Source: Rhodovulum tesquicola (lineage in GTDB: Bacteria; Pseudomonadota; Alphaproteobacteria; Rhodobacterales; Rhodobacteraceae). Taken from it: 44,213 nt of DNA. The position numbers and the translations under genes are program-made. The DNA lies in contig NZ_JAMYDV010000023.1 of assembly GCF_024128855.1 (NCBI RefSeq), positions 1-44,213 on the forward strand, given 5' to 3'. Each line of letters begins with the position of its first letter. The stretch's first letter is position 1. This document shows, piece after piece, positions 1 to 44,213 of this stretch. Below the pieces are notes generated by a model. It saw nothing but the letters and a program-made list of their open reading frames with translations. It made no database searches and was not told the DNA's origin.

Positions 1-61
1 TGGCTTCAAGCGCCACCTTCGCCTTGAAGTCCGCGCTGTAGTTCTTCCGTTTGCCAGCCAC
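1..61 (-). CDS. IS3-family transposase OrfA, N-terminal fragment (runs off window)
   Basis: GTG at 61-59 on the minus strand opens a frame reading V-A-G-K-R-K-N-Y-S-A-D-F-K-A-K-V-A-L-E-A before the window edge. A basic start followed by Y-S-x-x-F-K-A-K-V-A-L-E-A is typical of the helix-turn-helix OrfA (HTH_Tnp_1) of IS3-family elements, which binds the terminal repeats. A GAGGAC purine run lies upstream. The fragment is incomplete because the window ends, not because of a visible mutation. Confidence 0.7.
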   Translation of the reverse strand, partial: MAGKRKNYSADFKAKVALEA

Positions 62-127
62 GCTGTTCGTCCTCGTCTTCCTCGGCGGCAAGCTTAGCAA
101 ACTGTCCAGTTTCTGGGGACCACCTCA
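1..127 (-). mobile_element. IS3-family insertion sequence, left end (partial)
   Basis: This stretch is the exact reverse complement of 44087-44213. The inner boundary begins (minus strand) with TGAGGTGGTCCCC, and identity between the two copies stops there, as expected at an IS terminus beginning with TG. Inside it, 1-61 encodes the start of an OrfA-type transposase. The element runs off the left edge, so most of orfA, orfB and the other terminal repeat are not in the window. Family assignment rests on the short N-terminal peptide and the TG terminus. Confidence 0.8.
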
Positions 128-183
128 AAGCCAAGAGCGTTCATCTGATCCTTTTCTGATTTATGCCCCGGAGAAATTTTGCC

Positions 184-213
184 CCGAATGGGAGGATTTA
201 TCCCCCCATTCGG
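184..213 (-). terminator. hairpin downstream of nrdJ
   Basis: A 12-bp inverted repeat (184-195 with 202-213, one mismatch) has a 6-nt loop (ATTTAT) and lies about 40 bp past the nrdJ stop. The following minus-strand bases include AAAATTT but no long U tract, so intrinsic termination is plausible rather than certain. The rest of 128-253 shows no gene. Confidence 0.45.
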
Positions 214-253
214 GAGAAACTATCCCCCAGGGACACTGCGCCCCCCCCTATAC

Positions 254-3200
254 TCAACTGCATCCGCTCGTTGCCCCGCAGGTGTTGCATTTCAGGCAGG
301 TGCCGTTGCGGACCAGCGTGTAGTTGCCGCATTCGCCGCAGGGATCGCCCTCGTAGCCCTGCATGCGCGCCTTGGCGCGGGGGTCGAGCGCGGCGACGGC
401 CGTGGCGGTGCCGGTCTGGGGCGCGAACCCCCCAACCGCGGCCAGCGGGTCGGCGGCGTCGAACGCGCTGGCGGCGATCCCGCCCTGGAGCACGACCAGC
501 TCCTGCGGCAGCCGCTTGCGCAGATAGCCGGTCGAACTGATCTGGCGCAGCACCTCCAGCGATTTCGAGGCCGCGCTTTCCGAAACGGGGGCCACGTTCG
601 GCTTGCCCTCGGCATCGCCGCCGCCCAGATCGTCGAAGGCCGCGCCCGTGGGTTTCACATGTGCAAGGTCTGTCCGGTCGAGATAGCTGACCGCGAGTTC
701 GCGGAAGATGTAGTCGAGGATCGAGGTCGCGTTCTTGATCGTCTCGTTGCCCTGCACGATGCCGGCCGGTTCGAACCGGGTGAAGGTGAAGGCCTCGACG
801 AACTCTTCCAGCGGCACGCCGTATTGCAGGCCGACCGAGACCGCGATGGCGAAGTTGTTCATCATCGCCCGGAAGCCCGCGCCTTCCTTGTGCATGTCGA
901 TGAATATCTCGCCCAGACTGCCGTCCTCGTATTCGCCGGTGCGCAGATAGACCTTGTGGCCGCCGACGATGGCCTTCTGGGTATAGCCCTTGCGCCGTTC
1001 GGGCAGCTTTTCGCGGTTCGAGCGGACGATCTCCTTGACGATGACCTTCTCGACGATCTTCTCGGCGATGACCTGGGCCTTTTCCTGCGGCGTGCCGGTG
1101 GCGAGGATCTCCTCGGCCTCCTCGTCGTCCTCGACAAGGGAGGCGGCCAGCGGCTGGCTGAGCTTCGAGCCGTCGCGGTACAGCGCGTTGGCCTTCACCC
1201 CCAGCGACCACGACAGTTCATAGGCCGACAGGCAATCCTCGATGGTCGCGTCGTTGGGCATGTTGATCGTCTTCGAGATCGCGCCCGAGATGAAGCTTTG
1301 CGCCGCCGCCATCATGTAGATGTGGCTGTTGACCGACAGGAACCGACGCCCCTTCTTGCCGCAGGGATTGGCGCAGTCGAAGACGTGGTAATGCGCCGGG
1401 TCCAGATGCGGCGCGCCTTCCAGCGTCATGGTTCCGCAGACATGGTCGTTCGCGGCCTCGATCTCGGCCTTCGAGAAGCCCAGGTGGCGCAGCAGGTCGA
1501 AGGACGGATCGGTCAGCTTGGCCTCGGGGATGCCGAGCACGTCCTTGCAGAACGCCTCGCCCAGGGTCCACTGGTTGAAGACGAAGCGGATGTCGAAGGC
1601 CGACGGCAGCGCCGCCTCGATCTTGTCCAACTCCGCCCGGCCGAAGCCATGGCCGATCAGCGCGGTGTGGTTGATGCCCGGGCAGTTGCCCAGGCTGCCG
1701 TGGCCCACGGCGTAGGCGACGATCTCCTCGATCTGGGCCGGCCCGTACCCCAGCGTTTCCAGCGCCGCCGGAACCGAGTGGTTGATGATCTTGAAGTAGC
1801 CGCCGCCGGCGAGCTTCTTGAACTTCACCAGCGCGAAGTCGGGCTCGATCCCGGTGGTGTCGCAGTCCATCACCAGGCCGATCGTGCCGGTGGGCGCGAT
1901 CACGCTGACCTGCGCGTTGCGGAAACCATGCTTTTCGCCCAGCGCCAGCGCCTCGTCCCAGGCGCCCATGGCGAGATCCACCAGCCGCCGGTCGGGGCAA
2001 TGGGCATGGTCCAGCGGTACGGGGCGGACAGCGAGACCCTCGTAACCTTCGGTCGCGCCCTTGGCCGCGCGGCGGTGGTTGCGGATGACGCGCAGCATGT
2101 GCTCGGCGTTGCGGGCGTGGCCCGGGAACGGCCCCAGTTCGCCCGCGATCTCGGCCGAGGTGGCATAGGCGATGCCGGTCAGGATCGCGGTCAGCGCACC
2201 GCACAGCGCGCGGCCCTCGTCGCTGTCATAGCCCAGCCCCATGTTCATCAGGAGCCCGCCGATATTGGCATAGCCGAGGCCCAGCGTGCGGAAGTCGTAG
2301 CTGAGCTGCGCGATTTCCTTCGACGGAAACTGCGCCATCATCACGCTGATTTCCAGCGTCAGCGTCCAGAGCCGCGTGGCGTGGACATAATCCTCGGCCT
2401 GGAACGCGCCGTCGCGGTAGAAGGTCAGCAGGTTCATAGAGGCGAGGTTGCAGGCCGTGTCGTCGAGGAACATGTATTCCGAGCACGGGTTAGACGCCCG
2501 GATCGCACCATCGGCCGGGCAGGTGTGCCAGGCGTTGATCGTGTCGTGGAACTGGATTCCCGGATCGGCGCAGGACCAGGCCGCATGTCCGATCTGGTCC
2601 CACAGCTCGCGGGCCTTGACGGTCTTGGCGACCTTGCCGTCGGTGCGCCGGATCAGTTCCCAGTCGGCATTTTCCTTGACCGCGCGCAGGAAGGCGTCGG
2701 TGACGCGGACCGAGTTGTTCGAGTTCTGGCCCGACACGGTCGCATAGGCCTCGCTGTCCCAGTCGGTGTCGTAGGTCGGGAACTCGATCGATGAATAGCC
2801 CTGCCGGGCATAATCGAGCACGCGCTTGACATAGGCCTCGGGGATCAGCGCCTTTTTTGCGGCGCGGATCGCGGCCTTGAGCCCGTCGTTCACGGCGGGG
2901 TCATAGGCGTCGGTCTCCTTGCCGTCCCAGGCGCGGATCGCGGCGAAGATCGCGTTCAGGTGCTTTTCGTGGATCTTGGAGCCGGCAACGAGGCTTGCTA
3001 CCTTCTGTTCCTCGATAACCTTCCAGTTGATGAACTGCTCGATGTCGGGGTGATCCATGTCGCAGATCACCATCTTGGCCGCGCGCCGGGTGGTGCCGCC
3101 CGACTTGATCGCGCCCGCCGCCCGGTCGCCGATGCGCAGGAAGCCCATCAGCCCCGACGACTTGCCGCCGCCCGACAGCTTTTCGCCCTCGGCGCGCAGG

Positions 3201-3910
3201 CTGGAAAAGTTGGTGCCCGTGCCCGAGCCATACTTGAACAGCCGCGCCTCGCGGACCCACAGGTCCATGATGCCGCCCTCGTTCACCAGGTCGTCCTTGA
3301 TCGACTGGATGAAGCAGGCGTGCGGCTGGGGGTGCTCATAGGCCGATGTCGACCGGGTCAGCTTGCCGGTCTTCCAGTCGACGTAGAAATGCCCCTGCCC
3401 CGGACCGTCGATTCCATAGGCCCAGTGCAGCCCTGTGTTGAACCACTGGGGCGAGTTCGGCGCGGCCATCTGCGCGGCCAGCATGTAGCGCATGTCATCG
3501 TAATAGGCACGGGCATCCGCCTCGGTGGTGAAATAGCCGCCCTTCCAGCCCCAATAGGCCCAGGCGCCCGCCATCCGGTCGAAGACCTGCTTGGCCGAGG
3601 TTTCGCCGCCATAACGCTGATCCTCGGGCAATTCGGCCAGCGCCGCCTCGTCGGGCACCGAGCGCCAGAGGAATTCGGGCACGTCCTTTTCACGCACGCG
3701 CTTGAGCCGCGCGGGAACGCCCGCCTTGCGGAAATATTTCTGCGCGATCACGTCCGAGGCGACCTGGCTCCAGCCCGCGGGCACCTCGACGGCATCCAGT
3801 CGGAAAACCACCGTGCCGTCGGGATTGCGGATCTCCGAGGTCGTGGTGGCGAACTCGATCGCGCCATAGGCGGCGCTTTCCTCGGTGGTGAATCTGCGTT
3901 CGATCTTCAT
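254..3910 (-). CDS. nrdJ: Vitamin B12-dependent (class II) ribonucleoside-diphosphate reductase
   Basis: This 1218-aa protein reduces ribonucleotides to deoxyribonucleotides using adenosylcobalamin as radical source, so it works with or without oxygen. The start at 3910 ([11 protein letters not shown]) was chosen because it matches the usual beginning of this family; an open frame continues to 4075 but looks like leader. Visible marks are NPCSE (C476), the conserved active-site region; the glycine-rich [10 protein letters not shown] stretch; the [20 protein letters not shown] segment of the barrel (here split by wording only); and a C-terminal Cys-rich tail with DPCGECGNY and CLKCNTCG that can bind zinc or relay electrons. 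It stands alone, with paired NrdR boxes about 160-200 bp upstream. No nrdAB or nrdDG genes are nearby. Confidence 0.95.
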
Positions 3911-4071
3911 TCGTCTGCCCCGTCTGTCCTGTCCCGGGCTCGACCGCCTCAGCGGCGTCGCGACCCCGAATTCCATACCCTCGGACAACAACCCGTCCCC
4001 GGCCATTGGCCGCCGGTCTGCGTCCCCACGATGGGAGAGCACCATTTGCCTGCTGTCCTGCCCGGCCCACC

Positions 4072-4087
4072 CCACAACATCTTGTGT
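4072..4087. promoter_or_regulatory. NrdR box 1 (proximal)
   Basis: CCACAACATCTTGTGT matches 13 of 16 positions of the NrdR consensus as I recall it (aCaCwAtATaTwGtGt) and is largely palindromic. NrdR is the ATP/dATP-sensing repressor of ribonucleotide reductase genes. The site lies about 160 bp upstream of the nrdJ start. Confidence 0.7.
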
Positions 4088-4102
4088 TCAGATGGCCGAT
4101 TT

Positions 4103-4118
4103 ACACAAGCTGACGTAT
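4103..4118. promoter_or_regulatory. NrdR box 2 (distal)
   Basis: ACACAAGCTGACGTAT matches about 10 of 16 consensus positions. It starts exactly 31 bp from box 1, the three-helical-turn spacing usual for paired NrdR boxes. The spacing supports a weak site. A TTGACG hexamer (minus strand, 4136-4131) just upstream could be a -35 element, but I see no good -10 partner. Confidence 0.55.
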
Positions 4119-4313
4119 CTCCCCCCCAGACGTCAACGCAATTTTCAAAGTTCTCTACAAGTTTTTGGGGTTGACCCGATGCCGCCCTTTCGACCGGACG
4201 ATTCACGTTGCGCGGGCAGTCCGCGCCCCGCTGCGCAGCCTTGGGCAGAAAACCTTGGGCAAAGAGGGAGTTACACGCTCAGGTTGAGTCGCATGGCCGC
4301 TGAATGAAGCGGG

Positions 4314-4360
4314 GCCGGTAAGAGAAATTAACGCAGGCTCAAAGGGTTAATTTATCCGGC
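4314..4360. repeat. AT-rich interrupted inverted repeat downstream of tRNA-Pro
   Basis: GCCGG + AAATTAAC (4314-4318, 4325-4332) pairs with GTTAATTT + CCGGC (4346-4353, 4356-4360) around a 13-nt loop. It stands out as AT-rich in GC-rich DNA and lies about 43 nt past the tRNA 3' end, so it could terminate that transcript or be a protein-binding site. The stretch 4119-4313 holds no gene that I can support. Confidence 0.4.
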
Positions 4361-4402
4361 ACCAACAGAATCAGGGATCGCAAGGGTGTCTGATCAGGGA
4401 AC

Positions 4403-4479
4403 TGGTCGGGGCGGCGGGATTCGAACCCACGGCCTTCGGTACCCAAAACCGACGCGCTACCAGGCTGCGCTACGCCCCG
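4403..4479 (-). tRNA. tRNA-Pro (anticodon UGG)
   Basis: The minus strand folds into a standard 77-nt cloverleaf. The acceptor stem is CGGGGCG with CGCCCCG, the D arm contains AGCCTGGTAGC, and the anticodon stem TCGGT/ACCGA encloses loop TTTGGGT with anticodon TGG. The T arm contains GTTCGAATC, the discriminator base is A, and CCA is encoded. UGG reads proline CCN codons. It begins 42 nt after the stop of the DUF192 gene on the same strand and may share its transcript. Confidence 0.96.
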
Positions 4480-4521
4480 TGGCCGCCTCCATAGCGCCCG
4501 GCGCGGCCCAAGGGAAGCGAT

Positions 4522-5010
4522 TTAGGGACAGGGCCAGGCCGCGCCCGGGCCAAATGCGGGATGTCGCAGTTCGCTGCCCGGACCGATCCCCAACCGCCCG
4601 GCAAGCCCGCCGTTGATTTCCAGCACGGCCAGAACCCCCTCGCCCCCGTCGATCGGCGTGCGGTCCAGCGGTCGGGCGTTCAGGTGAACTTTCAGCACCA
4701 GCCCCTCGGGGCCGACGAAGATCATGTCGAGCGGGATAAGGGTGTTCTCCATCCAGAAGGCCACATGCTGCGGGCGGTCATAAACGAACAGCATCCCCGC
4801 CGAGGCGGGCAGCGTCTCGCGATGCATCAGACCGCGCGCCCGCTCGGCATCGTCGTCTGCGATCTCGACGGAAAACCGCGCGGTTCCCCATTCGCCGCGC
4901 AGATCCACATGGCTCTCATCGCATTGCGCAGCCGCCAGACCGGCCGCGCCCCACACCAGAAGAAATGCAGGGATCAGCCCTGCGAACCGCCCGAAACCGC
5001 GCTTTCCCAT
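4522..5010 (-). CDS. DUF192 family secreted protein
   Basis: A 162-aa protein with a signal peptide (residues 1 to about 28: positive MGKR start, hydrophobic [17 protein letters not shown], then AQC). The rest is a single DUF192 domain with its typical segments: [24 protein letters not shown], read here from about residue 55 to 78, then [15 protein letters not shown] and a C-terminal VLEINGG motif. The biochemical role of DUF192 is unknown; proteins are generally exported. The start at 5010 overlaps the 3' end of the cold-shock gene by 37 bp, so the two are probably co-transcribed. A longer frame to 5187 was rejected because it lacks the signal peptide at its N terminus. Confidence 0.85.
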
Positions 5011-5516
5011 GGCCCCACCATCACCGCCAGTTGTCCGCGCTGGCCTTCGGTCACGCGGATCGCGATCGCCTCGCCCGGTTGCAGGTCGGCCAACCCCGAC
5101 CGCCGCAAGACCTCGATATGGACGAACACGTCCTGCTGGCGGCCGAACACATTGGCAAAGCCGAAGCCCTTGGACTTGTCGAACCACTTCACCCGGGCGG
5201 GTTCAAGCGGCAGCGCCGCCAGTTCCGCGGCATCGAGCCTAAGCGCGTCCTCAAGGACCGGACTGTCGCCGGGCGCGGGCGGGTCGATGCGCAGGACCTC
5301 GGTCGCCTGCAACCCGCGCGCCGTCTCCTGGACCAGGAGTTCGACGCCGGAGCCGTCGGAAACAGAGCTTTGCCCGAAATTGCGCAGGACATTGGCGTGA
5401 AGCAGGATGTCCGGCCCGCCGGACTCGGACACGACGAACCCGAAGCCCTTGGTCGGATCGAACCATTTCACTTGCCCCTCGACGCGCCGGGGTGGCGTCT
5501 CGTTGTCCCTGGTCAT
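4974..5516 (-). CDS. Two-domain cold-shock protein
   Basis: A 180-aa protein carrying two cold-shock domains (about residues 13-78 and 107-168), each with RNP1 (KGFGFV at 23-28; KGFGFA at 116-121) and an RNP2-like strand (DILLHANV; DVFVHIEV). Cold-shock domains bind single-stranded RNA or DNA and act as RNA chaperones. The duplicated form of about 180 aa is usual in alphaproteobacteria, unlike the 70-aa single-domain CspA. Start ATG at 5516 is preceded by AGGGGAAC, a good ribosome-binding site. It lies between pdxH and the DUF192 gene; the 119-bp gap to pdxH leaves room for its own promoter, but no strong hexamers are visible. Confidence 0.9.
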   Translation of the reverse strand: MTRDNETPPRRVEGQVKWFDPTKGFGFVVSESGGPDILLHANVLRNFGQSSVSDGSGVELLVQETARGLQATEVLRIDPPAPGDSPVLEDALRLDAAELAALPLEPARVKWFDKSKGFGFANVFGRQQDVFVHIEVLRRSGLADLQPGEAIAIRVTEGQRGQLAVMVGPWESAVSGGSQG

Positions 5517-5635
5517 GTTCCCCTAACCGGATGCACCGATCCCCTCCCCGGCACTTCCATTTCACAGACCCTGACCGCGATGCAAGCCGATTCCGGGGTC
5601 TCACACAGCCCGCCGCCATTCACGAAGCGCGAATG

Positions 5636-6241
5636 TCAGGGGTAGAGCCGGACGACCTCCCATGCACCGTCCACGTTGTCGCGCCGCCAGCGGAACCGGT
5701 CGTGAAGACGGAAGGCGCCGTCCGCCCAGAACTCGATTTCCAGCGGCCGCAGACGGACACCGCCCCAGAAAGGCGGCCGGTCCGGCGACACGCCCTTCTG
5801 CGCAGTTACCAGCGCCACCTCGGCCATCAGGCTGCGCCGTGACTCCAGCGGTCGCGACTGGCGGGAGGCCCAGGCACCAAGCCGACTCTGCAGGGCTCGC
5901 GATGCAAAATAGGCATCCGCCTTCACGCCGTCCTCCCGTTCCGTGACGCCCCGCACCCGCACCTGTCGTCTGAGCGTCTTCCAGTGTAGCACGAATGCAG
6001 CCTTCCCGGTTGCGGAAATCTCGGCCCCCTTCGCGCTGTCGTAATTGGTGTAGAAGACGAAGGCATCCGCCTCGATTTCACGCAGCAGCACCATGCGTAC
6101 ATTGGGCAAACCCTCGGGATCGACGGTCGCCAGCGCGATGGCGTCGGGGTCGTTGGGCTCGGTCCGGGTCGCCTCGGCCAGCCACGCGCGCGTTATCGCG
6201 AACGGATCGTCCCCGGCGAATATTCCCTGCCTGTCGGTCAT
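5636..6241 (-). CDS. pdxH: Pyridoxamine 5'-phosphate oxidase
   Basis: A 201-aa FMN enzyme that oxidises pyridoxine or pyridoxamine 5'-phosphate to pyridoxal 5'-phosphate, the last step of B6 cofactor synthesis and salvage. Family motifs include [10 protein letters not shown] (FMN site), [46 protein letters not shown] and the C-terminal [19 protein letters not shown]. The start at 6241 ([10 protein letters not shown]) gives the usual length; an upstream in-frame extension to 6439 crosses the divergent fabI promoter and was rejected. It is divergent from fabI with about 100 bp between them. Confidence 0.95.
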
Positions 6242-6275
6242 TTGGTCTGCGCTCCTGCCCCCGGGTCCGGCGGTC

Positions 6276-6304
6276 TTGATAGGTCCGGGCAATTGCCCTA
6301 CACC
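6276..6304 (+). promoter_or_regulatory. Candidate fabI promoter
   Basis: TTGATA (6276-6281, 5/6 match to a sigma-70 -35) is followed after 17 bp by TACACC (6299-6304, weak -10). It is the only well-spaced pair in the short divergent pdxH-fabI gap and would start transcription about 30 nt before the fabI ATG. Confidence 0.35.
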
Positions 6305-6341
6305 CGCGTCAACTTCTTGCAAGGTGGACGAGGGACGCCGG

Positions 6342-7160
6342 ATGTCAACGAAACTCTTGGAAGGCAAGCGCGGCCTTATCATGGGGCTTGCCAATGACAA
6401 ATCCATCGCCTGGGGCATCGCGCAGCATTGCGCCGCCAACGGTGCGGAACTGGCGTTCTCCTATCAGGGCGAAGCGCTCAAGAAGCGCGTCGAACCGTTG
6501 GCGGCGAGCCTAGGCAGCGACATCGTGCTGGAATGCGACGTCGCCGAAGAGGCATCGCTGGACGCCCTGTTCGACGGGCTGGCGAAACGCTGGGACCGGC
6601 TGGATTTCATCGTCCACGCCATCGGCTTTTCAGACAAGGAACAGCTGCGCGGCCGCTATGTCGACACCACGCGCGACAATTTCGCGATGACGATGGACAT
6701 CTCGGTGTTCTCCTTCACCGCGGTCGTGCAACGCGCCGCGCGGATGATGACCGAGGGCGGCGCGGCGCTGACGCTGACCTATTACGGCGCGGAACGGGTG
6801 ATGCCGCATTACAACGTGATGGGCGTGGCCAAGGCCGCGCTGGAGGCATCGGTGCGCTATCTGGCCGAGGATCTGGGCAAGGACGGCATCCGCGTTAACG
6901 CGATCAGCGCCGGGCCGATCAAGACGCTGGCGGCCTCGGGTATCGGGGATTTCCGCTACATCATGAAGTGGAACGAACTGAACTCGCCCTTGCGGCGCAA
7001 TGTCAGCCAGGACGAGGTGGGCAAATCGGCGCTGTACTTGCTGTCCGATCTGGGCAGCGGCGTGACCGGCGAGGTGCACCATGTCGATGCGGGCTATCAC
7101 GTCGTGGGCATGAAGGCCGTGGACGCACCCGATATCGACGCGGTCACCGGGCGCAAGTGA
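6342..7160 (+). CDS. fabI: Enoyl-[acyl-carrier-protein] reductase (NADH), FabI type
   Basis: A 272-aa short-chain dehydrogenase-like enzyme that performs the last reduction of each fatty-acid elongation cycle. It shows the cofactor-binding [14 protein letters not shown] segment (14-27), the VHAIGF stretch (91-96), and the FabI catalytic pair Y157 and K164 ([11 protein letters not shown]-x6-K), followed by [13 protein letters not shown]. This spacing separates FabI from ordinary SDRs (Y-x3-K). Start ATG 6342 follows GAGGGA. It leads a run of + strand genes (gpt, aminotransferase, foldase, trpE), but only gpt is close enough (22 bp) for obvious co-transcription. Confidence 0.95.
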
Positions 7161-7182
7161 CGCCAGCCAGAGAGGAACGCCC

Positions 7183-7689
7183 ATGTCGCCATCCGACCGC
7201 CTGCCCCACGAGAAGGGCTTTCACGTCAGCTGGGACCAGATCCATCGCGACTCGCGCGCGCTTGCCTGGCGGCTGGACGGGCACGGGCCCGATGCCGGTG
7301 CCTGGCGGGCGGTGGTGGCGATCACGCGGGGCGGCATGGCGCCCGCGATGATCGTGGCGCGAGAGCTGGATATCCGGATCGTCGACACGATCAGCGTGAA
7401 ATCCTACAACCACCAGACCCAGACCGCACCGCGCGTCATCAAGACCCCCGACATGGACGTGATTGGCGACGGTACTGGCGTTCTGGTTGTCGACGATCTC
7501 GTCGATACCGGCCGCACGCTGGAGGTCGTGCGCCAGTTGATGCCCAAGGCGCATGTGGCGACCGTCTATGCCAAGCCCATGGGCAAACCGATGGTCGACA
7601 CCTTTATCACCGAGGTCAGTCAGGACACCTGGATCTTCTTCCCCTGGGACATGGCGCTGCAATATGTGGAACCCTACCGGGGCACCTGA
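7183..7689 (+). CDS. gpt: Xanthine (xanthine-guanine) phosphoribosyltransferase
   Basis: A 168-aa type I phosphoribosyltransferase that salvages xanthine and guanine by transferring phosphoribose from PRPP to make XMP or GMP. The PRPP-binding motif [13 protein letters not shown] is at about residues 100-112. The [10 protein letters not shown] flexible-loop region, the [13 protein letters not shown] segment and the late WIFFPWD are typical of Gpt rather than Hpt. AGAGAGGAA lies upstream of the ATG. Its stop is 3 bp before the next gene. Confidence 0.93.
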
Positions 7690-7692
7690 GCC

Positions 7693-8871
7693 ATGCCGCG
7701 CCCGCTGAACCCGCGCATGGCAGCCACCTTTGCGCCCCCGGTGATGGAGGCGCGGCGCTGGTTGCAGGGGGTCGCCTTTCCCGCCGGGCGACCGCTGATA
7801 AATGTCAGCCAGGCCGCCCCGATGGAGTCCCCGCCCGAGGCCCTGCGCCAGGCCATTGCCGAGGCCGCGCTGACCGATCCGGCGGCGCATCTTTACGGCC
7901 CCGTCCTTGGCCTGCCCGAGTTGCGCGAAGAGATCGCGGCGCAGTGGTCGGCCAGCTATGGCGGCCGGATCGGTGCGGAACAGGTGGCGATCACCCAGGG
8001 CTGCAACCAGGCGTTCTGCGCCGCGATGGCGACGCTTGCGGGTGACGGGGACGAGGTGATCCTGCCAACGCCGTGGTATTTCAACCACAAGATGTGGCTC
8101 GACATGGCCGGGATCCGCACCGTGCCGCTGCCCACCGGCGACAGCCTGATCCCCGAGGTGCAGCGCGCCGCGCAACTGATCACCGGGCGCACCCGCGCCA
8201 TCGTGCTGGTCACGCCGAACAATCCGGCGGGTGTCGAATACCCGCGCGACCTGATCGCCGATTTCCTGGAGCTGTGCCGCCGACACGGCATCGCGCTGAT
8301 CCTTGACGAGACCTATCGCGATTTCCATTCCGGCACCGGCGCGCCGCATGCGCTGTTCGCCGATCCCGACTGGGCCGACACGCTGATCCAGCTTTATTCC
8401 TTCTCCAAGGCGTATCGGCTGACAGGCCACCGCGTCGGCGCGATGGTGGCGCATGAGGACAGGCTGGCCGAGGTCGAGAAGTTCCTCGACACCGTGGCGA
8501 TCTGTCCGAACCAGCTGGGCCAGCGCGCGGCACTCTGGGGGATGCGCAATCTCGGGCAATGGCTGGCGGGGGAACGGGCCGAGATCCTGGAACGACGCGC
8601 GGCGATCGAGGCAGGGTTTGCAGCGCTGGAAGGCTGGGCCCTGATGGGGGCCGGTGCCTATTTCGCCTATGCCGCCCATCCCTGGCCGGTGCCGTCTGAC
8701 GACCTTGCCCGTCGGCTGGTGGCCGGGGCGGGCGTTCTTCTGCTGCCCGGCACGATGTTTCAGCCCGACACCGATACGGGCGCGCGCCAGCAGGTGCGGA
8801 TCGCCTTCGCAAATATCGACCTGCAGGGCATCGGGCGGCTCTTCGAGCGGCTCTCGGCCTTCCGCCCCTGA
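7693..8871 (+). CDS. PLP-dependent class I/II aminotransferase
   Basis: A 392-aa fold-type I aminotransferase. The PLP-binding lysine is K239 in SFSKAYRLTGHRVG; other landmarks are PTPWYFNHKMWLD (about 125-137), TPNNPAG (174-180) and DETYRD (205-210). These match the aspartate/aromatic aminotransferase superfamily (AT_I), but the substrate cannot be told from sequence alone. It starts 3 bp after gpt and is probably translated from the same mRNA. The nearby trpE suggests nothing firm about its substrate. Confidence 0.85.
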   Translation: MPRPLNPRMAATFAPPVMEARRWLQGVAFPAGRPLINVSQAAPMESPPEALRQAIAEAALTDPAAHLYGPVLGLPELREEIAAQWSASYGGRIGAEQVAITQGCNQAFCAAMATLAGDGDEVILPTPWYFNHKMWLDMAGIRTVPLPTGDSLIPEVQRAAQLITGRTRAIVLVTPNNPAGVEYPRDLIADFLELCRRHGIALILDETYRDFHSGTGAPHALFADPDWADTLIQLYSFSKAYRLTGHRVGAMVAHEDRLAEVEKFLDTVAICPNQLGQRAALWGMRNLGQWLAGERAEILERRAAIEAGFAALEGWALMGAGAYFAYAAHPWPVPSDDLARRLVAGAGVLLLPGTMFQPDTDTGARQQVRIAFANIDLQGIGRLFERLSAFRP

Positions 8872-8939
8872 CGCTTGCGGGGATGGCCGCAAACCCCTAC
8901 ACAGCGTCGGAACCGCGCAAGTTCAGGGAGGCGAGCCCC

Positions 8940-10787
8940 ATGTCCAAATCCGTCGGAAAACAGGCATCCCGGGCCGCTGTCTGGGTCCTGATGGGGCTCC
9001 TGATCCTTGGGCTGGGCGGCTTCGGCATCTCGAATTTCGGCGGCTCGATCGACTCCATCGGCGAAGTCGGCGATGAGAAGATCGCCGTGGACTCCTATGC
9101 CCGTGCGCTTCGGCGTGAGTTGAACGCACAGCAGGCGGAAACGGGACGGGTCGTCACCTTCGCCGAGGCCGAGGCGGGCGGGCTGGTCGAACAGGTGCGC
9201 GCGCGCCTGATCGGCGATGCCGCGCTGGACGACGAGACGCGCCGGATCGGCATTTCGATCGGCGACGAGCGCATTGCCCGGGAAATCCTCGAGGTGCCCG
9301 CCTTTCAGGGCACGGATGGCCAGTTCAACCGCGAGAATTATCGCTTCGTGTTGCAGCAGAACGGGCTTACCGTCGCCCAGTTCGAGGAGCAGATCCGCAA
9401 GGACACCGCGCGCTCGCTGTTGCAGGCGGGCGTGATGGCGGGGCTTGGGGGACCCGACACCTATGCCGACACGCTTTACAATTTCATCGCCGAACGGCGC
9501 AGCGCCAGCCTGATCCGGCTGGACGCCGCCGCGCTGGACGCCCCCCTGCCCGACCCGACCGAGGCCGAGATCGCCGCCTACTACAATGCGAACCCCGCCG
9601 CCTACACGGCGCCGCGCACCCGCCAGATCAGCTATGCTTGGCTGACGCCCGAGATGATGCTGGACCGGATCGAACCTGACGAGGCGCTGATGCGCGAGCT
9701 TTACGAAGACCGCATCGACGAGTTGGTGCAGCCCGAGCGCCGTCTGGTCGAGCGGCTGGTCTTCCCCTCCGAGGACGAAGCCGCCGCAGCCATGGTCGCG
9801 ATCGAGGCGGGGGAAACCACGTTCGATGCGGCGGTCGAGGCGCGCGGGCTGCGACTGTCGGATGTCGATCTGGGCGACGTGACCCAGCTTGGCATCGGCG
9901 GCGCAGCGGGCGCGGCAGTCTTCGCGCTGGACGGCCCCGGCGTGACCGGACCGCACATGTCCGACCTTGGCCCCGCGATCTTTCGCGTGAACGGCATCCT
10001 CGCCGCGCGCGAGACCAGCTTCGAAGACGCCCGCGAGGGACTTGTCGACGAGGCCATCCGCGACCGCGCCGCCCGGATGATCGGCGATCTGGTCAGCGAT
10101 TACGACGACCGTCTGGCCGCCGGAGCGACGCTGGAGGATTTGGCCGCCGAGACCGAGATGGAGCTTGGCAGGATCGACTTCACCGGCGAGCCCGCGGACG
10201 GCATCGCGGCCTATGAATCCTTCCGGCTGGCCGCCGCCGATCTGGCCGAAGGCGATTTCCCCGAGCTTCTTGAACTTGAGGATGGCGGCATCTTTGCGCT
10301 GCGGCTCGATGCCGATCTGCCACCCGCGCTGCGCCCGCTGGACGAGGTCCGCGCCGAGGTCGCCGCCGACTGGCGCGCGGCCGAGACGCGCGCGCGTCTT
10401 GGCCAGCAGGCCGCCGCGCTTGCCGGCCGTGTCGCGGCGGGCGAAGCGTTCGACGCGCTGGGCCATCCGGTGGAGACCGAGGCGGCGCTGTCGCGGGGCG
10501 GGCTGACGCCCCCGGCACTGGGCGATGCGCTGTTCGCCATGGCGACGCCCGGGGACACTCGCATCGTCACGGCGGGCGAAGCGGCCTGGCTGGTCCGGCT
10601 CGACGCGATCCTGCCGCCCGATCCCGAGGACCCGGCCGCGGGCTTCCTGCGCGACACCATCGCCGCGCAGGCCGGTCAGGGCATGGCGCAGGACCTGTAT
10701 GGCTATTTCGCGCAGGAACTGGTGAACGCCGCTGGCCTGTCGCTTGACCAGTCGGCGCTGAACGCCGTTCATGCCCAGTTCCGGTAG
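8940..10787 (+). CDS. Membrane-anchored SurA/PpiD-like peptidyl-prolyl isomerase (foldase)
   Basis: A 615-aa protein with one N-terminal membrane anchor (about residues 13-36, VWVLMGLLILGLGGFGISNF) and a large periplasmic part. The first roughly 150 residues after the anchor look like the SurA N-terminal chaperone domain (AFQGTDGQFNRENYRFVLQQ is split across about 120-140), followed by a parvulin-like region around 240-370 and a second, weaker rotamase-like region. PpiD-type proteins sit at the SecYEG exit and help exported proteins fold. GGGAGG precedes ATG 8940; a 19-codon extension upstream was rejected. Four bp separate it from trpE. Confidence 0.88.
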   Translation: MSKSVGKQASRAAVWVLMGLLILGLGGFGISNFGGSIDSIGEVGDEKIAVDSYARALRRELNAQQAETGRVVTFAEAEAGGLVEQVRARLIGDAALDDETRRIGISIGDERIAREILEVPAFQGTDGQFNRENYRFVLQQNGLTVAQFEEQIRKDTARSLLQAGVMAGLGGPDTYADTLYNFIAERRSASLIRLDAAALDAPLPDPTEAEIAAYYNANPAAYTAPRTRQISYAWLTPEMMLDRIEPDEALMRELYEDRIDELVQPERRLVERLVFPSEDEAAAAMVAIEAGETTFDAAVEARGLRLSDVDLGDVTQLGIGGAAGAAVFALDGPGVTGPHMSDLGPAIFRVNGILAARETSFEDAREGLVDEAIRDRAARMIGDLVSDYDDRLAAGATLEDLAAETEMELGRIDFTGEPADGIAAYESFRLAAADLAEGDFPELLELEDGGIFALRLDADLPPALRPLDEVRAEVAADWRAAETRARLGQQAAALAGRVAAGEAFDALGHPVETEAALSRGGLTPPALGDALFAMATPGDTRIVTAGEAAWLVRLDAILPPDPEDPAAGFLRDTIAAQAGQGMAQDLYGYFAQELVNAAGLSLDQSALNAVHAQFR

Positions 10788-10791
10788 GCCC

Positions 10792-12306
10792 ATGGCAAAG
10801 ATCATCCCCGATTTCGCGGCCTTCGAGGCCGCCTATGAGGCCGGAAATGCGCAACTGGTCCATGCAAGACTGGCCGCCGATCTGGACACGCCGGTTTCGC
10901 TGATGCTGAAACTTGCAGGCGCACGGACCGACAGCTTCATGCTTGAATCGGTCACCGGCGGCGAGGTGCGCGGGCGCTATTCGGTCGTGGGCCTGAAGCC
11001 CGACCTGATCTGGGAATGCCGGGGCGAAACCAGCCGCGTGAACCGACATGCCCGCTTCGACGCCGACGCGTGGGAGGCCATGTCGGGCAGCCCGCTCGAC
11101 ACCCTGCGCGCGGTTCTGGCCGAAAGCGCGATCGACATTCCCGACGATCTGCCGCCCATCGCGGCGGGGCTGTTCGGCTATCTGGGCTATGACATGATCC
11201 GGCTGGTCGAACGGCTGCCGAACGTCAATCCCGATCCCCTCGGCCTGCCCGATGCGGTGATGCTGCGCCCGTCCGTCGTTGCCGTGCTTGACGGGGTCAA
11301 GGGCGAGGTGACGGTGGTCTCGCCCGCGCGGCCCGAACCGGGGCTTTCGGCGCGCGCGGCCTATGCCCAGGCCGCCGAGCGGGTGATGGACGCGCTGCGC
11401 GACCTCGACCGTGCCGTGCCCGCCGAGACCCGCGATTTCGGCGAGGCGCGCGAGGTGGGCGAGCCGGTCTCGAACTTCACCAAGGCGGGCTACATGGCCG
11501 CCGTGGAAAAGGCCAAGGAATATATCCGCGCGGGCGACATCTTTCAGGTCGTGCCCGCCCAGCGCTGGACGCAGGATTTCCCGCTGCCGCCCTTTGCGCT
11601 TTATCGCTCGCTCCGGCGCACGAACCCCTCGCCCTTCATGTTCTTCTTCAATTTCGGCGGTTTCCAGGTGATCGGCGCCAGCCCCGAAATCCTCGTGCGG
11701 CTGCGCGCCGGGCAGGTGACGATCCGGCCCATCGCCGGAACCCGCCCCCGCGGCGCCACCCCCGAGGAAGACAAGGCTTTCGAGGCCGACCTCCTGGCCG
11801 ACCAGAAGGAACTGGCCGAACATCTGATGCTGCTCGATCTGGGCCGCAACGATGTGGGGCGCGTGGCCAGGATCGGCACCGTGCGACCGACCGAGGAATT
11901 CGTGATCGAGCGCTATTCCCACGTCATGCACATCGTCTCGAACGTGGTGGGCGAGATCCGCGAAGGCGAGGATGCGTTGTCGGCGCTTCTGGCCGGGCTG
12001 CCAGCGGGCACGGTGTCCGGCGCGCCCAAGGTCCGCGCGATGGAGATCATCGACGAGTTGGAGCCCGAAAAGCGCGGCGTCTATGGCGGGGGCGTCGGCT
12101 ATTTCTCGGCCGGTGGCGAAATGGACATGTGCATCGCGCTGCGCACCGCCGTCGTCAAGGATGACAAGCTTTATATCCAGGCGGGCGGCGGCGTGGTCTA
12201 TGACAGCGACCCCGAAGCCGAGTGGCAGGAGACGGTGAACAAGGCCCGCGCGCTGCGCACCGCCGCCGCCGAAGCCGCGCGCTTCGTGCGGCGCGGAAAC
12301 GGCTGA
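10792..12306 (+). CDS. trpE: Anthranilate synthase component I
   Basis: A 504-aa chorismate-using enzyme that, with the TrpG amidotransferase, makes anthranilate in tryptophan synthesis. The N-terminal Anth_synt_I_N domain holds the feedback-inhibition region LLESA-like (here FMLESVTGGEVRGRYSVVG, about 46-64). The C-terminal chorismate-binding domain shows IRPIAGTRPRG, LLDLGRNDVGRV, VERYSHVMH-like IERYSHVMH, LPAGTVSGAPKVRAMEIIDE, YGGGVGYF and IQAGGGVVYDSDPE. Start MAKIIPDF at 10792 overlaps nothing and lies 4 bp after the foldase stop. No trpL leader or attenuator is visible, and trpG/D/C are not in the window. Confidence 0.95.
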   Translation: MAKIIPDFAAFEAAYEAGNAQLVHARLAADLDTPVSLMLKLAGARTDSFMLESVTGGEVRGRYSVVGLKPDLIWECRGETSRVNRHARFDADAWEAMSGSPLDTLRAVLAESAIDIPDDLPPIAAGLFGYLGYDMIRLVERLPNVNPDPLGLPDAVMLRPSVVAVLDGVKGEVTVVSPARPEPGLSARAAYAQAAERVMDALRDLDRAVPAETRDFGEAREVGEPVSNFTKAGYMAAVEKAKEYIRAGDIFQVVPAQRWTQDFPLPPFALYRSLRRTNPSPFMFFFNFGGFQVIGASPEILVRLRAGQVTIRPIAGTRPRGATPEEDKAFEADLLADQKELAEHLMLLDLGRNDVGRVARIGTVRPTEEFVIERYSHVMHIVSNVVGEIREGEDALSALLAGLPAGTVSGAPKVRAMEIIDELEPEKRGVYGGGVGYFSAGGEMDMCIALRTAVVKDDKLYIQAGGGVVYDSDPEAEWQETVNKARALRTAAAEAARFVRRGNG

Positions 12307-12323
12307 GGCGCTGCGCCGTCAGG

Positions 12324-15300
12324 TCAGTAATCGCGCTCGTAGAAGACCCCGATGCCTGTATCGCCTTCGGCCCCCAGCCGCCCGCGCACCGTGACCTGGG
12401 GCGAAAGATCGAAGTTCAGCTCGATTCGGGTCTGGCCCGCGCCATCGACCGTGACCTCGGAGTAAAGATCCTCCGACAGATACTTGCCCACGCTGACCTC
12501 GGTTTCGCCATCGGCGGTCTGGCGCAGGTCCAGATCGTCCAGTCCGGTGCCCTCGCGGATCCGGCCCAGCAGTCCGCCGCCATTTCCGCCCGCCAGCCCC
12601 GCGACCGCAGTGGCGAGTTGCACCGCCTGGAAGGCCGAAAGCTGCTCGATGCCGCGCCCGAACAGAAGCCGCGCCAGCACCTCGTCCTCGGGCAAGTCGG
12701 GATCCGACAGGAAGCGGATTTCCGGCGCGCTGGCCCGGCCCTCAAGCTGGATCCGCGCGGTGATGTCGCCGGTCTGCGTCGCGGCCACGAAACGCAGATA
12801 GGGGTCGAGCGCGCCCTGCAAAGAGACCTGCCCCTCGGTCAGGTCGAAACGCCGCGACAGGATGTCTAGCCGCCCACGGATAAGGTCGAACCGGCCATCG
12901 GGGATCAAGTCGGCCGTGGTGCCGCGCAGCCGCAGCGTGCCGCCCACCTCGGCATCGAGCCCGCGACCTCGCACGAATACCTGCCCCGGCGCACGGATCG
13001 TCAGATCCAGCGGATAGGGCCGCCCGCCCCCGTCCCGAGCTGCCCCGCCCAGCAACCCGGCACGCGCGCGAGTGGCGCGCGAGGCCGCGCTTTCGCCGAT
13101 GTGGACGACGTCAGGTATCGGACCACTCGCGGTGGCCCCGCCGGAGGGCACCGCGATCTCGGTGCGGCCAAGGTCGATCCGGCCCGCGATCACCGCCCCG
13201 CCCGCCAGCGCCCCGCGCATGGTCAGCTGCCCATCGAGCCGGGTTTCGAACAGCGGTTCGTCGCGCAGCGGCGCACGGTCGAGCGCGATCGCCAGATCGC
13301 CATCGAAAGGGGCGGCCAGCGTCACCGGCCCGGTCACGCTGACCCTGCCGCTACCATCCAGCGCCCCGGCAAGGTCGATCTGCGCGCGCCTGTCCGACAG
13401 CGTTACCGACCCGGCGATCCCGGTCACGGCCAGACCCTGTGCGGGCAGCGCAAGCCGCGCACCCTCGGTCACCGCGCGGCCCGATAGCGAGGACAGCGCC
13501 AGCGGCCCGCGCAGCGCAAGATCATAGCGCGCCTGCCCGTCCAGGCTGCGCGGCGCGATGAAGCCGTTGGCCAGCGCAAGCGGCGCCGTGCCCGATGCGG
13601 TCAGATCGGCCCGCGCGCCGTCCAGCGCCAGCGACCCCGCCAACCGCGCGGTTGTGCCCCCCGGCCCCGTCGCGTCAAGCGCAAGCCGGACATCGCCATT
13701 GCCGGGCTGCGCCCGGCCCGTGACCGTCAGCGGGCCGGGAAAGCCGGGGGCCAGCAGCGCAAGATCGGACAACCGCCCCGACAGGTTCAGCGCGCCGCCC
13801 CCGGCTTCGGTCGCGCTCAGGCGCAGGACCGGCGAGGACAGCTCCAGCGCCTCGATCATCGGCGCCCCGTCGCGGCGCGCGCCGCGGGCCGATATCCGGC
13901 TTTCGCCGCCGATCAGCCGGTCGATGCTGCCCAGCCCCAGCGCCAGCCCCTGCCCGCGCGCGTCAAGCTCGGCGCTCAGATCGCCGCGAAGCGCACCCAT
14001 CCCGGTCAGAGTGGCATCAAGCGACCCGCGCAACGGCCGCCCGGCAAGCCCCGAGAAGGGTGCAAGATCGCGCGCGGCAAGCGTGACGCGCCCCTCGGCG
14101 GGCAGCGCCGGATCGTCGGGGCTGACCGCACCCGTGGCCGTCAGCCGCGCGCCCGCGCCCGTCGCCTCAAGCCGGTCGATGCGGATGCGGCCGCCCTCCT
14201 CCCAGCCAAGGCCCGCCTCGATGCTGCCCGGCCCGGACAGCCGTCCATCGACCCGCGCCAGATCACGGACCTCGCCCGACAGACGCAGACCCGCCGCGGC
14301 GGTGGACAACTCACCCTCGGCCGTCAGGCGCAGCGCGGACGTTTCGATGGCCAGCGCGCGCAGCGCGGTCCCCGCAGGCCCCCGCGCGGCCGCAAGCGAC
14401 AGCCTGCCCACCCCGGCCAGCAGCGGATCGAGTCGCGGCGTCCCGGTCGCCAGATCGCGCGTGTCGGCGGCCAGCGTCAGGTCAAAGACCCCGTCAAGCA
14501 GGCCATAGCGCCCCTGAATCCGCGCCTCGGCCGCGCCGCCCAGCGCAGCACCTGCAAGCGGCGCGATCCGGGCAAGATCGTCCAGCGCCAGTTCGGCCCG
14601 TCCGTCCAGCGGCAGGCCCGCGCTCAGCGCGCCAAGCGTGCCGCTGGCCGTGGCGCGCAGCCCGCCCGCGTCCAGCCGAAGGGCATCCAGCCGCAGATCC
14701 GCCCCTTCGGCATGGACGATCCGCGCTGTGCCGCGCAGCGCATCACCCAGCGCCCGGGCAAGGGCGGGATCGTCATGGGCAAGCCCGGTTGCAGAAAAGA
14801 TCAGATCGGCTGTCAGGGCCGTGGGGCTGACGGGCCGGATCGTGCCGCTGCCCGCAATCCCGGCCTGGCCAAGCGCCAGCCCCTCGCGCGCAAGCCCGTC
14901 CAGCACCGCCTCGGCCTGCCATTCCTCGCCACGCGCGGCATCGAAACGGGCGGTCAGCCGCGCGCCATCGACGCGAGTTTCCGGCCCCGCAAGCGGCAGC
15001 GCGACGGGGCCTGTCAGCGTGCCGTCCAGCGCCAGCCGCTCGGGCAGGCCCGACGGGGCCAGCGTCAGGCTGCCGCCCAGCGTCAGCGCGCCGGTTTCCA
15101 GATCGAGTCGCGAGAGTTCGGTGCCGCCATCGGCCCGCCTTGTGCCCGCAAGCTGCACGCGCGCCGTATCGCCAAAGAAGGGACGGGCCTGTTCGGCCAC
15201 AAGCGGCGCGACATCGCCCGCGATGTCGAGCGCGAACCGCGCGATGCCGGGGCTATCCGCGAGCTCGTCCAGGGTGAAGCGGCCGGTCACGCGCTGCTCC

Positions 15301-16028
15301 CCGTCAGTCGCCAGCGCAAGATCGGCGCCGAAATCCGTCAGCGGCCCAGCCCCCGCCAGCGTCAGCGCAACCGGCGGGCCGCCCGGCAACCCCAGAAGGC
15401 CCGAGACCAGCCCGCCCGCCCCCTCGGTCAGCGCGATGTCGAGCGCAAGGTCGCGGCTGTCATTGGCATAGGAAGCCACCACCGCAAAGCGCCCCTCGGC
15501 ATCGCTGCGCGTGGCGCTCAGATCGACCGCGCCCGCCCCGCCCGCCAGCCGCAGCGCGGCCGTGATCGCAAGCTCGGCCGACTGGCCCAGCACTGCCTCG
15601 CCCAGCGCCAGCCGGGGCGTCGCGACCTCGCCGATCTGGATCGCAACGGGCAGGTCCGGCAGCTGGAAGGGCTGCGCCTCGGCATCCTCGATCCGGGCGC
15701 CCTGATCGCCCACGGGGAGCCGGGTCAACTCGATCTCCTCGGCGCGCAGGCGGTTCACCTCGACCCGGCCGCGCAGGAGCGCAGCGCGTGACCAGTCAAG
15801 CTCGGCCCCGCGGATCGTCAGCCAGACCCCTTCGGAATCGGCGATGGTCAGCGTGTCAAGCGTGGCCTGCGACGAGAGCGCGCCGCGAAAGCCGGTGATG
15901 TCGATCTCGCGCCCGGCCGAGGACAGCCGGTCGGCCAGGAACCGTTCCAGCAGGCTGCGGTCATCCTCCTGCGCGGCCAGCGGCTGGGCGGCGGCGATCA
16001 TCACGGCAAGGGCAAGCCGCACGCGCAT
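12324..16028 (-). CDS. tamB: Translocation and assembly module protein TamB (DUF490/AsmA-like)
   Basis: A 1234-aa exported protein with signal peptide (MRVRLALAVMIAAAQPLAA, cleavage near residue 19). The body is long, repetitive, beta-rich and low in lysine and cysteine, as in TamB and other bridge-like lipid-transfer proteins. The last roughly 300 residues are the conserved TamB domain, ending in VRGRLGAEGDTGIGVFYERDY. TamB spans the periplasm and works with TamA in outer-membrane assembly and lipid transport. Its ATG shares one base with the tamA stop (TGATG), so translation is probably coupled. It converges with trpE, 17 bp apart, with only a tiny GGCGCTGCGCC hairpin between. Confidence 0.93.
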   Translation of the reverse strand: MRVRLALAVMIAAAQPLAAQEDDRSLLERFLADRLSSAGREIDITGFRGALSSQATLDTLTIADSEGVWLTIRGAELDWSRAALLRGRVEVNRLRAEEIELTRLPVGDQGARIEDAEAQPFQLPDLPVAIQIGEVATPRLALGEAVLGQSAELAITAALRLAGGAGAVDLSATRSDAEGRFAVVASYANDSRDLALDIALTEGAGGLVSGLLGLPGGPPVALTLAGAGPLTDFGADLALATDGEQRVTGRFTLDELADSPGIARFALDIAGDVAPLVAEQARPFFGDTARVQLAGTRRADGGTELSRLDLETGALTLGGSLTLAPSGLPERLALDGTLTGPVALPLAGPETRVDGARLTARFDAARGEEWQAEAVLDGLAREGLALGQAGIAGSGTIRPVSPTALTADLIFSATGLAHDDPALARALGDALRGTARIVHAEGADLRLDALRLDAGGLRATASGTLGALSAGLPLDGRAELALDDLARIAPLAGAALGGAAEARIQGRYGLLDGVFDLTLAADTRDLATGTPRLDPLLAGVGRLSLAAARGPAGTALRALAIETSALRLTAEGELSTAAAGLRLSGEVRDLARVDGRLSGPGSIEAGLGWEEGGRIRIDRLEATGAGARLTATGAVSPDDPALPAEGRVTLAARDLAPFSGLAGRPLRGSLDATLTGMGALRGDLSAELDARGQGLALGLGSIDRLIGGESRISARGARRDGAPMIEALELSSPVLRLSATEAGGGALNLSGRLSDLALLAPGFPGPLTVTGRAQPGNGDVRLALDATGPGGTTARLAGSLALDGARADLTASGTAPLALANGFIAPRSLDGQARYDLALRGPLALSSLSGRAVTEGARLALPAQGLAVTGIAGSVTLSDRRAQIDLAGALDGSGRVSVTGPVTLAAPFDGDLAIALDRAPLRDEPLFETRLDGQLTMRGALAGGAVIAGRIDLGRTEIAVPSGGATASGPIPDVVHIGESAASRATRARAGLLGGAARDGGGRPYPLDLTIRAPGQVFVRGRGLDAEVGGTLRLRGTTADLIPDGRFDLIRGRLDILSRRFDLTEGQVSLQGALDPYLRFVAATQTGDITARIQLEGRASAPEIRFLSDPDLPEDEVLARLLFGRGIEQLSAFQAVQLATAVAGLAGGNGGGLLGRIREGTGLDDLDLRQTADGETEVSVGKYLSEDLYSEVTVDGAGQTRIELNFDLSPQVTVRGRLGAEGDTGIGVFYERDY

Positions 16029-17845
16029 CAGAAGGCCTGCCCGATGCCGATATAGATCTGCACGCCGTCCCCGGTATCCCCGCCCACGGGTGCGGCGATA
16101 TCCACCCGGATCGGGCCGATGCCGGTATCATAGCGCAGCCCCAGACCGGCGCCGGAATGCCAGTCGCCCTCGCCAAGCCACGACTCCGCGCCGACGAATC
16201 CCGCATCGGCAAAGGCCACCAGACCGATATTGCCGCGCACCCCCACCCGCGCCTCGGCCGACAGCCCGACGAAGGACCGCCCGCCGATCCGCTCGCCGCC
16301 GGGCAAATCGACGGCCAGCGACTGGTAGGGCTGGCCCCGCACCGTGCCGCCGCCGCCCGAGAAGAACAGCAGCGCAGGCGGCACGCCCTCGGCCCCCGCG
16401 CCGAGGATCGAGCCGACCTGCAGCCGCCCCGCCAGCACCACCCTGTCGCCCATGCCGCGATAGAGCCGCGCATCGGCCGTCAGCCGCGCGCCGCTTTCGG
16501 CCTCGCCCCCCAGCGCGAGGAAGGGCATCACGCCAAGGCCCAGATAAGTCCCGCCCGTGGGGTTCAGCAGGTCGTCACGGTCGTCCCTTGTGGCCGAGAC
16601 CGGCAGCATCGCATGGGTCATGCTGCGGCTTCCCAGATCGTCGCGCACATCGGAATAGCTGAACAACAGGGCCGCCTCGCCCGCCAGCCGTTTCGACAGC
16701 GTGCGCGTCAACCCGACACCGAACCGGGCGGTATTCTCACGGGAATCGGGTTCGTCCAGACGCTCGATGGCGGCCAGCGCGAAAAGGCCGGTATCAGGGC
16801 CGATGAAGGCGGGCCGATCGAATCGCAGGGCCAGCCGGTAATCCTCGCCGCCGCTTTCGGTCCCGCCGATCCCCGAGATCGCCGCGTCGAAGCGCAGCCG
16901 CTCGGCCCCGCCCATCAGGTTGCGATGCAGCCAGAAGGCCGAAAGCGCAACGCCTTCGAGAGAGGACAACTCGGCGCCGAACCCGAGCCGACGCGGCTTG
17001 TCGTCGGTGACATTGAGCGTGATGTCCATGCGCCTGTCCGGGCCCAGCGCCTCAGCCTCGGCCAGGCTGACCGAGCGGAAGGTGCCGGTGCGGCGCAGCC
17101 GGTCGGCGCTTCGCTCCAGCGCTTCGGGATCGAAGCGCTTGCCCGTGGGCAGCCCGGCAATGGCGCGCAACCGCCCGGGCCGGACCGCCGAGCGCCCAGA
17201 GATAACCAGATCGCCGAAGCGCACCACCGGACCGGGCACCAGCCCCAGCCGAGCATCAAGCGTGGCATCGGGATGGTGCGCGGTGATGCGCTGATCGTTC
17301 ACGCGCGCCTTGGCATGGCCTGCCGCGCGCCAACCCGTGACGCCCGCCGTCGCGGCATCGCGGATCGCGGTGCTGCGCGCGCGCTTGCCGGGGGCGAAGC
17401 CCTCGGGCAATTCGGTGCCCGGGGCCAGTGGGGCGATCTGCGCCGTGGAAAAGGCGAAGGGGCGCCCGGTTTCGATGTCGATCTCGACGCGCGCAATGCG
17501 GTCGGGCAAGGCCAGCGGCGAGATTTCTGCCGCCTCGCGACCGTCCAACCGGATGCGGATGATCGGTGCGTAATAGCCGCGCGCGTAAAGCGCCCCGATG
17601 AGACGGGCGTAATCGGCCCGGGCCGCAGCAAGGATGTCCTGCGCGCTGGCATCCGGGCCTGCGGCGGCCTCCAGGCTGAGCGCAGAGGCTCTGAGCGCGT
17701 CACGCAACCCGTCCGATGCGCCGGGCGCGGACAGCCGCACCTCTGCCGCCGATGCGGGCGACCCCAAGAGCGCCAGCACCAAAAGCGCCACGAGAGATCC
17801 GGTTCGGTTCGATTCGGCCAAGACGAGCCCCCTGTCGCCGCCCAT
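16028..17845 (-). CDS. tamA: Outer-membrane assembly protein TamA (Omp85/BamA superfamily)
   Basis: A 605-aa outer-membrane protein. A signal peptide (to about residue 33, LLGSPASAAE) is followed by POTRA domains (about 60-290) and a C-terminal 16-strand Omp85 barrel (about 290-605) with the GGTVRGQPYQ segment (the VRG(F/Y) motif of the family) and a terminal aromatic residue (IGIGQAF) expected for BAM recognition. TamA pairs with the downstream tamB. It lies 54 bp after the pucC stop on the same strand and may receive some readthrough from the puc operon. The exact N terminus is uncertain. Confidence 0.92.
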   Translation of the reverse strand: MGGDRGLVLAESNRTGSLVALLVLALLGSPASAAEVRLSAPGASDGLRDALRASALSLEAAAGPDASAQDILAAARADYARLIGALYARGYYAPIIRIRLDGREAAEISPLALPDRIARVEIDIETGRPFAFSTAQIAPLAPGTELPEGFAPGKRARSTAIRDAATAGVTGWRAAGHAKARVNDQRITAHHPDATLDARLGLVPGPVVRFGDLVISGRSAVRPGRLRAIAGLPTGKRFDPEALERSADRLRRTGTFRSVSLAEAEALGPDRRMDITLNVTDDKPRRLGFGAELSSLEGVALSAFWLHRNLMGGAERLRFDAAISGIGGTESGGEDYRLALRFDRPAFIGPDTGLFALAAIERLDEPDSRENTARFGVGLTRTLSKRLAGEAALLFSYSDVRDDLGSRSMTHAMLPVSATRDDRDDLLNPTGGTYLGLGVMPFLALGGEAESGARLTADARLYRGMGDRVVLAGRLQVGSILGAGAEGVPPALLFFSGGGGTVRGQPYQSLAVDLPGGERIGGRSFVGLSAEARVGVRGNIGLVAFADAGFVGAESWLGEGDWHSGAGLGLRYDTGIGPIRVDIAAPVGGDTGDGVQIYIGIGQAF

Positions 17846-17899
17846 ACTGGTCCAAGCGGCGCAGGGATTGAAGGCCGAAGCGCGGAAACGTGACCCGGT

Positions 17900-19312
17900 T
17901 CAGGTCGAACGGCGCTCGGCGCCGAAGACCTTTTGCGCGACAAGCGGATAGGCCACCACGACCGTCACCACCAGAAACAGCAACTCGGCCCCGTAGACGA
18001 AGAAATAGGGCGTGGCCGGGCCGAACAGCCCCGAGAAGGGCGACAGCAGGATCAGATCGCGCGCGATCCCGCCCAGCGCGATCGCCACGCCCGCCGAAGT
18101 GGCCTGCACCGCACCCCAGGCACCAAGCGCAAGGCCGACCTGTTCCTTCGGCGCGGCGCGCATCGTGGCGGTCAGGGTGCCGTGGCTGAACAGACCCGCG
18201 CCGAACCCCGCCATCCCCGTGCCTATGATGAAGATGACCGGGCTTTGCAGAGTGGCCGAGAAGGTGATCAGCGCAAAGGCCGGCACTCCGACCAGCGCCC
18301 CTGCCCCCGCCATCACCATCGGATCGGCACCACGGCTGAGCACGCGCGAGGCCAGCGCAAAGCCGATCAGCCCGCCCATCGCCAGCGTCGCCGTCAGCCG
18401 CGTGGTCGAGGCGACGGACATTCCCAGCACCTCGCCGCCATAAGGCTCCAGCAGCACCTCGGCCAGGCCGAAGCCCATCGTGCCCAGCCCGATGATCCAC
18501 AACAACCGGCGCGGGTTGGCACCGCGCATGAACAGCCCCCAGGCATCCGAGAAACTGGGGTCCGGCTCGGGGTTGACGCGCTGGCGATGGGCGCGCTCGC
18601 GGTCGCGCGCCTCCATCTTCCAGATGGCCAGCACATTGAAGACCATCGTCATCACCGCCGCGCCCTGGATCACCTGGATCAGCTTGGGATGGCTGAAATC
18701 CTCCAGCAACCTGCCGAAGATAAGGGCGCTCGCGATCATGCCGACCAGCATCATCACATACATCAGCCCGACCACGTTGGGCTGATCCTCGCGGGGCGCC
18801 AGATCGGTGGCCAGCGCAAGCCCGACGGTCTGGACGATATGCACGCCCGCGCCCACCAGCAGGAAGGCGAGCGCCGCGCTGACAAGACCGACCCAAAGCG
18901 GCGCATCGGCCGCGAATTGCTGCTGCGACAGCACGATCAAGGCCAGCGGCATGATCGCGAAGCCGCCCCATGCCAGCAGCGTGCCCTTCCAGATATAAGG
19001 CACACGGCGCCATCCAAGGGCAGATTTGTGGGTGTCGGACTTGAACCCGATAAGCGCCCGGAATGGCGCGAACAACAGCGGCAACGCGATCATCACGCCT
19101 ACGATGGTGGCGGGCACCTCAAGTTCGACGATCATCACACGGTTCAGTGTGCCGACCAGCAGCACCATGGCCATGCCGACCGAAACCTGGAACAGGGCAA
19201 GGCGCAACAGGCGCGACAGAGGAAGGTCGTCGCTGGCCGCCTCGGCAAAGGGCATCACACGCATGCCTGCGCTAGCGATGCCCTGGATCGCCATCCGGCT
19301 AAGTCGATTCAT
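17900..19312 (-). CDS. pucC: PucC, LH2 assembly / bacteriochlorophyll-delivery MFS protein
   Basis: A 470-aa membrane protein with about 12 transmembrane helices belonging to the BCD (bacteriochlorophyll delivery) family of the major facilitator superfamily. PucC is needed for assembly of the LH2 antenna. Typical segments are FKSDTHKSALGWRRVPYIWKG (read at the first cytoplasmic loop) and GGLIGFALASRVLSRGADP. Its place right after pucBA identifies it as pucC rather than the paralogue lhaA. I chose ATG 19312 (MNRLSRMAIQG) because GGAGAG lies 8 bp before it; an alternative ATG at 19381 has a poor ribosome-binding site and adds a polar extension. A stable hairpin separates it from pucA. Confidence 0.92.
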   Translation of the reverse strand: MNRLSRMAIQGIASAGMRVMPFAEAASDDLPLSRLLRLALFQVSVGMAMVLLVGTLNRVMIVELEVPATIVGVMIALPLLFAPFRALIGFKSDTHKSALGWRRVPYIWKGTLLAWGGFAIMPLALIVLSQQQFAADAPLWVGLVSAALAFLLVGAGVHIVQTVGLALATDLAPREDQPNVVGLMYVMMLVGMIASALIFGRLLEDFSHPKLIQVIQGAAVMTMVFNVLAIWKMEARDRERAHRQRVNPEPDPSFSDAWGLFMRGANPRRLLWIIGLGTMGFGLAEVLLEPYGGEVLGMSVASTTRLTATLAMGGLIGFALASRVLSRGADPMVMAGAGALVGVPAFALITFSATLQSPVIFIIGTGMAGFGAGLFSHGTLTATMRAAPKEQVGLALGAWGAVQATSAGVAIALGGIARDLILLSPFSGLFGPATPYFFVYGAELLFLVVTVVVAYPLVAQKVFGAERRST

Positions 19313-19410
19313 GCGGTCGCTCTCCGCACGGCGCGACGCGTCGCGGCCGTATTCCGATTGCCCGCGGGCGCGCGTTTCCATGTGTCAGGCCCCGACGGAA
19401 GGGCCGAGAT

Positions 19411-19442
19411 GCGAAGGCCGAGGACTTATCCCCGGCCTTCGC
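19411..19442 (-). promoter_or_regulatory. Stem-loop between pucA and pucC
   Basis: GCGAAGGCCG (19411-19420) pairs perfectly with CGGCCTTCGC (19433-19442), and inner GG/CC pairs close a 6-nt loop. In Rhodobacter puc operons an intercistronic hairpin here stabilises the short pucBA mRNA and limits pucC expression. The same role is inferred. No U tract follows. Confidence 0.6.
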
Positions 19443-19469
19443 CGTGTTCGTTACACGGATCGCAGGCCC

Positions 19470-19652
19470 TTAGGCCGCGTCGGCTTCCGTGGTGGTGACC
19501 ACGGCGGCGTCTTGCTTGTAGTAGTCGGCGAAGAAGCCGGACTGCGTCACGAGGCCCAGGTGGACCAGGAACGAGCTGATGGCAACGGCGCTCAGGAAGA
19601 GCGGGATGCCGACGGTCGGCTTAACGACGAGCCAGAGTTTCGCGTTGTTCAT
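19470..19652 (-). CDS. pucA: LH2 (B800-850) light-harvesting complex alpha chain
   Basis: A 60-aa single-span polypeptide of the peripheral antenna. The start MNNAKLWLVVKPTVGIP is the classic LH2-alpha N terminus. H31 (in FLVHLGLV) is the B850 bacteriochlorophyll ligand, and Y44-Y45 (ADYYKQ) match the residues that hydrogen-bond the B850 acetyl groups and set the 850-nm band, so a red-shifted B800-850 type rather than B800-820 is expected. AAGAGGAG precedes the ATG. It follows pucB by 15 bp. Confidence 0.96.
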   Translation of the reverse strand: MNNAKLWLVVKPTVGIPLFLSAVAISSFLVHLGLVTQSGFFADYYKQDAAVVTTTEADAA

Positions 19653-19667
19653 GAGTTGGTACTCCTC

Positions 19668-19823
19668 TTAGCCGAGCCACGGCGTGCCGACGGCAGCCAG
19701 GAAGTGCGCGACGAGCGCGATGGCGCCGAACACGCGGGTGCCATCGATCACTTGCTTGTGGACTTCTTCGGCTTCGGCAAGCGTCAGGCCGGTCGGCCAG
19801 ACTTTGTTGGGATCGTCAGTCAT
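19668..19823 (-). CDS. pucB: LH2 (B800-850) light-harvesting complex beta chain
   Basis: A 51-aa single-span polypeptide, partner of PucA. It shows the conserved AEAEEVHKQ segment, H40 (LVAHFLAA) as the B850 ligand, R30 near the B800 site, and the C-terminal TPWLG. It is close to the Rba. sphaeroides PucB pattern (MTDD-NKVWP-GLT). The start at 19823 is preceded by GGGGAG. The open frame upstream to 19901 is untranslated leader. First gene of pucBAC, behind a PpsR-type operator pair. Confidence 0.96.
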
Positions 19824-19958
19824 ATTGTCGTCTCCCCAATATGGTTTCGACTGCGTTGGCGTGCAGAACCTGCACCTCTTCGACAACACCAGACCGGTCA
19901 ACCGCTTCCACTTTCATGTCCGCGACGTTGCCGGTCCAGCCTCGTCACTTAGAAACGA

Positions 19959-20001
19959 TGTCACAAGCGATTGACGTTGGCAATGTCAACGTAGGCTTAC
20001 A
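19959..20001 (-). promoter_or_regulatory. Tandem PpsR/CrtJ-type operators and puc promoter
   Basis: A perfect TGT-N12-ACA palindrome (19984-20001) and an imperfect TGT-N12-ACG (19959-19976) are 7 bp apart, close to the 8-bp spacing known for cooperative PpsR/CrtJ binding. PpsR represses photosynthesis genes under oxygen. A minus-strand TTGACA (19989-19984) inside the perfect site could be the -35, with TTGTGA 17 bp further as a weak -10 overlapping the second site, so a bound repressor would block RNA polymerase. Confidence 0.7.
19971..19989. promoter_or_regulatory. 19-bp palindrome in the puc operator
   Basis: TTGACGTTGGCAATGTCAA is a near-perfect palindrome (8 of 9 half-site positions) bridging the two PpsR-type sites. 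It may be part of the same operator or a separate regulator site; I do not recognise a specific factor. Confidence 0.4.
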
Positions 20002-20044
20002 GAGGCCCCGGATCGTGCGGCATATTGAGCAGCCCTGACAGCCT

Positions 20045-20076
20045 GTCGCAGGCGTCGCAGCCCCCCGGCCTGCGAC
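20045..20076 (+). repeat. 9-bp perfect inverted repeat in the divergent gap
   Basis: GTCGCAGGC (20045-20053) pairs with GCCTGCGAC (20068-20076), with a 14-nt loop. It lies just upstream of a candidate promoter for the 20213 gene. Function unknown: an operator or a leader structure is possible. Confidence 0.45.
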
Positions 20077-20087
20077 CCTGCGGACCC

Positions 20088-20116
20088 TTGATCTTGGCGC
20101 CTGCGGATGGGGTAAT
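20088..20116 (+). promoter_or_regulatory. Candidate promoter of the 20213 repeat-protein gene
   Basis: TTGATC (20088-20093) and GGTAAT (20111-20116) are separated by 17 bp; each matches sigma-70 consensus at 4 of 6 positions. This would give a leader of about 90 nt. Confidence 0.4.
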
Positions 20117-20212
20117 CGGGGCGCCGAACCGCAACTGTCGTTCTTGTTGGACCGGAACCAAGCTTTCGCATCCGACGGCGACACAGACCCTGGAAAGAAC
20201 TCTGGAGGAACG

Positions 20213-20539
20213 ATGAACAGCTATCCCTGGGACGCCTGGATGCCGAAGCTCGCAGCCAACCAGCACATGACCGATGTCAAGATCGACCGCACCAAGAGCA
20301 CGACGATGTTCTCGGACGCGCTGGGCTTCGCTCTGCTGTCGGACAAGAAACCGAACATCGAGCTGAAGACGTCGAACCCGACGCCGCTGTCCAGCAAGAT
20401 GGGCTGGGATCTTCTGGGCGGTAAGGGCGAAGGCAATGTCGAACTGACCACCAGCGAGCCCTACCCGCTGTCCGCGCGCATGGGCTGGAAGCTGCTGTCC
20501 GAGCGCAAGTACTACGCCATCGCCGCGCACCAGCAATAA
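20213..20539 (+). CDS. Small repeat protein, divergent from pucBAC (unknown; possible LH2 gamma-like)
   Basis: A 108-aa soluble protein with no membrane segment or signal peptide. After an N-terminal W-rich stretch it contains three 26-27-residue repeats: TMFSDALGFALLS (31-43), TPLSSKMGWDLLG (57-69) and YPLSARMGWKLLS (84-96), the first two followed by (I/V)ELxTS. The protein at 27830-28099 shares this pattern and an N-terminal M-(T/S)-D...(I/L)-D-R motif. ATG 20213 is preceded by TGGAGGAA, a strong ribosome-binding site; a frame open upstream to 20144 was rejected. A clear terminator follows. Position next to pucB suggests a photosynthesis role, and R. capsulatus has a 14-kDa LH2 gamma protein (PucE) encoded in its puc operon, but I cannot confirm homology. 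Confidence 0.8.
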   Translation: MNSYPWDAWMPKLAANQHMTDVKIDRTKSTTMFSDALGFALLSDKKPNIELKTSNPTPLSSKMGWDLLGGKGEGNVELTTSEPYPLSARMGWKLLSERKYYAIAAHQQ

Positions 20540-20555
20540 GCCTGAACGACACCCC

Positions 20556-20591
20556 GACGCCCGCGCTGACCCAAGGTCCTGCGCGGGCGTC
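20556..20591 (+). terminator. Intrinsic terminator of the 20213 gene
   Basis: An 11-bp perfect stem (GACGCCCGCGC, 20556-20566, with GCGCGGGCGTC, 20581-20591) and a 14-nt loop lie 16 nt past the stop codon. The following TTGCGTGTG is a poor U tract, but stem strength and position fit a terminator. Confidence 0.65.
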
Positions 20592-20641
20592 TTGCGTGTG
20601 CCCCCCGGACAAGCCGCCAGAACCGGGGATCGACCATGAGA

Positions 20642-20669
20642 AAGGGCCGGCCCAGGCGGACCGGCCCTT
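20642..20669. terminator. Bidirectional terminator between the 20213 gene and ndk
   Basis: AAGGGCCGG (20642-20650) pairs with CCGGCCCTT (20661-20669) around a 10-nt loop. On the + strand TCAAATTTT follows, and on the minus strand TCTCAT follows. It sits 37 bp after the ndk stop and can serve both converging genes. Confidence 0.65.
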
Positions 20670-20706
20670 CAAATTTTCAGGCCTGTTTCCGAAGGCGGCC
20701 GCGCCC

Positions 20707-21129
20707 TCAGCCGACCAGTTCGAGACCCGAGAAGAAATAGGCGATCTCGACCGCTGCGGTATCCTCGCCATCCGAGCCATGGACCGAGTTCTCGCCGATG
20801 GACAGCGCGAATTCCTTGCGGATCGTGCCCTCGGCCGCCTCGGCGGGGTTGGTCGCGCCCATCACTTCGCGATTCTTCGCAACCGCGTTCTCGCCTTCCA
20901 GCACCTGCACGACGATCGGCTCGGAGGCCATGAACTCGCACAGTTCGTCATAGAAGGGACGTTCCTTGTGGACGGCATAGAAGACGCCGGCCTGCGCCTT
21001 GGTCAGGTGGATGCGCTTCTGCGCGACGATGCGCAGGCCCGCGGCTTCGAGTTTGGCGTTGATCGCGCCGGTCAGGTTGCGACGCGTCGCGTCGGGCTTG
21101 ATGATCGAAAAGGTGCGCTGGATCGCCAT
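20707..21129 (-). CDS. ndk: Nucleoside diphosphate kinase
   Basis: A 140-aa enzyme that transfers the gamma phosphate of ATP to NDPs. H117 in NSVHGSD is the phospho-accepting histidine; other family marks are IIKPDA (9-14), KERPFY (55-60), VLEGENAV and GATNPAEA. The length is exactly that of the family. ATG 21129 follows AAGGACATC. Monocistronic, ending at a hairpin. Confidence 0.97.
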
Positions 21130-21224
21130 GTCGGATGTCCTTGTGTGCTGCGGCACCCCCGGGCGGGGGCACGGGAAAATTCGCGGCCCTGCTAGCATGG
21201 GGCCTTCGCGGAGAAAAGCCGCGA

Positions 21225-21253
21225 TTGACGCCAAGGTGCGGCGCTGGCACTAG
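21225..21253 (+). promoter_or_regulatory. Candidate promoter of the ABC-F gene
   Basis: TTGACG (21225-21230) is followed after 17 bp by CACTAG (21248-21253, weak -10). Transcription would begin within a few bases of the ATG at 21260, and no ribosome-binding site precedes that ATG, so the mRNA may be leaderless. Confidence 0.3.
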
Positions 21254-21259
21254 CCCGAC

Positions 21260-23119
21260 ATGCTGCGGATCGACGACATATCCTTTGCCATGGAGGGCCG
21301 CCCGCTGTTCGAGCGCGCCTCGGCGGTGATTCCCGATGGCCACAAGGTCGGGCTGGTGGGCCGCAACGGCGCGGGTAAGACCACGCTGTTCCGGCTGATC
21401 CGGGGCGAACTGGCGCTGGAATCGGGCGAGATCGCCCTGCCCGCCCGCGCCCGCATCGGATCGGTCGCGCAGGAGGTGCCGGGCTCCGGTGTCTCGCTGC
21501 TCGATACGGTGCTGGCCGCCGATACCGAACGCGCCGCGCTTCTGGCCGAGGCCGAGACCGCGACCGACCCCCACCGCATCGCCGAGATCCAGACCCGGCT
21601 GGCCGATATCGACGCCTGGTCGGCCGAGGCCCGCGCCTCGGCGATTCTCAAGGGGCTGGGCTTCACCGAGGCCGAACAGGCGATGCCCTGCTCGGCCTTT
21701 TCGGGCGGTTGGCGGATGCGGGTGGCGTTGGCGGGCGTGCTGTTCGCGCGCCCCGACCTGCTGCTGCTGGACGAGCCCACCAACTATCTCGACCTCGAAG
21801 GCGCGCTGTGGCTCGAATCCTACCTCGCGCGCTATCCCTACACGGTGATTCTGATCTCGCACGACCGCGGGCTTCTGAACCGGGCGGTCGGCCATATCCT
21901 CCATCTGGAGAATCGCAAGCTGACGCTTTACGCGGGCGGCTACGATGCCTTTGCCCGCGCCCGCGCCGCCGCCCGCGCCGCGCAGACCGCCGAAGCGAAG
22001 AAACAGGAACTGCGCCGCGCCCATCTTCAAGGATTCGTCGACCGTTTCCGCTACAAGGCGTCCAAGGCCCGTCAGGCCCAGGCCCGGCTCAAGATGCTGG
22101 AACGGATGGAGCCGATCGCCGCCCCCGAGGATGCCGCGCGGACCGTCTTCACCTTTCCCGAACCGGAAGAACTGTCGCCCCCCATCGTCGCGCTGGAAGG
22201 CGCCGCGGTCGGCTATCACGGCAAGCCGGTCCTGTCGCGTCTCAGCCTGCGAATCGATCAGGACGACCGGATCGCGCTTCTGGGCCGGAACGGCGAGGGC
22301 AAATCGACCTTTTCCAAGCTGCTGGCAGGGAAACTCGATCTTCTTTCCGGGCAGATGACCAAGGCCGCCAAGCTGCGAGTCGGCTATTTCGCCCAGCATC
22401 AGGTGGATGAACTGCACCTCGACGAGACGCCGCTGGACCACATCCGTCGCGAACGGCCCGAAGAGACCCCGGCAAGGCTGCGCGCCCGGTTGGCCGGGTT
22501 CGGGCTTGGGGCCGATCAGGCCGGGACGGAGGTCGCGCGCCTTTCGGGCGGGCAGAAGGCACGGCTGTCGCTGTTGCTGGCCACGCTCGACGCGCCGCAT
22601 CTGTTGATTCTCGACGAGCCCACCAACCACCTGGACATCGAAAGCCGCGAGGCATTGACCGAGGCGCTGAACGCCTATTCCGGCGCGGTGATCCTGGTCA
22701 GCCACGACATGCACCTTCTCGGCCTCGTGGCCGACCGGCTTTGGCTGGTCAGGGACGGCCGCGTGACGCCGTATGACGAGGATCTCGAGGCCTATCGCCG
22801 GAAGCTGCTGTCGCAGGACGCCCCGGACGGCCCGCAACCGGCAAGGCCCGCCGCGAAACCGGCCGCAAGGAAACCCTCGCGCGAGGCGGTTCAGGCGGCG
22901 CGCGCCGAGGCGCGGAAATGCGAATCCCGCGTCAACAAGCTGACCGAGATGCGCGAAAAGCTGACAAGGAAACTTGCCGACCCGGCCCTGTATGAGGCCA
23001 ATCGCGAGGGCGAGCGACAGCTTTGGCAGGACAAGTTCGGCGAGGTGGAAGAGGCACTGGAACGCGCCGAGGCGATGTGGATGGCCGCACTCGAAACGCT
23101 TGAGGATTCGGGGGGCTGA
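21260..23119 (+). CDS. ABC-F family ATP-binding protein
   Basis: A 619-aa soluble protein with two ABC ATPase domains and no membrane segment. Domain 1: Walker A GRNGAGKT (34-41), signature FSGGWRMR, Walker B LLLLDEPTNYLDL. Domain 2: GRNGEGKST, signature LSGGQKAR, LLILDEPTNHLDIES. A linker rich in Arg, Lys and Ala joins the domains, and a charged C-terminal coiled coil (about 530-615) follows. ABC-F proteins act on the ribosome; this arrangement looks like the YheS/Uup group rather than antibiotic-resistance types, though the exact subfamily is unsure. The stop is 3 bp before the marC-like GTG start. Confidence 0.92.
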   Translation: MLRIDDISFAMEGRPLFERASAVIPDGHKVGLVGRNGAGKTTLFRLIRGELALESGEIALPARARIGSVAQEVPGSGVSLLDTVLAADTERAALLAEAETATDPHRIAEIQTRLADIDAWSAEARASAILKGLGFTEAEQAMPCSAFSGGWRMRVALAGVLFARPDLLLLDEPTNYLDLEGALWLESYLARYPYTVILISHDRGLLNRAVGHILHLENRKLTLYAGGYDAFARARAAARAAQTAEAKKQELRRAHLQGFVDRFRYKASKARQAQARLKMLERMEPIAAPEDAARTVFTFPEPEELSPPIVALEGAAVGYHGKPVLSRLSLRIDQDDRIALLGRNGEGKSTFSKLLAGKLDLLSGQMTKAAKLRVGYFAQHQVDELHLDETPLDHIRRERPEETPARLRARLAGFGLGADQAGTEVARLSGGQKARLSLLLATLDAPHLLILDEPTNHLDIESREALTEALNAYSGAVILVSHDMHLLGLVADRLWLVRDGRVTPYDEDLEAYRRKLLSQDAPDGPQPARPAAKPAARKPSREAVQAARAEARKCESRVNKLTEMREKLTRKLADPALYEANREGERQLWQDKFGEVEEALERAEAMWMAALETLEDSGG

Positions 23120-23122
23120 GGG

Positions 23123-23743
23123 GTGGAGCCGACCTTCTACATCTCGGCCTTCGTCACGCTGTTCGTGGTGATCGACCCGATCGGTCTGGCGCCGCTCTTC
23201 GTGGCGCTGACGCAAGGCATGGCCGCGCGCGAGCGGCGTGCCATCGCTTTTCGTGCCGCTGTCATCGCCATCGGCCTGCTGACCCTGTTCGGAATCTTCG
23301 GCGAGCAGGTGCTGGGCTTTGTCGGGATCTCGATGCCCGCCTTCCGCATCGCGGGCGGGATCCTGCTGTTCCTCACCGCCCTCGACATGCTGTTCGAACG
23401 GCGCAGCAAGCGGCGCGAGGATCAGGCCCATGACGACCGGCCGGACCCGTCGGTCTTTCCGCTGGCCACGCCGCTGATCGCGGGCCCCGGCGCAATGGCG
23501 ACGATGATCCTGCTGATCGGTACGGTCGGGCGCGAGCCGGTGGCCATGATCCTGATCCATCTGGTGATGCTGGCGGTGATCGGGGTGGTGCTGCTGATGT
23601 TCCTGGCCGCCGGGCTGATCGAGCGCGCGCTGGGGCGGACCGGGATCAACGTGGTCACGCGGCTTCTGGGGATGCTGCTTGCGGCGCTGTCGGTGCAGTT
23701 CGTGCTGGACGGGCTGCGCGATTTCGGGCTTGCGCCGGTCTGA
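23123..23743 (+). CDS. MarC family integral membrane protein
   Basis: A 206-aa protein with about six transmembrane helices. The N-terminal half contains FVVIDPIGLAPLFVALT (14-30) and AFRIAGGILLFLTALDML, and the second half PLATPLIAGPGAMATMILL, both hallmarks of the MarC/UPF0056 family. A transport role is suspected but no substrate is established, and MarC itself was shown not to cause multiple antibiotic resistance. GTG start 23123 lies 3 bp after the ABC-F stop, with GAGGG just before, indicating co-translation. Confidence 0.88.
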   Translation: MEPTFYISAFVTLFVVIDPIGLAPLFVALTQGMAARERRAIAFRAAVIAIGLLTLFGIFGEQVLGFVGISMPAFRIAGGILLFLTALDMLFERRSKRREDQAHDDRPDPSVFPLATPLIAGPGAMATMILLIGTVGREPVAMILIHLVMLAVIGVVLLMFLAAGLIERALGRTGINVVTRLLGMLLAALSVQFVLDGLRDFGLAPV

Positions 23744-23802
23744 CACCCTCGCGATTCCGGGGCCGGTCCCTATATCCGGAAAAGGAACCAGAAAGGAAGG
23801 CC

Positions 23803-24384
23803 ATGGACGGCGACAGCCTTGCAAGACTGCTTTACCTGGTGCTGCTCGGCTCGGCGATTGCCGGGTATTTCTTCGTCGCGAACCGCCACCGTCTGGGCCA
23901 GGTCGCGCAACAGGCGGCGATCTGGGGGCTGATCTTCGTCGGCGTGATCGCGGGATTCGGGCTGTGGTCGGACATCCGCCGCGATGTCGCCCCGCGCCAG
24001 GAGGTGTTCGCCGACCAGGCCCGCATCGAGGTGCCCCGCGCGCCGGAAGGGCATTACTACCTGACGGTGCGGATCAACGGCACACCCGTGCGATTCGTGG
24101 TCGATACCGGCGCGACGCAGGTCGTCCTGACCCGGCGCGACGCGCAGCGGGTGGGGCTAAACCCCGATGCGCTGGACTATATCGCCGAGGCGCGCACTGC
24201 GAACGGTGTGGTGCGCACCGCGCCGGTGCGGCTGGATCTGGTGGAACTGGGACCGATCGAGGATCGCGGCGTCCGCGCCTTCGTCAATTCGGGCGAGATG
24301 CGGGAATCGCTTCTGGGCATGGGCTATCTCAACCGCTTCGCAAAGATCGAGCTTGTGCGCGACCGGATGATCCTGACCCGCTGA
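23803..24384 (+). CDS. Membrane-anchored retropepsin-like aspartic protease (clan AA, TIGR02281-type)
   Basis: A 193-aa protein with two N-terminal hydrophobic segments (about 7-25 and 39-56) and then a single retropepsin-fold domain. The catalytic motif is VVDTGAT (D101), and the second family element is LLGMGYL near residue 167. Only one catalytic Asp is present, so the active enzyme would be a dimer. AGAAAGGAAGG precedes the ATG. The bacterial family is poorly characterised; substrates are unknown. It converges with holC 6 bp away. Confidence 0.85.
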   Translation: MDGDSLARLLYLVLLGSAIAGYFFVANRHRLGQVAQQAAIWGLIFVGVIAGFGLWSDIRRDVAPRQEVFADQARIEVPRAPEGHYYLTVRINGTPVRFVVDTGATQVVLTRRDAQRVGLNPDALDYIAEARTANGVVRTAPVRLDLVELGPIEDRGVRAFVNSGEMRESLLGMGYLNRFAKIELVRDRMILTR

Positions 24385-24390
24385 GGCCCT

Positions 24391-24849
24391 TCAGGCGCCG
24401 CTGTCGCGCCGGATCTCCCAGCGTCCCGATTCCTCGGACCAGTATTGCGCGCGCAGTCCTGCTCCCGTCAGCGACCGCCATTGCCCGCGTGCCCCCTCGA
24501 CCGCCACAGGATCGTTGCCGTCGAACAGGATGCAGACCCGTTCCATCGCAGCGGCCTCGTGCGGCGAGACCTGCGCGCCGTCCACAGCCATCAGGCAGAC
24601 CGCCCCGTTCGGGATGTCGGCGCCCGTGGTCAGCAGAACCGGCTGATCGGCGTCGAACTCGCCCCCCGCCTGGCCGTGCGGCAAGAACCCGTCGCCCTGC
24701 CACAACCGCTCGTCCAGCCAGTCAAGCCGCCCGGCATCGCCCCCCCGCACCACGACACGCCATCCCTGCGCCAGCGCCTTGTCCAGAAGGGCGGGCAGCG
24801 TCGCCTCTATCGGGCGGCGGGTGAGGTGATAGAACATCGCGATGCCCAT
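24391..24849 (-). CDS. holC: DNA polymerase III subunit chi
   Basis: A 152-aa protein. The start MGIAMFYHLTRRP followed by LPALLDKALAQGWRVVVR, LDERLWQ, FLPHG and QPVLLTT is the HolC pattern; chi links the clamp loader to single-stranded DNA-binding protein. The start at 24849 was chosen by similarity of the first residues to alphaproteobacterial HolC; ATG 24837 is an alternative. No strong ribosome-binding site is visible. Confidence 0.9.
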   Translation of the reverse strand: MGIAMFYHLTRRPIEATLPALLDKALAQGWRVVVRGGDAGRLDWLDERLWQGDGFLPHGQAGGEFDADQPVLLTTGADIPNGAVCLMAVDGAQVSPHEAAAMERVCILFDGNDPVAVEGARGQWRSLTGAGLRAQYWSEESGRWEIRRDSGA

Positions 24850-24969
24850 GACCCGATGAAAGACCGGCCCAGGCAAACGATTGCAAGCGGGAATCGCACG
24901 GGGCGCATCCCGCACTGGCCAGACACATTCAAATCTGTCTATGCTTGCGTCAAAAGGGAGGAGACAACC

Positions 24970-25914
24970 ATGATCCGCAAGGCACTACTCTGCGCCCTGC
25001 TGGCAGCACCCGCCTTCGCCAGCGAGGACATCCCCGACAAGTACCCCCAGTCGGTGCTCTATTCAAAGCCCGTCGAAGTGATCCCCAATGTCTTCTCGGC
25101 CATCGGCGCCACCGCCCCGCCGACCTATGAAAACGCGGGCCACAACAACAACCTGTCCTTCCTCGTCACCGGCGACGGGGTGATCGTCGTCAACGGGGGC
25201 GCAAACGCGAAACTCGCCGAGGCGCTGCATGCCGAGATCAGGGCCGTCACGGACCAGCCCGTGCGACTGGTCATCAACGAGAACGGCCAGGGCCATGCGA
25301 TGCTGGGCAACAGCTACTGGGCGGCGCAAGGGGTCGATATCGTGGCCCATGTCGAGGCCAAGAAAGTGTTCGAGGACAATTCCTTCCAGATCCTCGAAGG
25401 CATGAAGCGTTACGCCCTCGAAAACGCCGAAGGCACCAAAGCGGTCGGCCCCAACATCACCTTCGAGGATCGCTATGACATAGAAATGGGCGACATGCGC
25501 ATCGAGGTTCTCTATCTCGGCCCCGCCCATTCCGAGGGCGACGTCTCGGTCTGGTTGCCCGACGAACGGCTGGTGATCGCGGGCGACATCGCGTTCCACG
25601 AGCGCATGCCGCCGATTTTTGCCGAGACCTGCACAAGCTGCTGGATCGAGACCTGGGATACCGCCTTCGAACCCCTGGGCGCGCTTTACGTCATCCCCGG
25701 GCACGGCCATCCCACCAACATGGCCCAGGTCCGCCGCTATACCCGCGATTATCTGGTCTATCTGCGCGAGCGGATCGCCGAACATATCGATGCTGGAGGA
25801 ACACTCGACGACGCCTATTATGTCGACCAGAGCCCGTTTGCGCATCTCGACACGTTCGAGGAACTGGCGACAAAGAATGCAGGCATCGTCTACACGGAAA
25901 TGGAGTTCGAATGA
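24970..25914 (+). CDS. Secreted metallo-beta-lactamase-fold protein with degenerate metal site
   Basis: A 314-aa protein with a clear signal peptide (MIRKALLCALLAAPAFA, cleavage near 18) and MBL-fold landmarks: NNLSFLVTGDGVIVVNGG (60-77), GPAHSEGDVSVWLPDERLVIAGDIAF (185-209, with H187 and D206) and IPGHGHP (242-248). The usual HxHxDH is replaced by NGQGHA (104-109), and the preceding D of the VIDTG-type strand is N75. Two ligands of a dinuclear zinc site are therefore missing, so the enzyme may bind one metal, a different metal, or none. GGGAGGAG precedes the ATG. Its stop overlaps the next gene by 4 bp. Periplasmic function unknown. Confidence 0.85.
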   Translation: MIRKALLCALLAAPAFASEDIPDKYPQSVLYSKPVEVIPNVFSAIGATAPPTYENAGHNNNLSFLVTGDGVIVVNGGANAKLAEALHAEIRAVTDQPVRLVINENGQGHAMLGNSYWAAQGVDIVAHVEAKKVFEDNSFQILEGMKRYALENAEGTKAVGPNITFEDRYDIEMGDMRIEVLYLGPAHSEGDVSVWLPDERLVIAGDIAFHERMPPIFAETCTSCWIETWDTAFEPLGALYVIPGHGHPTNMAQVRRYTRDYLVYLRERIAEHIDAGGTLDDAYYVDQSPFAHLDTFEELATKNAGIVYTEMEFE

Positions 25915-26471
25915 TGGCCGTCTCGACCCCCATCTGCGATCTCGGCTGGAAAGCTCCCGCTTTCTCGCTGCCCGGCACCGACGGGCGGACCTGGACGCTG
26001 GAGGATGTGCGCGGACCCAAGGGCACGCTGATCATGTTCATCTGCAATCACTGTCCCTATGTGATCGCGGTGCGCGACCGGATCATCCGCGATGCGCGAG
26101 ACCTTCAGACGCTCGGGATCGGGGTGGCCGCGATCTCGTCGAACGACGCCGCCGCCTATCCCGACGACAGCTTCGAGAACATGCAGCGGCTTGCGCAGGA
26201 ACTGGCGCTTCCGTTTCCGTATCTTTATGACGAGGATCAGTCGGTCGCGACGGCCTATGACGCCGTCTGCACCCCGGATTTCTTCGGCTTCGATGCCGAG
26301 CTGGGGCTGCAATATCGCGGGCGGCTGGATGCCTCGCGCAAGGAGGCGGGTCCCCCAGACCTGCGCCGCGACCTTTACGAGGCGATGAAACAGGTGGCCG
26401 AGACCGGCCAGGGACCGACAGAGCAGATCCCGTCGATGGGCTGTTCGATCAAATGGAAGGACGCCGCGTGA
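25911..26471 (+). CDS. Thioredoxin-like (AhpC/TSA-type) protein
   Basis: A 186-aa thioredoxin-fold protein with the redox motif CNHC (45-48, in FICNHCPYV) and a peroxiredoxin-like core (LPGTDGRTWTLEDV, VAAISSNDAAAYPDDSFENM, CTPDFFGFD). No signal peptide is seen, so it is probably cytoplasmic. It overlaps the MBL-fold gene (ATGA, 25911-25914) and the phosphatase gene (GTGA, 26468-26471), indicating translational coupling. ATG 25914 is an equally good start. A thiol reductase or peroxiredoxin role is inferred; no substrate can be named. Confidence 0.87.
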   Translation: MMAVSTPICDLGWKAPAFSLPGTDGRTWTLEDVRGPKGTLIMFICNHCPYVIAVRDRIIRDARDLQTLGIGVAAISSNDAAAYPDDSFENMQRLAQELALPFPYLYDEDQSVATAYDAVCTPDFFGFDAELGLQYRGRLDASRKEAGPPDLRRDLYEAMKQVAETGQGPTEQIPSMGCSIKWKDAA

Positions 26472-27130
26472 AGGCCATCATCTTCGACCTCGACGGAACG
26501 CTGATCGACAGCGCGCCCGACATCCATGCCGCCGTGAACCGGACGCTGGCCGAAACCGGCGATGGCGAGTTGCCGCTGGACACCGTCCGCGGCTTCATCG
26601 GCAATGGCGTGCCCGTGCTGATCGAGCGGGTGATCGCGGCGCGCGGGCTGGACCCGGCGCGGCAGGCGGCGATGGTGGAAACCTTCATGCGCCATTACGA
26701 GGCCGACCCGGCCACGCTGACCACGCTGTTTCCCGGCGTGAAGGACGCGGTCGAACAGTTCCGCGACGAGGGTTGGGCGATGGGGGTCTGCACCAACAAG
26801 CCCGAGGCCGTCTCGCGCGCGATTCTCGACCGGCTGGGGATCGGCCCCTATTTCGGCACGGTGGTCGGCGGCGATACGCTGGACGTGAAGAAACCCGACC
26901 CCGCCGTGGCGCTGGCCGTCAAGGAACGGCTGGGCGCGACGGTCGCGGTCTATGTCGGCGACAGCGAGGTCGACGCCGAATGCGCCTGGAAGGCGGGGAT
27001 GCGCTTTGCCCTGTTCACCGAGGGCTATCACCGCGCCGAGGATGTGGACGACATCCCGCAGGATGCGCGCTTCTCGGATTTCGACGTGGCGGTGGCCATC
27101 GTCGCCCGCCTGGCCGACGAGTTGCGATGA
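26468..27130 (+). CDS. gph: Phosphoglycolate phosphatase (HAD family)
   Basis: A 220-aa haloacid-dehalogenase phosphatase: motif I FDLDGT (D7, D9 from the GTG start), motif II CTNKP, motif III KKPDPAV and motif IV YVGDSEVDAECAWKAGM, with a helical cap between. This pattern is typical of Gph/CbbZ, which hydrolyses 2-phosphoglycolate from Rubisco oxygenation or DNA repair. GTG 26468 overlaps the upstream stop by 4 bp; ATG 26453 is the alternative. It overlaps the cbbY start by 4 bp. Confidence 0.92.
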   Translation: MKAIIFDLDGTLIDSAPDIHAAVNRTLAETGDGELPLDTVRGFIGNGVPVLIERVIAARGLDPARQAAMVETFMRHYEADPATLTTLFPGVKDAVEQFRDEGWAMGVCTNKPEAVSRAILDRLGIGPYFGTVVGGDTLDVKKPDPAVALAVKERLGATVAVYVGDSEVDAECAWKAGMRFALFTEGYHRAEDVDDIPQDARFSDFDVAVAIVARLADELR

Positions 27131-27825
27131 GCCTGCGGGCGCTGATCTTCGACGTTGACGGAACGCTTGCCGAAACCGAAGAGGCGCATCGGCGGGCGTT
27201 CAACGACAGCTTCGCGTCCTGGGGCCTTGACTGGTCCTGGGACCGCGAGGCGTATCGCCGCCTGCTGCGCACAACCGGCGGCAAGGAACGGATGCTGGCC
27301 TTTCAGGCCGACCTGCCCGACGGGGCGCCGCGGCTGACCGACGACCAGATCGCGCAATTGCACCGCGAAAAGACCGCCCGCTATGGCGAGATCCTCGCCG
27401 CGGGCGATCTGGCGCTGCGCCCCGGCGTGGCCGACCTGATCGCCACGGCGCGCGATGCGGGGCTGCGTCTGGCGGTTGCAACCACCACGAACCTGCCCAA
27501 TGTCGAGGCGCTGGCGCGGTGTTGCTGGGGCCGGGAGGCCTGCGAAATCTTTGACGTGATCGCCGCGGGCGACGAGGTGGCGGCCAAGAAGCCCGCGTCC
27601 GACGTGTTCGAACTGGCGCTGGCGCGGCTGGGTCTCGGCCCCGAAGCCTGCCTCGCCTTCGAGGACAGCCGCAACGGGTTGCGCTCGGCCATGGGCGCGG
27701 GGCTTACGGTGATCGTCACCCCCAGCGCCTATACCGACCACGAGGACTTCACTGGCGCGGCGCATGTCCTGCCCACGCTCGAGCGCGCACATTGGCCCGC
27801 GCCGCTCTTGGCCATCGCGGGCTGA
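27127..27825 (+). CDS. cbbY: HAD phosphatase CbbY (xylulose-1,5-bisphosphate phosphatase type)
   Basis: A 232-aa HAD phosphatase with motif I FDVDGTLAETEEAHRRAFN (D9, D11), motif II VATTTN, motif III KKPASDVFELAL and motif IV AFEDSRNGLRSA, then VIVTPSAYTDHEDF, which is characteristic of CbbY. The Rba. sphaeroides enzyme removes xylulose-1,5-bisphosphate, a misfire product that blocks Rubisco. Last gene of a four-gene overlapping operon; with gph it would clear two Rubisco-related inhibitors. No Rubisco genes are in the window. It converges with the 27830 gene 4 bp away, with no evident terminator. Confidence 0.9.
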   Translation: MSLRALIFDVDGTLAETEEAHRRAFNDSFASWGLDWSWDREAYRRLLRTTGGKERMLAFQADLPDGAPRLTDDQIAQLHREKTARYGEILAAGDLALRPGVADLIATARDAGLRLAVATTTNLPNVEALARCCWGREACEIFDVIAAGDEVAAKKPASDVFELALARLGLGPEACLAFEDSRNGLRSAMGAGLTVIVTPSAYTDHEDFTGAAHVLPTLERAHWPAPLLAIAG

Positions 27826-27829
27826 GGGC

Positions 27830-28099
27830 TCAGCGCAGCGACAGGAACCGCTTGCCCGTCCTGAGCCGCATCCCCGATTTCCGGCGCGAGATCATCGGGA
27901 AATAGAAGAACGACGACAAGGGCGTCGGCCAGTCGGTGTTCAGCCGCGTCGTCGATGCCTTGCGCGACACTATCGGCAGCCCGAAGAAATCCGAGAAGGG
28001 CGTGGCGCTGTTCCGGTCCAGATGCCAAGTGTAATCGCTCATCACGTAGTCGAAGGGGGCCACGCTCTTGATGAAGGTGGAATCCTGCTTGCCTGCCAT
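27830..28099 (-). CDS. Small repeat protein, paralogue of the 20213 protein (unknown)
   Basis: An 89-aa basic protein without signal or membrane segment. Two 26-residue repeats, TPFSDFFGLPIVSRK (33-47) and TPLSSFFYFPMISRR (59-73), are each followed by an R-L-x-T turn (52-55 and 78-81). The spacing and key residues (P/M-F/L-S-D/S, G-six-on, L/I-S-x-K/R) equal those in the protein at 20213-20539, and both have M-(T/S)-D...D-R before repeat 1. AAGGAAA precedes ATG 28099. It lies 88 bp after the M20 amidohydrolase on the same strand. I do not recognise a named family. Confidence 0.75.
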   Translation of the reverse strand: MAGKQDSTFIKSVAPFDYVMSDYTWHLDRNSATPFSDFFGLPIVSRKASTTRLNTDWPTPLSSFFYFPMISRRKSGMRLRTGKRFLSLR

Positions 28100-28187
28100 G
28101 GGGTTTCCTTTCGTCTGAACCCTGCCCGACCGGGGATCAGACTACCTCAGCGTGCGCCCCGCCGAAAGATGCACGATCCGCACAGGC

Positions 28188-29354
28188 TCAGGTCGCGGGC
28201 AGCCGCGCCTCGACCATGCCCACGAACCAGGACGACCCAAACGGAATCGCCGCATCAGAGAACTCGTATTCGGGGTGATGCACCATCGCCGTGTCGCCGT
28301 TGCCGACAAAGATATAGGCACCGGGCCGTGCGTTCAGCATGTAACTGAAATCCTCGCCCCCCATCATCGGCGCCACGTCGCGCTGTACCCGGCCCGAGAC
28401 GCCCTCAGCCACCTCTGCGGCGAACCCGGTCTGGTCGGGGGCATTGTCGGTCACGGGATAACCGCGCCGCCAGGAAATGTCGGCCCGCGCGCCGAAGGCG
28501 GCCGCCGTATACTCGACGATGCGGCGGAACTGCGCCTCGGCCCGGTCGCGCACGGCCTCGTCCAGGGTCCGCACCGTCCCGCGCAGCCGCACATGCTGGG
28601 AGATCACGTTGCTTGCCTTGCTGTCGGTCTCGACCGTGCAGACCGAGACGACGACCTGTTTCAGCGGGTCGATGCCACGCGAGGCGATGGATTGCAGCGC
28701 CACGACGATCTGGCTGGCCACCAGCACCGTGTCGATACATTCATGCGGCTTGGCGGCATGCCCGCCCTTGCCGGTAACGGCGATCTCGAAATCGTCGGTC
28801 GCGGCCATGATCGGCCCGGTGCGGATCGCGAACTCGCCCACCGGCAGGCCGGGCATGTTGTGCATGCCGTAAACCTCGTGGATGCCGAACCGCTCCATCA
28901 GCCCGTCCTCGACCATCGCCTTGCCGCCTGCGCCGCCCTCCTCGGCGGGCTGGAAGATCACCACCGCGGTTCCGTCGAAATTGCGCGTCTCGGCCAGGTA
29001 TTTCGCCGCCCCCAGCAGCATCGCGGTATGCCCGTCATGGCCGCAGGCATGCATCTTGCCCGGATGCTTCGAGGCATGGGGCAGCCCCGTCGCCTCGATG
29101 ATGGGCAGCGCATCCATGTCCGCGCGCAGCCCGATCGCCCGCCCCCTTCTGTCGCTGCGCCCCCGGATCACGCCCACCACGCCCGAGCGGCCGATCCCCT
29201 CCACCACCTCGTCGCAGCCGAATTCGCGCAGCTTGGCGGCCACCAGTCCAGAGGTGCGCGGCAGGTCGTACATCAGTTCGGGATGGGCATGGATGTCGCG
29301 CCGCCATCCGGCGATCTCGTCCTGCAATTCGGCGAGGCGGTTCTTGACGGGCAT
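28188..29354 (-). CDS. M20 family metallo-amidohydrolase (hippurate hydrolase/aminoacylase-like)
   Basis: A 388-aa zinc-dependent hydrolase of N-acyl amino acids or similar amides. Family marks: RRDIHAHPEL (18-27), LRADMDALP (77-84), HACGHDGHTAMLLGAA (103-118, C104 and H106 metal ligands), FQPAEEGGAGG (134-144, catalytic Glu pair), MHNMPGLPVG, GKGGHAAKPH and the late MMGGEDFSYML. AGGAGA lies 8 bp before ATG 29354; the long upstream frame to 30344 was rejected. Exact substrate (hippurate, indole-acetyl amino acid, N-acetyl amino acid) cannot be told. The upstream 29355-29652 holds no gene and no convincing promoter. Confidence 0.9.
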   Translation of the reverse strand: MPVKNRLAELQDEIAGWRRDIHAHPELMYDLPRTSGLVAAKLREFGCDEVVEGIGRSGVVGVIRGRSDRRGRAIGLRADMDALPIIEATGLPHASKHPGKMHACGHDGHTAMLLGAAKYLAETRNFDGTAVVIFQPAEEGGAGGKAMVEDGLMERFGIHEVYGMHNMPGLPVGEFAIRTGPIMAATDDFEIAVTGKGGHAAKPHECIDTVLVASQIVVALQSIASRGIDPLKQVVVSVCTVETDSKASNVISQHVRLRGTVRTLDEAVRDRAEAQFRRIVEYTAAAFGARADISWRRGYPVTDNAPDQTGFAAEVAEGVSGRVQRDVAPMMGGEDFSYMLNARPGAYIFVGNGDTAMVHHPEYEFSDAAIPFGSSWFVGMVEARLPAT

Positions 29355-29652
29355 CTGGCTCTCCTGAGGGCGCGGCGTTTCCGGCATCACGGGCGACAAG
29401 GTGAGCCGTGCCCCGCCCAAGGTCAAGCCGGGCCGCGTTCCGGGCACCGGATGAAATAAGAACGCCCGTCCCGCCCCCGCCACCCGCGCCGCACCATGGT
29501 TCGCGCGCAGCCCCGCCCCGCGACCGCCCTTCCCCTCCGGCCCCGCGGGCACGAACACCGTTCCGGCCCCGCGCGGCGCCGGGCCGACGCCCAGGCTTGA
29601 TCGACGCGACCGGCCGGCGCATCTGCGTTCTTGCCCATCCGGAGTAGCTGCC

Positions 29653-30732
29653 ATGTTCGAGACCTTCGGCTTCGAGACCCTCACCGCCCCGCAGGCGGCC
29701 CTGTTCCTCGGCCTCGCGCTGGGGCTGATCTTCGGCGTGCTGGCCGAGGTCACGGGTTTCTGCTTCCGCCGCGCCGTCGCCGGCCCGGCCGAGACGCGGC
29801 GCCCCGCGCTGGGCGTCTGGATGGCCGCCCTTGCCGCCGCGATCATTGGCACGCAGGGGGCCGTCGCGGCCGGACTGATCTCGTTTGACGGCCACCGCTT
29901 CCTTTCCCCCGAACTGCCGGTGCTGGCGATCCTTGCGGGCGGGCTGATGTTCGGGGCGGGCATGGCGCTGACGCGGGGCTGCATCGGGCGGCTGACGGTG
30001 CTGAGCGGCACCGGCAACCTGCGCGCGGCGCTGGTGCTGGTGATCGTGGCGATCATGGCCCATGCGACGTTGAAGGGCGTCCTTGCGCCGCTGCGCACCG
30101 GCCTGGGCGAGGTGACGCTGCCCGTGGGTGCCTGGGGCCTAGCCGCGCTGCCGGGCGGCGCGCTGGTCTGGGCTTTGATCCTTGCCACGGGCGCGGCGGC
30201 GCTGGCCTGCTGCTCGGGCGCGCCGCGGGGCAAGCTGACGCTGGCAGTGCTGCTGGGCCTTCTGGTCCCGGCGGGCTGGGTGGGGACCGGCTTCGTGCTG
30301 CTCGACGCGTTCGACCCGATCGCGCTGGAAAGCCTGTCCTTCACCGCGCCTGTGGCCGATGCGCTGTTCTGGTCGGTCGCCGCGACCGCCGTTGCGCCCG
30401 GCTTTGGCGTCGGGCTGATCGGCGGCGTGCTGGCCGGTGCACTGGCGGCATCGCTGGTCGCGGGCCGTTTCCGCTGGCAAAGCTTCGAGGGACCGTCCCA
30501 GACCGGCCGCTATCTTGCGGGCGCGGCGCTGATGGGCGTGGGCGGCGTGCTTGCGGGCGGCTGCACGATCGGCGCGGGGCTCGCGGGCCTGCCCACGCTT
30601 GGCCTCTCGGCCTTTCTGGCGCTGGGCACCATCGCCCTGGGTGCGCGCGCGACCGAGGCCGCGCTCAGCGCTCCATCCCGCGACGGATCGAGCGCACCAT
30701 CGCCCACACGCCCGCAACGACAAGGGGCGTGA
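29653..30732 (+). CDS. YeeE/YedE (TsuA-like) sulfur-compound transporter
   Basis: A 359-aa polytopic membrane protein with two YeeE/YedE repeats. Cysteines C37 (VTGFCFRRA), C110 (LTRGCIGRL) and C304 (LAGGCTIGAG) sit in the glycine-rich contexts conserved in the thiosulfate transporter TsuA, where three cysteines pass thiosulfate through the membrane. Thiosulfate or a related sulfur species is the likely cargo; selenium has been suggested for some relatives. GGAG lies 10 bp before the ATG. The last 68 bp overlap the 3' end of the opposing DUF3422 gene. Confidence 0.87.
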   Translation: MFETFGFETLTAPQAALFLGLALGLIFGVLAEVTGFCFRRAVAGPAETRRPALGVWMAALAAAIIGTQGAVAAGLISFDGHRFLSPELPVLAILAGGLMFGAGMALTRGCIGRLTVLSGTGNLRAALVLVIVAIMAHATLKGVLAPLRTGLGEVTLPVGAWGLAALPGGALVWALILATGAAALACCSGAPRGKLTLAVLLGLLVPAGWVGTGFVLLDAFDPIALESLSFTAPVADALFWSVAATAVAPGFGVGLIGGVLAGALAASLVAGRFRWQSFEGPSQTGRYLAGAALMGVGGVLAGGCTIGAGLAGLPTLGLSAFLALGTIALGARATEAALSAPSRDGSSAPSPTRPQRQGA

Positions 30733-31951
30733 GCAGCGCCGTCAGAAGCCCGGTCGAGACCCCCAGCGCATCGGCCAGCGGATAGACCAGGTAGGACACA
30801 AGGCTGACGGCGTAATAGCTGATCGCCACGACCGACAGCCCCTCGACCGTGCGTTGCAGGCGCAGTTGCAGGTCTGCCCGCTTGTCCATGCTTTCCAGAA
30901 GCTTCTGGTTCTGCGCCGAGCGCTCCACGTCGACCTGCGTCCGCAGCAGATTCGCCGCCCGCACCGCGCGCCTTGTCATGTTGTTCAGCTGCGCCTCGGT
31001 CGCCTTGACGGTGCGCATCGAAGGTTCGTAGCGGCGCATCATGAATTCGCGGAATGTCTGGCGATAGCCGAACCGTTCCTCTCGCAGCACCTCGATGCGC
31101 TGGTTTACAAGCGCCTCGTAGGCAGTGGTGGCCGAGAACCGGAACGCGGTCTGCGCCAGCAGGCTTTCCAGTTCCGCCGAAACCGCCAGAAGGTTGCGCA
31201 GCGTCTCCTCGGGCTGACGGTGGCCCTCGCGCATTTCGCCCACGAGTTCGGTCAGTTGCGGGTCGAGTTCGGCCAGCCGGGAGGACAATTGCCGCGCGCG
31301 CGGCAGACCCAGCATCGACATCGCCTTGTAGGTCTCGATCTCGGTCAGCCGCTGCACGATCCGGCCGACCCGCCGCTCGCCCGTGCCCGGCCGCGCAAAG
31401 ACCGCGAACCGCATGTGCCCACCCGGGTCGATCCGGAAATCGGTCGCCATGATTCCGGCATCGTCGAGGATCGACGAGGCACAAAGGCTTTCGGCCACGA
31501 ACCAGTCCGACAACCGATCGTCGATATCGTCACGCCCCTCGCGCAACTGTTCGACCCGGATCAGAGCCGAGGTCAGCCGCGCGCCCGGCGCCTTTTCCAG
31601 CCAGTCCTCGGGAAACACTTCCCACGCGGCGGGGTCGAAGGGCCGCTCGGCCACGCCGGGGGCGAAGATCGTGTAGGTCACGAATTCCGCGTGGCTTTCC
31701 CACTTGATCTTGTAGCGACCCATCGGCCCGAAGAAATGCGTGTCGCCCGGCTTGGGATGCTGGGCGCCGAACCGGTCGAGCAGATCGATCAGATGGGTCC
31801 GGTCCGCGTCCCGGTCGCGGCTGATCGCGTCCCTGGGTTGCTTGATTGCGAGGAAGGCCGCGTGGCAGGGCGGCTGCAGTGACGGAAAGGGCCGCGCATG
31901 CAGCTCGTTCGTCAGCATGTAGCGCAGCGGGTGGTCTTCGATCGGGGCCAT
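30665..31951 (-). CDS. DUF3422 family protein
   Basis: A 428-aa protein matching DUF3422: NELHARPFP near the N terminus (about 16-24), THFFGPMGRYKIKWESHAEF, a helical charged middle, and two C-terminal transmembrane helices (about 368-390 and 395-415) with a basic tail. Function is unknown; it may be a membrane-anchored coiled-coil protein facing the cytoplasm. ATG 31951 was preferred to a TTG at 31984. It overlaps the yeeE-like gene tail to tail. Confidence 0.87.
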   Translation of the reverse strand: MAPIEDHPLRYMLTNELHARPFPSLQPPCHAAFLAIKQPRDAISRDRDADRTHLIDLLDRFGAQHPKPGDTHFFGPMGRYKIKWESHAEFVTYTIFAPGVAERPFDPAAWEVFPEDWLEKAPGARLTSALIRVEQLREGRDDIDDRLSDWFVAESLCASSILDDAGIMATDFRIDPGGHMRFAVFARPGTGERRVGRIVQRLTEIETYKAMSMLGLPRARQLSSRLAELDPQLTELVGEMREGHRQPEETLRNLLAVSAELESLLAQTAFRFSATTAYEALVNQRIEVLREERFGYRQTFREFMMRRYEPSMRTVKATEAQLNNMTRRAVRAANLLRTQVDVERSAQNQKLLESMDKRADLQLRLQRTVEGLSVVAISYYAVSLVSYLVYPLADALGVSTGLLTALLTPLVVAGVWAMVRSIRRGMER

Positions 31952-32072
31952 GGCGGGCTCTCGGCTGACTCGGGGCTCAACCAAGCTCTAGCGCATGGAT
32001 GGGGATTGTAAACGTGACAGGGACGCGCCCCGAGGACATGGCAGGGCCTTGCGCCGGGAAAGGACCGCTCTG

Positions 32073-32101
32073 CCTGGCTCTTCTTCTTGGTTCAAATACC
32101 C
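32073..32101 (-). other. 3' element, copy 1 (GGGTATTT...AAGAAGAAG)
   Basis: On the minus strand, about 115 bp past the pntB stop, GGGTATTTGAACC is followed by AAGAAGAAG and then CCAGG. A related sequence lies after another minus-strand gene at 37780-37805. Two small hairpins (GCGCCTTCGGCGC and GCACTTCGTGC) precede it. I recall similar motifs between genes of Rhodobacterales, but the role is not known to me. Confidence 0.45.
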
Positions 32102-32170
32102 ATAACCGCACGAAGTGCAAACAGGCTTGCGCCGAAGGCGCTCAATTGGAAACCTCGACGACAATGCGAA

Positions 32171-32195
32171 ACGCCCCGCCAACCGGGCGGGGCGT
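32171..32195 (-). terminator. Intrinsic terminator of pntAB
   Basis: ACGCCCCGCC (32171-32180) pairs perfectly with GGCGGGGCGT (32186-32195) around a 5-nt loop, 22 bp past the pntB stop; TTCGCATTG follows on the minus strand. The rest of 31952-32216 holds no gene. Confidence 0.75.
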
Positions 32196-32216
32196 CCGGA
32201 CCGCGCTGTGGCGCAT

Positions 32217-33653
32217 TCAGCGCAACTGCGCCAGCAACTTGTCCAGGCTGTCCTTGGCGTCGCCATAGAACATCCGCGTGTTCTCCTTGTAGAAGAGCGG
32301 GTTCTCGATGCCTGAATAGCCCGTGCCCTGACCGCGTTTCGAGACGAAGACCTGCTTGGCCTTCCAGACTTCCAGTACCGGCATCCCTGCGATGGGCGAG
32401 TTCGGATCGTCCTGCGCCGCCGGGTTCACGATGTCGTTCGAGCCGATCACGATGACCACGTCGGTCGAGGGGAAGTCCTCGTTGATCTCGTCCATCTCCA
32501 GCACGATGTCATAGGGCACCTTGGCCTCGGCCAGCAGCACGTTCATGTGCCCGGGCAGACGGCCCGCGACCGGGTGAATGGCAAAGCGCACGGTCTTGCC
32601 CTGCTTGCGCAGGTGTTCCGTCAGAACCGACACCGCGTTCTGCGCCTGCGCCACGGCCATGCCATAGCCCGGCACGATGATGACGCTGTCGGCGTCGTCC
32701 AGCGCGGCGGCCACGCCCTCGGCGTCGATGGCGATCATCTCGCCCTCGACCGCCGCCGCGGGCCCGCCGGTGCCGCCGAAACCGCCCAGGATCACGCTGA
32801 CGAAATGCCGGTTCATCGCGCGGCACATGATGTAGGACAGGATCGCCCCCGACGAGCCCACCAGCGCGCCCACCACGATCAGCAGGTCATTGCCGAGGCT
32901 GAAGCCGATCGCCGCCGCCGCCCAGCCCGAGTAGGAGTTGAGCATCGAGACAACCACCGGCATGTCGGCGCCGCCGATGCCCATGATCAGGTGATAGCCG
33001 ATGAACAGCGCCAGCAGCGTCATCAGGAACAGCGCCAGGAAGCCACCGCCCTGGAAGTACCAGACCGCCGTCACCACCGACAGGATCGCCGCGGTGGCGT
33101 TCAGAAGATGCCCGCCGGGCAGTTTCTTGGCCGCCGTGTTCACCTTGCCCGCCAGCTTGCCATAGGCAACGACCGACCCGGTGAAGGTTACCGCCCCGAT
33201 CCAGATCCCCAGCACCAGTTCGACGCGCAGGATGTTGATCTCGACGGGCGTCTTCTTGGCGACGATCGCGGCGAAGCCGTTGACCAGCGCCGCGCGGCCC
33301 TCCTCGGTCATCGCCAGAACACGGGTCGTCTCGAAATCCGCGTTGAAACCGACGAAGACCGCCGCAAGGCCGACCAGAGAGTGCATGATCGCCACAAGCT
33401 CGGGCATCTGCGTCATCTGGACCCTGGTGGCCAGTTGGTAGCCGATCGCCGCGCCGCCCGCGATCAGGATCAGCGACATCAGCCAAAGCCCCTGCCCCGG
33501 CCCGACCAGCGTCGAGACGACCGCGATGGCCATGCCGACGATGCCGTACCAGATCGCGCGTTTGGCGCTTTCCTGCCCGCTCAGCCCGCCCAGCGCGAGG
33601 ATGAAGAGGACCGCCGCGACCACATAGGCCGCTGTCGTGAAGCCGAAATCCAT
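32217..33653 (-). CDS. pntB: NAD(P) transhydrogenase subunit beta
   Basis: A 478-aa inner-membrane subunit of the proton-translocating transhydrogenase, which uses the proton gradient to make NADPH from NADH. Roughly nine transmembrane helices fill the first 270 residues; the C-terminal domain III binds NADP(H), with [10 protein letters not shown] (GxGxxxAxxQ), [18 protein letters not shown] and [16 protein letters not shown] 33653 ([11 protein letters not shown]) follows GAGGGATGGGG; an ATG at 33662 is too close to that site. It starts 15 bp after pntA, in the usual order. Confidence 0.96.
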
Positions 33654-33668
33654 TGTCCCCATCCCTCT

Positions 33669-35243
33669 TTACGATTTCTGGAACATGGCGAGCATGCGCC
33701 GTGTCACGAGGAAGCCACCGAAGATGTTGATCGACGCCATGAAGATCGCGAGGACCGACAGCAGGATCACCAGCACCGAGCCCGAGCCGATCTGCATGAG
33801 CGCGCCAAGGATGATGATCGAGGAGATCGCGTTGGTGATCGCCATCAGCGGCGTGTGCAGCGAGTGCGAGACGTTCCAGATCACCTGGAAGCCGACGAAG
33901 ACCGCCAGCACGAAGACGATGAAATGCTGCATGAAGCTGGCCGGTGCCACCAGGCCCACGGCCAGCAGCAGCGCACCGCCCCCGGCCAGCAGGCCGACCT
34001 GGGTCAGCGTCTGCTTCCTGAACGCGGCCACTTCCTTGGCCCGCTTCTCCTCGGGCGTCAGTTCCTTGGGCTTTTCCTTCCTGGGCGCTGCGGCGATCGC
34101 CTTCACCTTGGGCGGCGGCGGCGGGAAGGTGATCTCGCCCTCATAGGTCACCGTCGCGCCACGGATCACGTCATCCTCCATGTTGTGCACGACCTTGCCG
34201 TCCTTGCCGGGCGTCAGGTCGGTCATCATGTGGCGGATATTGTTGGAATAAAGCGTCGAGGATTGCGTCGCCATCCGGCTGGGGAAGTCGGTATAGCCGA
34301 CGATCGTGACGCCGTTGCCGGACACGATCTTCTTGTCGGCCACCGTCAGGTCGCAGTTGCCGCCCTTTTCGGCGGCCAGGTCGATCACGACCGAGCCGGG
34401 CTTCATCGCCGCGACCATGTCCTCGGTCCAGAGCTTGGGCGCGGGACGGCCGGGGATCAGGGCGGTGGTGATGACGATGTCCATGTCGGGGGCAAGCTCG
34501 CGGAACTTTTCCAGCTGCTTTTCCCGGAACTCGGGGCTCGAGGGCGCGGCGTAGCCACCGGTGGCGGCACCGTCCTGAGTGGCGTCCTCGAAATCGAGAT
34601 AGACGAACTCGGCGCCCATCGATTCGATCTGCTCGGCCACTTCGGGGCGCACGTCGAAGGCATAGACGATGGCCCCCAGAGAGGTCGCCGTGCCGATCGC
34701 GGCAAGGCCAGCAACACCGGCGCCGACGATCAGCACCTTGGCCGGGGGCACCTTGCCCGCGGCGGTCACCTGGCCGGTGAAGAAGCGGCCGAAATTGTTG
34801 CCAGCTTCGATCACCGCGCGATAGCCCGCGATATTCGCCATCGAGGACAGCGCGTCCATCTTCTGGGCGCGGGAAATGCGCGGCACCATGTCCATGGCCA
34901 GGACATTCGCGCCCCGGTCCTTGCAGCGCTGCAACAGCGCCTCGTTCTGGGCCGGCCAGAAAAAGCTGATCAGCGTCTGGCCCTTGCGCAGGTTGTCGGC
35001 CTCGGCCTCGGACGGCTCGCGAACCTTGACCACGATATCGGCCGCCTGCCACAGCGCGGCGGCCGAATGAACGACCTCGACCCCGGCCTTCTGATAGGCG
35101 GAATCGGAGAACCCCGCCTTTTCGCCCGCGCCGGTCTCGATCAGGCAGCTATAGCCCAGCTTTTGCAACTGGAGCGCGCTGTCCGGGGTCATGGCCACGC
35201 GGGCCTCGCCCTCGAATATCTCGTTGGGTGCGCCGATCTTCAC
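33669..35243 (-). CDS. pntA: NAD(P) transhydrogenase subunit alpha (fused PntAA-PntAB)
   Basis: A 524-aa protein. Residues 1 to about 375 form the NAD(H)-binding domain I (AlaDh/PNT fold): [20 protein letters not shown] at the start (written here up to 20 residues), [17 protein letters not shown] Rossmann motif, [12 protein letters not shown] and [13 protein letters not shown] Pro/Lys-rich linker (FPPPPPK) leads to four C-terminal transmembrane helices (about 415-515). Some relatives (Rhodospirillum, Rba. capsulatus) split this part into a separate pntAB gene; here it is fused. First gene of the operon. The upstream 35244-35378 probably holds its promoter, but no clear hexamers stand out. Confidence 0.95.
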
Positions 35244-35378
35244 GTTGTCTGTCCCCTCTCTCAGGCGACGGGACCCGAAGGCCCCGCGTCAAGTCGCAGT
35301 CTCTTACCATCGCGCAATTAAGTTTCACAAGCGCATCGCCAAGGATTCCGGAACGCATCCTTTGGTCGCAACGCCGCA

Positions 35379-35834
35379 TCACAACCAGCGGCGCACCCGT
35401 TCGCAATAGGCGTCGAAGGCCGGGCCGAAATGCGCGCGGATCAGCGCCTCCTCCCGGCGGATGAACCGCGCCTCGATCACCTTCATGAACAGCGGCACCA
35501 GGATCAGGCTGGGCAGCGCATCCCAGATCAGGATCAGCCCCAGCAGGATCGCGGTATCCGCAAGATAGATCGGGTTGCGCGAGACCCTGAAAAGCCCGGT
35601 GGTAACAAGCTTGTCGGGCCGTTCGCGCGGGATCAGCGAGGTCCGCTCCAGCAGGAAATGCAGCGCCGCCCAGCCCGACACCGCCAGCCCCGCCGCGACC
35701 AGCCCGGTGCCGATCAGATCGCCCGCGCGCCCGGTGGCATCCATAGGGAACAGCCGCGCCTGAAGCCAGGCCAGCGCGGCGAACAAGGCCAGCCACACCG
35801 GCGGCAATTCGACGTAGTGCAGGATCCGTTTCAT
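35379..35834 (-). CDS. Isoprenylcysteine carboxyl methyltransferase-like membrane protein
   Basis: A 151-aa protein with about four hydrophobic segments and the C-terminal pattern of the ICMT/phospholipid methyltransferase superfamily: LVTTGLFRVSRNPIYLAD (about 80-97), then IEARFIRREEALIRAHFG and FDAYCERVRRWL. Such proteins bind SAM at this end. Substrate unknown; bacterial members are generally uncharacterised. ATG 35834 follows GGAAGG; the longer frame to 35996 is low-complexity and was rejected. A weak inverted repeat at 35339-35365 follows it. Confidence 0.83.
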   Translation of the reverse strand: MKRILHYVELPPVWLALFAALAWLQARLFPMDATGRAGDLIGTGLVAAGLAVSGWAALHFLLERTSLIPRERPDKLVTTGLFRVSRNPIYLADTAILLGLILIWDALPSLILVPLFMKVIEARFIRREEALIRAHFGPAFDAYCERVRRWL

Positions 35835-36006
35835 CGCACCTTCCCGCCGCCTCAGCGCAGACAAACCGCGGCTGGCCACCCCGCCAAAGGGCGGCCGCGC
35901 GCGCCGCACCCCCCTTAAACCGCGGCGCCCCGCCCCGATCAAGGACAGATCGCCCCCTTGCGCGCCAGCCCGCCCGCGGGCAAGGCTGAACGTCAAGGAG
36001 AGCCAG

Positions 36007-37200
36007 ATGACCGATTTCGCCGCAACCCGCGCGCTGTTCCACCTGCCCGAAGGTGTGATCTATCTCGACGGCAACTCGCTGGGACCGATGCCCCGGGCCG
36101 CCACCGACCGGGTCGCGCGCACGCTGCGCGACGAATGGGGCGAAATGCTGATCGGCGGCTGGAACCGGGCGGGCTGGATGGCGCAGCCGCGCGCGCTGGG
36201 CGACCGGTTGGGCCGGCTGATCGGGGCCGAACCGGGCAGCTTGGTGCTGGGCGACACGCTGTCGATCAAGGTCTACCAAGCGCTTGCCGCGGCGCTTGAG
36301 ATGCAGCCCGACAGGCGCGTGATCCTCAGCGATTCCGGTAACTTTCCGACCGATCTTTACATGGCCGAAGGGCTGATCGCCGCGCTTGGCCGCGGCCATC
36401 AACTGGTCACCGTCGCGCCCGAGGCGGTCGAGGACCGGATCGGGCCGGATCTCGCGGTGCTGATGTTGACCGAGGTGGATTACCGCACGGGCCGACGCCA
36501 TGACATGGCGCGGCTGACCCGCGCGGCACACGACGCGGGCGCGCTGGTGCTCTGGGACCTGGCCCATTCCGCCGGGGCCTTTGCGGTCGATCTGGCGGGC
36601 ACGGGGGCCGATTTCGCCGCGGGCTGCACCTACAAGTACCTCAATGCAGGCCCCGGTGCGCCCGCCTTCATCTATGTCGCGCCCCGCCATCAGGACGCCG
36701 CGCGCCCCGCACTGTCGGGCTGGCTGGGCCATGCCGCGCCCTTCGCCTTCGAACCGGCCTACCGTCCCGGCGCGGGCATCGAACGGATGCGCGTGGGCAC
36801 GCCGCCGGTGTTGCAGATGGCCGCGCTGGAGGCCGCGCTCGACATCTGGGACGGCGTCGACATGGGCAAGCTGCGCGCCCGCTCGGTCGAACTCACCGAG
36901 CTGTTCATCGCGCTGGTCGAGCCGCGCTGCCCCGATCTGCATCTCGTCACCCCGCGCGACCCCGGCCAGCGCGGCAGCCAGGTTTCGTTCCGCTTCCCCG
37001 ACGGATACGCGGCCATGCAGGCCCTGATCGCGCGCGGCGTGATCGGCGATTTCCGTGCGCCCGACATCATGCGCTTCGGCTTTGCCCCGCTCTATATCGG
37101 CCAGGACGAGGTGCGCAGCGCTGCCGACATCCTGGCCGAGGTGATGGAGAACAGGCTGTGGGACGACCCCGCCTATCATATCCGCGCGGCCGTGACCTGA
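36007..37200 (+). CDS. kynU: Kynureninase
   Basis: A 397-aa PLP enzyme that cleaves kynurenine (and hydroxykynurenine) to anthranilate (or hydroxyanthranilate) and alanine in tryptophan breakdown. YLDGNSLGPMP (19-29) at the N terminus, DSGNFPTDLYMA (109-120), WDLAHSAGAF (183-192) and the PLP-lysine K210 in CTYKYLNAGPG are characteristic. AAGGAGA precedes the ATG. No kynA or kynB is nearby. Its last 43 bp overlap the GNAT gene if that gene starts at GTG 37158. Confidence 0.95.
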   Translation: MTDFAATRALFHLPEGVIYLDGNSLGPMPRAATDRVARTLRDEWGEMLIGGWNRAGWMAQPRALGDRLGRLIGAEPGSLVLGDTLSIKVYQALAAALEMQPDRRVILSDSGNFPTDLYMAEGLIAALGRGHQLVTVAPEAVEDRIGPDLAVLMLTEVDYRTGRRHDMARLTRAAHDAGALVLWDLAHSAGAFAVDLAGTGADFAAGCTYKYLNAGPGAPAFIYVAPRHQDAARPALSGWLGHAAPFAFEPAYRPGAGIERMRVGTPPVLQMAALEAALDIWDGVDMGKLRARSVELTELFIALVEPRCPDLHLVTPRDPGQRGSQVSFRFPDGYAAMQALIARGVIGDFRAPDIMRFGFAPLYIGQDEVRSAADILAEVMENRLWDDPAYHIRAAVT

Positions 37201-37685
37201 TCGCGCCCCGGCTGCGGCTGCGGCTGCGGCTGCGCCCCGCCCGGCCGGGCGACGGCCCCGCCGCGCATGCGGTCTTCTATGCCGCCGTCCACCAGGGCAG
37301 CGCCGCCGCCTATGGCCCCGAGGAACGCGCCGCCTGGGCCCCCTCGCCCGACCCCGTCCCGGGCTGGGAGGAACGGCTGCTGGCCGGAACCACGCTTCTT
37401 GCCGAAGCAGGGCGAAAGATCGTGGGCTTCATGACGCTGGACGCCGACGGCCACCTGGAATTCGCCTATGTCGCGCCCGACCGCATGGGCCAGGGCATCG
37501 GCGCGGCGCTGCATGACGCGATCGTGGCGACCGCGCGCAAGGCGGGGCTGGGGCTATTGACCACCGAGGCCAGCCTTATCGCGCGGCCCTTCTACGCCCG
37601 CCACGGCTGGCGCGAGACCGGCCGCCAGAGCGTCATCCGCCACGGCGTCGCGCTGACGAATTTCCGCATGGAACTGGCACTTTAG
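37158..37685 (+). CDS. GNAT family N-acetyltransferase
   Basis: A 175-aa GNAT-fold protein: IVGFMTLDADGHLEFAYVAPDRMGQGIGAALHDA, read as strand beta4 and the acetyl-CoA loop (the G-Q-G-I-G-A pattern at about 111-116), and FYARHGWRETGRQ, the common beta5 end. Substrate unknown. The best start is GTG 37158, inside the 3' end of kynU; no ATG is available before residue 90. Residues 18-26 are RLRLRLRLR, encoded by four CGGCTG repeats, so the N terminus may lie downstream of them or vary in length. Confidence 0.8.
   Translation: MGRPRLSYPRGRDLIAPRLRLRLRLRPARPGDGPAAHAVFYAAVHQGSAAAYGPEERAAWAPSPDPVPGWEERLLAGTTLLAEAGRKIVGFMTLDADGHLEFAYVAPDRMGQGIGAALHDAIVATARKAGLGLLTTEASLIARPFYARHGWRETGRQSVIRHGVALTNFRMELAL
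37209..37232 (+). repeat. Four tandem CGGCTG hexamers
   Basis: Four perfect 6-bp units code for Arg-Leu repeats near the start of the GNAT protein. Changes of whole units would keep the frame, so this is a length-variable stretch rather than an on/off switch. Confidence 0.85.
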
Positions 37686-37779
37686 CGCCGCACAGCGGAT
37701 GCCGTTCGCGCGCTGAACCTCGTGCAACAGGGCGATGGTCGCAGCGATCCGGCCATCGCAGACACCCGGCACGCGCGAC

Positions 37780-37805
37780 CTGGTCTTCTTCCTGGAAAAA
37801 AACCC
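37780..37805 (-). other. 3' element, copy 2 (GGGTTTTTTTCC...GAAGAAG)
   Basis: On the minus strand, immediately after the stop of the 37817 gene, GGGTTTTTTTCC is followed by AGGAAGAAGACCAG. It resembles the element after pntB (32073-32101) in order and spacing. The T7 run could help termination. Confidence 0.45.
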
Positions 37806-37816
37806 AATTCCCCGGC

Positions 37817-38593
37817 TCAGGCCAGCCGCCGCACCGTTGGGCATTGCCCCGCTGCCCAGGCCGCGACCGCCCGCCCGAACGCCTCGAATAACGGGCGCGA
37901 GACCGGGTCGCAGGCGGCGTTGTATTCGGGATGCCATTGCACCGCGAGCGCAAAGCCCGCTGCGCCCTCGACATGCAGCGCCTCGGGCGTGCCGTCAGGC
38001 GCCCAGCCTTCGATCACGATGCGCGCGCCGGGCGTCTTGATGCCCTGCCCGTGCAGCGTGTTGGTCATCACCTCGGTCGCGCCGAGCAGCCGGTGAAAGA
38101 TGCCGCCCTCGGTAAAGGTTACCTTGTGGCGCAGGGCGAATTTCTCTTCCAGCGTGCCATCGGGCGGCATCCGGTGGTTCATCCGCCCCGGCAGATCGCG
38201 GATCTCGGGATGCAGGGAACCGCCCAGTGCCACGTTCACTTCCTGAAAGCCGCGGCAGATCGCGAAGAACGGCTGGCCGCGCTCGACCAGCGCCCGGATC
38301 AGCGGAAGCGAGATCGTGTCGCGCGCCCGGTCGAACGCGCCATGCGCCTCGGTCGCGGCCTCGCCATATTCCTCGGGATGCACGTTCGGCCGCCCCCCGG
38401 TGAACAGGAACCCGTCAAAGCTTTCCAGCAGTTCAGGCACCGAGACAAAGCGCGGATCGGCCGGGATCAGGAGCGGCAGCGCGCCCGCCACCTCGGCCAC
38501 AGCCTCGGAATTCATCGTGCCGCCGGCATGGGCAGGATACTCATCGTTGATCAGATAGCTGTTGCCGATGATGCCGACCCGAGGGCGCGCCAT
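37817..38593 (-). CDS. Class I glutamine amidotransferase-like hydrolase (peptidase C26, PuuD-like)
   Basis: A 258-aa hydrolase with nucleophile C113 in FFAICRGFQEVNVALGG (109-125) and the catalytic H-x-E in QWHPEYN near the C terminus. FLFTGGRPNVHPEEYG is the usual early motif of gamma-glutamyl-gamma-aminobutyrate hydrolases (PuuD), which act in putrescine breakdown. No other puu genes are present, so the natural gamma-glutamyl substrate is uncertain. GAGGAC lies 6 bp before ATG 38593; a longer frame to 38668 was rejected. Confidence 0.9.
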   Translation of the reverse strand: MARPRVGIIGNSYLINDEYPAHAGGTMNSEAVAEVAGALPLLIPADPRFVSVPELLESFDGFLFTGGRPNVHPEEYGEAATEAHGAFDRARDTISLPLIRALVERGQPFFAICRGFQEVNVALGGSLHPEIRDLPGRMNHRMPPDGTLEEKFALRHKVTFTEGGIFHRLLGATEVMTNTLHGQGIKTPGARIVIEGWAPDGTPEALHVEGAAGFALAVQWHPEYNAACDPVSRPLFEAFGRAVAAWAAGQCPTVRRLA

Positions 38594-38618
38594 GTTGTCC
38601 TCATGTACGGAAGTTGCC

Positions 38619-38795
38619 TCACGATATAGGGCTTTTGGGCCGAGGTGAAGAGCCAGCGTCCCTGGCACCCCTCGTCCTGCAGCGGTCCGAGCAATAGCGC
38701 ACCTCCGCCCAGTCCTTCGCCCATTTGCGCCGCCAGGCGAAGGGCCGCCCGCAGGCGGCGCAGGTCTTGGTGGGCAGGTCGCCCTTGCGGCGCAT
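38619..38795 (-). CDS. DUF2256 zinc-ribbon protein
   Basis: A 58-aa protein with the DUF2256 pattern: C12-x2-C15 (TCAACGRPF), WRRKWAKDW, then C35-x3-C39 (RYCSDRCR), four cysteines likely binding zinc. Function unknown. I chose ATG 38795 (MRRKGDLP); GTG 38807, whose GTGA overlaps the photolyase stop, is an alternative. Small DUF2256 genes often travel with photolyase/cryptochrome genes, as here, which suggests but does not prove a shared role. Confidence 0.85.
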   Translation of the reverse strand: MRRKGDLPTKTCAACGRPFAWRRKWAKDWAEVRYCSDRCRTRGARDAGSSPRPKSPIS

Positions 38796-38803
38796 CTTCC
38801 CGC

Positions 38804-40333
38804 TCACAGATCGAGGCTCAGCTGCCGCGCGTCGCCCCGGGGCCGCATCGGCGCGCGGTCGTTGACGAAAACCCCCGTTCGATCCGTGCGCGAGGCGTGG
38901 CGCGCGACGATCCGCGCCGCCTCGTCGTGAAAGCCCACCCGCGCCCGCACCGCCCAGACCGCCGTCCGCGCCGCCCGCCCCGCCGCGGCCACGTCCACGA
39001 CCGGCGCCGGATAGCGCCGGGCCAGAAGCCGCCCCGCTCCCTCCCAGCGCCAGGGCTCCTGCAGGAAGGGGTCGGGCACTTCGGCCAGCTCGGGCAGCCA
39101 TTCCCGGGTGAAGGCGCCGGTCGGGTCCTGCTCCAGCCCCTGCTTCACAGGGTTGTAGATGCGGATCGTGTTGATCCCCGTGGTGCCCGCCTGCATCTGC
39201 ATCCGCGGCCAGTGGATGCCCGGCTCGTAATCGGTGAACATCCGGGCCAGGTGCGGCCCCGTCGCGCGCCAGTCGAGCCAGAGGTGATAGGACGCGACCG
39301 AGACCAGCATCGCGCGCATCCGGAAATTCAGCCAGCCCGTGGCGATCAGCGCGCGCATGCAGGCATCGACGAAGGGCAGCCCGGTCTCGCCCCGTTCCCA
39401 TGCCGCTAGCCGCGCAGGGTCGGGCGCGCGCGGGCGCAGCCCTTCGTAGGCGGGGTGCAGGCACTCTTGCTCCAGCCCAGGCTGGTCCTCGAGCTTCTGC
39501 ATGAAATGGTCGCGCCAGGCCAGCCGCGACGCAAAGCTCTTCAGGCTCGCCTCCCATCCGTCGCCCTGCCCGCGGACCTCGGCCCGGCGGACGGCGGCGG
39601 CCCGCCCGATCTCGCGCAGCGACAGCGTGCCGAGCGCCACATGGGGCGAGAGCCGCGAACAGGCGGTCGCGGCGGTCAGCGGCGCGGACATCGCACGGCG
39701 ATAGTCCCGGCCCCGCTCCGCGAGGAAGGTTTCCAGCAGCCGCAGCCCCTCGACCCGCCCGCCCCGCTGCCGCCCCTGGCAGGGATCGAAGCCGAGGCCC
39801 AGGTAGCGCGCCTCGGGCAGGACACCGGGCGTCAGGCCGGGCAGGCCGCGCAGCGCGGCCGGCGTCTCGACCGGCGGCGCGCGCATCCGCCGGTCACGCG
39901 CCGCGCCCCAGCCGTCGCGCCGCCTCAGCCGCCGCACGACGCCCGATTGCGGCACTTCCTCCCAGGGCAGGCCGCGGCCCCGTGCCCAGGCCGCCACGCG
40001 CCGGTCGCGGGCATAGGTCCAGCCGTTGCCGGTTTCCTCGTGGCTGACCAGCCGCGTCACGGGCAGGCGCGCGGCCAGCCCCTCCAGCACCTCGACCGCC
40101 TCGCCGGTCACGACCTGCAAGGGCGCGCCCAGCCCGGCCAGCGCCTGCCCCAGATCGCGCAGCGACTCCGCTGCAAAGCGCCATTGCCGGGCCGAGACGT
40201 CGGGCTGGCGCCAATAGTCCGGCTCGACGATGTAAAGCGGCAGCACCGCGCCCTCGCCCGCCGCGGCCAGTGCCAGCGCGGCGTGGTCGGCGACCCGAAG
40301 ATCGCGCTTGAACCAGAGAATCGTCACGTCCAT
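38804..40333 (-). CDS. Photolyase/cryptochrome family flavoprotein
   Basis: A 509-aa protein with an N-terminal alpha/beta photolyase domain (TILWFKRDLRVADHAAL, 4-20; VSHEETGNGWTYARD) and a C-terminal FAD-binding helical domain (LSPHVALGTLSLREI, WRDHFMQ, GLPFVDACMRALIATGWLNF, LDWRATG, IYNPVKQG). It would use FAD and light to repair pyrimidine dimers or to signal. In GWLNFRMR the position that is Asn in E. coli photolyase (GWMHNRLR, next to flavin N5) appears to be Phe, so repair activity is not assured. No iron-sulfur FeS-BCP cysteine pattern is evident. No clear ribosome-binding site; divergent from pepN. Confidence 0.9.
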   Translation of the reverse strand: MDVTILWFKRDLRVADHAALALAAAGEGAVLPLYIVEPDYWRQPDVSARQWRFAAESLRDLGQALAGLGAPLQVVTGEAVEVLEGLAARLPVTRLVSHEETGNGWTYARDRRVAAWARGRGLPWEEVPQSGVVRRLRRRDGWGAARDRRMRAPPVETPAALRGLPGLTPGVLPEARYLGLGFDPCQGRQRGGRVEGLRLLETFLAERGRDYRRAMSAPLTAATACSRLSPHVALGTLSLREIGRAAAVRRAEVRGQGDGWEASLKSFASRLAWRDHFMQKLEDQPGLEQECLHPAYEGLRPRAPDPARLAAWERGETGLPFVDACMRALIATGWLNFRMRAMLVSVASYHLWLDWRATGPHLARMFTDYEPGIHWPRMQMQAGTTGINTIRIYNPVKQGLEQDPTGAFTREWLPELAEVPDPFLQEPWRWEGAGRLLARRYPAPVVDVAAAGRAARTAVWAVRARVGFHDEAARIVARHASRTDRTGVFVNDRAPMRPRGDARQLSLDL

Positions 40334-40377
40334 GGCAAGAACATAAATCGAACATCCGGACCCGCACCACGGGCATC

Positions 40378-40405
40378 TTGCACGCGCCGTCCCAGAGGAT
40401 AGGTC
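40378..40405 (+). promoter_or_regulatory. Candidate pepN promoter
   Basis: TTGCAC (40378-40383) and TAGGTC (40400-40405) are 16 bp apart in the 97-bp gap between the divergent photolyase and pepN genes. The -10 is weak. Confidence 0.3.
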
Positions 40406-40430
40406 TTGGGCAACCGAAGTGGAGAGAGTG

Positions 40431-42989
40431 ATGAAGGACGCAAGCCCGCAGGCGCTTTACCTCGCCGACTACACGCCCCCCGCCTATCTGGTCGACCGGG
40501 TGGAGCTGACCTTCCGCCTGCATCCGACCGCAACGCGGGTCGTCTCGCGCATCGCCTTCCGCCCGAACCCGGCCACGGCCGACCGGCGGTTCTTTCTGCA
40601 TGGCGAGGGGCTGACGCTGATCTCGGCCGCCATCGACGACCGGCCCGCCAGCCCGGAGATCACGCCCGAGGGGCTGACCGCAGAGGTGCCCGACGCCCCC
40701 TTCACCTGGGCGGCCGAGGTCGAGATCGCGCCGGAAGAAAATACCGCGCTGGAAGGGCTTTACATGTCGAACGGCATGTATTGCACGCAGTGCGAAGCCG
40801 AGGGCTTTCGCAAGATCACCTTTTATCCCGACCGCCCCGACGTGATGGCGCCGTTCAAGGTGCGGATCGAAAGCGACCTGCCCGTGCTGCTGTCGAACGG
40901 CAACCCGGTGGCGCAGGGGCCGGGCTGGGCGGAATGGGACGATCCCTGGCCCAAGCCCGCCTACCTGTTCGCCCTTGTCGCCGGTGACCTTGTGGCGACC
41001 TCCGACAGCTTCACCACCTGCGAGGGGCGCAAGGTGGACCTGAACATCTGGGTCCGCCCCGCCGACCAGGGCAAGGCCGATTACGCGCTGGACAGCCTGA
41101 TCCGGTCGATGAAGTGGGACGAGCAGGTCTATGGCCGGGCCTATGACCTCGACGTGTTCAACATCGTCGCGGTGGACGACTTCAACATGGGCGCGATGGA
41201 GAACAAGGGGCTGAACATCTTCAACTCCCGCTACGTCCTGGCCTCGCCCGAAACGGCGACCGATCGCGATTACGAGAATATCGAGCGGATCATCGCGCAC
41301 GAGTACTTTCACAACTGGACGGGCAACCGCATCACCTGCCGCGACTGGTTCCAGCTCTGCCTGAAAGAGGGGCTGACGGTGTTCCGCGATCAGCAATTCG
41401 CGGGCGACGCGCGGTCCCATGCGGTCAAGCGGATCGAGGACGTCATCACGCTGCGCGCGCGCCAGTTCCGCGAGGATGGCGGGCCGCTGGCGCATCCCGT
41501 AAGGCCCGAAAGCTATACCGAGATCAACAACTTCTACACCACGACGGTCTATGAAAAGGGCGCCGAGGTGATCGGGATGCTGCGTCGGCTGGCGGGGCCT
41601 CAGGGCTATGACACGGCTCTGTCGCTCTATTTCGACCGGCATGACGGCGAGGCGGCCACAATCGAGGACTGGCTGAAGGTCTTCGAGGACGCGACCGGGC
41701 GCGATCTGACCCAGTTCAAGCGGTGGTATGCGCAGGCAGGCACACCGCTCCTGACGGTGACGGACGACTTCAAGGACGGGACCTACAGTCTTCACGTCGA
41801 ACAGAAAACGCCGCCGACGCCCGGCCAGCCCGACAAGCGCCCGCAGGTGATCCCGCTGGCCGTCGGTCTGCTCTCGCCCAATGGCGACGAGGTGGTGCCA
41901 ACGACCGTGCTGGAGGTGACGGAGGACCGTCAGAGCTTCACCTTCGAGGGGCTGGCGACCCGGCCGATCCCCTCGCTCCTGCGGGGCTTCTCGGCGCCGG
42001 TGATCCTCGACCGCGAGGCCTCGGCCGAGGAACGCGCCTTCCTGCTGGCGCACGACACCGACCCGTTCAACAAGTGGGAGGCGGGGCGCGCGCTGGCCCG
42101 AGACGTGCTGCTGGCGATGGTCACGCAAGGCGCAGCCCCCGCGCCCGCCTATCTGGACGCGCTGGCCGCCATGGCGCGGGACGAGGCGCTGGACCCGGCC
42201 TTCCGCGCACTGGCGCTCGGCCTGCCGGGCGAGGACCAGTTGGCCGAGGACTTGCACGGGCGCGGGATCACCCCCGACCCGCTGGCGATTCACGCCGCGC
42301 GCGAGCGGCTGAAATCGGCGGTGGCGGCGCATCTGAAACCTCTATGGCCGCCACTCTACGACCAGATGACCTGCCCCGGCCCCTACAGCCCCGGCGCGGC
42401 GGATGCGGGAGGGCGGGCACTGCGCCTCGCGGCGCTGGGGCACATGGCGCGGCTCGATGGCGGGGCGAAGGCGCGCGGCCACTTCGCGCAGGCCAACAAC
42501 ATGACCGACGAACTGGGCGCGCTGGCGATCCTGCTGGAGATCGGCACCGGCGAGGACGAACTGGCCCGCTTTGCCCGGCGCTGGGACCATGACCGGCTGG
42601 TGATGGACAAGTGGTTCGCGCTGCAGACCTCGCTGGCCGCACCCGAGCGCGCCGTCTCACGCACGAATGAACTGACGGAGCACCCCGATTTCAATTGGAA
42701 AAACCCCAATCGCTTCCGTGCCGTGATCGGCGGGTTCACGATGAATGCGGCGGGCTTCCACGACCCCTCCGGGGCGGGCTACGACCTGGTCGCGGACTGG
42801 CTGATCCGGCTGGATGCGGTCAACCCGCAGACGGCGGCGCGCATGTCGACCGCGTTCGAGACCTGGACCCGCTACGACGCCGCCCGGAAGGGGAAGATGC
42901 GCGCCGCGCTGGAACGGATCGCCGGGCGCGAGGATCTCAGCCGCGACATGGGCGAGATGGTCGGACGCCTACTGGCCGCCGGGCCATAA
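40431..42989 (+). CDS. pepN: Aminopeptidase N (M1 family, alanyl aminopeptidase)
   Basis: An 852-aa zinc aminopeptidase that trims N-terminal residues from peptides in the cytoplasm. The substrate-anchoring GAMEN motif is at 254-258, and the zinc site is H290-E-x-x-H294 with E313 (HEYFHNWTGNRITC... KEG). The whole length and the DUF3458 C-terminal part (about 435-852, KVLE-type start FKRWYAQAGTP) match the E. coli PepN type. GGAGAG lies just before ATG 40431. Monocistronic. Confidence 0.96.
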   Translation: MKDASPQALYLADYTPPAYLVDRVELTFRLHPTATRVVSRIAFRPNPATADRRFFLHGEGLTLISAAIDDRPASPEITPEGLTAEVPDAPFTWAAEVEIAPEENTALEGLYMSNGMYCTQCEAEGFRKITFYPDRPDVMAPFKVRIESDLPVLLSNGNPVAQGPGWAEWDDPWPKPAYLFALVAGDLVATSDSFTTCEGRKVDLNIWVRPADQGKADYALDSLIRSMKWDEQVYGRAYDLDVFNIVAVDDFNMGAMENKGLNIFNSRYVLASPETATDRDYENIERIIAHEYFHNWTGNRITCRDWFQLCLKEGLTVFRDQQFAGDARSHAVKRIEDVITLRARQFREDGGPLAHPVRPESYTEINNFYTTTVYEKGAEVIGMLRRLAGPQGYDTALSLYFDRHDGEAATIEDWLKVFEDATGRDLTQFKRWYAQAGTPLLTVTDDFKDGTYSLHVEQKTPPTPGQPDKRPQVIPLAVGLLSPNGDEVVPTTVLEVTEDRQSFTFEGLATRPIPSLLRGFSAPVILDREASAEERAFLLAHDTDPFNKWEAGRALARDVLLAMVTQGAAPAPAYLDALAAMARDEALDPAFRALALGLPGEDQLAEDLHGRGITPDPLAIHAARERLKSAVAAHLKPLWPPLYDQMTCPGPYSPGAADAGGRALRLAALGHMARLDGGAKARGHFAQANNMTDELGALAILLEIGTGEDELARFARRWDHDRLVMDKWFALQTSLAAPERAVSRTNELTEHPDFNWKNPNRFRAVIGGFTMNAAGFHDPSGAGYDLVADWLIRLDAVNPQTAARMSTAFETWTRYDAARKGKMRAALERIAGREDLSRDMGEMVGRLLAAGP

Positions 42990-43080
42990 GTCGCCACCGG
43001 GGCGCGAATCGTTTTGACCGCATGAGGGCGAATCGGCTCTGCTGTCACTGCAACGTCATTCGGGTATGGTGAGAAGCATC

Positions 43081-43956
43081 ATGCAGGATCGAATCGACCC
43101 TCTCATCGAGGAACGCGCGCCGTGGCTCTTTGCCAGCCACCCGTGGAGCGCGCCCGCGCGCCGGATTCTCAACAACGTTCTGGGCTACCCGCGCACGGTG
43201 GCGCTGGGCGAGGTTCTGCAACACCACCCAGCCCCGGTCATCATGGACGAGATGGCCCGCCTTCTGGCGCGTGACCTGCGCGCCAGCGGTCTCGACAATA
43301 TCCCCGCCTCGGGTCCGGCGCTGATCGTGGCAAACCACCCCACCGGTATCGCCGACGGCATCATGCTCTGGAGCCTGTTGCGCGAGCGGCGGCCCGACCT
43401 GTTCTTCTACGCCAATCGCGACATCCTGCGCGTGCTGCCGCAGATGGAAGACATCATCGCCCCCGTCGAATGGCGCGAGGAAAAGCGCAGCCACGCCAAG
43501 ATGCGCGAGACCATGGCCTATACGCGTGATGCGATCGAAAAGGGCCGGATCGGCGTCATCTTCCCCTCGGGGCGGCTCGCGAAGCGGCGCGGGCTTTCGC
43601 TGCATGAACGGCCCTGGATGGCGTCGGCGGCGACGATCGCGCGAAAGTTCGACCTGCCGGTGATTCCGATCAACATCCGGTCGCGCAACTCGGCGGTGTT
43701 CTACCTGTTCGACCTGATCCACCCGACGCTTCGGGACATCACGCTGTTCCACGAGACGCTGAACAAGGACCGCCAGCCCTACCGGATGACGGTCGGCGCG
43801 CCGATCTCGCCGGGCGCGTTGCCGATGCGGTCCGAGGACGGGATCGAGTTGTTGCGCGCCGCGACACTGGCGCTTGGCGGCCGCCACGCGCCCTGTGTCA
43901 GCCTGTTGCAGGTCACCCGTCGTCCCCGCTGGGCGAAGTCGACAGCGCTGGTCTAG
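43081..43956 (+). CDS. Lysophospholipid acyltransferase (PlsC)-like protein
   Basis: A 291-aa protein of the glycerophosphate acyltransferase superfamily: block I NHPTGIADG (catalytic His and Asp), block III-like VIFPSGRLAKRRG (the FPSG variant of FPEG) and block IV-like VIPINI. The His-Asp spacing is H-x5-D, one residue longer than the classic H-x4-D. No signal peptide; probably a peripheral inner-membrane enzyme, substrate unknown. I chose ATG 43081 (MQDRIDPL) because GGTGAG lies 7 bp upstream; ATG 43066 is the alternative. The 130 bp after it (43957-44086) hold no gene I can support. Confidence 0.82.
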   Translation: MQDRIDPLIEERAPWLFASHPWSAPARRILNNVLGYPRTVALGEVLQHHPAPVIMDEMARLLARDLRASGLDNIPASGPALIVANHPTGIADGIMLWSLLRERRPDLFFYANRDILRVLPQMEDIIAPVEWREEKRSHAKMRETMAYTRDAIEKGRIGVIFPSGRLAKRRGLSLHERPWMASAATIARKFDLPVIPINIRSRNSAVFYLFDLIHPTLRDITLFHETLNKDRQPYRMTVGAPISPGALPMRSEDGIELLRAATLALGGRHAPCVSLLQVTRRPRWAKSTALV

Positions 43957-44086
43957 ACCATCGCTTCCCCGGTTCGAGTTCACTGTATCTGACGCCGGGA
44001 GTCGCGCGAGTTCCACGATTCGGAAGCCGCTGCACTCTGGGGGAGAGTCGGGTAAGCAGCGGCGCAAGAATCAGGCCAAGGACCAC

Positions 44087-44213
44087 TGAGGTGGTCCCCA
44101 GAAACTGGACAGTTTGCTAAGCTTGCCGCCGAGGAAGACGAGGACGAACAGCGTGGCTGGCAAACGGAAGAACTACAGCGCGGACTTCAAGGCGAAGGTG
44201 GCGCTTGAAGCCA
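44087..44213 (+). mobile_element. IS3-family insertion sequence, left end (partial), inverted copy
   Basis: Identical to the reverse complement of 1-127, beginning with TGAGGTGGTCCCC and running off the right edge into orfA. The two copies point outward, so they are inverted relative to each other and flank the whole 44 kb. Target-site duplications cannot be checked because the far ends are missing. Confidence 0.8.
44153..44213 (+). CDS. IS3-family transposase OrfA, N-terminal fragment (runs off window)
   Basis: GTG 44153 opens the same 20-residue fragment as at 1-61 (VAGKRKNYSADFKAKVALEA), preceded by GAGGAC. It is cut by the window edge. The GTG start is inferred from the position of the conserved N terminus and lack of an ATG. 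Confidence 0.7.
   Translation, partial: MAGKRKNYSADFKAKVALEA

Follow-up and report, generated by a model that had tools for sequence, protein, structure and literature searches.

Two small genes of Rhodovulum tesquicola, A and B, encode members of one repeat family, and because genes of this family stand beside the LH2 genes in many bacteria, their products are probably overlooked accessory parts of the LH2 antenna. Our preferred reading, to which we give a probability of approximately 0.6, is that A and B are LH2-associated repeat polypeptides that form a ribbon along the LH2 ring and work in a gamma-like manner. The window (the whole stretch of DNA analysed, 44,213 nucleotides) contains the following features.

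17900..19381, minus strand: pucC (PF03209), exact start uncertain
19470..19652, minus strand: pucA, LH2 alpha, 60 aa (PF00556)
19671..19823, minus strand: pucB, LH2 beta (PF00556)
19984..20001, no strand: TGTN12ACA palindrome (CrtJ/PpsR-type target) between pucB and gene A, one of two such sites in the window
20206-20211: ribosome-binding-like GGAGGA just 5' of gene A
20213..20539, plus strand: gene A, 108 aa, three repeats, facing pucBAC
20303..20350, plus strand: gene A repeat 1 core, residues 31-46, TMFSDALGFALLSDKK
20381..20428, plus strand: gene A repeat 2 core, residues 57-72, TPLSSKMGWDLLGGKG
20462..20509, plus strand: gene A repeat 3 core, residues 84-99, YPLSARMGWKLLSERK
27830..28099, minus strand: gene B, 89 aa, two repeats
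27956..28003, minus strand: gene B repeat 1 core, residues 33-48, TPFSDFFGLPIVSRKA
27878..27925, minus strand: gene B repeat 2 core, residues 59-74, TPLSSFFYFPMISRRK

The repeat unit of A and B

The ORFs of 108 aa (A, plus strand) and 89 aa (B, minus strand) are present where the sequence-only reading had placed them, and its claim that they belong to one family with a unit of ~26 residues was borne out by both a position matrix and a profile, with three copies in A and two in B. The matrix, built from 61 repeats of other Rhodovulum genomes with the window genome and its close sister G008 excluded, picked exactly three segments in A (residues 31, 57 and 84; 29 to 42 bits) and exactly two in B (residues 33 and 59; 24 and 29 bits). 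The next-best segment scored -15.2 bits in A and -20.1 bits in B, and the second-best score of each protein was reached by none of its 2000 shuffles with this Rhodovulum matrix. The proposed spacing of 26 residues holds in B and in the first interval of A, but the second interval of A is 27 residues. The N-terminal motif said to precede repeat 1 was found as MTDVKIDR in A and MSDYTWHLDR in B, and the serines S19 and S45 are invariant columns of a 21-sequence alignment.

A profile search, proposed earlier as a check, was run with seven proteins from other families (A7) against 4100 Rhodovulum ORFs and retrieved A (E=1.1e-9) and B (E=3.6e-7). As had been supposed, the family is without a name: no Pfam or NCBIfam model matched at its cut-off, and A and B were not assigned to differing known families. 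Neither A nor B, nor profiles A1 and A7, nor one fused relative (described below) had a meaningful sequence match in the PDB. The family was present in all 16 Rhodovulum genomes examined, with several genes for stand-alone proteins of two to five units; in the window genome these are the four genes A (three units), B (two), C (contig 17; three) and D (contig 2; four). Sub-threshold Pfam matches to C and to a five-repeat protein were dismissed, the best, PF16582 to C, reaching 20.3 bits where the cut-off is 30.1. A weak match to A in its own genome (L006; E=0.4, in-frame stop) was put down to chance, and no plasmid match was obtained for C or for two fused relatives.

The beta-hairpin or turn-based repeat envisaged from the sequence did not appear in an AlphaFold2 model of A (12 orthologues), in which pLDDT averaged 50, strands were absent and the sole secondary structure was a short helical turn in each repeat. 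In a fused relative the repeat part had block means of pLDDT 39-48, and the N-terminal domain of the fused relatives was modelled as folded and cytoplasmic-looking. These models suggest that the repeat stretch most likely has no fold of its own, and the low pLDDT would fit plain disorder too. A fold search with a fused relative returned no matches at E<=0.001; NDK, CutA and S6, which are generic small alpha/beta folds, matched at E 0.04 or worse, and no function was drawn from them.

Linkage of the family to LH2 genes

Within Rhodovulum, gene A faces pucBAC in 15 of the 16 genomes, and in G010 it still does so although the remaining neighbours were lost. A PpsR-type site lies 5' of gene A in 12 of the 14 other Rhodovulum loci with the start located (the start of L053 was missed or mispicked). 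Genes B, C and D stand in other surroundings, away from puc. In the loci that could be checked, the sequence 5' of these three genes contained no PpsR-type site; for B, eight of the 14 loci were missed and one row (L074) is spurious, and for C and D two of 25 rows (L017 and L031) begin too far upstream and two genes are entered twice. Since the entire neighbourhood is conserved in Rhodovulum, adjacency there is weak evidence taken alone.

Beyond Rhodovulum, the protein is larger, a folded N-terminal domain being followed by the repeats at the C-terminal end. The stand-alone Rhodovulum proteins lack this domain, and profile A6, from the Rhodobacteraceae group downstream of pucC, matched nothing at E<=1e-4 in two Rhodovulum genomes. 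The repeat gene lies directly 3' of pucC in 45 of the 47 Rhodobacteraceae genomes with matches (as pucB-pucA-pucC-gene in 20 loci, by coordinates in 24 genomes, and in one locus split over two contigs), and outside this family all eight repeat-bearing proteins found adjoin pucBA, in four arrangements. In G016, G216 and G408, second copies are located away from puc. No member was detected 3' of pucC in G142 or at the puc loci of G082 and G122, all of which bear LH2; thus the member is dispensable for LH2. Eleven long relatives contain eight 25-residue units followed by a ninth terminal unit (L214 yielded no row in this count), and eight plus one units would fit the LH2 nonamer.

Co-occurrence was examined in 198 Rhodobacteraceae genomes and is taken as counts, the Fisher p-values being disregarded as they ignore relatedness. 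A family match was present in 20 of the 24 genomes with at least four LHC matches, in three of the 60 with two or three (one a puc pair, one weak and one broken) and in none of the 114 without LHC matches. The suggested co-occurrence with antenna genes and antenna role have strong gene-context support from puc linkage in many genera, but within Rhodovulum this applies to type A only.

As for the sequence link between the two kinds of protein, profiles A7 and A4 retrieved each other's members before decoy ORFs in both directions, and the C-terminal repeats of the fused relatives appear homologous to the Rhodovulum unit, strongly for A7 and weakly for A6. This profile test, with alignments as made and decoy ORFs, is the cleaner one; the matrix test in the fused-relative direction is partly circular, its segments having been chosen by a motif-shaped pattern. 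Profile A6, from the Rhodobacteraceae group downstream of pucC, on its own scored A at E=0.058 and B at 0.27, with an unrelated ORF at 0.0013; taken alone, the link between Rhodovulum and this group appears weak.

A possible ribbon on the LH2 ring

LH2 is usually depicted as containing alpha and beta chains alone, arranged in a ring, with gamma of Rps. palustris as the exception. We propose that the repeat stretch would lie as an extended ribbon along this alpha-beta ring, one unit docking on one alpha-beta pair, and that the ribbon would stabilise the ring, tune it or add pigment, an action akin to that of the gamma polypeptide of Rps. palustris LH2. Type A and the relatives linked to puc very probably associate physically with LH2, and B, C and D probably do as well; an extended ribbon on the ring is slightly favoured, and bacteriochlorophyll binding by the conserved serine of each unit is a tentative suggestion. 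The unit number of two to five in Rhodovulum, rather than six or nine, counts against the ribbon, and the antenna explanation is weakened by B, C and D, which are not puc-linked and have no PpsR-type site in view.

The proteins might instead be LH2 assembly or quality factors that act with PucC, for example by holding nascent alpha or beta chains or pigment, and stay outside the finished ring. The relatives' genes do adjoin pucC, the N-terminal domain of the fused relatives looks folded and cytoplasmic, and to our knowledge no Rhodobacteraceae LH2 structure shows such a chain; however, units repeated in exact tandem (25 residues, eight plus one) suggest a partner that is itself periodic, such as the ring, for which gamma is a precedent, and we consider a factor of this kind rather unlikely. 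Service to another membrane complex, such as RC-LH1 or the LH1-LH2 interface, with puc linkage reflecting co-regulation only, would accommodate both the unlinked B, C and D and the second copies away from puc, but is improbable given that the family is missing from nearly all genomes with only one LHC pair. The repeats are short and biased in composition, the whole Rhodovulum neighbourhood is conserved and A6 ties Rhodovulum in weakly, all of which could point to a compositional accident in a merely inherited gene order. This explanation is largely refuted by the mutual retrieval of A7 and A4 members before decoys, the shuffle tests, the several differing gene orders, every one at puc, and the absence of a member from all 114 LHC-less genomes.

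A broader form of the LH2-ribbon reading is that ribbon or belt subunits are common and overlooked in LH2, that the serine may ligate an extra B800-type bacteriochlorophyll, that nine-unit proteins wrap the whole nonamer, and that Rhodovulum uses interchangeable short ribbons of two to five units in place of the single belt to tune its antenna; as a whole this is speculative, and we would not presume it. Were such belts real, they might be relevant to LH4, the antenna with a single peak at ~800 nm, in aerobic phototrophs, e.g. Dinoroseobacter shibae. If the family is a counterpart of gamma, accessory ribbons would be widespread in LH2-bearing Rhodobacteraceae and also present in several other alphaproteobacterial families, and LH2 models omitting them would be incomplete in those groups. 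The finding supplies a list of genes and a rule by which the number of units is compared with that of alpha-beta pairs.

Comparison with known accessory chains

LH2-gamma of Rps. palustris is RPA1495 (PDB 7ZCU, 7ZDI, 7ZE3 and 7ZE8). Its description presents it as a ribbon of repeats, each with one Ser-ligated BChl, and reports it from BLASTp as restricted to Rhodopseudomonas (PMC9618040). The present family resembles gamma, an LH2 antenna polypeptide, in being a small tandem-repeat chain, and probably also in a serine in each repeat and the lack of an ordinary fold of its own. However, gamma has six units of 16 residues (EYKGHSGHPLIKQEG) on a nonameric LH2, whereas the Rhodovulum proteins have two to five units of ~26. 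The Rhodovulum matrix gave no signal with the gamma repeat (p=0.72); with three profiles, the gamma score was equalled or bettered by 1, 16 and 26 of 500 shuffles by letter and by 9, 17 and 24 of 500 by column. The profile resemblance is no more than a hint and falls short of demonstrating homology. Gamma was not found in 17 genomes of the G554 family, a set that included no positive control.

R. capsulatus PucE is a 14-kDa LH2 gamma protein. PucD and PucE are likened to the Rhodobacteraceae relatives by gene position after pucC; by contrast, each gene in Rhodovulum stands alone, with A in divergent orientation. The operon name pucBACDE occurs in PMC9231093, and pucDE is named in PMC9603517.

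The YflT-like general stress domain (PF11181) has no match in A or B, the weak matches being confined to the N-terminal domain of fused relatives (two of 14 A6 members, best E 0.0034; three of seven A7 members, best E 0.0014). None of the YflT-like proteins without repeats that we inspected is puc-linked.

The LH1 gamma chains of Blc. viridis and the gamma-like chains of Rpi. globiformis are transmembrane helices. Both are accessory chains outside the antenna ring, according to PMC10214105. By description they are set apart from the family of A and B, with one small separate chain per LH1 subunit in the former and one multi-repeat chain in the latter.

A repeat protein family in Rhodovulum

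We analysed the two small, unlinked genes (A and B) that the sequence-only reading had credited with a common repeat. Both genes were found as described, and so was the repeat, with three copies in A and two in B.

20213-20539, forward strand: gene A
28099-27830, reverse strand: gene B
19984-20001: TGTN12ACA palindrome in the gap between A and pucB, one of two such sites in the 44-kb window

The repeat core in A and B reads T-P-[LF]-S-x-x-[MF]-[GN]-[WF]-x-L-[LI]-S-x-[RK], and a matrix of 61 repeats from other Rhodovulum genomes selected only those five windows in the two proteins. The genome encodes two further members. C has 121 aa counted from an MTDK start, with three repeats before a tail that ends in TGEVQK; D, at 142 aa, has four repeats and a tail similar to that of C. 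This terminal tail, F-x-x-F-x-R-x-I-x-T/S-G-E-V/P-Q/E-K, is conserved in the C and D types (L002, L003 and orthologues) and looks like a degenerate repeat. Twelve of the 14 named loci are from Rhodovulum, and the other two come from one MAG labelled Rhodobacteraceae bacterium. All 16 Rhodovulum genomes analysed matched, with 2-5 matches apiece (one many-repeat protein can yield two), and none of the 25 other genomes in the same sample did.

Gene A faces pucB, the LH2 beta gene, in 15 of the 16 Rhodovulum genomes (exception, G009). Since the wider neighbourhood is conserved in most of the 15, the telling case is G010, in which the puc genes alone remain of the genes tested around A. The palindrome in the A-pucB gap has the form of a CrtJ/PpsR target (PMC10890935, in extract); it also occurs upstream of A at 12 of 14 other Rhodovulum loci with a located start, and may serve pucB, A or both. 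It was not seen upstream of the C and D genes (450 bp searched in each of 25 rows, which stand for 23 genes; doubtful starts in two), nor upstream of five located B genes or of B in the window. An M20-peptidase-type neighbour accompanies type B in the window (27127-29351), and the same holds for 10 of the 14 further Rhodovulum B loci (L066, L068-L073, L077-L079), a context that is stable but non-photosynthetic.

Fused relatives and antenna genes in Rhodobacteraceae

A profile of Rhodovulum members (A4) matched three of 394 family genomes: that of the window, one from the same genus and G216, the last weakly (E=6e-5). It was through G216 that the wider family was reached. In the G216 protein, some 105 N-terminal residues form a domain that is followed by a C-terminal repeat region. 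As the only query, this protein matched 27 of the 198 family genomes, and part of these matches were weak or contained stops; a profile of 14 fused sequences encoded downstream of pucC (A6) matched 47 of 394. The order was pucB-pucA-pucC-gene at 20 loci among these 47 genomes; in 24 more the fused gene lay 1.7-3.2 kb from an antenna alpha/beta (LHC; PF00556) match on the same strand, and in G053, where the contig breaks inside pucC, it directly follows pucC. The two exceptions were G089, whose match is limited to the N-terminal part and distant from the LHC genes of that genome, and G157, which has a broken copy near pucC fragments with no LH2 pair seen. The latter locus (L118, contig C3), a fragmented pucC and then the broken repeat gene in a genome whose only LHC pair lies elsewhere, is a decayed puc remnant. 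Second fused copies away from puc (G016 C2, L214; G216 C43, L215; G408 C1, L212) parallel B, C and D in Rhodovulum, which are likewise unlinked.

A role in antenna assembly had been raised as possible, and co-occurrence bore out the link with antenna genes. LHC genes were present in 84 of 198 family genomes: 24 had four or more matches, as LH1 together with LH2 would give, one had three and 59 had two. The pucC-downstream family was found in 20 of the 24, in three of the 60 with two or three matches (G129, whose visible pair is puc; the weak G089; the broken G157) and in none of the 114 family genomes without LHC matches. Four genomes with at least four matches lack it: one is Rhodovulum, where A-D take its place, and the others are G122, G142 and G082, the last of which resembles Cereibacter sphaeroides in its long second PucA. 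The PucA ORFs of genomes with the pucC-downstream gene (L092-L111) have a long extension at the C-terminus, which brings them to 99-120 aa and contains VTLPDGTTARAVL-like text; PucA in the Rhodovulum window has 60 aa.

Relatives outside the family and the sequence link

In a class-wide sample, A6 matched 17 of 385 genomes. Twelve of the matched proteins were read, seven with repeats (a single clear copy in G502) and five without; in the remaining five the match stayed within profile positions 1-54. Each of the seven proteins with repeats is encoded next to pucBA: five are encoded between pucA and pucC on the same strand, in two cases with a pucBA pair on either side, and the others lie beside pucBA, one convergent and one divergent. 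At L185 and L186, two tandem pucBA pairs flank the repeat gene ahead of pucC. Eight of the other ten genomes had no LHC match and two had two. A profile of the seven outside proteins (A7) matched six of 304 genomes phylum-wide: three Rhodobacteraceae, the window genome, G434 (pucB-pucA-gene-pucC) and G836 (a YflT-like protein without repeats). Thus, with G434, eight of eight outside repeat-bearing proteins are encoded at puc.

Against 4100 six-frame Rhodovulum ORFs, the best 29 of 55 A7 matches were family members (window A, 1.1e-9; window B, 3.6e-7), and the best 40 included five further hits at B-gene positions, though 'other' by the motif rule. Conversely, A4 ranked the seven proteins 1-7 among 506 ORFs of their loci (1.2e-14 to 1.5e-5), the first ORF beyond them scoring 0.41. 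Against 985 ORFs of the Rhodobacteraceae pucC-downstream group, A4 gave 2.6e-6 for G216 and 0.0076 for the runner-up; A6 against Rhodovulum gave 1.7e-6 for the best member, 0.058 for window A and 0.27 for window B, with one unrelated ORF at 0.0013. The Rhodovulum matrix beat composition shuffles (p<=0.01) in 10 of 20 pucC-downstream proteins. Taken alone, the link from Rhodovulum to this group is weaker, by profile scores, than that to the outside proteins, which thus bridge the two groups.

Repeat architecture and comparison with LH2-gamma

The beta-hairpin or turn-based repeat proposed earlier found no support: AlphaFold2 of A alone gave a mean pLDDT of 50 and no strands. In one fused relative, block means were 81-96 for the N-terminal domain and 39-48 for the repeat part; a fold search gave no significant match. 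Such low-confidence models would fit a chain ordered only on a partner, and plain disorder would look the same. Units were counted over 34 rows (one protein twice, two rows incomplete), and eleven long proteins had eight units at 25-residue spacing, the automatic count being seven for L207 and L211, with the eighth seen in the sequence. All eleven end in an SFSKLFGWPT-like unit resembling the Rhodovulum unit, giving nine in total, which is the number of alpha-beta pairs in nonameric LH2. Ten of them are puc-linked and the eleventh is a second copy carried by G216. If they are orthologues, as may be the case, the nine-unit count can be a single event. L110 and L212 have 15-residue units, near the 16 of LH2-gamma.

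Taken together, the A/B repeat family is real, has no name in the databases consulted, and its tie to LH2 genes is convincing; the absence of a named family and the antenna link both stood, and its molecular role is inferred by analogy with gamma. Searches limited to open-access literature turned up no description of this repeat family. In D. shibae, the puc operon Dshi_2897-2900 is up in a ppsR mutant (PMC10890935), and its fourth gene is, by gene order, presumably a family member. By gene position, the known counterpart is pucDE in R. capsulatus (extracts of PMC9231093 and PMC9603517). Several aerobic phototrophs including D. shibae have a single ~800-nm LH4 antenna (PMC12654162), and a link between ribbons and such antennas is speculation.

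The gamma polypeptide of Rps. palustris runs as an extended ribbon of six repeats round six of the nine subunits of LH2, each repeat having one serine-ligated BChl, and was confined to Rhodopseudomonas in its authors' BLASTp (PMC9618040, in extract). Short repeats, a conserved serine, the LH2 context and the lack of an own fold in models are common to gamma and the present proteins, but sequence similarity is not significant. We therefore propose that these proteins may work like gamma, and do not claim that they are gamma.
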